44,932 bases of DNA from assembly GCA_018650465.1 (NCBI GenBank), contig JABIFY010000030.1, forward strand, positions 1-44,932, in the 5' to 3' direction. The translations under genes were made by a program, and so were the position numbers. The notes beneath the pieces are model-generated. The model did not search any database and was not told where the DNA came from. It saw only the letters and a program-made list of their open reading frames with translations. The number at the start of each line of letters is the position of its first letter. Within the stretch, counting starts at the first letter, position 1. Source of the DNA: Alphaproteobacteria bacterium. GTDB taxonomy: Bacteria; Pseudomonadota; Alphaproteobacteria; UBA2966. Of this stretch, positions 1-44,932 are shown piece after piece.

Positions 1-139
1 CCAAAGGGGGATGTGCTCTCCTAACGGTGTGGATAAGGCCTTGCCAAGTAATTGCTGCATATTTTGAGACTTTCTTTGGTCGGAGAATCTCAAAGTATGA
101 ATCACTTCAGGGCTTTATCCTATTAAGTCGGGTACTGTG
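1..139. repeat. Left copy of 139-base terminal inverted repeat
   Basis: Positions 1-139 are, base for base, the reverse complement of 44793-44931. Identity stops sharply at 139/140, inside a reading frame that on the right side of the junction looks like a methyltransferase C-terminus. The matching right copy also stops inside a gene. The simplest reading is that both are ends of one multi-copy mobile element, probably an insertion sequence, at which the assembly stopped. No complete transposase is visible, and I could not assign an IS family from the terminal bases. Confidence 0.85.
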
Positions 140-274
140 CCGGCCGGTAAAATTCGCTCTATTGGAGAAGTTTCAACCATGTTGGAAGAGGCGAGATTCG
201 GCAATATTGAAGTGACACCGACTGCCTATATGTACACCTTGATTACAGCTGAAAAGCCCCTCACTGGCTTCTGA
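140..274 (+). pseudogene. C-terminal fragment of a SAM-dependent methyltransferase
   Basis: The frame is open from 101 to the TGA at 272-274; its part after the repeat junction (140 onward) gives about 44 residues. It contains GEVSTMLEEARFGNIEVTP followed by a hydrophobic strand and AEKP. This resembles the end of class I (Methyltransf_11-like) methyltransferases, where a last helix with a GF-x-N-I/V pattern leads into a strand ending in xKP. The catalytic core is missing because the 139-base repeat interrupts the gene. The stop shares one base with the next gene's ATG (TGATG), so the two were probably translationally coupled. The family call rests on a short tail only. Confidence 0.45.
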
Positions 275-1419
275 TGAAGAGAACCGCTTTTGTAACAGGT
301 GCGACCGGTTTTCTCGGCGCTTTTTTTACCGTCCACCTTTTACAGCAGGGTTTTCGTGTATATGCGCTGGTGCGCAATGCCTCTGAACGCTCGCTCTCTC
401 CCGTGATCAATCAAATTAACCACCAGCTTTCAGGTCCGGCCCTGAATCTGTCAGATAACTTTTTTTGTGTTGATGGAGATGTTCGGATTGCGAACTGTGG
501 CCTGTCAGATGGTGATGCCACTCGAATAGCTGGAGAAGTAACGGACGTCTGGCATTTTGCCGCTGCCTTTGAAGGCAGTGGAAACGGTGACAACAGCGTT
601 TTTGAGACAAATGTTGGTGGCACGGATAATCTGCTGAACTTTCTGCTCACTTGCCAGACTTCGGTTCGTCTTAATTATGTCAGCACGGCCTACGCTTCAC
701 CTGTCGTGGATGGTATCGCCTGGGAAGACCTTGCAGCCAGTGAAAGTTTAAACAGATCCGAAAAAAATGTTTATGAAAATACCAAGGCAGAGGCCGAGCG
801 GCGGGTCTCTGAATTCTGTGATAAACGCGAACTGGAATATCGCATATTCCGCCCACCCATTGTGGCAGGTGAAAGTGGCAGTGGATCAAGTTTGGGGTAC
901 ACAGGCTATCAAGGCGTTTTCCGCGCGCTCTATTTATTGAAGCGTCGTTTAGAGATCAATATCGGCGAGGACTTCGACAATGATTTGCGTTTGCGCGTCA
1001 TTGCCAATCCGGCCCTGCCGGTTAATGTTGTGCCTGTAGACTTCGTCGTCAATTCCATGTGGCGGTTAGCCGAATCTGTGCGCACGGCAAATGGTCTTTT
1101 TAATATTACCAGCCGGTCAGCCGTCAATCTGGACGCGTTGTTCAAGGCGGCGTCCCAATCGTTGGGCGTATTTGGCATTTCGCTTTCGACAAAACACGAC
1201 TTTGACGCAGAACCTCTGACGATGGCCGAGCGCCTGTTCCGCCGCAGAATGAAATTCCAGGAACCCTATTTTCTGACAAGTAATCAATTCGACAGCAGCA
1301 AATTCAGAGACCATGTCGCTGAGTCAGATTTGCCGTCACCGGCTTGCGAACCGGAATATCTGGCACGCTGTAATAAATATTGCCTGGAGGCTATGGAACT
1401 GGAATTCATGGCGACCTGA
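274..1419 (+). CDS. NAD(P)-dependent extended SDR / thioester-reductase-like protein
   Basis: A 381-residue cytoplasmic oxidoreductase of the extended short-chain dehydrogenase class. The N-terminus has the Rossmann motif TGATGFLG (residues 8-15). S137, followed by Y167 and K171 (YENTK), supplies the SDR catalytic set. The pattern HFAA near residue 94 and the FRPPIVAGES segment near 192 resemble the NAD_binding_4 (male sterility / fatty acyl reductase / thioester reductase) branch more than sugar epimerases. The substrate is unknown; reduction of an acyl thioester or a sterol/lipid hydroxyl are both possible. Its ATG overlaps the stop of the truncated methyltransferase upstream, suggesting a small-molecule or lipid modification operon of which only the end is present here. 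Confidence 0.75.
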   Translation: MKRTAFVTGATGFLGAFFTVHLLQQGFRVYALVRNASERSLSPVINQINHQLSGPALNLSDNFFCVDGDVRIANCGLSDGDATRIAGEVTDVWHFAAAFEGSGNGDNSVFETNVGGTDNLLNFLLTCQTSVRLNYVSTAYASPVVDGIAWEDLAASESLNRSEKNVYENTKAEAERRVSEFCDKRELEYRIFRPPIVAGESGSGSSLGYTGYQGVFRALYLLKRRLEINIGEDFDNDLRLRVIANPALPVNVVPVDFVVNSMWRLAESVRTANGLFNITSRSAVNLDALFKAASQSLGVFGISLSTKHDFDAEPLTMAERLFRRRMKFQEPYFLTSNQFDSSKFRDHVAESDLPSPACEPEYLARCNKYCLEAMELEFMAT

Positions 1420-1572
1420 CAAAGTTGTCGCAGAGCTGCGGATTAGTCTGGCAAAGTAAAAGGCCCGGTTTGATAGTTGTGCCAACAGAATATGCGATCA
1501 CAAGATATAGAGACTACACCGGGTAACTAGGTCTATTGACCTCGTTTCTTTGGATTTGCTGCGAGTATTCGA

Positions 1573-1596
1573 CTTGTTAATAGATCTACTAACAAG
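1573..1596 (+). promoter_or_regulatory. Hairpin over the ribosome binding region of the cyclase gene
   Basis: A 7-base perfect stem (CTTGTTA at 1573-1579 with TAACAAG at 1590-1596) with a 10-base loop ends directly before the Shine-Dalgarno-like AGGTAGGA of the cyclase gene (ATG at 1607). The right arm contains part of the first purine-rich stretch, so folding could reduce translation. There is no T run, so it is not an intrinsic terminator. A regulatory role is inference. Confidence 0.3.
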
Positions 1597-1606
1597 GTAG
1601 GATATC

Positions 1607-2938
1607 ATGCGTTTTAATCATTTATTTCAATTATTTACGAATAGACGCCTGATGTTATTGAAGAAATTTGAAGCCGAAAACGAGGCCTTGTTCCGTCTGG
1701 AATATGCCTCCCGTTCGATCGCCTTTGTGCGCGTATCGTTGCCCATCGCAGGCGCCTTGTTCCTTTGCTATTTGTTTTGGGATTATTACATTGATCCGGA
1801 CAAGCTGTTCTACATGCTGGCCGCGAGATTGATTTGTGTCCTGGTTGCCGCCAGTGTTTTTGGACTCACTTTTCACCCTTCTTTTGTTCGCTGGTCGCAA
1901 TTGATCCTTGGGTTGACGGCAATGATAGGCGCGACAGGCATTCTTGTTGTTCTTTATGAATTGCCCAACGGATTTAGTTATGGTGCGGCGACCATATTAC
2001 TGGCCATCATGTTTGCCTGTGGGCTGTTGCGGCTTTTGTTCATTCCGGCCGCGATTACATGTTTAGCGATTTTGTTGGCATCAAATGGTGCCATGTACTA
2101 CGCCAACAGCGATGAATTTGTCTTTATCAATACCAACTATGTTTTGGTTTCGTCGATCATCATTGGCCTCGCTTACACCATTATCCTCGAGTGGAAAGAG
2201 CGCAGTGCATTTGAGTTCAAGATGGAGCTCAAGAATGAAAAGAAAATCAGTGACGCCATGCTGCGGAACTTCCTGCCTGATCGCATCGTTGATCGGTTAA
2301 AGGAAGGAGAGGAAACCATCGCTGAATCAGTGGGAGAAGCAACGGTTCTGTTCGCAGACCTGGTTGGTTTTACGTCGCTGACGAACCGTTTGGCGCCGGG
2401 GCATCTGGTCGAGATTCTCAGTGATATATTCAAGATGATGGATGAAATCACTGAGGCCAAAGGTGTTGAGAAAGTAAAAACCATTGGCGACAACTATATG
2501 GTTGTTGGCGGCGTTCGCAATCCGTCGCCCGATAGTGCCCAGGCAGTTATGGAGTTCGCCATTGATGCCCTGAATGCCATTGATCAATACGCCAACGCCA
2601 AAGGCTTGCCGCTGAAAATGCGCATCGGCATCGCAACTGGTTCCGTGGTTTCCGGTGTCATCGGAACCAAGGTACCGGCATTTGATTTGTGGGGTGAAAC
2701 GGTTAATCTCGCCAGTCGACTTGAGTCAGAAGGGTTTGACAATTCTATCCAGGTTGCCGAGACCACCTATTGGCGACTTCAGCACCTGTATGAATTTGAG
2801 GACAGGGGTGAGCTTGAGTTTAAAGGTGGTGTAAAGACCAGAGCATTTGTTCTGAAGGGGCGGAAGTTACTCGCCAGAGATAGTGAATCACCACAGGTTG
2901 ATACCCGACCACAGCCCATGCTGCGCACTGTTGAATAG
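1607..2938 (+). CDS. Membrane-bound class III adenylate cyclase
   Basis: A 443-residue protein predicted to make cAMP from ATP at the inner membrane. Residues about 37-195 contain roughly six hydrophobic segments. A short helix (about 200-235) leads into a class III cyclase catalytic domain (about 243-390). All expected residues are visible: metal-binding D251 (FADLVGF) and D295 (KTIGDNYM), adenine-selecting K291 and D360 (DLWGETVNLASR), and transition-state N367 and R371. The K/D pair argues for ATP rather than GTP. The gene stands alone, with a hairpin just before its start. No HAMP, CHASE or other known sensor domain is apparent, so the membrane part itself may be the sensor. The family call is firm; the signal sensed is unknown. 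Confidence 0.9.
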   Translation: MRFNHLFQLFTNRRLMLLKKFEAENEALFRLEYASRSIAFVRVSLPIAGALFLCYLFWDYYIDPDKLFYMLAARLICVLVAASVFGLTFHPSFVRWSQLILGLTAMIGATGILVVLYELPNGFSYGAATILLAIMFACGLLRLLFIPAAITCLAILLASNGAMYYANSDEFVFINTNYVLVSSIIIGLAYTIILEWKERSAFEFKMELKNEKKISDAMLRNFLPDRIVDRLKEGEETIAESVGEATVLFADLVGFTSLTNRLAPGHLVEILSDIFKMMDEITEAKGVEKVKTIGDNYMVVGGVRNPSPDSAQAVMEFAIDALNAIDQYANAKGLPLKMRIGIATGSVVSGVIGTKVPAFDLWGETVNLASRLESEGFDNSIQVAETTYWRLQHLYEFEDRGELEFKGGVKTRAFVLKGRKLLARDSESPQVDTRPQPMLRTVE

Positions 2939-3088
2939 AGCGATTTCCAGTTGGCCTGGTCACAGAGATGTTATATAAGAAAAATCTAATTTTAGGTGGC
3001 CTCACGATCTGTGAGGGTATAGACTTGTCCTCTGATCATTGAAAAAGCAGCGGCCCTGCGGGCGCCATAGCGATATGAAGGAAACACC

Positions 3089-3319
3089 ATGACTGATTTT
3101 AACAGCGAACTCGACGCCCGTGGCCTGAATTGCCCTTTGCCCATTCTGCGAGCCAAAAAAACCATGAACGGCATGAATTCAGGCGAAATCCTGAAAATTG
3201 TTGCCACGGATCCAGGCTCGGTCAAGGATTTCGAAGCTTTTTGCCGCCAGTCCGGAGACGAACTGTTGGACACCCAGGAAGCTGATGGCGAATACACCTA
3301 CATGATCAAAAAATCCTGA
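3089..3319 (+). CDS. TusA-family sulfur carrier protein
   Basis: A 76-residue protein with the hallmark near-N-terminal motif ARGLNCPLPILRAKK (Cys15 in CPxP). In the TusA/SirA family this Cys carries a persulfide and relays sulfur to partner proteins, for example in tRNA 2-thiouridine synthesis or sulfur oxidation. Length and the C-terminal segment (SGDELLDTQEADGEYTYMIKK) fit the family. A good GAAGGA Shine-Dalgarno precedes the ATG. The next gene (cupin) starts 36 bases downstream, so they are probably co-transcribed. No other tus gene is nearby, so the acceptor pathway cannot be named. Confidence 0.88.
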   Translation: MTDFNSELDARGLNCPLPILRAKKTMNGMNSGEILKIVATDPGSVKDFEAFCRQSGDELLDTQEADGEYTYMIKKS

Positions 3320-3355
3320 TTGCCCTATACCGTTAGAACATAACAAGGCCTGCTA

Positions 3356-3751
3356 GTGGCTGATGTGAAGAATGTTGTCGATACCCTGAATGGCCTGACG
3401 CCTTTTCAGGGCAGACGGCCGGACACCTCGGATGCTGAAATGAGTTCGGCCTTTGCCACTTTATTTGATTATCGTGACGGGGCCATTTTCACCGGATCGT
3501 ATTCAGGTGACAGCTCATGGGAGCGTCATACCAATGGTGACGAAATCGTTTATGTGCTCGACGGTGCTACCCGGATTATTCTATTGGAGCAATCAGGCGA
3601 AGAAGCGGTTGACCTGATCAAGGGCTCCATGATCGTTGTGCCACAAAGTATCTGGCATCGGTTTGAATCACCGGATGGCGTAACGGTCCTGTCGGTGACG
3701 CCACAGCCCACCGATCATTCGCAGGCAGACGATCCGAGAGACGCCGGATAA
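3356..3751 (+). CDS. Cupin-domain protein
   Basis: A 131-residue single-domain protein beginning with GTG. Residues about 54-70 (SWERHTNGDEIVYVLDG) match cupin motif 1, and about 90-105 (GSMIVVPQSIWHRFE) match motif 2. It is therefore a small beta-barrel that may bind a metal through His and Glu side chains. Small stand-alone cupins of this size include metal-dependent isomerases, dioxygenase-like proteins and sensors; nothing here chooses among them. It follows the TusA-like gene closely and ends 11 bases before the convergent dihydroorotase gene. Confidence 0.75.
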   Translation: MADVKNVVDTLNGLTPFQGRRPDTSDAEMSSAFATLFDYRDGAIFTGSYSGDSSWERHTNGDEIVYVLDGATRIILLEQSGEEAVDLIKGSMIVVPQSIWHRFESPDGVTVLSVTPQPTDHSQADDPRDAG

Positions 3752-3762
3752 CCGAATTCGCA

Positions 3763-5103
3763 TTAGTCAGCGTTTTCAGATTCAAAGAACTTCATCGGGC
3801 GACCGTCAGCGACACCCAACAATTCTCCATCCCGCATAACGGATCGACCAGCAATGATCGTACCCACGGGCCAGCCGGTTGTGCTTTCACCGTTGAAGGG
3901 TGTCCAGCCGCATTTGCTTTCAATCCAGTCATCGGTAATTTCACGTTGTTGCTCCAGGTCAATCAAGGTGAAATCGGCGTCATAGCCCATGGCGATGCGG
4001 CCTTTGCCAATGATCCCGAACAAACGGGCCGGGCTGGTTGCGACCAAGTCAACCAGATGCTCCAGCGTCAGGCGGCCGTGTGAAACATGGTTCAACATCA
4101 CCGGCAGCAGGGTTTGAACACCTGGCATACCTGAGGGGCTGTTGGGATAAGGCTGTTGTTTTTCTTCTGTCGAATGGGGCGCATGGTCTGAACCGATAAT
4201 ATCCACGACGCCCTGCTGCAAACCCCACCACAGCCCCAGACGGTGCTGCTCGTCACGGATCGGTGGGTTCATCTGGGCAAAAGAACCGAGGCGATCATAA
4301 CATTCCGGTGCTGACATGGTCAGATGTTGGGGTGTGGCTTCCACCGAGATCAAATCTTTGTGGTCCGAGACCAGCTTCATTTCATCGGCGGTTGTCACGT
4401 GCAACAAATGCGCCTTGCGGCCTGTTTCGCGTACAATATTGATCAGGCGTTTGGTGGCACGAATGGCGGTTTCATCGTCGCGCCAGACCGGGTGAGAATG
4501 CACATCACCGCTTTCTTCTGCCAGCTTTTTACGTTCGATCAGGCGGGGCTCGTCTTCGGCATGGACGGCAACCCGGCGCACACCGTGGCTTAAAACAGCG
4601 CGTAAACTCTCGTCATCTTCGACCAGCAAATTTCCGGTTGAGGACCCCATAAAAACCTTCACACCACAGCAGCCGGGACTGCGTTCCAGATCGGCCATGT
4701 CGGCAGCATTTTCAGCGGTGCCGCCCATGTAAAAGGCATGATTACACCAGGCCCGGCCATGGGCACGGGTAATCTTGTCAGCCATGGCCTGTCGTGTGGT
4801 CGTCAGGGGATTGGTGTTGGGCATTTCGAAAACGCCGGTAATACCACCCATGACAGCGGCGCGGGTGCCACTTTCCAGATCTTCTTTATGTTCACCGCCG
4901 GGCTCGCGAAAATGCACCTGGGTATCAATGGCACCGGGCATGACATGCAGGCCTTTGGCATCGATTTTCTCGGCGGCATCATGGTTCGAAAGGTCCTCAA
5001 TGGCGGCGATTTTACCGTTTCGAACGCCTATGTCGGTTTGCACACGTCCGCCGGGGGTCATCAGGGTGCCATTGTGAATAATCAGATCAAATGTTTGGGC
5101 CAT
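3763..5103 (-). CDS. pyrC: Dihydroorotase, alphaproteobacterial type
   Basis: A 446-residue amidohydrolase that should interconvert N-carbamoyl-aspartate and dihydroorotate in pyrimidine synthesis. Visible metal-centre residues are H64 in the TQVHFREPG motif, the Lys expected to be carbamylated (K149 in GVKVFMGSS), H181, H235 (LLHVTT) and D306 (GSDHAPHS). The first His of the usual HxH pair is Gln (Q62). I recall this from alphaproteobacterial dihydroorotases, but it is atypical of the superfamily. I chose the ATG at 5103, eight bases after the asnB stop, rather than the upstream ATG at 5151, which would overlap asnB. It is the last gene of the minus-strand glycosyltransferase operon. An allantoinase-like activity cannot be fully excluded. 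Confidence 0.85.
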   Translation of the reverse strand: MAQTFDLIIHNGTLMTPGGRVQTDIGVRNGKIAAIEDLSNHDAAEKIDAKGLHVMPGAIDTQVHFREPGGEHKEDLESGTRAAVMGGITGVFEMPNTNPLTTTRQAMADKITRAHGRAWCNHAFYMGGTAENAADMADLERSPGCCGVKVFMGSSTGNLLVEDDESLRAVLSHGVRRVAVHAEDEPRLIERKKLAEESGDVHSHPVWRDDETAIRATKRLINIVRETGRKAHLLHVTTADEMKLVSDHKDLISVEATPQHLTMSAPECYDRLGSFAQMNPPIRDEQHRLGLWWGLQQGVVDIIGSDHAPHSTEEKQQPYPNSPSGMPGVQTLLPVMLNHVSHGRLTLEHLVDLVATSPARLFGIIGKGRIAMGYDADFTLIDLEQQREITDDWIESKCGWTPFNGESTTGWPVGTIIAGRSVMRDGELLGVADGRPMKFFESENAD

Positions 5104-5110
5104 ATTTTTT

Positions 5111-6898
5111 TCAACTGTTTTGGGTGGCTTCAAGAGCCTGGAAGACATCACAATGCGCCGGTACCTTCAGGATATGCCGATTATGCCACAAGGCATAGAA
5201 CAACAATGTCCAGGCCGCAAATGCCTGTCGTTTATCCTTGATGTTTTCGAACAAAAAGCGGACCTGATCCGCATGGGCTGCCGCTTCCACGCCGGGTTGG
5301 CTGGCGACCAGGGGGGCCAGACGCTTGCCCTGACCGGCAATCCATTCGCCGACCGGCACGGTAAATCCCTGCTTTTTGGCGAAGGCATCGGCGACCGGCA
5401 AGGCCTCGTCAAGCCAGCGTCGTAACAGGTATTTACCGCGGTTATGTCGAATTTTCAGGCCGTCCGGCAGCAAAAAAGCCGCATCAGTGATAACCGGATC
5501 CAGAAAGGGCACACGCCCTTCAACGCCGTGGGCCATCAGGCAGCGATCTGCCTTGGTCAGTAAATCATTGGGCAGCCAGTCGGCGCAGTCCGCGGCCTGA
5601 GCGGCCTGCAATTTGGTTCGGTCCGGCATCATCGCGGCCTGCAAGGATGCAGCATATCCGTTCCGCCAATGAAGGCTTTGGTCGCGCAGCACATTCAAAC
5701 CGTCAAAAATACCCTTGCGTCGCATGGCGCGACCCCCCAACAATCTGGACCGACGGGCTGACCGATAACGGCCATAACCGCCAAACAGTTCATCACCACC
5801 TTCACCGGTCAGCACGACTTTTACGTCTCTGGCAGCGGCACGGCCCAACAACCATGTGGGCACAATGGCATAATCTGCCACCGGGTCATCCATGTCAGCC
5901 GCAATAGCAGGCAAATGGTTCCAGAAGTCCTGTTCCGTTACCGGTACTTCAATCACGTGCGCCTGGCAGGCCGTTGCCACAGCCCGGGCATGATCCCGCT
6001 CGTCCGGGGCAGAAGTGCCTGGGAAACCGGCCGTGAAAGTTTGAACAGGTGCATCGTTCAATCGTGCCATCAATGTCAGCAAGGCAGAACTGTCGATCCC
6101 GCCAGACAGGAACATGCCGTAGGGCACGTCTGAACGCTGGTGATGTTCCACCGTGTTCATCAAGGCATCGTCTAGGCGGGCAAGGGCTTTCTTCGTTGTA
6201 ATTCTCTCCGGTCGCCCCTGGGGCAAGGCCGCTATCTGAAATCGCTCAATAATCTTGCCGTCTTGTACAACTAGGGTTTCACCGGGAAGAACACGTTGGA
6301 CGCCCTTGAAAGGCGTTTGGCGGCCCGTGGAAAATTGCAATTGCAGCATTTCGTCGCGGGCTGCCTCAAAGACTTCAGGCATGGCGAAACCGGCGGCAAC
6401 CAGTGCACCTGCTTCTGATGCGAAAGCCAGACCATCCGGCATTTCACAATAATAAAGTGGTTTGATCCCGAAGGGGTCCCGACACAACAAGAGTTGATTG
6501 ATCGCGCGGTCATACAGGGCGATGGCATACATGCCGCGTAATTTGTGCGCAAAACCATTACCGTCGCGCCGATACAGATGCAGGGACGGTTCACAATCTG
6601 ATTGGGTATGAAATTTGTCCGGCGAAAATTCCCGGCGCAGATCACGGTAGTTGTAGATTTCACCATTGGTAATCAGAACAGCGCCTGATTCTGGTGCCGC
6701 CGGCTTTTCAAACAGGGGCTGGTCGCCGGTCTCCAGATCGATGATTGCCAGGCGTGTGTGCACCAGGCCCACCGGTCCGTCAACATGTTGGCCCTGGCCG
6801 TCGGGGCCGCGATGCGCCAGAGCTTTTGTCAAGGCGGTCAAGGCGATAGGATCAGGCGATGACCCCGGCTGCATCATGACTCCGGCAATGCCGCACAT
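5111..6898 (-). CDS. asnB: Asparagine synthase (glutamine-hydrolysing)
   Basis: A 595-residue two-domain amidotransferase. The N-terminus MCGIAG puts the glutaminase nucleophile at Cys2. The ATP-pyrophosphatase signature SGGIDSS lies at residues 265-271, and TGEGGDELFGGYGRY follows in the synthetase domain. Length is typical of bacterial AsnB (about 590-640). The start codon shares one base with the stop of the upstream glycosyltransferase (TGATG), so they are translationally coupled. Sitting among lipopolysaccharide glycosyltransferases, it could make asparagine or, like AsnB-family enzymes of O-antigen clusters, amidate a sugar acid. Sequence alone does not decide. Confidence 0.9.
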   Translation of the reverse strand: MCGIAGVMMQPGSSPDPIALTALTKALAHRGPDGQGQHVDGPVGLVHTRLAIIDLETGDQPLFEKPAAPESGAVLITNGEIYNYRDLRREFSPDKFHTQSDCEPSLHLYRRDGNGFAHKLRGMYAIALYDRAINQLLLCRDPFGIKPLYYCEMPDGLAFASEAGALVAAGFAMPEVFEAARDEMLQLQFSTGRQTPFKGVQRVLPGETLVVQDGKIIERFQIAALPQGRPERITTKKALARLDDALMNTVEHHQRSDVPYGMFLSGGIDSSALLTLMARLNDAPVQTFTAGFPGTSAPDERDHARAVATACQAHVIEVPVTEQDFWNHLPAIAADMDDPVADYAIVPTWLLGRAAARDVKVVLTGEGGDELFGGYGRYRSARRSRLLGGRAMRRKGIFDGLNVLRDQSLHWRNGYAASLQAAMMPDRTKLQAAQAADCADWLPNDLLTKADRCLMAHGVEGRVPFLDPVITDAAFLLPDGLKIRHNRGKYLLRRWLDEALPVADAFAKKQGFTVPVGEWIAGQGKRLAPLVASQPGVEAAAHADQVRFLFENIKDKRQAFAAWTLLFYALWHNRHILKVPAHCDVFQALEATQNS

Positions 6899-7941
6899 CA
6901 GGATTGCCCCGCAATGGTTTTGAAAAATTCGAGATAGCGCTGAACAACAGCTTCCTCTGTGAACGACGCCTGGTATGCCGCAAACCCCGCTTCAACCAGG
7001 GCTTTGCAGGTATCTGGTTCGTTCGTCAGGCGCTGGATTGCCTCGGCCAGGGCGTCGGCGTCGTCCATCGCCACCAACAGGCCATTCTTGCCGCTGTTGA
7101 TCAAGGTTTTTGGTCCACTGGCAGCCGCAGCGATGACCGGGCAGTGTTGTGCCCAAGCCTCAATCACGACGTTCCCCAGGGGTTCATGCCGTGAGGGGCA
7201 AACAAAAATATCAGCTGTGGCATACAGCGCTGCGGCGTCGTCTCGCCATCCAAGAAAACGTACACGATTGCTCACGCCAAGCTTTTCTGCCAGGTTTTCC
7301 AGGTTTTCTTTCTCTGGTCCGGCACCTGCTATCCACAGCCAGGTATTTGCTGTCTGTGCCAGGGCTGTTATCAAAACATCAAACGCCTTGTTCGTATGTA
7401 ACCGGCCCAGCGCCACCAGCAAGGGTGCGTCTTCGGGTGTATCCAGGTTAGCACGGGACACGGGGGGCAGAGGGGTGGCATCCACAAAGTTTGGTAAATA
7501 ATGGGCGCGCTCAGCGGGCCAGCCTTCGTTGATCAAATAGTCGACGATGTCCTGCGTATTGCCGATCAGGTGGTCGCAGTTTTGATAATATTTCAGATCG
7601 TAATAACCGCCCTGACGGGCTACGTGCATAAACTTTTGTTTGCCTGATCGTGGTGGACAAAAACTAGTGGCCCGGTTCATCCAGGTCAGAACGACATCAG
7701 GGTCAAAGGACTGGATTTCCTTGCCGAAACGGCCCTTGCTGGATATATCCAACAAACCGCCAAAGGGCAGTTCAACGGGCTTGATCCCGGCGTCGCGCAA
7801 GGGGGCAGACCAGACGCTGTTCTTTTTCACCAAAACATGTTGCTCGACGTCTGTCTGGTTCTGAAAGGCGATGGCCAGGCGCAAAAAGAATTTTTCTGCC
7901 CCGCCATGTTTCCCCCCCGCCATGGCCTGGAGAATACGCAC
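6898..7941 (-). CDS. Glycosyltransferase family 4
   Basis: A 347-residue GT-B glycosyltransferase. The N-terminal segment MRILQAMAGGKHGGAEKFF has the glycine-rich acceptor-side loop. The C-terminal half has VALGRLHTNKAFD and the GT4 donor-binding signature ADIFVCPSRHEPLGNVVIE, with two Glu residues eight apart. I chose the GTG at 7941 because it overlaps the stop of the upstream GT2 gene by one base (TAGTG). A longer in-frame start would lie deep inside that gene. It probably adds a sugar to lipopolysaccharide core or another surface glycan at the cytoplasmic face of the membrane. The sugar is not predictable. Confidence 0.88.
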   Translation of the reverse strand: MRILQAMAGGKHGGAEKFFLRLAIAFQNQTDVEQHVLVKKNSVWSAPLRDAGIKPVELPFGGLLDISSKGRFGKEIQSFDPDVVLTWMNRATSFCPPRSGKQKFMHVARQGGYYDLKYYQNCDHLIGNTQDIVDYLINEGWPAERAHYLPNFVDATPLPPVSRANLDTPEDAPLLVALGRLHTNKAFDVLITALAQTANTWLWIAGAGPEKENLENLAEKLGVSNRVRFLGWRDDAAALYATADIFVCPSRHEPLGNVVIEAWAQHCPVIAAAASGPKTLINSGKNGLLVAMDDADALAEAIQRLTNEPDTCKALVEAGFAAYQASFTEEAVVQRYLEFFKTIAGQS

Positions 7942-8732
7942 TAGTCTTTTTCCAGGCGGGCTTTGAGGTAAGACAGAATCGGATACAGGCCCGCCATCAA
8001 GGCGATTAGAAAGCCATAGTGCCCTTCGCGATATCCCTTGCGGCCCACATAACATTTCCAGAAACGGGAAAAGATGCGCCGTATATTGTGGCCAAGGGTG
8101 CCGATGTCACCGTTGGCCCGCAGATCCCTGGCGCGGGCGTTGCTGTAACTATCCAGCCTGCGCAACATGTCCGATATATCGCGGTCCACATAATGCAGCA
8201 TGCGTTGTTGTAATTCGCGCCGTTCACCCTTGAATTCCAGGGAGGGATGCACGCTTTGTTCACCCCAGACCTTGGCGCCTTTGGAGGACAGGCGCGGTGC
8301 GGCACTGACGCCCCAATAGGCCCCCCAGCCATAGCGCACCAGGTGATCACCCACATAATTGTCAAAGGGGATCAGAAAATAACCAGGTTTGGCATCTTGA
8401 ATAGCGGTACGAATTTCATCCGCCAAAACCACCGACAATCGCTCGTCCGCATCGACTTCAACGATCCAGTCACCGCTGCAAGCCTCCAGGCCCCTGTTGC
8501 GGCGGTGGCCTTCAATGGGCCAAGCGCCCTCAATCAAATGTTCGGTATAGCCTGCGGCGATTTCCCGGCTGCGGTCCGTACAGCGGTCCAGCACGACAAC
8601 AATTTCATCTGCAAATGTCAGGCATTCGAGACAGTCCGCCAGATGTTCTTCTTCATTGTGCGCAACGACCAGGGCCGATAGTTTTGGTGCGTTATTTGAG
8701 GGCGCGTTATTTGAAGATGCCTGATCTGTCAT
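7941..8732 (-). CDS. Glycosyltransferase family 2 (WaaE/KdtX-like)
   Basis: A 263-residue GT-A glycosyltransferase. After a low-complexity N-terminus (two copies of SNNAP) it has LSALVVAHNEEEHLADCLECL, the DEIVVVLDRCTDRS nucleotide-binding region and the metal-binding EVDADERL. This arrangement, and RRNRGLEACSGDW in between, fits the WaaE-like group that glycosylates the inner lipopolysaccharide core. The C-terminal stretch GFLIALMAGLYPILSYLKARLEKD may be a membrane-associated helix. It lies six bases after the GT9 gene and overlaps the following GT4 gene by one base. The exact linkage is unknown. Confidence 0.87.
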   Translation of the reverse strand: MTDQASSNNAPSNNAPKLSALVVAHNEEEHLADCLECLTFADEIVVVLDRCTDRSREIAAGYTEHLIEGAWPIEGHRRNRGLEACSGDWIVEVDADERLSVVLADEIRTAIQDAKPGYFLIPFDNYVGDHLVRYGWGAYWGVSAAPRLSSKGAKVWGEQSVHPSLEFKGERRELQQRMLHYVDRDISDMLRRLDSYSNARARDLRANGDIGTLGHNIRRIFSRFWKCYVGRKGYREGHYGFLIALMAGLYPILSYLKARLEKD

Positions 8733-8738
8733 GCTGCC

Positions 8739-9719
8739 TTAACCGCCAAACAGCCCTTTGAAGTGACTTTCAGCCGCTTCAACCACGGCGTCAACGGTCA
8801 TTGATCGCATATGGCTGGGGGCTTGCGCACTATAGTCATAATTTTCTGCACCGACTATTTCATCATAGCTTTCCGGTGTCCGGAGGAAGGTGCCAAACAT
8901 GCCCCAGGGGGCATAATGTTCTTCCCGACTGGGGCCAAACAAACCAAGGGTCGGCACGCCAACCGATGCAGCGATATGCATCAGGCCGGAATCGTTGCCA
9001 ATAAAATAAGTGCACTGGATCAGGGCCGCCGCGGCGGCGCCCACATCGATCTTGCCAACAAGGTTGATTGTTCTGTCCGCGGGCAGGGCTTCAAAAACAG
9101 GAGCCGCCATGTCTTCTTCGCCCGGACCACCAAAGACGGCAACACGGGCACCTTCCAACAGGCCACCGGTAGCGGTCAGGCGTAAGGCAGTTTCGGCAAA
9201 CCGTTCTGCAGGCCATTGTTTGCCGGTCCAGTTGGCGGTGGGTCCCAGAGCCAGAACAAAGCCACCCTTTGGCACCAGCTCAGCACCCAAAGCCCGTGTC
9301 TCTTTTGCTAGCCATACCCGGGGGTTGGGCGGTGGGTCCAGGTCCATCAACCTGCCCAGCTGAATGACCCGGTGTTCAAGGTCGGCGGATTTACCAGTGT
9401 TCAGCACGTATCGTTTGTCTGCCAGCAGCAGCCAGGCGATGGCGGAGGCCCGTAAATCAACGATGATATCCCATTTTGTCGCCACCACGTCCCGCCACAG
9501 TTTCAGCCAGTGGCCGGACTTCTTTTGCTTTTCCATGGCAATAACGCTGACGACATTATTGGCGTACTGGAAAAGCGGGGCGGCAGCGGGACCGCAGGCA
9601 ACGGTAACTTCTGATTTTCTGTATTTATGAACAAGATGATCCAGCAGGCCCGTCGACAGCATGGCATCGCCAATGCGGTTGGACGTAATGAACAGAATTT
9701 TTTCTTTGCCTGTCGCCAT
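8739..9719 (-). CDS. Glycosyltransferase family 9 (heptosyltransferase-like)
   Basis: A 326-residue protein of the ADP-heptose:LPS heptosyltransferase family. It starts KEKILFITSNRIGDAMLSTGLLDHL, the typical N-terminal loop with the RIGD acidic residue. The C-terminal donor-binding segment is FIGNDSGLMHIAASVGVPTLGLFGPS. It is the first gene of a five-gene minus-strand operon (GT9, GT2, GT4, asnB, pyrC) with tiny gaps or overlaps throughout, which supports an inner-core lipopolysaccharide role. Family assignment is firm; whether it transfers heptose or another sugar is not determined. Confidence 0.88.
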   Translation of the reverse strand: MATGKEKILFITSNRIGDAMLSTGLLDHLVHKYRKSEVTVACGPAAAPLFQYANNVVSVIAMEKQKKSGHWLKLWRDVVATKWDIIVDLRASAIAWLLLADKRYVLNTGKSADLEHRVIQLGRLMDLDPPPNPRVWLAKETRALGAELVPKGGFVLALGPTANWTGKQWPAERFAETALRLTATGGLLEGARVAVFGGPGEEDMAAPVFEALPADRTINLVGKIDVGAAAAALIQCTYFIGNDSGLMHIAASVGVPTLGLFGPSREEHYAPWGMFGTFLRTPESYDEIVGAENYDYSAQAPSHMRSMTVDAVVEAAESHFKGLFGG

Positions 9720-10022
9720 CAGTTCAATTGCGCCCGGTTTTGCCGTCAGAAATGGGTTCAGTTGTGTAGTGCGTTATCAATGACAATCGAATCATTGAAA
9801 ACGTTCAGCTTATTATAGTTGCGCAATCTTTGCTGCAAACATTGAACCTGTTTACGCTGAAATTGCTCACGCCAAGCGGTTATACGCTGCTGTCGGTACC
9901 AATCCAAGTGAGCAGATGTATGTTCCTCGCCAGCTTATGTTGAAATCTGCCAATTTGAGACTTGTCTTTGTGCCTCACAAGACCTACTTCAGGGAGACGA
10001 TATAAGGGGAAAACAGGTTCAA
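9720..10022. other. Divergent intergenic region between LPS operon and ygfZ
   Basis: About 300 bases between the divergent GT9 gene and the ygfZ-like gene, so both promoters should lie here. I see no repeat and no clear -35/-10 pair. On the plus strand one frame stays open from 9799 to a TAA at 10003-10005 (about 68 codons). It has no credible start or ribosome binding site, and I do not recognise the product, so it could be a decayed gene remnant. Confidence 0.5.
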
Positions 10023-10958
10023 ATGACCAATCTCAGATACACTCAGCTGAAAAATCGCGGATTGATGCACATTACGGGTGCGGACGCGACAGAATTCCTG
10101 CAAGGCATGATTTCCAACGATATTGACCTGGTCACGCCAGAAAAATCGGTTTATGCCGCCTTGTTAACTCCCCAGGGCAAGTTCCTGTTTGATTTTTTTG
10201 TCCTTAGGGACCGGGCTGGCACCGGCTATTTGATGGATTGTGATCTTGAACGCCTGCCGACCCTGCAAAAGCGCCTCAGCATGTACAAGTTACGCGCTGA
10301 CGTCACTCTGGAAGATGCCAGTCCTGAGGTTGCCATCTTCGGCTGTTTTGGCGACAGACAAATGGACATTGCCGGCCTCGATAGTCAAACGGTTGGCGCC
10401 AGCGCCAGCTTCGGCGATGGACTTGCCAGCGTAGACCCCAGACTGGCTGAAATGGGCCTGCGGATTATTCTGCCGATTGAAGGGGCCGTTCAGGTTTTGG
10501 AGACCGCCGGATTGACGGCGGCTGGACCAGATGCGTGGGAAACTCATCGACTATCTCTGGGTGTTCCGGAGGCGGGCCATGATGTGCTGATTGAAAAGTC
10601 CATGCCGCTGGAATGCAATTTCGATGAACTGGGTGCCATCAGCTATACCAAGGGCTGTTATGTGGGCCAGGAATTGACCGCCCGCACCCATCATCGCGGC
10701 ACCTTAAGAAAAAGATTATTGCCTGTGCGTGTCAACGGTGACATGCCCGTTAGTGGCACGCCGATCATGTATAATGATCGGGAAGTGGGCGTTATGCGAT
10801 CGGGCCAGGGCGAAAATGGTATCGCCCTGATCCGCTTGCAATATTTGTCGTCAACGGATGCAGCTGTTCAGCCAGACGATATCTTTGAAATCGATGGCAC
10901 AACTATTCAGCCGTGGATTCCTGAATGGGTTGAGATCAAGCCACTTGATCAAGAATAG
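10023..10958 (+). CDS. ygfZ: YgfZ/GcvT-family folate-binding protein
   Basis: A 311-residue protein of the YgfZ (COG0354) branch of the GcvT fold. The diagnostic motif KGCYVGQE is present at residues 210-217 (SYTKGCYVGQELTARTHHRG), with the conserved Cys at 212. In E. coli and mitochondria (IBA57) this family uses tetrahydrofolate to support maturation or repair of certain iron-sulfur enzymes, including the tRNA methylthiolase MiaB. The N-terminus (RGLMHITGADATEFLQGMISNDI) also fits. It is a single gene, convergent with the methyltransferase that follows 12 bases later. Confidence 0.9.
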   Translation: MTNLRYTQLKNRGLMHITGADATEFLQGMISNDIDLVTPEKSVYAALLTPQGKFLFDFFVLRDRAGTGYLMDCDLERLPTLQKRLSMYKLRADVTLEDASPEVAIFGCFGDRQMDIAGLDSQTVGASASFGDGLASVDPRLAEMGLRIILPIEGAVQVLETAGLTAAGPDAWETHRLSLGVPEAGHDVLIEKSMPLECNFDELGAISYTKGCYVGQELTARTHHRGTLRKRLLPVRVNGDMPVSGTPIMYNDREVGVMRSGQGENGIALIRLQYLSSTDAAVQPDDIFEIDGTTIQPWIPEWVEIKPLDQE

Positions 10959-10970
10959 GGATTTGTCTGT

Positions 10971-11657
10971 TCACTCCGCCTTGCGCAGAAGGTGAACCCT
11001 GATTTCCTGATCAAAAATACTTATGCCCCCGTCCATTCGGGCGTATTTGACAAAATTTTCCCGCAAGGCATCACCCCGTTCGACAAAGGCCTGTTCACGG
11101 GCTGGATCGACCAGGATCATGGCTTTGTGATAATCATCAAAGCTGGCATAGGGTGTGGCGCGAATGAAGGATGTTTCCTGTTCGACGCCCAGACCATGGT
11201 TCGCTGTATCCAGGATGGCAGCAAGGGCGGCATTGCGCACATCTGTCTCATCTTCCATGGGCTGCGACAGATTGAAATGCGCGCCCAAAGGCACCGGTTC
11301 GGCGACAATGGCCTGGCCGCCATTTTTCAGAACTCTGGCCGCTTCCTGCATCCCCAAATGTTGCAGATCAACGGGCACATGATGCAGGCTGTTGGAAAAG
11401 ACCACGAGGTCAAATTCGCCGTTCTCAAAGGGTAAACCTTCGGCCCCGGCGACTTTGTAGTGATCTGCATGCTCCGGGTCACTTTGTTGCGAAAGGACTA
11501 CGTTGGCCGGATTGGGCTCGATACCAAAAACATTCCCGCCTTGTTTAATCAGTGCCCTGACCAGACCACCCACGCCACTGCCAATGTCCAGCACCTTAGC
11601 ACCCTGGACTGTGGCCAGTTGCGGGATAACGTCGACTATCGTGCTTGTGGAAATCAT
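10971..11657 (-). CDS. Class I SAM-dependent methyltransferase
   Basis: A 228-residue Methyltransf_11-type enzyme. Motif I is VLDIGSGVGGLVRAL (residues about 21-35). An acidic strand end follows (FGIEPNP), then AGAEGLPFENGEFDLVVFSNSLHHV, the post-I and motif II region typical of small-molecule methyltransferases. A good AGAGGA ribosome site precedes the ATG. It is divergent from the tag gene. The acceptor cannot be inferred. Confidence 0.8.
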   Translation of the reverse strand: MISTSTIVDVIPQLATVQGAKVLDIGSGVGGLVRALIKQGGNVFGIEPNPANVVLSQQSDPEHADHYKVAGAEGLPFENGEFDLVVFSNSLHHVPVDLQHLGMQEAARVLKNGGQAIVAEPVPLGAHFNLSQPMEDETDVRNAALAAILDTANHGLGVEQETSFIRATPYASFDDYHKAMILVDPAREQAFVERGDALRENFVKYARMDGGISIFDQEIRVHLLRKAE

Positions 11658-11730
11658 GGCATCCTCTATGAAAATATACCTGCCAGTATAGAATCATTCT
11701 CAGTTCAGGCCAGTTTTAAAAGGACCAATA

Positions 11731-12300
11731 ATGACCGACAAACAACGCTGCCACTGGCCGGGAGCCGATGCTTTTTATGTGGCCTATCATGATGAAGAAT
11801 GGGGTGTGCCCATTCGGGACGACCAGGCCTTGTTTGAAAAGCTGATCCTGGACGGCTTTCAGGCCGGGCTTTCATGGATCACAATCCTGCGCAAGCGCGA
11901 GGCCTTCATCAAGGCCTTTGACGGCTTCAATCCGGAGAAAATTGCCCGCTACAGCCCCAAAAAGGTTGAACGCCTGATGCAGGACAGTGGTATTGTGCGC
12001 AACCGGTCAAAAATCGAAAGTACCATTTCCTCGGCTCAGGCCTGGCTGGATATCCGGGAGGGCGGCACATCCTTTGAAGATTTTCTGTGGGATTTTGTCG
12101 ACGGCGAGGTGATCCAGAATAACTGGAAAGACAAAAGCAAGGTGCCGGTGGAAACCGCTGAATCAAAAGCCATGAGCAAAGCCCTGAAGCAGGCCGGTTT
12201 CAAATATTGTGGGCCGACGATTTGTTATGCCTTCATGGAAGCCGTGGGCATGGTGAATGACCACACCACAAATTGTTTTCGCCACAAGGAATTAGGTTAG
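11731..12300 (+). CDS. tag: DNA-3-methyladenine glycosylase I
   Basis: A 189-residue base-excision repair enzyme that removes 3-methyladenine from alkylated DNA. The family zinc ligands are visible: C7 (RCHWPG), H20 (YHDEEWG), H178 and C182 (DHTTNCFRH). The catalytic-pocket Glu lies at residue 36 in LFEKLILDGFQAGLSWITILRKR. Length matches E. coli Tag (187). A good AAGGA site precedes the ATG. The next gene begins at the base directly after its stop, so they form an operon. Confidence 0.95.
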   Translation: MTDKQRCHWPGADAFYVAYHDEEWGVPIRDDQALFEKLILDGFQAGLSWITILRKREAFIKAFDGFNPEKIARYSPKKVERLMQDSGIVRNRSKIESTISSAQAWLDIREGGTSFEDFLWDFVDGEVIQNNWKDKSKVPVETAESKAMSKALKQAGFKYCGPTICYAFMEAVGMVNDHTTNCFRHKELG

Positions 12301-12645
12301 GTGTCCGAACCCAGGATAAAAGCCGACATCTGGATCAAGGCGCTGATCCGTCGGGCGCAGGTCGCCGGAGCCTTTGCTGCCGTCGTGCGCCGGGGAGATG
12401 ATACGGCGGGCTCGTTATTGCTAAAGATCAACAAACTGGATGGTCAGGCGACGGTTTATGTGCCGGGCTATAATTTTGATGGCCAGCGGGTTTGGCGGCG
12501 TCATAACAAGGACGGTGCAACGCCTGAGGCGGAAGCTGATTTGTATATCGAAAAATCTGTTGCCCGGGACCCCGACATTTGGGTTGTCGAAGTGGAAGAT
12601 CGCGAAGGCAGAACGTTTTTGGATGAACCCATCGAAGAGGCTTGA
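12301..12645 (+). CDS. DUF1491-family protein
   Basis: A 114-residue protein starting with GTG immediately after the tag stop. The pattern IKADIWIKALIRRAQVAGAFAAVVRRGD, then GSLLLKINKLDG, VWRR and EVEDREGRTFLDEP, matches what I remember of DUF1491, a family essentially confined to alphaproteobacteria with no assigned function. There is no signal peptide or membrane segment. Its coupling to tag gives a weak hint of a DNA-repair or stress link, but the family has no known activity. Confidence 0.75.
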   Translation: MSEPRIKADIWIKALIRRAQVAGAFAAVVRRGDDTAGSLLLKINKLDGQATVYVPGYNFDGQRVWRRHNKDGATPEAEADLYIEKSVARDPDIWVVEVEDREGRTFLDEPIEEA

Positions 12646-12648
12646 AGT

Positions 12649-13554
12649 CTAGACGTCCAGGGGTTCCACATGGGCTTTATTGCGTTCCCGATAAATCACA
12701 AAGATACCGGCGGCGATAATCAGGGCCGCGCCACCAATCATGTGGGTTTCCGGTTCATCACCAAAATAGAGCCAGCTGACAAAGATAGAGGCGATGACCT
12801 GGACATAAGCGAAGGGCGCCAATAAAGAAGCAGGTGTCGTCTGCAGGGCTTTAATGACCAGGAAATGTCCAATGGTCGCCAGAACCCCCATGGTTGCGAG
12901 GCCAAGCAAAGTCATCATATCCGGCATGACCCAGATGAAGGGCAGGGCAAACCCTAAGACAATGGTGCCGATGATGGCCGAATACAAAACGCCTGTCATG
13001 GGTGATTCGTTCTTGTCGATCATGCGGGTCATGATCTGATACATGCTGTAGAAACAAGCCATGACGAGGGGCAGGAAAATTGCCCAATGGTCAATGCCGC
13101 CTGTGGGTTGAATGATGATCAGGGCACCGATGAAGCCCGCGATCACAGCCGACCAACGCGGCAAGCCCACCTTTTCCCCCAGAAAAGGCACCGACAGGGC
13201 TGTGACCAACAAGGGCCAGACAAAGCCAATCGACGTCGCTGTGCCAATTGGAATGTGGATAACGGCACCAAAGAAGGTGAGCGTGCCGCCCAGCAACAGA
13301 AACCCTCGTACTAAATTGAGTTTCAGGTTTTTTGTCTTTAGCAAGGTGGGTATTTTGCGGGGGCCAAAAATCAGAAAAATGGTCAGAAAATTAAAGAAGT
13401 ATCGCGCCCAGACCATTTCCAGGAACGGGATACGGGTCCCCAGTTCCTTGGCAAAACTGTCCAATGTAAGAAACACCAGGGTGCCACTGATCATCAGGGC
13501 AATACCCATGAATTTCTGGTTTGATGGGCTTCCATCGCTTGCCGTATTTGTCAC
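12649..13554 (-). CDS. EamA/DMT-superfamily transporter
   Basis: A 301-residue membrane protein with about ten hydrophobic segments in two EamA repeats. The first includes GIALMISGTLVFLTLDSFAK and FGAVIHIPIGTATSIGFVWPL; the second ends SIFVSWLYFGDEPETHMIGG. Such proteins export or import small metabolites; the substrate is unknown. I chose the GTG at 13554, eight bases after the ppdK stop. Longer in-frame starts would run through the end of ppdK. It probably belongs to the glyQ-glyS-ppdK transcript as last gene. Confidence 0.85.
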   Translation of the reverse strand: MTNTASDGSPSNQKFMGIALMISGTLVFLTLDSFAKELGTRIPFLEMVWARYFFNFLTIFLIFGPRKIPTLLKTKNLKLNLVRGFLLLGGTLTFFGAVIHIPIGTATSIGFVWPLLVTALSVPFLGEKVGLPRWSAVIAGFIGALIIIQPTGGIDHWAIFLPLVMACFYSMYQIMTRMIDKNESPMTGVLYSAIIGTIVLGFALPFIWVMPDMMTLLGLATMGVLATIGHFLVIKALQTTPASLLAPFAYVQVIASIFVSWLYFGDEPETHMIGGAALIIAAGIFVIYRERNKAHVEPLDV

Positions 13555-13562
13555 TTGGCGGA

Positions 13563-16271
13563 TCAGTCGCTGCCGGTGGCAAAACCCTGAATGGCAGCTT
13601 GGGCCGCGGACAGGCGGGCGATGGGGACACGATAGGGCGAGCACGATACATAATCGAGACCGGTATTGTGGCAAAAAGCCACTGACGCCGGATCGCCGCC
13701 ATGTTCGCCACAAATGCCCAGCTTTAGATCATCGCGGGTGCTCCGGCCCCGTTCCGCCGCGATCTTCACCAACTCGCCTACACCGTCCTGGTCAATAGAG
13801 ACAAAGGGGTCAACGGTGAAAATCTCCTGATTGATATAGTCATCCAGGAAACGGGCTGCATCATCGCGGCTGATGCCAAAGGTTGTCTGGGTTAGATCGT
13901 TGGTGCCAAAGCTGAAGAATTCGGCTTCTTTGGCAATTTCACCGGCCTGCAGGGCTGCACGTGGCAGCTCGATCATGGTGCCGATCAGATAATGCGGTGC
14001 AGTGCCTTTTTCTGTGGCCACCAGATCGGCGACGGCAGCGATTTTGGCTTTCAGGATTTCCAGCTCTTTTGCTGTGGCGACCAGCGGGATCATGACTTCG
14101 GGGATCACGGTCTCGCCACCCTCTGCACTGACCTCAAGGGCTGCCTCAAAGATGGCGCGAGCCTGCATCTCGTAGATTTCAGGATAGGAAATTCCCAAAC
14201 GGCAACCGCGATGGCCCAGCATGGGGTTGGATTCAGCCAGTTCCTTGACCCGGTGGCCAAGATATTTGGCATCCACGCCAGCGGCTTCGGCGACACCGGC
14301 GATCTCTTCTTCTGTGTGGGGCAGGAATTCATGCAGGGGCGGATCCAGCAAGCGGATCGTCACCGGCAGACCGGCCATGATGCGGAAAATCTCGACGAAG
14401 TCCTGGCGTTGCATAGGCAGCAGTTTGGCCAGGGCCTCACGGCGACCGGTTTCTTCTTCAGCCACAATCATCTGGCGCACGGCCAGAATGCGCTCGGCAT
14501 CAAAGAACATATGTTCGGTGCGACACAGGCCAATGCCCTCTGCACCAAATTCACGGGCCACGCGACTGTCTTCAGGTGTATCGGCATTAGTGCGTACGCC
14601 CAGGGCACGGCTGCCATCAGCCCAAACCATCAAAGCTCCAAAGTCTCCCGACAATTCCGGTTGGACAGTGGGCACTTCACCCATCATGACATTGCCGCTG
14701 CTGCCATCTATGGTGATGATATCGCCCTTCTTGATGCTGCGACCAGCGACAGTAAATACCTGCTGGGCATAATCAACGGTCAGGGCACCGGCACCGGCCA
14801 CACAGGCCCGGCCCATGCCGCGGGCAACCACGGCCGCGTGACTTGTCATGCCGCCACGACTGGTCAGAATACCTTTTGCGGCATGCATGCCATGAATATC
14901 TTCCGGGCTGGTTTCGACGCGCACCAGAATGACAGATTTTCCGGCAGCGGCTTCGACTTCGGCTTCATCGGCATTGAACACAACTTCACCACAGGCAGCC
15001 CCAGGTGAGGCTGGCAAACCACGGGTCAGGATATCGCGTTCCGCATCCGGGTCCAGGGTCGGGTGCAACAGCTGATCCAATGACGAGGGCTCAATACGGC
15101 AGACCGCTTCGTCTTTGCTGATCAGCCCTTCGTTGGCCATGTCGACAGCGATTTTCAGGGCAGCCTTGGCCGTGCGTTTGCCGGACCGGGTCTGCAACAT
15201 CCACAACTTGCCTTGCTGGACAGTGAATTCGATGTCCTGCATGTCGCGGTAATGTTTTTCCAGCTGCTTGTAGACGTCAACCAGTTCGCCATAGACAACC
15301 GGCATGATTTCTTCCATGGCGGGCAGCTTGGAATGCTGGGCCTCTTTTGATTTGATGGTCAGTTGCTGCGGTGTGCGAATGCCAGCCACAACATCTTCGC
15401 CCTGGGCATTAACCAGGTATTCGCCATAAAATTCCGCGGCCCCGGTGGAGGGATCGCGGGTGAAGGCCACGCCCGTGGCACAATCATCACCCATGTTGCC
15501 AAAGACCATGGCCTGGACGTTGACGGCAGTGCCCCATTCGGCGGGAATGTCGTTCAGTTTGCGATAGGTCACAGCACGGCGGTTCATCCACGAGCCGAAT
15601 ACAGCACTGATGGCCCCCCACAACTGATCTTGTGGTGATTGCGGAAAGGGGCGACCGAGTTCTTCCTCGACCTTGTCCTTGAAGCCCTTGACGACTATGC
15701 GCCAGTCATCGGCATCCAGGTCCGTATCCAGGTTCAGGCCTTTGCCTTCCTTGTGGAGTTCAAGGATTTCCTCGAAATGATAATGGTCCACTTCCAGCAC
15801 CACATCGGAATACATCTGGATAAAGCGGCGATAGCTGTCATAGGCAAAACGGGCGTCGCCACTTTTGGCGGCCAGCCCTTCAACCGTTTCATCATTAAGC
15901 CCCAAGTTCAGGACCGTATCCATCATGCCCGGCATGGAGGCCCTGGCACCAGAGCGCACGGACACCAGCAAGGGGTCAGAGGTGTCGCCAAATTTCATGC
16001 CGACTGCCTGTTCAATCAACGCCATGGCGTCACTCATCTGGCCGTCCAGATCAGTGGGGTAGTTACGATCGTTGTCGTAATAGGCGGTGCACAGATCGGT
16101 GGTGATGGTAAAACCTGGCGGCACTGGCAGGCCCAGGTTTGACATCTCGGCCAGGTTTGCCCCTTTGCCGCCAAGCAGATTGCGCATGTCAGCCTGCCCC
16201 TCCGTCTTGTCTCCACCAAAGGAGTATACCCATTTACCGGTCTTTGATTGATTGGCGGTCGAAGACGACAT
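13563..16271 (-). CDS. ppdK: Pyruvate, phosphate dikinase
   Basis: A 902-residue enzyme interconverting pyruvate + ATP + phosphate with PEP + AMP + diphosphate. The N-terminal nucleotide-binding part starts VYSFGGDKTEGQADMRNLLGGKGANLAEM. The swivelling phosphohistidine domain has GGMTSHAAVVARGMG. The C-terminal PEP barrel has GLCRTEHMFF and GICGEHGGDPASVAFC. Length fits the family (870-900). The ATG at 16271 is eight bases after the glyS stop, so glyQ, glyS and ppdK form one operon. The upstream in-frame start at 16313 would overlap glyS and is not needed. Confidence 0.96.
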   Translation of the reverse strand: MSSSTANQSKTGKWVYSFGGDKTEGQADMRNLLGGKGANLAEMSNLGLPVPPGFTITTDLCTAYYDNDRNYPTDLDGQMSDAMALIEQAVGMKFGDTSDPLLVSVRSGARASMPGMMDTVLNLGLNDETVEGLAAKSGDARFAYDSYRRFIQMYSDVVLEVDHYHFEEILELHKEGKGLNLDTDLDADDWRIVVKGFKDKVEEELGRPFPQSPQDQLWGAISAVFGSWMNRRAVTYRKLNDIPAEWGTAVNVQAMVFGNMGDDCATGVAFTRDPSTGAAEFYGEYLVNAQGEDVVAGIRTPQQLTIKSKEAQHSKLPAMEEIMPVVYGELVDVYKQLEKHYRDMQDIEFTVQQGKLWMLQTRSGKRTAKAALKIAVDMANEGLISKDEAVCRIEPSSLDQLLHPTLDPDAERDILTRGLPASPGAACGEVVFNADEAEVEAAAGKSVILVRVETSPEDIHGMHAAKGILTSRGGMTSHAAVVARGMGRACVAGAGALTVDYAQQVFTVAGRSIKKGDIITIDGSSGNVMMGEVPTVQPELSGDFGALMVWADGSRALGVRTNADTPEDSRVAREFGAEGIGLCRTEHMFFDAERILAVRQMIVAEEETGRREALAKLLPMQRQDFVEIFRIMAGLPVTIRLLDPPLHEFLPHTEEEIAGVAEAAGVDAKYLGHRVKELAESNPMLGHRGCRLGISYPEIYEMQARAIFEAALEVSAEGGETVIPEVMIPLVATAKELEILKAKIAAVADLVATEKGTAPHYLIGTMIELPRAALQAGEIAKEAEFFSFGTNDLTQTTFGISRDDAARFLDDYINQEIFTVDPFVSIDQDGVGELVKIAAERGRSTRDDLKLGICGEHGGDPASVAFCHNTGLDYVSCSPYRVPIARLSAAQAAIQGFATGSD

Positions 16272-16278
16272 CGTATGT

Positions 16279-18387
16279 TTATCCCTCGAGTTTGGAGAAA
16301 TCTGCAACGGCACTTAAAGCGGATCGAATTTGAGATAACAGGCGCAGACGGTTTTGCCGTAAGTCGGCATCGTCGGCGTTCACGGTAACCTTGTCGAAAA
16401 AGGCGTCAACCGGCCAACGCAAACTGGCCACGGCGGCCATGGCAGCAGCGAAGTTTTCCTCTGCCACATGATCGTTGATGAGTTTTGATTGTTCGGACAG
16501 GGCTTCAAACAGGTTTGTCTCTTCTGCATCCTGCAACAGCTTGGCATTGATGGTGCCCTCGAAACTGACCTGGTCTTTCTTTTCCTCGGCCCGCACAATA
16601 TTGGACGCCCGCTTGTACGCGGTGACCAGATTGGCGCCATCGTCACTGGCGAGGAACGTGCCAAGGGCGCGCATGCGGGCGACCAGACGGATCAAGTCAT
16701 CATCGCTGGCGACACCAAAGACGGCATCGATATGATCGTGCCGAATGCCATCGTCTTTCAGGTAAACCTTTAAACGATCCGCAATGAAGGCCATCAATTC
16801 CAGAGCAACGCGGTTGCTATCGACTTTCTCAGGTAATTCGTTGGCATACAATTCCAGGGAACTGAAAATGGCGTCCTGAAGGTTCAGGCGTAGATTGTTT
16901 TGCAGGATCAGACGGATAATTCCCAAGGCTGCGCGGCGCAGGGCGAAGGGGTCTTTTGATCCTGTAGGCTTTTGATCAATGGCGAAGAAACCGACCAGGG
17001 TATCCAGTTTGTCCGCCAGAGCCACAGCCACGCTGACCGGGGCCGTGGGGCAGGTATCTTTGGGCCCTTGTGGTGAATAATGTTCCGCAATGGCCTCGGC
17101 CACATCCGCAGGCTCGCCATCGGCCAGGGCATAATAACGGCCCATCAGGCCCTGAAGCTCGGGGAATTCGGCGACCATGCCAGAGGCCAAATCGGCCTTG
17201 GCCAGACGGGCGGCCATGTGGGCCTTGTCGGCCAACTCACCCGCTTGCGGGTCGGTCATTTGATGGGTTGTGGCAAGGGCTTTGGCGATCACACCACTCG
17301 CCAGGTTTTCCACCCGGCGTACCCGCTCGGCAACAGTGCCCAGGTTTGCATGGAAGACAATTTTTTCCAGCGCAGGCAGGCGAGCATCCAGCGGCGATTT
17401 GCGGTCCTGGTCCCAGAAAAATTTGGCATCGGCCAGACGGGCGCGAAGGACGCGTTCATTCCCGGTGACAATGGCCTTGCCACCATCTTCTGCTTTCAGA
17501 TTGGCGACAACAATAAAGCGCGGTGCCAGATCACCTTCAGCCGTTTCCAGCGAGAAATATTTCTGGTGTGCCCGCATGGAGGCCGTCAGCACTTCGCGCG
17601 GCACTTCCATGAATTCTTTGTCGATACGGCCCATCAGGGGCACGGGCCATTCCACCAGACCGGCCACTTCGCGCAGCAAGGCATCATCGGTTTGAACTGT
17701 CAGGCCTTCACTGGCCGCTTGTTTGTCAGCCCCGGCGCGGATCAAGTCCTGGCGCTCGGCGGCCTCCAGAATGACAGATGCTTCAAACAGTTTTTCGCGA
17801 TAGTCAGCAAAATTTTCAACGGCGAACAAATCTGGTGCGTGGAAGCGATGACCAGCGGTTTTGTCACCAGACTTAATGCCGGCATATTCGAAGGGCACAA
17901 CGGCCCCGTCAAACAAGGCAATGATCGTTTGCAGGGGGCGAACCCAACGTGTGTTGCCGTCACCCCATTTCATGGATTTAGGCCAGGGCAGCCCGGCACA
18001 TGATTCCACACATATCTCCCCCAGCACATCGATGCTGGCGCGGCCCTGCTTTTCAATCACGGCAAACAACACATTGCCCTTGGGTGTTTCGCGTTCCTCC
18101 ACCTGGTCGCGGGTCAGGCCGACGGATCGCAGGAAACCTTCAATGGCTTTTTCAGGCGCGTCGACCTTGGGGCCTTTGCGTTCTTCGCGAGTGTCTGGCT
18201 GTTCGGTCGGCAGGCCTTCAATCACCACTGTCAGACGGCGTGGCGTGGCGTAACAGTCAGCCGTCTCAAAGATCAGGCCAGCTTCTTTCAGACCAGCCAA
18301 AACAAGACGTTTCAAATCGTTGGCCGCCGTCGCCTGCATACGGGCAGGGATTTCTTCGGAGCGTAGCTCAAGCAGGAATTCAGCCAT
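16279..18387 (-). CDS. glyS: Glycyl-tRNA synthetase beta subunit
   Basis: A 702-residue beta chain of the heterotetrameric bacterial glycyl-tRNA synthetase. The N-terminus [17 protein letters not shown] is characteristic. A central HD-like region and a C-terminal anticodon-binding domain ([22 protein letters not shown] onwards) follow. I chose the ATG at 18387, which overlaps the glyQ stop by eight bases. The longer frame to 18489 lies within glyQ. Confidence 0.96.
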
Positions 18388-19285
18388 GATGCTTCTCTCC
18401 TGATCCCTGGGCCTCCACGCCATTCTTGACGAGCCAGGCTTCACAGCAGGCTTTTGACAAGGTGCGCACACGACCGATATAGGCGGCACGCTCCGTCACG
18501 CTGATGACGCCGCGGGCATCCAGCAAGTTAAAGACGTGGCTGGCTTTCATACATTGGTCATAGGCGGGCAGGGCAAGGCCTGCGTCCAGGGCGAGGGTAC
18601 ATTCAGCCTCGGCATCTTTGAAATGCTGAAACAAACGATCCGTGTCAGCCACTTCAAAATTCCAGGCCGAAAATTCCTGCTCGTTCTGCAAATAGACATC
18701 GCCATAACTGACGCCCGCGCCGTTCCAGTCCAGGTCATAGACGTTTTCGACGCCCTGCACATACATGGCCAGGCGTTCCAGGCCATAAGTTATTTCGCCG
18801 GAAACCGGATTGCATTCAAAGCCACCGACCTGCTGAAAGTAAGTGAACTGCGACACTTCCATGCCATCGCACCAGACTTCCCAACCCAGGCCCCAGGCAC
18901 CCAAAGTTGGGCTTTCCCAATCATCTTCGACAAAACGCACATCGTGATTGGCCGTATCAATGCCTAAGGCATTCAGGCTTTCCAGATATAATTCCTGAAT
19001 GTTCGCCGGGGACGGCTTCAGGATGACCTGAAACTGGTAATAATGCTGCAACCGGTTGGGGTTTTCGCCATAGCGCCCGTCGGTTGGTCGCCGCGAGGGC
19101 TGCACATAAGCCGCTTTCCAGGGTTTTGGCCCCAGGGCACGCAAGGTTGTCGCCGGGTGAAAGGTGCCCGCACCCACTTCCAGATCATAAGGCTGCAACA
19201 GCACACAGCCCTGTTTGGCCCAGAATTGTTGCAAGGTCAGGATCAAATCCTGAAATGAAGGGGCGGAGGCGTTGTTGGCCGCCAT
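18380..19285 (-). CDS. glyQ: Glycyl-tRNA synthetase alpha subunit
   Basis: A 301-residue catalytic chain of glycyl-tRNA synthetase. Family-specific segments include [44 protein letters not shown] and [19 protein letters not shown] (class II motif 2 region). The ATG at 19285 gives the normal length; further upstream codons are not supported. It heads the glyQ-glyS-ppdK operon. Confidence 0.97.
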
Positions 19286-19480
19286 GGAATTAATCCCGGA
19301 AATCCTGGTACCGCCCGCAGAAAACAAGGGTTTGTGGTCCCGAAGTTCTCGTCAGTCTGCACCTGTTGAACGACAAAATATGTTAAGGCGATTGTGCGCC
19401 GCAACCTAGCGACCAGGCCAGGACGCGTCAATAGCCGGGAATTGAAGGGCGAGGGCGACTTTTGGTGTCTTGTTCCGGGC

Positions 19481-19714
19481 CTAATAAGGACAGTTCGCCC
19501 GATCACATTTTGACGAGGAATTTGCCGCGACAAATGTACCGCATTCCGGGCAGGCGACCATATCTTCGGTTGTCGGCCTGCTGGCAGACTTGCGCAGGTT
19601 ATCGACCCGGTCTTTGCGGTCCTCGGTGATTTTGGTCATCATCTTGAAGCCATACCAGACGGCAGTGATGATCGCGGCCAAAACCAGAAGTTTCATGAAG
19701 CTGAATCCAAACAT
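19481..19714 (-). CDS. Small membrane protein with C-terminal zinc-ribbon (PP0621-like)
   Basis: A 77-residue protein with one N-terminal transmembrane helix (about residues 5-23, MKLLVLAAIITAVWYGFKM). A charged linker follows, then a C-terminal CPECGTFV...CDRANCPY, i.e. four Cys in two pairs able to bind zinc. It resembles the PP0621 family of small conserved proteins of unknown function. It lies about 195 bases upstream of glyQ on the same strand, so it may be co-transcribed with the glyQS operon. Confidence 0.6.
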   Translation of the reverse strand: MFGFSFMKLLVLAAIITAVWYGFKMMTKITEDRKDRVDNLRKSASRPTTEDMVACPECGTFVAANSSSKCDRANCPY

Positions 19715-19811
19715 GCTTCAACATCCAATGTTCAGGGGGGCTTGGTCAAGAGGGATTGGGAAGAAGTTGGGTTAAGCGCGGTCTATGACGACCAGCCCTT
19801 GCCAACAAACA

Positions 19812-19909
19812 CGCCGTCACCCCGCACTTGATGCGGGGTCTACGCCTTTGAATTATGTGTTTCCTTAGATATGAAGCATGGACCCCGCATCAAGTGCGGG
19901 GTGACGGCG
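19812..19909. repeat. Palindromic repeat doublet R1 (left border of cassette A)
   Basis: Two 29-base arms, 19812-19840 and 19881-19909, are perfect reverse complements, separated by 40 bases. Each arm contains its own palindrome, CCCCGCACTTGATGCGGGG. It belongs to the GTCA..CTTGAT..TGAC type of dispersed intergenic repeat common in alphaproteobacterial genomes. Related doublets in this window occur at 22159, 35435, 38608 and 43505. R1 lies downstream of cassette A. Confidence 0.9.
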
Positions 19910-19962
19910 TGAGTAGGGGTTGGAAAACCATAACTTGCCCAAACACCTCCCCCGCAGGCACT

Positions 19963-19993
19963 AAAAAACCCGTTCTGAAAAATCATGAACGGG
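19963..19993 (-). terminator. Rho-independent terminator after cassette A
   Basis: On the minus strand CCCGTTC (19993-19987) pairs with GAACGGG (19975-19969) and is followed by six T. An outer stem (CCTCC..CGCAGGC near 19946-19960 with GCCTGCGGAGG near 19999-20010) flanks it. It lies about 35 bases beyond the stop of the cassette A tag protein. Confidence 0.85.
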
Positions 19994-20026
19994 GGCGGGC
20001 CTGCGGAGGAGTGGGGGCAGATCAAA

Positions 20027-20920
20027 CTACCAGAGTCTCTTTCGTTTCGATTGTTCGTGTCGCGCCAAATCCGTCAGGGTTGGATTGAGGGGCAAACGGA
20101 ATTCCTCCTCGTCGACCTCTGGCTGCGGATTTGGATCAGCTGCTGCAAGCCGCCGGGCGACGGACTCATTTTTCGCCACGTCCGGATATTTTGTGATCGC
20201 CATGGCCACAGCATCGTCCGACCAGGGCTCGTACTCATCCTCATTGTAACCCATGGCCGGATACATCTTCTCCGCCGTCGACAGTTCCTGCCCATCACGC
20301 CGAACCAGTGGCGGTAACTGCGGCTTGCCCATACTCGGATAGAGGCCATCCAGCATCTTCCGCTGCCGGGCATTTTCGGCCTCATAGTCCGGAACGACCG
20401 GGGCAGATGGTGTCAAGGTGTTCACGGGGAATGTGTCGTTGCGCGTGTTCAACGGGGAGATTGGTTGCGAACCCTGGGCGGGTCGAGAAGGTGGGTTAAT
20501 ATTCACCCCTTTCGCACGAGATTGTTGTGCTTGATGATTTCCATATCCATCAGCTTGACTAATATTGTCGAAGCCACTCTTTCCTGGGTCAAGAGAACTC
20601 TTCTGATTACCGTTCCCCGGTGCATTATTGTCATCGGGTTCTGATTCAAGAGCTGTAATTTTGGCATTGATAGAGTCAATATTTTTATTGATAATTATCA
20701 TCGCACTCACAGCATTATTCATACCTGTGACAATTTTGTTGTAGATTTTCTTTTTTTCTCTTCGCTCCTCTGATATTGGGGGTGCGCTAATGTAATCGTC
20801 ATACGCTCCAGATTCCTTTCCTTTTAGATTCCAGTATATTTTGTCTTGATCGGACCACAAACTTTGTTCTGCGGTCAATTTTTGCTTAAGCCTCTCTAAT
20901 CTTTCAGCCTTACTGGCCAT
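20027..20920 (-). CDS. Cassette A protein with shared C-terminal domain (coiled-coil type)
   Basis: A 297-residue hydrophilic protein of unknown function. Residues about 1-100 are charged and heptad-like (AERLERLKQKLTAEQSLW and INKNIDSINAKITALE), probably coiled coil. A Gly/Asn/Ser/Pro-rich linker follows. The last 96 residues, from LPPLVRRDGQELSTAEKMYP, match the C-termini of the proteins at 35697 and 43739. Shared features are LPPLVR-D-Q, EK-YPxM-Y-E--YE-W and a later NPT--DL. The linker also has a LYPSM copy. There is no signal peptide or membrane segment. An AGGA site precedes the ATG, but a Rho-independent terminator ends only about 16 bases upstream, so expression must involve readthrough. 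I know of no characterised homologue. Confidence 0.75.
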   Translation of the reverse strand: MASKAERLERLKQKLTAEQSLWSDQDKIYWNLKGKESGAYDDYISAPPISEERREKKKIYNKIVTGMNNAVSAMIIINKNIDSINAKITALESEPDDNNAPGNGNQKSSLDPGKSGFDNISQADGYGNHQAQQSRAKGVNINPPSRPAQGSQPISPLNTRNDTFPVNTLTPSAPVVPDYEAENARQRKMLDGLYPSMGKPQLPPLVRRDGQELSTAEKMYPAMGYNEDEYEPWSDDAVAMAITKYPDVAKNESVARRLAAADPNPQPEVDEEEFRLPLNPTLTDLARHEQSKRKRLW

Positions 20921-20935
20921 TGTCTTTTCCTCATT

Positions 20936-20959
20936 AAAAAAGACCGCGCATGGCGGTCT
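20936..20959 (-). terminator. Leader terminator directly before the cassette A tag gene
   Basis: On the minus strand AGACCGC (20959-20953) pairs with GCGGTCT (20947-20941) around a 5-base loop and runs into T6. The T run ends about seven bases before the AGGA ribosome site of the gene starting at 20920, leaving no room for a promoter in between. The same layout occurs at 37357-37382 and 44639-44662, so it may be an attenuator. Confidence 0.8.
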
Positions 20960-20998
20960 CAGGTTTCTTGGGTGAATGTTAGGTGTTTGATAAATATT

Positions 20999-21013
20999 CT
21001 ATTGTTCGTTCAT
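20999..21013 (-). promoter_or_regulatory. Leader mini-ORF MNEQ* with strong Shine-Dalgarno, cassette A
   Basis: On the minus strand AGAAAGGAAACGAT precedes ATG AAC GAA CAA TAG. The four-codon frame lies between the membrane-protein gene and the leader terminator. Cassettes B and C have mini-ORFs (MSMN* and MT*) at the same place, each with a strong Shine-Dalgarno. This suggests a ribosome-dependent leader rather than a coding product. Function is inferred only. Confidence 0.45.
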
Positions 21014-21045
21014 ATCGTTTCCTTTCTGTATCTGAATCGCCTTGA

Positions 21046-21927
21046 TTATCTTGAGGGGCCAAACAAATTGAGGCCTGTCATTTCATATATTGCCACTAGA
21101 AATCTTCCAATCATTTCCGTGATTTCGTCGGACAGAAAATTGTATTCACGGATATTGCCAATTTTCCGGGGGTTGATGCCGTGAATATCCCCATCCAGAA
21201 CTGTCGAAACGTCCTTGCCTTCCAAGCCAACAAATTTAGCATCAAGTCCCCCCCAAACCAGATGCGGATAAAAATAGCCGCTGCGATCGGAATTTGGTAA
21301 ACACGTAAATTTGTCATTGGCCTGAATGAATTTCAGATGCCCGTCATCTTCACAGAGATCCTTGGAAGGCATAGCTAGAATCTTGCTTATGTAGGGGTGT
21401 GGATATACGCGATCCATGAGGACGTAATCTCCAACTGAAACAATATCTGTATCAAGTGTCCTATGGTCATATTCGATGATGTCATTCAAGCAAAATACAG
21501 GGCAAAGATTATTGTTGTCATGGACCAGAAGTCTTGAATTTCCTGGATTGTGGTAAGGAATGGAATACAGGCCAAAGGCACAAACTGCGATCAGAAACGG
21601 GTTGATCTCTGGTTTTCTGTTTTTCAGATTTCTTATGTCCAGTGCCAATAGTATCCATGAAACATGCTGAACCAATTTTGCAATCAGAATGGCAAAATCC
21701 TGTACAGGATACGTTTCTTTGGACAGGTCGTAGGGAAGGTTAATCGTCACAAATTCGGCAGCGAAGTATCCCGCCAGCAAAAGACCTCCAAACAGTCGTC
21801 TTTTGCTGGCGATCTGATGCAGGCCGGGCACTATGATGAAGATCGCAAGCCTGGTGACATATTTCACCCCGCGCGCAACTGTCCAGTCAGGCGGCAGAAA
21901 AGGTATTTTTGATTGCATGAGTTCCAT
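21046..21927 (-). CDS. Cassette A membrane protein with divergent signal-peptidase-like domain
   Basis: A 293-residue protein. The N-terminal half has about four hydrophobic segments, including VTRLAIFIIVPGLHQI, FGGLLLAGYFAAEFV and a pair around VSWILLALDI and FLIAVCAFGLYSI. The C-terminal half should be outside the membrane. It aligns by eye with the cassette B protein (37506): VPGLH followed by basic residues and GLLL, then CPxxC, VGD-V, S-K/R-ILA and a later single Cys. Part of this resembles box D and the following strand of signal peptidase I (S26). The catalytic Ser box is not visible and the Lys position is Ser, so proteolysis is unlikely. The start is uncertain between 21927 and 21918. 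The promoter at 22050-22078 probably drives it. Confidence 0.6.
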   Translation of the reverse strand: MELMQSKIPFLPPDWTVARGVKYVTRLAIFIIVPGLHQIASKRRLFGGLLLAGYFAAEFVTINLPYDLSKETYPVQDFAILIAKLVQHVSWILLALDIRNLKNRKPEINPFLIAVCAFGLYSIPYHNPGNSRLLVHDNNNLCPVFCLNDIIEYDHRTLDTDIVSVGDYVLMDRVYPHPYISKILAMPSKDLCEDDGHLKFIQANDKFTCLPNSDRSGYFYPHLVWGGLDAKFVGLEGKDVSTVLDGDIHGINPRKIGNIREYNFLSDEITEMIGRFLVAIYEMTGLNLFGPSR

Positions 21928-22030
21928 ACCCTCCAGTATGAAGGGATTAGAGGTTTTTTTTCAGAAATGCTTGAATTTTGTTGATGCGGGCCGGAATTGG
22001 TCTATTTCGCTAGCCTGTTCTGGCGCGAAA

Positions 22031-22078
22031 CCCCATCACATCTTTTTGCAAATTACAGGAATGGAAACTCTATGTCAA
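22031..22078 (-). promoter_or_regulatory. Cassette A promoter and conserved initial transcribed region
   Basis: On the minus strand TTGACA (22078-22073), a 17-base spacer and TAATTT (22055-22050) form a sigma-70-type promoter. It is followed by 20 bases (22050-22031, TGCAAAAAGATGTGATGGGG) found identically in front of the cassette B membrane gene at 38531-38512, at exactly the same offset from the -10. Upstream of the -35, both have an AT-rich TTTACG-containing stretch. The leader before the start codon is about 115 bases. Confidence 0.7.
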
Positions 22079-22158
22079 CGTATAAAACATAATATGCGTA
22101 AATGGTTTGATGCTGGAGTTATGTTGTATGTTTATCCGTCACTCGCCGACAAAACCCA

Positions 22159-22251
22159 CGTCACCCCGCACTTGATGCGGGGTCTACGCTTGTGATTTCT
22201 GCACTGACATGAGAACGAAGCATGGATGCCGGATCAAGTCCGGCATGACGG
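22159..22251. repeat. Palindromic repeat doublet R2 (right border of cassette A)
   Basis: The left arm (CGTCACCCCGCACTTGATGC.. at 22159) is the same type as in R1. The right arm, ending GCATGACGG at 22251, is the ATGCCGGATCAAGTCCGGCAT variant. Like R1 it is followed within about 40 bases by TAACTTGCCC, so similar sequence lies on both sides of cassette A. It sits between the cassette and the 3' end of the RND permease gene. Confidence 0.85.
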
Positions 22252-22287
22252 AGAGTTTGGGTGATAGGCCTGTCGTAACTTGCCCGA

Positions 22288-25200
22288 TTAACTGCCCGCC
22301 GATGCCTCAGGCGTGGCAGCCACAGGTGCCTTGTCGACAACTTCATCTTTTTCCATCTGGCTTAAACGTCGGGCGATGTGGCCTGATGGTTTGGCGAAGC
22401 GGGCGAAGATGAAATAGAGCACGGGCACGATCAACAGGCTGAGGGCGGTGGAGAAACTGACGCCGCCGACGATGACCACGCCAAGTGCCCGGCGGGCTTC
22501 GGCACCGGCACCTGTACCCAGGGCCAGTGGCAAGGCACCAAAGGCCGTTGCAATTGACGTCATCAGGATGGGGCGCAAACGATTGACCGACGCTTCGGTG
22601 ACAGCCGTGAGGATATCTTCGCCCTGGTCACGCAACTGATTGGCAAATTCGACAATCAAGATTGCGTTCTTGGCGGTCAGGCCGATCAACATCACCAGCC
22701 CGATCTGGCTGTAGATGTTCAGGGTCAGGTCCTGGTGCCACAGGGCGGCCATACCGCCGGTCAGGGCCAGGGGCACGGACAACATAATAATGAACGGATG
22801 CACAATGCTTTCGAACTGGGCTGCCAGCGCCAGGAAGACAATCACCAGGGCCATGGCGAAGGTGAACATCATGGTGTTGGATGAATCCCGGAATTCCTTG
22901 CTGCCGCCACCCCAACTAACGCGGGCATCAGCGGGCAGGACATCTTCGGCCAGTTCTTCCAGCTGTTTGACGGCATCGCCCATGGTGGCTCCGGCGGCCA
23001 GCGATGCTGTGATAGTTACGGCCCGCATACGGTCGGCGCGTTTTAATTCACGGGCCCCGGCGCTTTCCCGGAAGCTGACCAGATTGGCCAGCGGGATCAG
23101 CTTGCCGGAACTGCCTGAGCGCACATAAATATTGCTCAGGTCACGCGGCTTGGACCGGTCCTCCGGCTTGGATTGCAGGATCACATTGAACAATTTGCCG
23201 CCTTGATCAAAGGTGGTGACATAGCGCGAACCCAGCAGGGTCTCCAGTGACCGGCCGATTTCTTCCACGGGCACACCCAGGTCAGCGGCACGGTCGCGGT
23301 CGATATCGACAAACAGTTCAGGCCGGGATTCTTCAAAGTCAGATTGCAGGCCGCGCAGGCTGGGCAGGTCGCGGGCGGCGGCCAACATCTTGTCGCGCCA
23401 GACCATCAGGGTTTCGTAATCAGGACCGCCAACGATCAAACGAACAGGTGCACCAAAACGACCACGGCCAATGCTTTTGGGGCTGACGGGGAAGGCGCGC
23501 ACGCCAGGGACGGTAACGATCTTCGGGAAGATTTCCTTGATGACTTCGCCCTGGGTTACGGTTCGTTGTTCCCAGGGCACCAGGCGGAAAATAATAAAGC
23601 CCTTGTTCACAGGTCCTGGACGGCCCCAGCTTGGGGCGACGATTGTTAGCATGGACCAGGCATCGCCCCGGTCGATGATGGGTTGCAGATGTTTTTCGAT
23701 CTGGCGGGTATAGCGACGGGTGAAATCCAGGCTGGCGCTGTCCGGGGCCGATATTGGAATGAAAATCGAGCCTCGATCTTCGACAGGGGCGAGTTCCTTG
23801 GGCAGGATTTTGTCATTAATATAGATGCCCCAGGCCGCAATGCTGATGATACCGCCGATCGATACGACGACCAAAGGTGCGCCCAAGGCACCCTTCAGGA
23901 GCCAGCGATAACCATTGTGCATGCCGTCGAACATACGTTCAGTGACTTTGTAAAAGCCGCTTTCTTCTTTGGTTTCGCGCAGTAATTTGGAACACATCAT
24001 CGGTGTCAGGGTCAGGGCGACAAAACTGGAAAACAGCACAGCTGTAGCCACGGCGATACCAAATTCACTGAACAGTCGCCCGATCTCACCTTCCATAAAG
24101 GAGATCGGCACAAAGACCGCGATCAAGACAACGGTTGTGGCGATCACGGCAAAAGCGATTTGGCGGGTGCCGCGCACGGCAGCCAGCAGGGGTTTTTCGC
24201 CTTCTTCAATGCGGCGGTGAATATTTTCCAGCACCACAATGGCGTCATCGACCACCAGGCCGATGGCCAGTACCAGGGCCAGCAAGGTCAGGATGTTGAT
24301 GGAATAACCCAGCGAGGCCAGCACACTGAGCGAGCCAATGACCGAGACCGGAATGGCGACCGCCGGGATCAGGGTGGCAGTCAGGCTGCGCAGGAATACA
24401 AAATTGACGGCAACAACCATGGCCATGGCGATGCCGATGGCGATGAAAACTTCCGTAATGGCGCGACCGATAAAGACGGACTGGTCATAGGCGACTTCTA
24501 AACGTGTGCCCGCTGGCAGGGTGGCATTCAGCTTTTCCATCTCGGCTTTGATGCCAGTGGCAACATCAAGAGTATTGGCTTTGGACTGTTTGACGACACC
24601 CATACCAATAGCGTTGCGACCCATGGTGCGAAAGTCATTGCGGGCATTTTCGGCGGCCAGTTCGATCTCGGCAACCTCTGACAGGCGTACAAAGAAACCA
24701 TCTGCCTCGCGCACAACGACCTTGCCGAAGTCTTCCACGGATCGCAGGCTGGAATCCGTGCGCACCGATATTTCCCGTTGCGAGGATTCAATACGGCCCG
24801 ATGGCAGTTGGATGTTTTGCCGCCGCAAGGCGCTTTCCACGTCTTGCACAGTTAACTGACGTGCCGCCAGGGCCTTTTTGTTGAGCCAGATACGGATGGC
24901 GTAGCGTCTGCCGCCGCCAATACGCACATTGGCCACACCGGAGACAATGGACAGCCGGTCGACCAGATAACGTTCGGCATAATCGGTAAGTTCCAGCCCA
25001 TCCTGGCGATTGCTGGTCAGGGCCAGCCACATGATGGAGCGGGCGTCGTCGTCGGATTTGGCTATGCGGGGTGCATCGGCTTCATCGGGCAGGGACCGAA
25101 TGGCCCGGCTGACCCGGTCGCGCACGTCATTGGCGGCGCTGTCCATATCCCGGTCAACATTAAATTCGATGGTGATGGAAGACGATTCCTCGCGGCTGGT

Positions 25201-25446
25201 CGAGGATATGTTTGTGATGCCTTCAATGCCGGCCACCGCATCTTCCAGCACTTGCGTCACCTGGCTTTCAATGATTGCCGCCGAGGCCCCACGATAAACC
25301 GTGCTGACCGAAACAATAGGACGGTCCACATCCGGATATTCCCGCACGCTCAATTTGCTGTAACCAAACAGGCCAAAAATCACAATGACCAGGCTCATGA
25401 CCGTGGCCAGAACCGGGCGCTTAACTGAAATATCAGAGAGGACCAT
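22288..25446 (-). CDS. RND efflux transporter permease (AcrB/HAE1 family)
   Basis: A 1052-residue inner-membrane proton-drug antiporter subunit. It starts MVLSDISVKRPVLATVMSL. It has the two large periplasmic loops and about twelve membrane helices expected. The proton-relay region ALVLAIGLVVDDAIVVLENIHRRIEEG (helix 4, two adjacent Asp) is intact, as is QIGLVMLIGLTAKNAILIVEFANQ in the second half. The adaptor gene lies three bases upstream. No outer-membrane TolC-like gene is adjacent, so the pump must use one encoded elsewhere. The substrate is not predictable. Confidence 0.94.
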   Translation of the reverse strand: MVLSDISVKRPVLATVMSLVIVIFGLFGYSKLSVREYPDVDRPIVSVSTVYRGASAAIIESQVTQVLEDAVAGIEGITNISSTSREESSSITIEFNVDRDMDSAANDVRDRVSRAIRSLPDEADAPRIAKSDDDARSIMWLALTSNRQDGLELTDYAERYLVDRLSIVSGVANVRIGGGRRYAIRIWLNKKALAARQLTVQDVESALRRQNIQLPSGRIESSQREISVRTDSSLRSVEDFGKVVVREADGFFVRLSEVAEIELAAENARNDFRTMGRNAIGMGVVKQSKANTLDVATGIKAEMEKLNATLPAGTRLEVAYDQSVFIGRAITEVFIAIGIAMAMVVAVNFVFLRSLTATLIPAVAIPVSVIGSLSVLASLGYSINILTLLALVLAIGLVVDDAIVVLENIHRRIEEGEKPLLAAVRGTRQIAFAVIATTVVLIAVFVPISFMEGEIGRLFSEFGIAVATAVLFSSFVALTLTPMMCSKLLRETKEESGFYKVTERMFDGMHNGYRWLLKGALGAPLVVVSIGGIISIAAWGIYINDKILPKELAPVEDRGSIFIPISAPDSASLDFTRRYTRQIEKHLQPIIDRGDAWSMLTIVAPSWGRPGPVNKGFIIFRLVPWEQRTVTQGEVIKEIFPKIVTVPGVRAFPVSPKSIGRGRFGAPVRLIVGGPDYETLMVWRDKMLAAARDLPSLRGLQSDFEESRPELFVDIDRDRAADLGVPVEEIGRSLETLLGSRYVTTFDQGGKLFNVILQSKPEDRSKPRDLSNIYVRSGSSGKLIPLANLVSFRESAGARELKRADRMRAVTITASLAAGATMGDAVKQLEELAEDVLPADARVSWGGGSKEFRDSSNTMMFTFAMALVIVFLALAAQFESIVHPFIIMLSVPLALTGGMAALWHQDLTLNIYSQIGLVMLIGLTAKNAILIVEFANQLRDQGEDILTAVTEASVNRLRPILMTSIATAFGALPLALGTGAGAEARRALGVVIVGGVSFSTALSLLIVPVLYFIFARFAKPSGHIARRLSQMEKDEVVDKAPVAATPEASAGS

Positions 25447-25449
25447 TGC

Positions 25450-26619
25450 CTAGCTCGCCTTTTTCGCCGCGGCAGGTTTCTTGCCATCTGGCTTGTCGCC
25501 GGTTTTTTTACCTTTGGCTGGCTTGTCGCCTTTGAAGCCACCCGGTGGCATTTCTTTCACGGCCTGGCCGGGGCGGACTTTTTGTACGCCGCCAACAATG
25601 ACCGGGGTGCCAACGGCAACACCGGACAGAATCTCGATGTCTCCATTGATATGCTCACCCGTCGTGACAATGGTTTTCACGGCCTTGCCCTCTGCGACTG
25701 TAAAGACAAACTGTTTGTCGCTGGAGGACACCAGAGCCTGTTCCGGGATCAAAATCGCATTGTCACGCACGGCAGCGGTTAAGGTTGCTGTCAGGAACAT
25801 GCCGGGTTTTAGCTTACCCTGTTTATTGTCAAAGATAGCGCGAATTTCGACGGAACGGGTCGTAGGATCAACCCGACTGTCAATGGTTTGCACCCGTCCC
25901 ACATAATCCTGGTCTGGCCAGGCGGCACTATTGGCCGTCACAACCTGCTTTATCGAGATATGGGAAATGGCCGTTTCCGGAATGCGGAAATCAACTTTCA
26001 AGCGCGAGGTATCATCCAGGGTGGTGATTTGATCCCCCGGACGCACCAGCGCACCGAGGCTGATACGGCGTAGACCGAGGCGACCTGAAAAGGGTGCCAT
26101 GACTTTATATTCAGCCAGCTTGGCGGCATCAGACCGCACCCGGGCTTCCGCCGCCATCAAGGCACCATATAATTCTTCCACACGGGCGGCAGGGACGTTC
26201 TTTTTGCCGGCCAGTTTTTGGGTGCGCAAATAGGTGCGTTTGGCGGTATCGCGCAAGGCAATTTTTTCGGCCAGTTCACCGTCCAACTCGCCTGCATCCA
26301 GATCGACCAGGGGGGAGCCTTTTTTGATCCACTGACCTTCGCGGAAATGGATTTTGCTGACCATACCGGTGACTTGCGTGGTGACAATAATACTTTCGTT
26401 GGATTTGGCAGTGCCAATGGCGTCAACCGAAATCAGGACCGTGTCAGCCCGTGCCTTTTTGGTTTCGACAAAAACCGCGCGCCCACCGCGCCGATGTTTT
26501 TTGCTATTACCCTGTTCAAAAAAGGCTGAGACCAGGGGAATGTCCTGGCGATAATTCCAGCCCACCAAGCCAATGCCGCCTATAATGGCGACGACCAGTA
26601 ATTGTCCCGGCAGCTTCAT
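25450..26619 (-). CDS. RND efflux periplasmic adaptor subunit
   Basis: A 389-residue membrane fusion protein. The N-terminal segment MKLPGQLLVVAIIGGIGLVGW is a membrane anchor or uncleaved signal. The lipoyl/barrel-sandwich halves include VTGMVSKIHFREGQWIKKGSPLVDLD and VMAPFSGRLGLRRISLGALVRPGDQI, flanking a helical hairpin. Beta-barrel and membrane-proximal domains follow (GTPVIVGGVQKVRPGQAV). I chose the ATG at 26619, which has an AGGA site seven bases upstream; the frame extends a further 11 codons to a TTG. The C-terminus is an unusual Lys/Gly/Pro tail (last ~30 residues). It forms an operon with the permease. Confidence 0.92.
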   Translation of the reverse strand: MKLPGQLLVVAIIGGIGLVGWNYRQDIPLVSAFFEQGNSKKHRRGGRAVFVETKKARADTVLISVDAIGTAKSNESIIVTTQVTGMVSKIHFREGQWIKKGSPLVDLDAGELDGELAEKIALRDTAKRTYLRTQKLAGKKNVPAARVEELYGALMAAEARVRSDAAKLAEYKVMAPFSGRLGLRRISLGALVRPGDQITTLDDTSRLKVDFRIPETAISHISIKQVVTANSAAWPDQDYVGRVQTIDSRVDPTTRSVEIRAIFDNKQGKLKPGMFLTATLTAAVRDNAILIPEQALVSSSDKQFVFTVAEGKAVKTIVTTGEHINGDIEILSGVAVGTPVIVGGVQKVRPGQAVKEMPPGGFKGDKPAKGKKTGDKPDGKKPAAAKKAS

Positions 26620-26788
26620 AAATTCGTCCTGACCAGCATTCGAAATTCCCAAACAAAAGTCTATAAGATAAAGTCGTACGTCTCAGTTCGGCATTAGAAA
26701 CCGATTTCGGGTTAAATAACAATCATGTCCGGGCGCGGGCGTTCATAATTACGTGACCTTGTCCTTACCCCAAATCAGGGAAATAACC

Positions 26789-27721
26789 GTGACAACATTG
26801 CTTTTCAGCCATGATGCCTGCCTTGACCATAATACAGGTGAAGGCCACCCGGAACGCAGTGATCGTTTGCGGGCCGTCAACAATGCCCTGGGGGCGGCGC
26901 AATTTTCGGCCCTGGACCGGCGAGAGGCCCCGGAAGTTTCAAGGCAAACCCTGATCCTGAACCACCCGGAAGCCTTTGTGGAAGATGTGTTCGCCCGCGC
27001 CCCCTTAGACAACCAGATTTATCTGGATCCAGATACCATCATGTCTCCGGGCTCAGCCCAGGCCGCCTTACGCGCCACCGGGGCCGTTTGTGCCGCGGTG
27101 GACGAAGTTTTGGCTGGCGCTGCTGACAATGCCTTTTGTGCCGTGCGCCCGCCTGGCCATCATGCCGAGCCCGACCGGGCCATGGGCTTTTGTCTGTTTA
27201 ATTCGGTTGCCATCGCCGCCCGCCACGCCCGCAACAAGTTTGGCCTTGGGCGTGTCGCCGTTGTCGATTTCGACGTGCACCACGGCAACGGCACCCAAGC
27301 CGCCTTTTGGGAAGATAAAGACCTGTTTTATGCTTCTAGCCATCAATATCCGCATTATCCGGGCACCGGGGCGTCTGGTGAGACCGGCCAGGGCAATATC
27401 ATAAATGTGCCGTTGCCAGCTGGAACAGGATCGGGTGTTTTTCGCAGCCGCTTTGCCGAGCATGTCTTTCCGGCCCTGAATGAATTCAAACCTGAATTGC
27501 TGTTGATTTCTGCCGGTTTTGACGCCCATGCCGATGACCCGTTGGCGCAACTGAATTTGCAGGATGAAGATTACGGCTGGGTCACGGACGAGCTGCTGGC
27601 CATCGCCGACCAGCATTCAGGTGGCCGGGTTGTCTCAGCCCTTGAAGGTGGCTATGACCTTGGTGCCCTTGGTCGTAGTGTTGCCATCCATGTGCAATCC
27701 CTCATGCAAACCGGAGACTGA
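26789..27721 (+). CDS. Histone-deacetylase-family (AcuC/acetylpolyamine amidohydrolase-like) protein
   Basis: A 310-residue zinc hydrolase of the arginase/deacetylase fold. The active-site pieces are VRPPGHHAEPDRAMGFCLFNSVAIAA (the His pair), VVDFDVHHGNGTQ (Asp/His zinc ligands) and SAGFDAHADDPLAQL (second Asp). I chose the GTG at 26789, preceded by CAGGGA; the frame extends upstream to another GTG at 26753. Bacterial members deacetylate small amines (polyamines, acetoin-related compounds) or proteins. The PLP decarboxylase starts four bases after its stop, suggesting an amine-related pathway. Confidence 0.9.
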   Translation: MTTLLFSHDACLDHNTGEGHPERSDRLRAVNNALGAAQFSALDRREAPEVSRQTLILNHPEAFVEDVFARAPLDNQIYLDPDTIMSPGSAQAALRATGAVCAAVDEVLAGAADNAFCAVRPPGHHAEPDRAMGFCLFNSVAIAARHARNKFGLGRVAVVDFDVHHGNGTQAAFWEDKDLFYASSHQYPHYPGTGASGETGQGNIINVPLPAGTGSGVFRSRFAEHVFPALNEFKPELLLISAGFDAHADDPLAQLNLQDEDYGWVTDELLAIADQHSGGRVVSALEGGYDLGALGRSVAIHVQSLMQTGD

Positions 27722-27725
27722 CAAA

Positions 27726-29141
27726 TTGGATAATAAAGACTTCCGCCGCCACGCCCATGACATGGTCGACTGGATGGCCAGTTATCTGGAAACGGTTGAG
27801 ACACGCCCGGTGCGGGCACAGGTCCAGCCTGGCGACATCGCCGCCCAATTGCCCACTGCCGCCCCTGATGCAGGCGAAGACATGACGGACATCATGGCCG
27901 ACTTTGAAAAGATCGTTGTGCCTGGTATCACCAACTGGCAGCACCCCAAATTCTTTGCCTATTTCCCGTCCAATTCCAGCCCGCCGTCTGTATTGGCGGA
28001 AATGCTGGTCACGACCATGGGCGCACAATGCATGTTGTGGCAGACCTCACCTGCGGCGACCGAAATGGAAACCCGCATGATGGAATGGCTGGCCAAAATG
28101 CTGGGCCTGGGGGATGGTTTCGAAGGCGTCATTCAGGATAGCGCCTCCAGCGCCACGTTGGTGGCCATCCTTGTGGGTCGGGAAAAGGCCACGGACTGGG
28201 CCGCCAATGAACAGGGCCTGAAAGCCGTACAGCCGCTGGCCGTTTATGCCTCGGCAGAAGCCCATTCGTCCATTGAAAAAGACGTGATGGTTGCGGGCCT
28301 CGGGCGTCAGTCTTTACGCAAAATTGCCGTCGATGAAAATCTCGCCCTCGTGCCTGCCGAACTGGAAGCCGCCATCGAAGCCGATATTGCGGCAGGCATC
28401 AAACCAGCTGTGGTTGTGGCTTGTCTTGGTACCACGGGCACCGGGGCGATTGATCCCCTGCGGGCCATCGGTGAAATATGCCGTCGCCATGATATCTATT
28501 TGCATGTGGATGCGGCCTGGGCAGGCACGGCGCTTTTGCTGGAAGAACAGCGCGCCATGATCGACGGTATTGAACATGCCGACAGCTTTGTCTTTAACCC
28601 CCACAAATGGATGTTCACCAATTTTGATTGTTCGGCCCATTTCATTCGGGATTCAGAATCGTTAATCAAAACCCTGTCGATCCTGCCTGCCTATTTGCAA
28701 AGCCGGGAAACCGGATCGGTCATCGACTACCGCGACTGGAGCGTACCCCTGGGCCGTCGTTTCCGCGCCCTGAAACTGTGGTTCGTCATCCGCAGCATGG
28801 GCGTCGATGGCATGAAAGCCAAACTGCGCGACCAGATCAAATGGGCTGAAAACCTGGAAGCGACGATTGTTGCTGAGCCAGAAGTTGATTTGTTGGTCCC
28901 CCGCAGCCTGACGCTACTGACCTTCCGCTGGACGCCTGAAGGCATGACGGACGAGGCCGAGCTGGATGCCTTTAACGAAAAGCTCGTACATGCCGTCAAC
29001 GACGATGGCCGTCTCTATCTGACCCAGACCCACTGCATGGGCCACTACGCCATCCGCTTTGTCATTGGCCAGACCAATACAACGCAAGATGACGTGGTGT
29101 CCGCCTGGGCTGATCTGAAGGAGATTGCTGGAACGATCTAG
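27726..29141 (+). CDS. PLP-dependent group II decarboxylase (aromatic-amino-acid decarboxylase-like)
   Basis: A 471-residue enzyme of the DOPA/tyrosine/tryptophan decarboxylase family. The PLP Lys is in VFNPHKWMFTNFD. The preceding HVDAAWAGTALL has the cofactor-ring-binding Asp. The N-terminal DFRRHAHDMVDWMASYLETVETRPV and GITNWQHPKFFAYFPSNSSPPSVLAEML are strongly typical of the aromatic subgroup. I chose the TTG at 27726, which has GGAG upstream and follows the deacetylase stop by four bases. The same frame is open further upstream inside that gene. Expected product is an aromatic amine and CO2; the substrate is not proven. Confidence 0.9.
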   Translation: MDNKDFRRHAHDMVDWMASYLETVETRPVRAQVQPGDIAAQLPTAAPDAGEDMTDIMADFEKIVVPGITNWQHPKFFAYFPSNSSPPSVLAEMLVTTMGAQCMLWQTSPAATEMETRMMEWLAKMLGLGDGFEGVIQDSASSATLVAILVGREKATDWAANEQGLKAVQPLAVYASAEAHSSIEKDVMVAGLGRQSLRKIAVDENLALVPAELEAAIEADIAAGIKPAVVVACLGTTGTGAIDPLRAIGEICRRHDIYLHVDAAWAGTALLLEEQRAMIDGIEHADSFVFNPHKWMFTNFDCSAHFIRDSESLIKTLSILPAYLQSRETGSVIDYRDWSVPLGRRFRALKLWFVIRSMGVDGMKAKLRDQIKWAENLEATIVAEPEVDLLVPRSLTLLTFRWTPEGMTDEAELDAFNEKLVHAVNDDGRLYLTQTHCMGHYAIRFVIGQTNTTQDDVVSAWADLKEIAGTI

Positions 29142-29225
29142 CGATTATTGGCTCTTGATTCTTGACCTGGGTTATTGCCCCGGACCGCGGTGCAGCATAA
29201 AATCAGTGCGAACAAGGGAGTTCCC

Positions 29226-29498
29226 ATGGCTAAAGCCCCGAATACCAAGGCTGGCAAAGATTTGCCGCCGGAAATTATTGCGCTCAGCTTCGAAGATGCG
29301 CTGCGTGAGTTGGAGGATATTGTTGATCGTCTGGAAAGCGGCAATGTCAATCTGGACGAGTCCATCGATATCTACACCCGCGGCACGCAGCTGAAGCGTC
29401 ATTGCGAGAGCAAGCTTGGTGATGCCAAGGCGCGCATCGACAAGATTATTCCCGATGGCAATGGCGGTGTTTCCACCGAGCCATTGGATGTTGAGTAG
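29226..29498 (+). CDS. xseB: Exodeoxyribonuclease VII small subunit
   Basis: A 90-residue protein with the family core SFEDALRELEDIVDRLESGNVNLDESIDIYTRGTQLKRHCESKL. It partners XseA in degrading single-stranded DNA; xseA is not in the window. I chose the ATG at 29226; codons upstream are not conserved-looking. It sits directly before ispA and dxs, the usual order in alphaproteobacteria. Confidence 0.94.
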   Translation: MAKAPNTKAGKDLPPEIIALSFEDALRELEDIVDRLESGNVNLDESIDIYTRGTQLKRHCESKLGDAKARIDKIIPDGNGGVSTEPLDVE

Positions 29499-29528
29499 GT
29501 TGGGTCCGGGCGAGAGAGAAGTCACCAT

Positions 29529-30422
29529 ATGTCTCTGAAATTCGAGGTGGCCCTACAAGCCTGCACGCAAGACCTGGCGCGGGAGCTGGATATTGTCTTG
29601 CCGCACAGTGATGGCGCGGAGAAGCGCTTGCACGAGGCCATGCATTATTCGGTTCAGGCGGGCGGCAAACGGTTGCGGGCTTTTTTGGTTCTGCAAAGTG
29701 CGCATTTATTCGGGGTCTCGAAAGCTTCGGCCCTGCGGGTCGCCGCAGCCATCGAGATCATTCACACTTATTCCCTGATCCATGATGATCTGCCTTGTAT
29801 GGACGATGATGAACTGCGTCGGGGTCTTCCCACGGTCCATATCAAATATGATGAGGCCACGGCTGTGCTGGCAGGTGATGCCTTGCTGACCCTGGCTTTT
29901 GAGGTTTTGGGCGATGAAAGCTATCATAGCGATCCGGCCATCCGGGCGCGGCTTGTGGTGGCGGTTGCCAGGGCTGCCGGACCGCAAGGCATGGTCGCCG
30001 GGCAGATGATTGATCTGGACTCAGAAACAGTTAATGAGCCGGATGTGCAGCATATCACCCGCTTGCAACAACTGAAGACCGGTGCCCTGATTGCGGTGGC
30101 CTGTGAGGCCGGTGCCATATTGGGGCGGGCGTCAGAACAGCAGTTCCTGGCCTTGCATGCTTATGCCCATGATCTGGGTCTGGCCTTCCAGATTGTCGAC
30201 GATATTCTGGATGCAGAAGGCGATGCCGAGGCCATGGGAAAAGCCGTCAAAAAAGACGCAGACAGAGGAAAGGCGACATTTGTATCAATCCTTGGTATAG
30301 AACGAGCCAGAACCCAGGCCCGCATGCTGGCAGATCAAGCGGCGAAACATCTTGAACCTTTCGCCGAAAAAGCCGATCTTCTCAAGGACTTGGCGAATTT
30401 TGTAATTGAACGGCGTAATTAA
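29529..30422 (+). CDS. ispA: Farnesyl diphosphate synthase (polyprenyl synthetase)
   Basis: A 297-residue trans-prenyltransferase that condenses IPP with DMAPP/GPP. The first Asp-rich motif is [15 protein letters not shown] (residues 85-99) and the second is [13 protein letters not shown]. The substrate-binding GGKRLR lies at residues 45-50. The two residues inserted in the first motif (DDxxxxD) are typical of bacterial FPP synthases. It lies between xseB and dxs in an isoprenoid operon. Confidence 0.94.
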
Positions 30423-30435
30423 GGCGATACGAATA

Positions 30436-32367
30436 GTGGCACCCAAACAACCCACACCCCTGTTGGACACCGTCTCAAGCCCGGCGGACATCAGGGACTT
30501 TGACGAAGAACAGCTGAAACAGCTGGCCGGGGAAGTGCGTGCCGACATGATTGATGCGGTCTCGCTGACCGGTGGTCATCTGGGTGCGGGTCTTGGTGTG
30601 GTTGAGCTGACCGTGGCCTTGCATCATATTTTTGATACACCACGCGATCGCCTGATCTGGGACGTGGGACACCAAAGCTATCCGCACAAAATATTGACCG
30701 GACGACGGGAGCAGTTGCGCTCGGTCCGCCAGGGCGGCGGTATTTCCGGCTTTACCAAACGCAGCGAAAGCGAATACGACCCCTTTGGCGCGGGCCATAG
30801 TTCAACCTCAATTTCGGCTGGCCTTGGCATGTCTGTGGCGCGTGATCTGGCGGGCGGCGACAACAAGGTAATCTGTGTTATTGGCGACGGGGCCATGACA
30901 GCGGGTCAGGCCTATGAGGCCATGAACAACGCCGGTTCCATGTCCAGCCGTCTGATCGTAATCCTGAACGATAACGACATGTCCATCGCACCACCCGTGG
31001 GGGCCATGAGTGCTTACCTTTCGCGGCTGATTTCCTCGCGGCCTTATCTGGGCTTGCGCAGTATCGCCAAACAGGTGGCCCAGCACTTGCCGGACAGCCT
31101 GGAAAAGCGCGCCCGCCTGGCTGAGGAATATGCCAGGGGCATGGCCACCGGTGGCACGTTATTTGAGGAAATGGGTTTTTATTATGTTGGCCCCATCGAT
31201 GGTCACAACCTGGACCACATGCTGCCGACTTTGCGCAACATACGCGATGCCGATGAAAATCGCCCGGTGCTGATCCATATGGTAACGCACAAGGGTCATG
31301 GTTATGGCCCGGCCGAGGATTCAGCCGATAAATATCATGGTGTCTCGCGCTTTGATGTGGTGACGGGTGCCCAGGAAAAGCCGGTGCCCAATGCGCCGAG
31401 CTATACCAGTGTCTTTGCCAAAGGCCTGATCGCTGAAGCAAAGGTCGACGACAAAATCATTGCTGTCACCGCAGCCATGCCATCGGGCACGGGCCTTGAT
31501 AAATTTGGCGATGTCTTCCCGGACCGCACTTTTGATGTGGGGATCGCGGAACAACATGCGGTGACTTTTGCCGCTGGTTTGGCGACCGAGGGTTATAAAC
31601 CCTTCGTGGCAATTTATTCGACTTTCTTGCAACGGGCATACGATCAGATCGTGCATGACGTGGCGATCCAGAAATTACCCGTACGTTTTGCCATCGACCG
31701 GGCCGGGCTTGTGGGTGCCGATGGTGCGACACATGCCGGGGCCTATGATGTGGCCTATCTCGCCTGCCTGCCGGGCATGGTGGTGATGGCGGCGGCAGAT
31801 GAAGCCGAGTTGATGCATATGACAGCGACGGCGGCGGCCTATAATGACGGCCCCATCGCCTTTCGTTATCCGCGCGGCGAAGGCGTTGGTGTTGACCTGC
31901 CGGAACGTGGTGAGGTGCTGGAAATTGGCAAGGGCCGGATTGTCCGCCAGGGGTCAAATGCCTCGACCATTGCCTTGCTGTCCTTTGGCACCCGTTTGAC
32001 CGAATGCGAACTGGCAGCCGAAGACCTGGGCGCGCATGGCATTTCCGTGACCATCGCCGATGCCCGTTTTGCCAAACCTCTGGATGTGGAAATGATTCGT
32101 GGCCTGGCGCAAAGCCACGACGTTTTGATTACTGTTGAAGAAGGTTCTGGCGGTGGATTTTCTGCCCAGGTACTGGACATGCTCGCCAGTGAAGGTTTGC
32201 TGGATGTGGGCCTGAAAGTGCGACCCATGCATTTGCCGGATACTTATCAGGACCACAACAACCCTGCCAAACAATATGCCCAGGCCGGACTGGATGCAGA
32301 GGCCATCGTGACAAAAGCCTTAAGCGCACTGGATCGGGACGTGTCGCAAAAGCCCGCTCGCGCCTGA
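30436..32367 (+). CDS. dxs: 1-deoxy-D-xylulose-5-phosphate synthase
   Basis: A 643-residue thiamine-diphosphate enzyme making DXP from pyruvate and glyceraldehyde-3-phosphate, the entry step of the MEP isoprenoid pathway. Visible are [17 protein letters not shown], the TPP-binding [17 protein letters not shown]...LNDNDMSI and the pyrimidine-domain [17 protein letters not shown] chose the GTG at 30436 (14 bases after the ispA stop), which gives a typical length; the frame extends upstream into the end of ispA. Confidence 0.95.
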
Positions 32368-32414
32368 CACCGCCACCCGGTTAAATAACCGCATGTAGAT
32401 AGCCTGCCTGTATC

Positions 32415-33209
32415 ATGGCCAAAAAAAAATCCAAACGTGAAAAACCCGTAAAGTCATCCGGCAAAATCCGTCTTGATGCGGCCCTGGTGGACCGGGGCCT
32501 GGTGGAAAATCGCAGCAAGGCCCAGGCCCTGATCATGGCCGGCAAGGTTTATACAGAAGAACAGAAGCTGGAGAAACCCGGCCACCAGGTGAAGGCCGAT
32601 ACGCCGCTGGATGTGCGCGGCCAGGAACACCCCTGGGTCAGTCGTGGCGGCCTGAAGCTGGTACAAGGCCTGGACGAATTTTCCATTGACCCCACAGGTT
32701 TCACCGGCATTGATGTGGGTGCATCGACCGGTGGTTTTACCGATGTTTTGCTGACGCGCGGGGCGGACAAGGTTTATGCCGTTGATGTGGGACAAGCACA
32801 ACTGGCCTGGAAATTACGCTCGGATGATCGGGTCGTGGTGCTGGAAAAAACGAACGCGCGTTATCTGGACGAAGTTCAAATACCTGATGACATTGATATT
32901 GTGGTTTGCGATGCAAGTTTTATTGGTTTGCAAACGGTGCTGCCAGCCGCCATGGCGCTGGCCAAATCAGGTGGCTATCTGATTGCCCTGATCAAACCCC
33001 AGTTCGAAGTGGGCCGCGGTAATGTGGGCAAAGGGGGCGTGGTGCGGGACCCTGAATTACATACCGAAGTTTGCGACAAGATCGAGGGCTGGTTGAACGG
33101 CTTGTCGGACTGGTCCGTGCTGGGCCTGACCACCAGCCCGATCAAAGGGCCGGAAGGCAATGTGGAATTTCTGATCGTCGCCAGAAAAACGTCAGATCAA
33201 AAGCCATGA
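32415..33209 (+). CDS. tlyA: TlyA-family rRNA methyltransferase
   Basis: A 264-residue protein. After a Lys-rich start, residues about 15-75 form an S4 RNA-binding domain (IRLDAALVDRGLVENRSKAQALIMAGKV). An FtsJ/RrmJ-like methyltransferase follows, with motif I GIDVGASTGGFTDVLL and YAVDVG, and later LIALIKPQFEVGR. TlyA enzymes 2'-O-methylate rRNA in ribosome maturation; the old name hemolysin is misleading. The stop overlaps the rhomboid gene's ATG by four bases. Confidence 0.9.
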   Translation: MAKKKSKREKPVKSSGKIRLDAALVDRGLVENRSKAQALIMAGKVYTEEQKLEKPGHQVKADTPLDVRGQEHPWVSRGGLKLVQGLDEFSIDPTGFTGIDVGASTGGFTDVLLTRGADKVYAVDVGQAQLAWKLRSDDRVVVLEKTNARYLDEVQIPDDIDIVVCDASFIGLQTVLPAAMALAKSGGYLIALIKPQFEVGRGNVGKGGVVRDPELHTEVCDKIEGWLNGLSDWSVLGLTTSPIKGPEGNVEFLIVARKTSDQKP

Positions 33210-34084
33210 TCCCCATTCACGACGATAACCCAACCCACATTCAGCCTTACGTGACATGGACGATCATCGCCATCTGCGTGTGCGTTTTTCTCTGGCAGTT
33301 TTCACTGGGCGGGCAGGGGCATCGTATTGTGTTGTCCCTGGGTTTGATCCCGTCGAACCTGATGGGCACGCGGGTATTGCCGCCGGAACTGATCCTGATC
33401 CCGGCCTGGGCTTCGATCATAACCTCCATGTTTATGCATGGCGGCTGGATGCACTTAATTGGCAACATGGTTTACCTCTGGGTCTTTGGCAATAATGTCG
33501 AAGACGCCATGGGGCACAAGCGCTTCATTGCCTTTTATCTGTTGTCGGGTCTGGGGGCGGCCGCCGGACAAATCCTTGCGGACCCATCCTCGACGGTGCC
33601 CATGATCGGAGCCAGTGGGGCGATCTCTGGTGTGCTGGGGGCGTATTTGTTGCTCTATCCCCATGCCCGTGTGACCATACTGTTGTGGTTCGGCTTTCTG
33701 ATCTATCCCATCAAGATCAGGGCCCTGTGGGTTCTGGGCATCTGGATCGGATTACAGTTCTTTAATGCGGCGGGTGATAATGGCGGCGGCGGTGTTGCCT
33801 GGTGGGCGCATATCGGTGGATTCGTCGCAGGCATGGCTTTGATCCCGTTTTTTCGCTATAGACACGTTCCCATGTTTGGACATGGCAAAGAGACACACAA
33901 GCCAGTGGCAGTCGCGAAGCCTTTCAGTGTATCAAGGCGCCGCTCAACAGGAGCCAGCGCGATCCCGACAACTGGTGGCGCTTGGGTCAAACGTAACCGG
34001 CCACGCGGGCCCTGGGGCCCAAGAGGCCCCAAAGACAATAAGGGCCCAAGAGGCCACAAGGGACCAAGAGGACCCAAGCGATGA
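33206..34084 (+). CDS. Rhomboid-family intramembrane serine protease with collagen-like tail
   Basis: A 292-residue membrane protease with about six helices. Catalytic Ser137 is in GASGAISG and the catalytic His202 is in WWAHIGGFVAGM. The loop HGGWMHLIGNMVYLWVFGNNVED (residues 78-100) carries the conserved His/Asn residues. The start at 33206 overlaps tlyA by ATGA. After the last helix there is a basic tail (about 220-292) whose last ~28 residues are Gly-Pro-Arg/Lys repeats, a collagen-like, strongly cationic low-complexity sequence. The stop overlaps the next gene's start by four bases. Substrates are unknown. Confidence 0.9.
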   Translation: MIPIHDDNPTHIQPYVTWTIIAICVCVFLWQFSLGGQGHRIVLSLGLIPSNLMGTRVLPPELILIPAWASIITSMFMHGGWMHLIGNMVYLWVFGNNVEDAMGHKRFIAFYLLSGLGAAAGQILADPSSTVPMIGASGAISGVLGAYLLLYPHARVTILLWFGFLIYPIKIRALWVLGIWIGLQFFNAAGDNGGGGVAWWAHIGGFVAGMALIPFFRYRHVPMFGHGKETHKPVAVAKPFSVSRRRSTGASAIPTTGGAWVKRNRPRGPWGPRGPKDNKGPRGHKGPRGPKR

Positions 34085-35373
34085 CGCCAGATATCAAATT
34101 TGAAGTCGAGATTATGTCCCTCGGTGGCCAGGGCGATGGCATTGGCAGCCATGATGGCCAGAAGGTTTTTGTGCCCCATACGGTGGTGGGCGACCGCGTC
34201 CGGGTGCAGCGATCCGGCAAACCTGGTGCGTCTGGTGCAGGGGGCGAGACCATCAGGGCGAAGTTGCTTGAGGTCATTGAACCAGGCCCCGGTCGGCAAA
34301 TTCCACCTTGTCCTTATTATGGTGAATGCGGCGGTTGTTCCCTGCAACATCTGGGTGAACAGGCCGAACAGGACTGGAAACGCCAGATCGTGGTCGATGC
34401 CCTGGCCCGGCGTGGCCTGGAAGATGTCACCGTTGCCCCCACACGCTTGATCAAACGCGACAGCCGTCGCCGCACCCGCTGGACTGCCATCCGGGCAGGT
34501 GGGCGTTTGTTGATGGGCTATCAGAAAAAAGGCACCAACGAGGTCGTCGATATTGAGACCTGCGCCGTGCTGGACCCGAAATTGAACGCCATCATCGCGG
34601 ATGTGCGCAACCTGATCAGCACTCTGAAAATTCACAAAAAAGGCCTCGGCATTGCCGCAACCCTGACCGATACGGGCATTGATCTGACCATTGAGGCGCC
34701 GGGTGAGCCTGACATGGAACTTCGGATGCGCCTGAGTGAATTTGCCCAAAAGCATGAAATCCCGCGACTAAGCTGGGGGCCCAAAACCCCTGAAGTCATC
34801 ATCATGGCGAAAGAACCTGTGATCGCCTTTGGCGGCACCAATGTAGTGGCTCCGGCGACGGGGTTTTTGCAGGCAAGTGCGGCGGCTGAAGCGGTGCTGA
34901 CGGAACTTGTGCTGGCCCATGTGGGGGACGCCAAAAAAGTCGCTGATCTTTATTCTGGTGTCGGAACTTTTGCGCTCGCCCTGGCCGCCCATGGTTGCCA
35001 GGTCAGCGCCTATGACGGCGACGAGCGCGCCATCGGTGCCCTGCAAGCCGCCGTTAATAAAAGTGCGGGCCGCGTGAACGTGCATTCAGAAATCCGCGAC
35101 CTGGATCGCCGACCCTTGCAGACAAAAGAATTCAAAAAGCTCGACGCCGTGGTGCTCGATCCACCGCGCGCCGGCGCCCAGGTGACTTGCGAAGAACTTT
35201 CCATGTCGGCGGTGCCTAAAGTCGCCTATGTCTCCTGCAACCCCGGCACCTTTGCGCGCGATGCCCGCGAACTTGTCGACGGCGGCTACGCCCTGACCCG
35301 CGTCACCCCCGTCGGCCAATTCGCCTGGTCCCCGCATGTTGAACTGGTGGCGGAATTTGAGCGTTCGGTTTGA
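34081..35373 (+). CDS. TrmA/RumA-type RNA uracil-5-methyltransferase
   Basis: A 430-residue SAM-dependent methyltransferase of the RlmC/RlmD/TrmA group. The N-terminal TRAM-like region (EIMSLGGQGDGIGSHDGQKV) precedes an iron-sulfur Cys cluster (C77, C83, C86 in PPCPYYGECGGCSLQH). The catalytic domain has VADLYSGVGTFAL (motif I) and AYVSCNPGTFARD, with the nucleophilic Cys. Family rules suggest m5U in 23S rRNA or tRNA; the exact site is not decidable from this sequence. Last gene of the tlyA-rhomboid-methyltransferase overlap chain. Confidence 0.9.
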   Translation: MTPDIKFEVEIMSLGGQGDGIGSHDGQKVFVPHTVVGDRVRVQRSGKPGASGAGGETIRAKLLEVIEPGPGRQIPPCPYYGECGGCSLQHLGEQAEQDWKRQIVVDALARRGLEDVTVAPTRLIKRDSRRRTRWTAIRAGGRLLMGYQKKGTNEVVDIETCAVLDPKLNAIIADVRNLISTLKIHKKGLGIAATLTDTGIDLTIEAPGEPDMELRMRLSEFAQKHEIPRLSWGPKTPEVIIMAKEPVIAFGGTNVVAPATGFLQASAAAEAVLTELVLAHVGDAKKVADLYSGVGTFALALAAHGCQVSAYDGDERAIGALQAAVNKSAGRVNVHSEIRDLDRRPLQTKEFKKLDAVVLDPPRAGAQVTCEELSMSAVPKVAYVSCNPGTFARDARELVDGGYALTRVTPVGQFAWSPHVELVAEFERSV

Positions 35374-35434
35374 TGTTATCCCTTGCGTCGAGTGCCTGAG
35401 GGTCGGTCATTACGACAATTCTGACACCCACACA

Positions 35435-35554
35435 CTCCGTCATGCCGGACCCGATCCGGCATCTACGCGGTTGGATCGGGTTCAGCGGGAAGAGACTAAA
35501 TGATGCCCAGAATATGCGAAGCATGGACCCCGCATCAAGTGCGGGGTGACGGAG
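35435..35554. repeat. Palindromic repeat doublet R3 (left border of cassette B)
   Basis: The left arm is CTCCGTCATGCCGGACCCGA.. (palindromic, from 35435). The right arm, ending 35554, is the GACCCCGCATCAAGTGCGGGGTGAC variant identical in core to R1. The outer ends CTCCGTCA and TGACGGAG are mutually inverted. It follows the RNA methyltransferase gene and could also act as its transcription stop. Confidence 0.85.
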
Positions 35555-35597
35555 TATAGTGTGGTAAGGCCGTTCAGAAATTGAGAGGCAGTCGGCC
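35547..35597 (+). repeat. Left copy of ~51-base direct repeat flanking cassette B
   Basis: This segment, starting at the end of R3, matches 38698-38748 at about 43 of 51 positions by eye. Shared blocks include AAGGCCG, TCAGAAATTGAG and GGCAGT. Cassette B lies exactly between the copies. The repeat may simply be the extended edge of the palindromic element, or a trace of how the cassette was inserted. Confidence 0.65.
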
Positions 35598-35630
35598 ACA
35601 ACCTCTATCGCTTTCCTGAACTCCAGACAC

Positions 35631-35672
35631 AAAAAAACCGCCCGGACGTCCTGCAAAGACAGTCTTGGGCGG
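35631..35672 (-). terminator. Rho-independent terminator after cassette B
   Basis: On the minus strand GGGCGG/CCGCCC-type arms (35672-35667 and 35643-35638), with an inner GTC..GAC helix, are followed by seven T. It starts about 25 bases past the stop of the cassette B tag gene. The sequence is nearly the same as the cassette C terminator at 43669-43711. Confidence 0.85.
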
Positions 35673-35696
35673 CGCCGCGGTCGAGGGAAATGCCAG

Positions 35697-37331
35697 CTAC
35701 AATTTCCCCTGCTTCTTCTGCTTCCAGACGCCCGCCCGATAAAGGTCCTTGAAGGTCGGGTTCTCCGGTTCTTCAAAATAGTTCGGGTCCAGCAAATCAT
35801 CCGGATGATCCGGCACCAGCTGCTGACTTTCTTCAATCTGGCGCGGTAACTCAGGGTACCGCTTCGTAGCCTTGGTAATCGCTTCCTCAGGCCAGGCCTC
35901 GTAGACATTCTCCTTATAAGCCATGGCCGGATACAATTTTTCGCTCAACTTCAATGGTTGCCCATCGAGACGGACCAGCGGGGGTAATCCACGAAGTTCT
36001 TTGCTTGTCGTTGCGTCAGAATTTATTGATTTGGCGCTCGGGTCTTCATAACGCAGGGCCGTATCAAAGAGATCAGCGCTTTGGGTGGCGCCATTGTGAT
36101 CCTGGTATTCATACGATCCACGACCGAAGACTTTGGCATCTGGTCCAACGTCAATTGCTTGTTCGTCTGACATCAAATTAACCGACGTCAGACCACCATC
36201 TTTGCTCATATGTAATTCGCCAGGATCCGTTTGGCCGTCTTGGTCAACATCCTGCCAAACTCCAAATTTTGACCAGGCCTCATCGCGTTCATCCAGCACG
36301 CCATCTTCGTTGCCGCCTTGTGCGATTTGGTCAAACCAGGCAAGCCCTTCAAGATCAGTTTTTGCCGTAGCCAAAAAATCCTTGAAGGCAATTTCATCCC
36401 AATGCGATATCAGTCTATCGCCGTCTTCATCATAGACCGGTACACCATCATCCGGACTGACCCAGGCCAATAGTTGCCGCCGACCAGTACCCGTAACGTC
36501 AAAGCGCGCCTGAGATTGAGAAGGCGGTATGACGTCAATGCGACCATCTCCATCAAGGTCAAGCACAATGGGAAAACCCCATCCCCCGGCCCCTTCCGTG
36601 TCTGAGCCCAGCCCATCCATACCGAAATCACCTGGTGCACCGGAAAAAGATGCGCTGCCCGTGCTTGAATCGGACGGACCACCCTGGCCCGCGTTGAAGT
36701 TTGCTTCCGCCTGCGATTCTGCGGCACCACCACCTGATCCACCTGTGGCTCCCCAGCCGTCGGCGGCGGAACCTGAAAAGGACTGGCTACCAGTGCTGGA
36801 ATCTGATGTGCCGCCCTGGGCAGAGTTGTATTCAGCTTCAGCCATTGATGAAGGCTTGCCGCCGCCTGATCCCCCTGTGCTGCCCCAGCCTGATTCAACG
36901 CCACCTGGTATGCCTCCCCAGATGTCGATAGACCCAATCTTCGCTTTGGTTTTTTCTCTCTCGGCTTTTTGCCTTTCTGCATATTGGGCAAGCTGTACTG
37001 CCAGTTCTTCTGTGACAGGTCTGGCCAAAGGGTGCGTTACAAATTTGTCAATTGTTCGAGCTACTTTTGTTCTGTTCTGATTGACGGGCCTTTCAGATAG
37101 CGGCCGGTTTTGGTTTACAGGTCGGGGAGGTGCTTTTGGTTTCGGTTTACCTTTGATAAAGTCTTTGAATTTTCCGATATATTTTGGAGCTTGCTTCGCG
37201 CCAGCTATCAATCCGTTAATAAGTGGGCGTGCCCAGGCTGTTTCAATGTTGGTTGTAGTCGCCAACGGACTATCGGTTGTTGGCTGAGAGCCTTTCGGGG
37301 CAAAGAAGTTACTTTCGCCAAAATTTGACAT
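35697..37331 (-). CDS. Cassette B protein: Gly/Ser repeats, RTX-type calcium domain, shared C-terminal domain
   Basis: About 544 residues, function unknown. The N-terminal ~145 residues are Pro/Lys/Gln-rich with a helical part. Two tandem repeats of about 43 residues (about 148-234; each GWG-TGGSGGG ... GQGG/AQGG-SDSSTGS-SFSG) follow. Next is an Asp-rich domain (about 253-431) beginning VLDLDGDGRIDV, then FDVTGTGRRQLLAWVSPDDG and VWQDVDQDGQTDPGEL. This is the pattern of the calcium-binding region in RTX and large secreted proteins. The last 96 residues match cassettes A and C. No N-terminal signal peptide is visible. I chose the ATG at 37331 because GGATAATATC precedes it; the ATG at 37343 lies close behind a terminator T run without a Shine-Dalgarno. 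Confidence 0.75.
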   Translation of the reverse strand: MSNFGESNFFAPKGSQPTTDSPLATTTNIETAWARPLINGLIAGAKQAPKYIGKFKDFIKGKPKPKAPPRPVNQNRPLSERPVNQNRTKVARTIDKFVTHPLARPVTEELAVQLAQYAERQKAEREKTKAKIGSIDIWGGIPGGVESGWGSTGGSGGGKPSSMAEAEYNSAQGGTSDSSTGSQSFSGSAADGWGATGGSGGGAAESQAEANFNAGQGGPSDSSTGSASFSGAPGDFGMDGLGSDTEGAGGWGFPIVLDLDGDGRIDVIPPSQSQARFDVTGTGRRQLLAWVSPDDGVPVYDEDGDRLISHWDEIAFKDFLATAKTDLEGLAWFDQIAQGGNEDGVLDERDEAWSKFGVWQDVDQDGQTDPGELHMSKDGGLTSVNLMSDEQAIDVGPDAKVFGRGSYEYQDHNGATQSADLFDTALRYEDPSAKSINSDATTSKELRGLPPLVRLDGQPLKLSEKLYPAMAYKENVYEAWPEEAITKATKRYPELPRQIEESQQLVPDHPDDLLDPNYFEEPENPTFKDLYRAGVWKQKKQGKL

Positions 37332-37356
37332 GATATTATCCATTCTGTTCGTACAT

Positions 37357-37382
37357 AAAAAAAAAGGCCGCTAAAAGCGGCC
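37357..37382 (-). terminator. Leader terminator directly before the cassette B tag gene
   Basis: On the minus strand GGCCGCT (37382-37376) pairs with AGCGGCC (37372-37366) around three bases and is followed by nine T. The T run ends about 25 bases before the chosen ATG of the tag gene. Same position and type as in cassettes A and C. Confidence 0.85.
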
Positions 37383-37418
37383 GAGATAGATTGTATAATG
37401 AGATTTTTGCTTCTTCAG

Positions 37419-37433
37419 CTAATTCATACTCAT
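37419..37433 (-). promoter_or_regulatory. Leader mini-ORF MSMN* with strong Shine-Dalgarno, cassette B
   Basis: On the minus strand AAAAGGAGAACCTA precedes ATG AGT ATG AAT TAG. It lies between the membrane-protein gene and the leader terminator, matching the position of MNEQ* in A and MT* in C. The Shine-Dalgarno is stronger than that of either flanking gene. Confidence 0.45.
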
Positions 37434-37505
37434 TAGGTTCTCCTTTTCATCGTGGATTGATAGGGGCGTTATTTCTTGTTTTGAATTAACGTTGATTCGA
37501 AGAGG

Positions 37506-38339
37506 TTAATCTCTTTGATAATAGATATCACCAAGAAACACGGCGCTTGAAAACGTAGCAGACAGGGCTTCAGACCAATTTGCGACAACCACAGGGTTGA
37601 TGCCAATAATTTGGTTTGATGAAATCAAACCTTGATGGACATATTGGTCCCATTTTCCGGGTGCGTTGTCGTTTCCAAAGACGTAAAACTGTTCCGGTCC
37701 TGCAAGGACGTCAACTTTGCACATCGATTTCTCAGAGTTTTCAACCAAAATTTCGGGTTTTTCGTCAATACAAACTGCTTGACCAGCCGTGGCCAAAATT
37801 CTACTTGCGAACTCTTCTTGATCAACTTCGTAGACAACGATGTCGCCAACGGTGGGAATCGTTTTCACTTGGCTGGTTTCCCTCACTGGGGTGTACGCAG
37901 CAAATTCACCAAAACAAATTTCAGGACACATTTGCTGGTCAAATGCGAGATATAGTTCAGTATTTTCCAAATGTTCGCTGTCACTAGGCCAATAAAACGC
38001 AGTCAAATAAATCATCGCAATTATTATTGACCGAGTTCCGATGCCTCTGTGACTCAAATTTGCCAAATCAAAAACGACAAAAATGAATGATAGCAAAGTT
38101 GCGAGAAGGAACATCAATATCACCACCTGAAGTCCGAAATACCAGGAGTGTGATACCTTGAAGGGCATTGCATCCATGATTAATATTCCAGCAAGCAACG
38201 GAATTAGCAGGAGCAGGCCAGTTTTTTTCTTCCCTAATGACAGTAGATGCAATCCGGGCACATGTAGAAACAAAAGCAACTTGAGCAGATAACTCATCAC
38301 TTGAGATGTCCTGCCACTTCCAACAAATTTTAATGCCAT
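37506..38339 (-). CDS. Cassette B membrane protein with divergent signal-peptidase-like domain
   Basis: A 277-residue protein paralogous to the one at 21046. Four hydrophobic segments occupy roughly residues 14-140, beginning YLLKLLLFLHVPGLHLLS, followed by KKK and GLLLLIPLLAGILI. The outer domain then resembles type I signal peptidase. VGDIVVYEV matches box D, ASRILATAGQAV matches the strand that normally carries the catalytic Lys (here Ser), and FYVFGNDNAPGKWDQYVHQG followed by IIGIN matches box E. No SMxPT serine box is seen. Cys residues (CPEIC, VC, MC) match those in cassette A and could form disulfides. It is probably a non-catalytic S26 relative. The start is uncertain (38339 or 38297). 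Confidence 0.65.
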   Translation of the reverse strand: MALKFVGSGRTSQVMSYLLKLLLFLHVPGLHLLSLGKKKTGLLLLIPLLAGILIMDAMPFKVSHSWYFGLQVVILMFLLATLLSFIFVVFDLANLSHRGIGTRSIIIAMIYLTAFYWPSDSEHLENTELYLAFDQQMCPEICFGEFAAYTPVRETSQVKTIPTVGDIVVYEVDQEEFASRILATAGQAVCIDEKPEILVENSEKSMCKVDVLAGPEQFYVFGNDNAPGKWDQYVHQGLISSNQIIGINPVVVANWSEALSATFSSAVFLGDIYYQRD

Positions 38340-38511
38340 GTTATCAAACCCGTTAGATCAAAGCGGTTTTACAATAAGGAAAGCTCTGTTCAACTCAAAG
38401 GCATCCATACGCTCTATTATGCAGGGATCAGGGGTGTTTTTTGATTGATCGAGATAGTTTTTTGATATGTGCCAGGATCGACAATCACTCGTCCGTCTTG
38501 ATGGTGTTCAT

Positions 38512-38559
38512 CCCCATCACATCTTTTTGCACAATATACGGTTTTTAAGTATTTGTCAA
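38512..38559 (-). promoter_or_regulatory. Cassette B promoter and conserved initial transcribed region
   Basis: On the minus strand TTGACA (38559-38554), a 17-base spacer and TATTGT (38536-38531) are followed by the 20-base block 38531-38512 that is identical to the one in cassette A. Upstream of the -35, 38566-38580 contains the near-perfect palindrome TACGCATTATACGTA, a possible operator. The leader to the start codon is about 185 bases. Confidence 0.7.
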
Positions 38560-38607
38560 GAAAAATACGCATTATACGTAAATATATTTTGTGACCTTCC
38601 CCTTCTT

Positions 38608-38705
38608 CGTCACTCTGGGCTTGATCCGGAGTCTCTGCAGCTTGTCCGCAATGTGTGCAGGCGGCAAGTCGCCAGAGATTCCGGGTCAAGCCCGGAATGA
38701 CGGCG
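38608..38705. repeat. Palindromic repeat doublet R4 (right border of cassette B)
   Basis: A more diverged doublet. The left arm is CGTCACTCTGGGCTTGATCC.. from 38608. The right arm is ATTCCGGGTCAAGCCCGGAATGACGGCG to 38705. A second internal inverted pair (CTTGTCCGC / GCGGCAAG) lies between them. It sits upstream of the cassette B promoter. Confidence 0.8.
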
Positions 38706-38748
38706 TGTGGTGTGGCAAGGCCGCTCAGAAATTGAGGGGCAGTTGTCC
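38698..38748 (+). repeat. Right copy of ~51-base direct repeat flanking cassette B
   Basis: Matches 35547-35597 in the same orientation with about eight mismatches. It begins at the end of doublet R4, exactly as the left copy begins at the end of R3, and stops just before the stop codon of the convergent-side AhpD-like gene. Confidence 0.65.
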
Positions 38749-38756
38749 CTCAATCC

Positions 38757-39332
38757 CTACCGGTTTTGCCCGTGATATTGCAGGTTAGGCATCATGTCGA
38801 TGGCCAGGGCGACGCGGTTGGACATGTTAAAAAAGGCGGCAGTGTCGGCGACGTCGAAGATATCAGCATCGGAAAAGCCCACATCGCGCAAAGACTGGCG
38901 GTCGGCTTCGTTCATGTTTTTGGGGTTTTCGGTCATCTTGACGGCGAAGTCGAGCATGGTGCGCTGGCGGGGCTCCAGTTTGGCATTGCGATAATTCATG
39001 ACCAGCAATTCACCCAGCACCGGATCACCGGAATAGGCCCGCACGGCCTGGCCGTGCGAGACCAGGCAATAAACACATTTGTTTTCCGACGAAACCGCCA
39101 CGGCAATCATTTCCCGCTCCAGCTTGCTCAGGCCACTGTCGCCCAGCATCAGGCCATTATACATGGCGCTGAAAGCGGCCAGTTTTTCCGGATGCCAGGC
39201 ATAGGCCAGCAATACATTCGGGACCATGCCGAGCTTTTCCTGGCATTTTTCAAAATAGGCCTGGGTGCGTTCGTCCAGGTCGCCCTGTTTCAGATCAAGG
39301 GCCATAACGTGGGTGGGTTGATAGTCAGACAT
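38757..39332 (-). CDS. Carboxymuconolactone-decarboxylase/AhpD-like peroxidase-related protein
   Basis: A 191-residue all-helical protein. The core EREMIAVAVSSENKCVYCLVSHGQAVR has the CxxC plus downstream His of the AhpD/CMD superfamily. The N-terminal EKLGMVPNVLLAYAWHPEKLAAFSAMYNGLM is typical of the uncharacterised peroxidase-related subgroup. Such proteins reduce peroxides or disulfides through the CxxC pair. It follows aroC with a gap of about 66 bases and is probably co-transcribed or has its own promoter. Confidence 0.85.
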   Translation of the reverse strand: MSDYQPTHVMALDLKQGDLDERTQAYFEKCQEKLGMVPNVLLAYAWHPEKLAAFSAMYNGLMLGDSGLSKLEREMIAVAVSSENKCVYCLVSHGQAVRAYSGDPVLGELLVMNYRNAKLEPRQRTMLDFAVKMTENPKNMNEADRQSLRDVGFSDADIFDVADTAAFFNMSNRVALAIDMMPNLQYHGQNR

Positions 39333-39398
39333 AGTCGATTTCCTTAAGGGGGGGCTTTGGGGGTCTTTGCGGAGGGAGTAAAGAGGTTAACCAGCTTA

Positions 39399-40475
39399 TT
39401 AACCTACCTGGCCGCGGTGGCGCAACATGTGATCGGCCAGGGTGCAGGCCATCATGGCTTCGCCCACGGGCACGGCGCGAATGCCGACGCAGGGGTCGTG
39501 GCGGCCCTTGGTCTGGACGTCGGTGTTTTCGCCGTCGATGGTGATGGACTGGCGCGGGGTTAAAATGCTGGAGGTCGGCTTGACGGCGAAGCGCACGACA
39601 ACTTCCTGACCAGACGAGATCCCGCCCAGAATGCCGCCTGCGTGATTAGAGGTAAATTCATGGCCCACATTGCCTGGACCGGCGCGCATTTCATCAGCGT
39701 TTTCCTCGCCGGTGAGGGCGGCGGCGGCAAAGCCCGCGCCGATTTCCACGCCTTTGACGGCATTGATGCTCATCATGGCGGCGGCGAGGTCGGTATCCAG
39801 TTTGGCATAGATCGGCGCACCCCACCCGGCGGGCACGCCCGTGGCAGTGACTTCGATGATGGCACCCACGGACGACCCGCTTTTGCGCAAAGTATCCAGC
39901 TGGTTTTCCCAGCGTGTGGCGGCCTCAGCGTCGGCGCACCAGAAATCATTTTCACTGATGGTGGCATCGTTCCAGTTGTCGCGGTCGATCTGGTCGCCAC
40001 CGACCTGCACCAGGCTGCCCTGGATGTGAATACTTGCACCCAGCACTTTGCGGGCGACAGCACCAGCGGCCACACGGCAGGCGGTCTCGCGGGCTGAGGC
40101 CCGACCCGATCCCCGGTAATCGCGGTCGCCATATTTGGCTCGATAGGTGAAATCGGCATGGCCCGGCCGGTATTTATCCTTGATGTCGTCGTAATCTTTT
40201 GAGCGCGCGTCCGTGTTGGCGATTTCCAGGGCGATGGGTGTGCCGGTGGTGCGGCCTTCGAAGGTGCCGGACATGATGCGGACTTCGTCGCTCTCGCGGC
40301 GCTGGGTAACAAAGCGCGATGTGCCGGGCTTGCGTTTATCGAGCCACGGTTGGATGTCGGCTTCGGTCAGCTCGATCCCCGGTGGGCAGCCATCGATGAC
40401 GCAGCCAATGGCCGGGCCATGGCTTTCGCCCCAGGTGGTCACACGAAAGAGATGGCCAAAGGTATTATGAGACAT
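39399..40475 (-). CDS. aroC: Chorismate synthase
   Basis: A 358-residue FMN-dependent enzyme converting EPSP to chorismate, the last shikimate step. Signatures are [18 protein letters not shown] near the N-terminus, [20 protein letters not shown], and [13 protein letters not shown]-type sequence in the last third. Length is standard. It follows fabI by 18 bases. Confidence 0.96.
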
Positions 40476-40493
40476 TGCTTGATATCCCGCGTA

Positions 40494-41306
40494 TCAGACA
40501 GTCGATATATCGGGCGCGTCGACTGCCTTCATGCCCACCACGTGATAACCGGCATCCACATGATGTACTTCGCCGGTGACGCCAGAGGACAAATCGCTGA
40601 GCATATAAACGGCCGACTTGCCTACATCATCAATGTCGACATTTCGGCGCAGGGGTGAATTCAGTTCGTTCCATTTCAGGATATAACGGAAGTCACCAAT
40701 GCCGGAAGCGGCCAGGGTTTTGATGGGACCGGCCGAAATGGCATTGACGCGAATTTTCTGGCGACCAAGATCTTCCGCCAGGTAACGTACGCTGGCCTCC
40801 AGGGCGGCCTTGGCCACACCCATAACGTTGTAGTGCGGGATCACAGCCTCGGCCCCATAATAGCTGAGGGTGATCATGCTGCCGCCATCGGGCATTAATT
40901 TCTCTGCGCGTCGACAAATGGAGGTGAAGGAATAACAACTGATATCCATGCTCATCAGGAAATTCTGACGGCTGGTGTCCACATAGCGGCCTTTCAACTC
41001 GTCTTTATCCGAGAAGCCAATGGCGTGCACAACAAAATCGATCGTGCCCCATTTTTCTTCCAAAGCGGCGAAGGTCGCATCGATGCTGTCTTCGTCGGTG
41101 ACGTCGCAGGGCATGATGATGTCGCTGCCGATGGATTCAGCCAGCGGGCGCAGGCGTTTCTCCAGGGCTTCGCCCTGATAGGTGAAGGCCAGTTCCGCAC
41201 CATGGGCGTGCAAGGCACGGGAAATACCCCAGGCCAATGAGCGTTCGTTTGCGACGCCCATGATCAAGCCGCGTTTGCCTGCCATCAATCCTGTTGGTTC
41301 CGTCAT
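40494..41306 (-). CDS. fabI: Enoyl-[acyl-carrier-protein] reductase (NADH)
   Basis: A 270-residue SDR-type reductase for the last step of the fatty-acid elongation cycle. It starts MTEPTGLMAGKRGLIMGVANERSLAWGI, the FabI-specific NAD site. The catalytic Tyr and Lys are in YNVMGVAKAALEASVRYLAEDLG (Tyr-x6-Lys, as in FabI rather than FabG). I chose the ATG at 41306; the frame also extends to a TTG at 41327. It heads the fabI-aroC pair. Confidence 0.95.
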   Translation of the reverse strand: MTEPTGLMAGKRGLIMGVANERSLAWGISRALHAHGAELAFTYQGEALEKRLRPLAESIGSDIIMPCDVTDEDSIDATFAALEEKWGTIDFVVHAIGFSDKDELKGRYVDTSRQNFLMSMDISCYSFTSICRRAEKLMPDGGSMITLSYYGAEAVIPHYNVMGVAKAALEASVRYLAEDLGRQKIRVNAISAGPIKTLAASGIGDFRYILKWNELNSPLRRNVDIDDVGKSAVYMLSDLSSGVTGEVHHVDAGYHVVGMKAVDAPDISTV

Positions 41307-41393
41307 ATCCCTCACCGTATTGCGCAAATTGCTTCAGGATGAACTTACACCAATGTCCGGTGCAATAAAATGGCTCTAAGGATGGTAAATGGC

Positions 41394-42248
41394 TCAGGAG
41401 GAGGCTTGTTCCTCTTGAATGGCGCCATGATGAATGGCGGCATTGAATTCGGCCCCAAACAGGAAAATAGCCCCCAGCAGATAGAAGAACAACATGGCAA
41501 TCACGATGCCGCCGAGACTGCCATAGGTCACGTCATAATTATTGAAGTGCCCGAGGTAGAGCGAAAAGGCCAAGGCCGCCCCGGCCCACAACAACAAGGT
41601 CAGCACAGCCCCTGGCAGCACCGCAAGCCAGCGCGGTCTGCGGGCGGGCAGCATGGCATAAAGCGCACTGAGCACCAGAAAGATTGATCCAATACTGATG
41701 ACTGCACGGGTTGAGCCAAAATCCAGTATTGTCAAACCGTCATAGCCCAGGGAGCGAGCGGTGTCAGCCCACAGGATGGGCGCAAAAAGCAAGGCTGTGG
41801 AAACGACAAGGATCAGGGCGGCACCGACCACGACCAGGGCGAGGCTTTCCAGCCGGCGTCGCCAGAAGGGAATGATCATGCTCTGGCCAAAGGCCCGCTC
41901 AACCCCGGCACGGGCACCTTCCAGAGCGGACGACGCGGTCCATAAGGCACCGGCGACCCCAAGCGTCAAAAAACCGCCGCGCACTTCTTGTAGGACTTCG
42001 ATCAAGGGACCTTCGAAAACAATGGCGACGTCTTCCGGCATATTTTCCAGAATGTAGGCCACGACCATAGTCCCGGCCTCGGTATTGCCGGCGAAGCCCG
42101 CCAGGGCCACCAGAAAGATCAGAAAGGGAAACAGGGTCAGCAGTCCCATGAACGCCAGATGACCAGCGATCAGGGCGTCACCATTTTTGATGAAGCCGAG
42201 GACGGCATGTTTGAACAGAGTAAAAAGTCGAAGGGCAGGCGTAATCAT
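41394..42248 (-). CDS. YihY/BrkB-family inner-membrane protein
   Basis: A 284-residue protein with about six membrane segments. The family pattern is visible in GDALIAGHLAFMGLLTLFPFLIFLVAL near the N-terminus, ALWTASSALEGARAGVERAF in the middle, and YDVTYGSLGGIVIAMLFFYLLGAIFLFGAEFNAAI at the end. The function of the family is unsettled; it is not an RNase, as once annotated. Its ATG overlaps the DnaJ-like gene's stop by four bases. Confidence 0.9.
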   Translation of the reverse strand: MITPALRLFTLFKHAVLGFIKNGDALIAGHLAFMGLLTLFPFLIFLVALAGFAGNTEAGTMVVAYILENMPEDVAIVFEGPLIEVLQEVRGGFLTLGVAGALWTASSALEGARAGVERAFGQSMIIPFWRRRLESLALVVVGAALILVVSTALLFAPILWADTARSLGYDGLTILDFGSTRAVISIGSIFLVLSALYAMLPARRPRWLAVLPGAVLTLLLWAGAALAFSLYLGHFNNYDVTYGSLGGIVIAMLFFYLLGAIFLFGAEFNAAIHHGAIQEEQASS

Positions 42249-43309
42249 TCCTGCAGTTTACGGAAATTCCCCCGAACATCATAGTCGTTGCCAGGGGCCC
42301 ATTGTTTGACCAGTTTTTCGAAGCCCGTCGCATTGTCGGGCAAGACAACCCGGATCACCAGATGCTGGTCACCGCGGGTGCCGGATTTGGTGTCCACAAT
42401 GCCCTTGCCCTTGAGGCGCAGACGCACGCCAGCGTTTGATCCTTTAGGTACGGTCACGCTGACGGGGCCATCTATGGTGGGGACCTCGACAACGCTGCCC
42501 AGCACGGCTTCTTGTATGGTCACCGGCAGTTCCACATGGATGTCCGTACCGACCCGCACAAACCACGGGTGATGTTTAACCGAGATTTCGACCAGGGCGT
42601 CGCCAACTGTTTTGCCTTTGCCTTTTTCGCCCATACCTTTCAGGCGGATGATCTGGCCGTCTTCCACGCCCGGCGGCACGGTGACAAAAACATCCTGGCC
42701 TGGCGTCAGGGTCATGCGCTTTTTGCCGCCCTTGATGGCATCCAGCAAACCGATTTCCAGTTTGCAGCGCCGATCCAGATCGCTTTCTCGCTGTTTGGCC
42801 CCGCCGCGCGTTGGCGGTGATTTTTTGTCTTTGCGAAACAGGGGTTGGAAAATATCAGTGGCTGAAAAGCCGCCAAAGCCAAAATTGTTAAAGCCGCCTT
42901 CTTCGACGGTGGCCTCAGCCTTGGGTGCGGGCGGTGCCTGAGGTGGCGTTTTGAAATTTGCACTGGTCTTGCCGGGCGACGCTTGTTTTGCCCCGAAAGG
43001 GTTTTTGGCCTTGCTGCTGGCGGGGCGTGCCTGTTTGCGCGCACCGGGTTTTGGCGGTGGTGGTGGCGGACGGTAGCCCGCCTGGCGATTGCCGTTGGCG
43101 TCTATTTCCCCGCGATCAAATTTTGATCGTTGTTTGGCATCGCCCAGCACATGATAAGCAGAGGCAATTTCCTTGAATTTTTCCGCAGCGGAGGCATTAC
43201 CCGGCTGTCGGTCCGGGTGCAATTCCTTGGCCAGCCGCCGATAATTCTGCTTGATTTCCGCCTGACTGGCGCGGCGTGAAATTCCAAGAGTTTGATAGGG
43301 ATCCAGCAT
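42245..43309 (-). CDS. DnaJ-domain co-chaperone (CbpA-like, no zinc finger)
   Basis: A 354-residue protein. The N-terminal J domain (residues about 3-68, DPYQTLGISRRASQAEIKQNYRRLAKELHPDR) has the HPD needed to stimulate DnaK. A Pro/Ala/Lys-rich linker follows. The C-terminal beta-domain pair (KKRMTLTPGQDVFVTVPPGVEDGQIIRLKG, then HPWFVRVGTDIHVELPVTIQEAVLG) is of DnaJ_C type. The CxxCxGxG zinc finger of true DnaJ is absent. I chose the ATG at 43309. Coupled to the YihY gene by a four-base overlap. Confidence 0.9.
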   Translation of the reverse strand: MLDPYQTLGISRRASQAEIKQNYRRLAKELHPDRQPGNASAAEKFKEIASAYHVLGDAKQRSKFDRGEIDANGNRQAGYRPPPPPPKPGARKQARPASSKAKNPFGAKQASPGKTSANFKTPPQAPPAPKAEATVEEGGFNNFGFGGFSATDIFQPLFRKDKKSPPTRGGAKQRESDLDRRCKLEIGLLDAIKGGKKRMTLTPGQDVFVTVPPGVEDGQIIRLKGMGEKGKGKTVGDALVEISVKHHPWFVRVGTDIHVELPVTIQEAVLGSVVEVPTIDGPVSVTVPKGSNAGVRLRLKGKGIVDTKSGTRGDQHLVIRVVLPDNATGFEKLVKQWAPGNDYDVRGNFRKLQE

Positions 43310-43504
43310 GGCCCAACGTTTTTGATTGATCCTGTTTGCGGCCTGCCAGCACAGCATACCGCAAACGATTATTTAGCCAGAGGAATCATACCAAATGGTT
43401 AATACGGGGGGAGGGGGCGGCTGGTTTTGGCCGAAATGGAACCTGACTGAGAAATCCCGACGCCGGACCCAGCCACCACACGCTCCGTCACCGACCACCA
43501 CACG

Positions 43505-43610
43505 CTCCGTCACCCCGCACTTGATGCGGGGTCTACGCTTCTCCGAATTACACAACGCAGTGCAAAGGGAACAGAAGCATGGATCCCGCATCAAGTGCGG
43601 GATGACGGAG
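43505..43610. repeat. Palindromic repeat doublet R5 (left border of cassette C)
   Basis: Arms from CTCCGTCACCCCGCACTTGA (43505) and to CGGGATGACGGAG (43610) are inverted relative to each other with few mismatches, like R1. Just upstream, about 20 bases (CCACCACACGCTCCGTCACC) occur twice in tandem (around 43473 and 43496), extending the left edge. The rest of the 43310-43738 gap holds a G-rich stretch (43405-43420), this doublet and the terminator below. Confidence 0.88.
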
Positions 43611-43668
43611 TGTGTTAAATCTCGTCCTGGCGGAATTTGCCAATCACAACCGCCCCGACCGCAGGCAC

Positions 43669-43711
43669 AAAAAAGCCGCCCTGAAGTCCTGCAAAGACTG
43701 TCTTGGGCGGC
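43669..43711 (-). terminator. Rho-independent terminator after cassette C
   Basis: On the minus strand GCCGCCC (43711-43705) pairs with GGGCGGC (43681-43675) and is followed by six T. An inner GACAGTCTTTGCAGGAC segment is shared with the cassette B terminator, showing that B and C are related beyond their coding regions. Confidence 0.85.
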
Positions 43712-43738
43712 ACCGCGACTGGGCGAGGGAGGGGGCGT

Positions 43739-44617
43739 TTACAATTTGCCCTGTTTCTTCTGCTTCCAAACAGACGCCCGATAAAGGTCCTTTAAGGTCG
43801 GGTTCTCCGGCTCCTCAAAATAATCCGGGTCCAGCAAATCATCGGGGTGGTCGGGCACAAGCTGGCGACTTTCCTCAATCTGGCGCGGTAACTCAGGATA
43901 ACGCTCCGTGGCCTGGGCTATCGCTTCCTCAGGCCAGGCCTCGTACACATTCTCCTTGTACGCCATAATCGGATACATTTTTTCACTTAGCTTCAACGGC
44001 TGTTGATCGAGACGGACCAGCGGCGGCAGGTCTTTTGCACCAGGTGTCATGGAGGGATACAAAGTGTTCGTCGCAGGTTTTTCCTGAACAATTGTCGGCG
44101 ATGGGATTGTAGGTGCCGGAATATTTCGTACTGCTAACTCCTTTTGGCGTTGCTCCAAAATTGCTTGGCGTTCAGCCAGTTTTTGCCTGAGTTTTTCTTC
44201 TTCAGCCAGGTTATTTGGCGTTGCTGGAGCATTACTTTCCATCGATGCTCCATCCGGAAATGGAATTTGAAAACCTTGTTGAAATTGTTTTGCCTCGGTC
44301 GTCGTCGATCGGTTATCGGCTACTCTTTCAGTCTTAAGGTCTTTGATGCGCTGCTCGATGGAATCCACAATGTTTTGGGCGTCATCTTCTTCAATAATCG
44401 CATCCGATAATTCGATTGATAGCCTGTCAATTTCACCCTGGTCCCCTCGTCCGCTTGCTTGGGCCAGTTTGAAACCGATTAATTTAACTTTCGCTTCCTT
44501 TTTGGAAAGAAAATTTTTCGCTGCAACAAGCTTCCTTTTCTCGTTGTCTATTTCTTCTTTGTTCATGGGGAATTGTGGCCCTTCTTGAGCCATTCGTCTG
44601 TTGTGGTGATCTGTCAC
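43739..44617 (-). CDS. Cassette C protein with shared C-terminal domain (coiled-coil type)
   Basis: About 292 residues, function unknown. The N-terminal ~110 residues are highly charged and helical (EEIDNEKRKLVAAKNFLSKK, IDRLSIELSDAIIEEDD, IVDSIEQRIKDLKTE), probably coiled coil. The middle contains another helical KLAERQAILEQRQKELAVR and a LYPSM motif. The last 96 residues, from LPPLVRLDQQPLKLSEKMYP to KQKKQGKL, are about 90% identical by eye to cassette B and more distantly match A. There is no signal peptide. I chose the GTG at 44617, eight bases after AAGGA; the ATG at 44638 lies directly on the leader terminator's T run and has no ribosome site. Confidence 0.75.
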   Translation of the reverse strand: MTDHHNRRMAQEGPQFPMNKEEIDNEKRKLVAAKNFLSKKEAKVKLIGFKLAQASGRGDQGEIDRLSIELSDAIIEEDDAQNIVDSIEQRIKDLKTERVADNRSTTTEAKQFQQGFQIPFPDGASMESNAPATPNNLAEEEKLRQKLAERQAILEQRQKELAVRNIPAPTIPSPTIVQEKPATNTLYPSMTPGAKDLPPLVRLDQQPLKLSEKMYPIMAYKENVYEAWPEEAIAQATERYPELPRQIEESRQLVPDHPDDLLDPDYFEEPENPTLKDLYRASVWKQKKQGKL

Positions 44618-44638
44618 GGTTATGTTCCTTGTTCGCAT

Positions 44639-44662
44639 AAAAAAAGGCCGCTCGTGGCGGCC
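44639..44662 (-). terminator. Leader terminator directly before the cassette C tag gene
   Basis: On the minus strand GGCCGC (44662-44657) pairs with GCGGCC (44651-44646) around five bases and runs into seven T, which end one base before an ATG at 44638 and about 21 bases before the chosen GTG start. Third example of this arrangement in the window. Confidence 0.83.
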
Positions 44663-44692
44663 AACTTGATTGATTTGTTTGTCTGATGATAT

Positions 44693-44701
44693 TCAGGTCA
44701 T
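44693..44701 (-). promoter_or_regulatory. Leader mini-ORF MT* with strong Shine-Dalgarno, cassette C
   Basis: On the minus strand GAGAGGAGCATGCA precedes ATG ACC TGA. Same place relative to the leader terminator as in cassettes A and B. An overlapping ATG CAA TGA lies only one base after GGAGC and is less likely. Confidence 0.4.
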
Positions 44702-44747
44702 TGCATGCTCCTCTCTAGCTGGTTGCTTTCTGTTTCTCTAAAAAAAT

Positions 44748-44792
44748 TCACGCCCGTCCATTTGTAAATTCGTAATATTGTATGTCCGACAA
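44748..44792 (-). pseudogene. C-terminal remnant of a third cassette membrane protein
   Basis: Fourteen codons plus TGA read LSDIQYYEFTNGRA. The cassette B membrane protein ends FLGDIYYQRD and that of A contains AIYEMTG close to its end, and the stop lies at the equivalent place upstream of the mini-ORF. I infer that cassette C once had the full membrane-protein gene, which the 139-base repeat now interrupts at 44792/44793. The match is short, so the call depends mainly on position. Confidence 0.45.
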
Positions 44793-44931
44793 CACAGTAC
44801 CCGACTTAATAGGATAAAGCCCTGAAGTGATTCATACTTTGAGATTCTCCGACCAAAGAAAGTCTCAAAATATGCAGCAATTACTTGGCAAGGCCTTATC
44901 CACACCGTTAGGAGAGCACATCCCCCTTTGG
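44793..44931. repeat. Right copy of 139-base terminal inverted repeat
   Basis: Exact reverse complement of 1-139. It begins CACAGTACCCGACTTAATAG at the junction with the cassette C remnant. On the plus strand a frame is open from 44826 to the end (SDSYFEILRPKKVSKYAAIT...), and in the other direction a frame PKGDVLS* ends within it. Either could be part of a transposase, but neither is long enough to identify. Confidence 0.85.
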
Positions 44932-44932
44932 C

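What the first reader, a model, noticed from the sequence alone, without database searches (positions are those of the whole stretch)
20027..20317. Shared ~96-residue C-terminal domain on three otherwise different proteins
The C-termini at 20027-20317, 35697-35987 and 43739-44029 share LPPLVR-D-Q, EK-YPxM-Y-E--YE-W, a YP near residue 45 and NPT--DL near the end. B and C are nearly identical; A is diverged. Preceding LYPSM motifs in A and C look like a partial repeat of YPxM. Variable N-terminus with conserved C-terminus is the logic of sorting or docking domains.
Basis: partly seen in the sequence, partly recalled or inferred. Interest (0 to 1): 0.72.

Follow-up and report, generated by a model that had tools for sequence, protein, structure and literature searches.

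The report
Shared tail on swappable two-gene cassettes
An alphaproteobacterium carries about a dozen two-gene cassettes in which a signal-peptidase-like membrane protein that looks catalytically dead sits next to a protein whose front part varies but whose 96-residue tail is shared, suggesting a common plug for swappable parts whose job is still unknown.

Summary
The shared 96-residue C-terminal domain is real. The genome holds 11 recognisable copies, the one congener examined 3. No other genome examined gave a convincing copy, and no curated family or solved structure matches it over threshold. B carries an FrpC-type self-processing module; A and C share a diverged helical N-terminus. The tail is under purifying selection (B/C dN/dS 0.07).

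The tail gene mostly follows a gene for a membrane protein with a probable signal-peptidase (S26) fold; the catalytic lysine is missing in 17 of 17 scorable sequences. Of 12 intergenic regions scanned, 9 hold a terminator-like hairpin (0.03 expected). Loci A and C163 are mosaic: both ends are 80-99% identical in DNA, while the middle (most of the membrane protein plus the N-terminal domain) falls to 31-60%. A's tail is closer to C163's (97%) than to its orthologue's (73%).

Best reading: a common handle on swappable cassettes, with the membrane pseudo-peptidase as private partner of the variable domain. Export route and role are unproven: VirB10 and VipB markers are absent from this genome; type I components are present but not specific.

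The parts
20027..20317 (-). Shared C-terminal domain of protein A (96 residues plus stop)
20030..20920 (-). Protein A, 297 aa: helical N-terminal domain (about residues 1-97), low-complexity linker, LYPSM, C-domain from residue 202
20940..20960 (-). Terminator-like hairpin with U-run, 19 bases before the start codon of A
20999..21013 (-). Short ORF ATG AAC GAA CAA TAG behind a Shine-Dalgarno-like stretch; also present in the congener with a synonymous change
21046..21927 (-). S26-like membrane protein P0004 (type 1), partner gene of A
35697..35987 (-). Shared C-terminal domain of protein B (96 residues plus stop)
35700..37343 (-). Protein B, 548 aa: Gly-rich N-terminal half, FrpC-type self-processing-module homologue from residue 258, C-domain from residue 453
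36144..36581 (-). Self-processing-module homologue in B (PHROG match, residues 255-400); Phe, not Asp, precedes the first Pro of the module
37366..37382 (-). Terminator-like hairpin with U-run, 22 bases before the start codon of B
37419..37433 (-). Short ORF ATG AGT ATG AAT TAG behind a Shine-Dalgarno-like stretch
37506..38339 (-). S26-like membrane protein P0005 (type 2), partner gene of B
38418..38433 (-). Leader box CCCTGATCCCTGCATA shared by several modules
38531..38559 (-). Promoter-like TTGACA N17 TATTGT; a similar stretch lies upstream of other modules
43739..44029 (-). Shared C-terminal domain of protein C (96 residues plus stop)
43742..44638 (-). Protein C, 299 aa: helical N-terminal domain, linker, LYPSM, C-domain from residue 204
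44646..44662 (-). Terminator-like hairpin with U-run, 7 bases before the start codon of C
44698..44792 (-). Remnant of the 3' end of an S26-like gene upstream of C (frame reads VVGHTILRIYKWTGVNFF... to a stop), cut by a 139-bp repeat at the contig end

Best explanation
The 96-residue domain is a common C-terminal handle, probably a docking or export module, on the second protein of a mosaic two-gene cassette. Gene 1 encodes a membrane protein with a signal-peptidase (S26) fold that has lost the catalytic lysine, and probably the serine. Its beta-domain with four conserved cysteines probably faces the periplasm and acts as a private binding partner or chaperone for the variable N-terminal domain of gene 2's product. 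Recombination swaps a block made of most of gene 1 and the N-terminal part of gene 2 between conserved outer ends, so that pairs stay matched while keeping the promoter, the start of gene 1 and the C-terminal handle. Gene 2 is mostly preceded by a terminator-like hairpin, so its expression is probably attenuated relative to gene 1. Shown: the domain and its copies, the gene pairing, the missing lysine, the mosaic of A and C163, purifying selection on the domain and the hairpins. Moderately supported: the S26 fold. Inferred: topology, partner binding, docking or export by the handle, and attenuation. A type I secretion route is only a guess, from the self-processing module in B.
For: 11 copies behind several N-terminus types in one genome and 3 in its congener. 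S26-like genes lie directly upstream of C-domain genes at C62 (A, B), C94, C163, C107, C58, C114 and of a C-domain remnant at C68, and in the congener at C115 and C24. Convincing rows for both families came only from this genus. S26 fold: best VIA-align rows E. coli LepB Z 7.5 and S. pyogenes SipA Z 7.2; one paralogue passes the Pfam S26 cut-off (26.5 against 22.9 bits); lysine missing in 17 of 17 scorable sequences. Mosaic A/C163: 80-88% identity at 21801-22100, 31-60% at 20401-21800, 81-99% at 19901-20400; tail 97% identical to C163's but 73% to its own orthologue's, S26-like 37% and 85%. Tail similarity does not clearly follow S26-like similarity over eight pairs (Mantel r 0.22, 626 of 5000 permutations reach it). 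dN/dS of the tail 0.07 (B/C), 0.07 (A/C163), 0.12 (C58 against the congener). Hairpin in 9 of 12 intergenic regions scanned, 0.03 expected. A confident, mostly helical model of the domain (pLDDT 86.8).
Against: No dedicated machine found: VirB10 has no match in G000 or G001 (one sub-cut-off row, in G002, among 7 genomes), VipB 0 of 7; type I HlyD is present, but also over the cut-off in 4 of 5 relatives that lack the domain. The L011 copy has an unrelated membrane gene upstream, so the S26-like gene is not universal. Many modules are decayed: L011 and C163 have internal stops, C68 and C69 are truncated, L005 looks frameshifted, and no gene 2 was recognised beside the S26-like genes of G001 C12 and C98. 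Between the A orthologues the tail is less constrained (dN/dS 0.38) than the S26-like gene (0.23). The S26 fold rests on a pLDDT 70 model with Z under 8 and Foldseek E of 0.07 or more; the catalytic Ser column could not be aligned by program. Two further pairs, at C68 and G001 C24b, have no hairpin by my reading. Type 1 pairing with helical N-termini rests on few, related loci. No match for the domain gives a function, and no topology or signal-peptide program was run.
Confidence: 0.45

Rival explanations
1. A polymorphic toxin-immunity family turned round: the variable N-terminal domain is an antibacterial effector, the upstream membrane protein is its cognate immunity protein, and the shared C-terminal domain is the delivery domain, in the manner of the Xanthomonas X-Tfe/X-Tfi pairs.
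For: The variable domain and most of the adjacent membrane partner differ as a block while the shared domain stays; decayed copies and S26-like genes without a recognised gene 2 in the congener, as could be expected of orphan immunity genes. That X-Tfes carry a conserved C-terminal delivery domain is recalled; the search counts show the terms in PMC6759196 and PMC10933484.
Against: VirB10 and VipB have no match in this genome. The N-terminal parts are short helical domains or a self-processing-module homologue, with no toxin match over threshold in Pfam, NCBIfam, PHROGs or PADLOC for A, B and C. An S26 fold is not what I would expect of an immunity protein (recalled, not tested).
Confidence: 0.2
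2. The proteins are not exported: the C-domain is an assembly or protein-binding domain of a membrane-associated, cytoplasmic-side complex held by the S26-like membrane protein.
For: No N-terminal signal sequence is apparent on reading A, B or C (no program run); no secretion machine was shown to be specific.
Against: Conserved cysteines and the S26-like fold in the partner suggest a periplasmic domain; the Ca2+-binding self-processing-module homologue in B, L011 and G001 C24 belongs to a domain family known from exported proteins.
Confidence: 0.17
3. An ordinary genus-specific paralogue family kept similar at its 3' end by gene conversion, the C-domain being simply the conserved part of one enzyme- or adhesin-like protein with no handle function.
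For: A, C and several others are distant paralogues with related helical N-termini, and the 3' ends of A and C163 have been homogenised within the genome.
Against: B, L011 and G001 C24 put the same domain behind a wholly different Ca2+-binding module, and L004 behind another N-terminus; the domain is under strong purifying selection between such contexts (B against C dN/dS 0.07).
Confidence: 0.15

Closest known systems
SipA of Streptococcus pyogenes (PDB 4n31; PMC4049620, abstract and Discussion part 1 read)
   Same: Signal-peptidase fold without the catalytic Ser-Lys dyad, encoded in the cluster of the surface proteins it serves; VIA-align Z 7.2 to the model of P0004.
   Different: SipA serves sortase-built pili of a Gram-positive; here there are long N-terminal hydrophobic helices, four conserved cysteines and many divergent paralogues, and the module holds only the two genes described.
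FrpD-FrpC operon of Neisseria meningitidis (PMC5233953, abstract and start of introduction; PMC7078468, passages)
   Same: A membrane-anchored partner and a protein with an N-terminal part followed by a self-processing module are encoded in one operon; [quoted passage not shown] B's module matches FrpC 6sjw at E 2.3e-15.
   Different: FrpD is an outer-membrane lipoprotein, here the partner is S26-like; B lacks the scissile Asp before Pro and the RTX nonapeptides, and ends in the new C-domain.
X-Tfe effectors with XVIPCD and their X-Tfi immunity proteins (PMC6759196, search listing; PMC10933484, abstract; the domain's role is recalled)
   Same: Conserved C-terminal delivery domain on otherwise different proteins, each with a cognate immunity protein encoded alongside.
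   Different: No VirB10 match in this genome and no Pfam match over threshold for the domain.
Polymorphic toxin systems (PMC3482391, search listing only; joint exchange with the immunity gene is recalled)
   Same: Recombination diversifies one domain while a shared trafficking domain stays.
   Different: Here the shared domain is C-terminal and the partner gene lies upstream; no toxin activity is known.
Type IX secretion C-terminal domain (PMC5445135, search listing only; details recalled)
   Same: A conserved C-terminal domain used as a sorting signal by varied cargo.
   Different: Found in Bacteroidetes; no Pfam match over threshold here.

Membership tests
Type I signal peptidase (Peptidase S26, PF10502) for the partner gene | Match over Pfam's curated cut-off | tested here: inconclusive
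   Seven paralogues scanned: C157's second gene scores 26.5 against 22.9 bits; four others have no S26 row; P0005 scores 13.6 and P0004 has no S26 row.
Type I signal peptidase (Peptidase S26, PF10502) for the partner gene | Signal-peptidase fold | tested here: met
   VIA-align of the P0004 model (pLDDT 70): E. coli LepB 3s04 Z 7.5, rmsd 3.5 over 111 residues; SipA Z 7.2; LexA Z 7.1 and lambda repressor Z 7.0 tie with them. Foldseek's best rows are signal peptidases, at E 0.07-0.1. Support is moderate.
Type I signal peptidase (Peptidase S26, PF10502) for the partner gene | Catalytic Lys of the Ser-Lys dyad | tested here: not met
   17 of 17 sequences reaching the column have Ser, Thr, Gly, Ala or Asn; the genome's own LepB has Lys. 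Two fragments of the 19 hits could not be scored.
Type I signal peptidase (Peptidase S26, PF10502) for the partner gene | Catalytic Ser | tested here: inconclusive
   The program misaligned this column. By eye the C157 paralogue reads HM-CPLLC-YGD against SM-LPTLQ-VGD of LepB, without Ser at that place.
FrpC-type self-processing module (protein B) | Sequence homology with Ca2+-binding loops | tested here: met
   E 2.3e-15 to PDB 6sjw over query residues 6-169, with DLDGDG and VWQD-DQDG stretches aligned.
FrpC-type self-processing module (protein B) | Scissile Asp-Pro bond at the start of the module | tested here: not met
   Phe precedes Pro in B, Trp in L011 and Phe in G001 C24; the Asp414-Pro415 bond is from PMC7078468 passages.
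RTX protein secreted by type I secretion | GGxGxD-type nonapeptide repeats | tested here: not met
   No GGxGxD in A, B or C.
RTX protein secreted by type I secretion | Type I secretion machinery in the genome | tested here: met
   Three HlyD-family proteins over the TIGR01843 cut-off in G000; also over it in 4 of 5 relatives without the domain, so not specific.
X-Tfe / XVIPCD effectors | Type IV secretion system in the genome | tested here: not met
   VirB10 family PF03743: no match in G000; 2 of 14 control genomes ring, E. coli and Caulobacter. Only this one component was searched.
X-Tfe / XVIPCD effectors | Sequence match of the C-domain to a known delivery domain | tested here: inconclusive
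   No Pfam, NCBIfam or PHROGs match to the C-domain over threshold; distant homology cannot be excluded.

The most novel reading that the evidence does not exclude
An undescribed envelope delivery or surface-assembly system in which catalytically dead signal peptidases act as private, co-inherited chaperones for variable cargo domains, all cargo carrying one common C-terminal handle, and in which chaperone ectodomain and cargo domain are shuffled together as one recombination block.
Probability: 0.27. Interest if true: 0.8.

Novelty: new variant of a known kind. Interest (0 to 1): 0.58.

Why it matters
If the reading is right, this is a Gram-negative case of pseudo-signal-peptidases as dedicated partners of variable proteins, comparable to SipA in streptococcal pili, multiplied to about a dozen paralogues in one genome. 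The natural A/C163 mosaic supplies a ready-made prediction of which parts bind each other: the membrane ectodomain with the variable N-terminus, and the shared tail with a common machine. It also adds a new, confidently modelled small domain with no relatives found.

Tried and rejected
Rejected as a known domain: no Pfam, NCBIfam or PHROGs row over threshold covers the C-domain. One Pfam row does lie in it: S6PP on B, residues 464-508, E 0.17, 11.9 bits against a cut-off of 20.3, taken for chance. PDB sequence search gave 5 weak eukaryotic rows with E 0.36-3. Foldseek on the C-domain model gave one row with E 6.7 and BFVD three rows with E over 5; VIA-align on the 4 chains offered gave nothing. 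No relative in phages or plasmids at E 0.01 or IMG/VR. PADLOC gave one weak row (PbeC, E 0.027, on A residues 29-96), not followed. Pfam DUF7603 on C (E 0.0068, 17.6 against 27 bits) lies on the helical part and is below the cut-off.

Rows dropped before counts: L012 (E 0.74, aldo/keto-reductase-like by my reading). G379 (E 0.008 over 33 positions) and three Streptomyces loci L029-L031 (19-20 residues matched) were judged chance and not followed. In one search, G004 and G006 gave P0005 rows of 34-36 residues at E 0.003-0.008 in a hydrophobic stretch, and G000 C32 and G001 C47 similar ones; judged chance and not followed. A 50-residue S26-like fragment was left out of the alignment, and C27 has no residue at the Lys column. 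C163 was left out of the profile used for the coiled-coil control. One search scanned 12 intergenic regions; those after the S26-like genes of C68, G001 C24b, G001 C12, G001 C98, C129 and the first gene of C157 were not in it.

Stop-codon readthrough between the short ORF and the big ORF was considered: the frame stays open in A, C and the congener's A orthologue, but not in C163, and a second stop follows in B and C69 (my reading), so I rejected it. A third gene shared by the modules was sought by all-against-all comparison of ORFs of 70 residues or more in 19 sequences. Besides the two families, orthologous flanks and shadow frames, some ordinary neighbours recur in pairs; the flank beside the C107 module also resembles the flank beside the L011 module and its congener. 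No gene recurs across the modules as the two families do.

The leader box CCYTGNNCCCTGCATA is not confined to the modules: 18 places against 1 for the reversed control. Recounted against the module coordinates, 9 of the 18 lie before S26-like starts, 1 before the unrelated membrane gene of the L011 module and 8 elsewhere; the notebook entry says 11, which is wrong. The notebook entry takes the left contig end for an S26-like gene end, which is superseded here: it is only the shared repeat.

A Rfam scan of the window found nothing over the gathering scores. Promoter and terminator scans as whole counts do not stand out clearly from shuffles; only the position of the hairpins is significant.

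Full report
Observation. The three C-termini are real and stand at the stated coordinates on the minus strand, each 96 codons plus stop.

Distribution. A search of the window's own genome (G000, 4.8 Mb, 163 contigs; the window is the whole of contig C62) gave 12 rows with E up to 10, of which 11 are the domain: nine full or nearly full copies, one cut after about 58 residues (L011) and one 39-residue remnant (L010). Among 61 genomes searched (own genome included), 2 have it, G000 and the one congener G001 with 3 copies. With a profile, 3 of 385 genomes of the class have a row with E up to 0.01: these two and G379 at E 0.008 over 33 positions, which I take for chance (at most 13 first-look candidates per genome were scored). 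IMG/VR, phage and plasmid records gave none. No curated family over threshold and no solved structure matches the domain. Its predicted structure is compact and mostly helical, with pLDDT 86.8 and pTM 0.72.

N-termini. Most copies begin with a helical-looking domain of about 90 residues followed by a linker (my reading). Leave-one-out profile scores show these domains to be related: the real score was reached by 0 of 300 shuffles for A, C, C94, C69 and G001 C24a, by 1 for C107, by 8 for C58, and by 115 for C163, which is therefore not supported. B, L004 and L011 are not related to them. Shuffles destroy heptads, so as a control 27 overlapping segments of one unrelated coiled-coil protein were scored and reached at most 5.6 bits; the supported members score 10.3-17.4, but C58 only 5.6, no better than the control. 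B differs: residues 255-400 match PHROG 3677 and the module matches the FrpC self-processing module 6sjw at E 2.3e-15. The residue before the first proline of the module is Phe in B, Trp in L011 and Phe in G001 C24, whereas FrpC cleaves an Asp-Pro bond there (PMC7078468, passages). So this module should not self-cleave in that way.

Partner gene. Directly upstream of most C-domain genes lies a gene for a membrane protein (234-320 residues in the 14 sequences measured) with long hydrophobic helices in its N-terminal half and a beta-domain in the model of P0004; no topology program was run. A profile of the family matched 2 of 289 genomes of the class, both of this genus (at most 8 candidates per genome scored). 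Its fold resembles that of signal peptidases: E. coli LepB Z 7.5 and S. pyogenes SipA Z 7.2, tied with LexA-type relatives at 7.0-7.1; Foldseek E values are 0.07 or more, so support is moderate. One paralogue passes the Pfam S26 cut-off. In 17 of 17 sequences that reach the column the catalytic Lys is replaced, while the genome's own LepB keeps it. The Ser column could not be aligned by program; by eye there is no Ser at the equivalent place of the C157 paralogue. The CPxxC pair and two further cysteines are invariant in the 13-sequence alignment. SipA, which also lacks both catalytic residues, is essential for pilus polymerisation (PMC4049620, abstract and Discussion part 1).

Two partner subtypes occur. 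By my reading, type 1 goes with helical N-termini at A, C (a remnant of the partner only), C94, C107, C58, C69, C163 (N-terminus not supported as related) and, in G001, C115 and C24a. Type 2 goes with other N-termini at B, L004 (linked only through 135 identical bases between the end of contig C157 and a stretch near the end of C68), L005 (partner split over two overlapping contig ends) and G001 C24b. In the L011 module an unrelated membrane gene stands in the same place.

Mosaic. Locus A and locus C163 are 80-88% identical at 21801-22100 (promoter region and about the first 42 codons of the partner gene) and 81-99% at 19901-20400 (part of the linker, C-domain, 3' flank), but 31-60% in between, with the outer flanks at 32-49%. 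In protein terms the C-domains are 97% and the S26-like proteins 37% identical. A against its orthologue in G001 has the opposite pattern, 73% and 85%. Recombination has therefore uncoupled the shared ends from a middle block that holds most of the partner and the variable N-terminus; whether the middle was replaced or the ends converted cannot be told. Over eight pairs, C-domain similarity does not clearly follow partner similarity (Mantel r 0.22, 626 of 5000 permutations as high). This is a small sample and a weak test.

Selection. dN/dS (Nei-Gojobori) of the C-domain is 0.073 for B/C, 0.069 for A/C163 and 0.124 for C58 against G001. Between A and its orthologue it is 0.38 for the C-domain, 0.31 for the N-terminus, 0.56 for the linker and 0.23 for the S26-like gene; dS is 0.34-0.39 for the two genes against 0.94 for the neighbouring glyQ-like gene. 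The domain is thus maintained between paralogues with different N-termini, though less tightly between the A orthologues.

Leader. Of 12 intergenic regions scanned between partner and C-domain gene, 9 hold a GC hairpin followed by a U-run, 7 to 60 bases before the start codon; shuffling predicts 0.03. Two further pairs, at C68 and G001 C24b, have none by my reading. Stems differ by compensating changes (GGCCGC/GCGGCC against GACCGC/GCGGTC) and one is wholly different in sequence (L004). Five of the 9 have a short ORF behind a Shine-Dalgarno-like stretch by a strict scan, and one (ATG AAC GAA CAA/G TAG) is conserved in the congener. Transcription from the upstream promoter must pass this hairpin, so attenuation of gene 2 is likely but not shown. 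Upstream of many partner genes lie a shared promoter-like stretch and a box CCYTGNNCCCTGCATA. The box also occurs before other genes, so it is not specific to the system.

Mechanism. The simplest account is a common C-terminal handle on cassettes whose variable domain and membrane partner change together. SipA shows how a dead signal peptidase can serve assembly of surface proteins encoded in the same cluster, and FrpD-FrpC shows a membrane-anchored partner from the same operon holding the N-terminal domain of a protein with a self-processing module (PMC5233953, abstract and start of introduction). Neither is homologous in all parts. VirB10 and VipB have no match in this genome; type I components are present but not specific. 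A toxin-immunity reading fits the recombination pattern as well, and no test here excludes it.

Prior work. Searches for inactive signal peptidases in Gram-negatives, for variable N-terminus/conserved C-terminal domain with type I secretion, for XVIPCD, polymorphic toxins, SipA and FrpC showed nothing that describes this system among the rows listed; the lists were capped and cover open-licence papers only.

Noticed in passing
window 1-139 and 44793-44931: The two contig ends carry the same 139-bp sequence in opposite orientation (100% identity); it cuts the partner gene of protein C. It is probably an insertion element at which the assembly broke.
   Followed up: partly
window 19810-19911, 22142-22251, 35518-35555, 38686-38766, 43500-43615: Dispersed short repeats around the modules (about 71-97% identical to each other, at least two of them self-complementary), in at least one place with the motif tcattccgggcttgacccggaatct.
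   Followed up: no
L110-L117 (boxes at G000 C42:5561, C142:46523, C16:1012, C59:41101, C64:4839, C83:4131, C119:61997, C129:6291): The leader box CCYTGNNCCCTGCATA occurs 18 times in the genome against 1 for the reversed control, also before genes outside the modules that read as glycine-zipper-like envelope proteins and a ComM-like protein (by eye); it may be a genome-wide leader or regulatory element.
   Followed up: partly
L085, downstream of the box at G000 C83:52858: The L011 module has an unrelated 167-residue membrane protein in the place of the S26-like partner, while the syntenic module in the congener (L089) has an S26-like gene.
   Followed up: partly
L078 (G000 C107): Two modules in tandem: a second S26-like gene starts right after the C-domain gene and runs off the contig.
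   Followed up: no
L082 (G000 C129:56-1555): A 499-residue frame that holds one whole S26-like protein and the ectodomain of a second, i.e. an internal duplication near a contig end.
   Followed up: no
window 20030-21927 against 18383-19282: Between G000 and G001 the A module has a much lower dS (0.34-0.39) than the neighbouring glyQ-like gene (0.94), which may point to exchange between the species or local rate differences.
   Followed up: no
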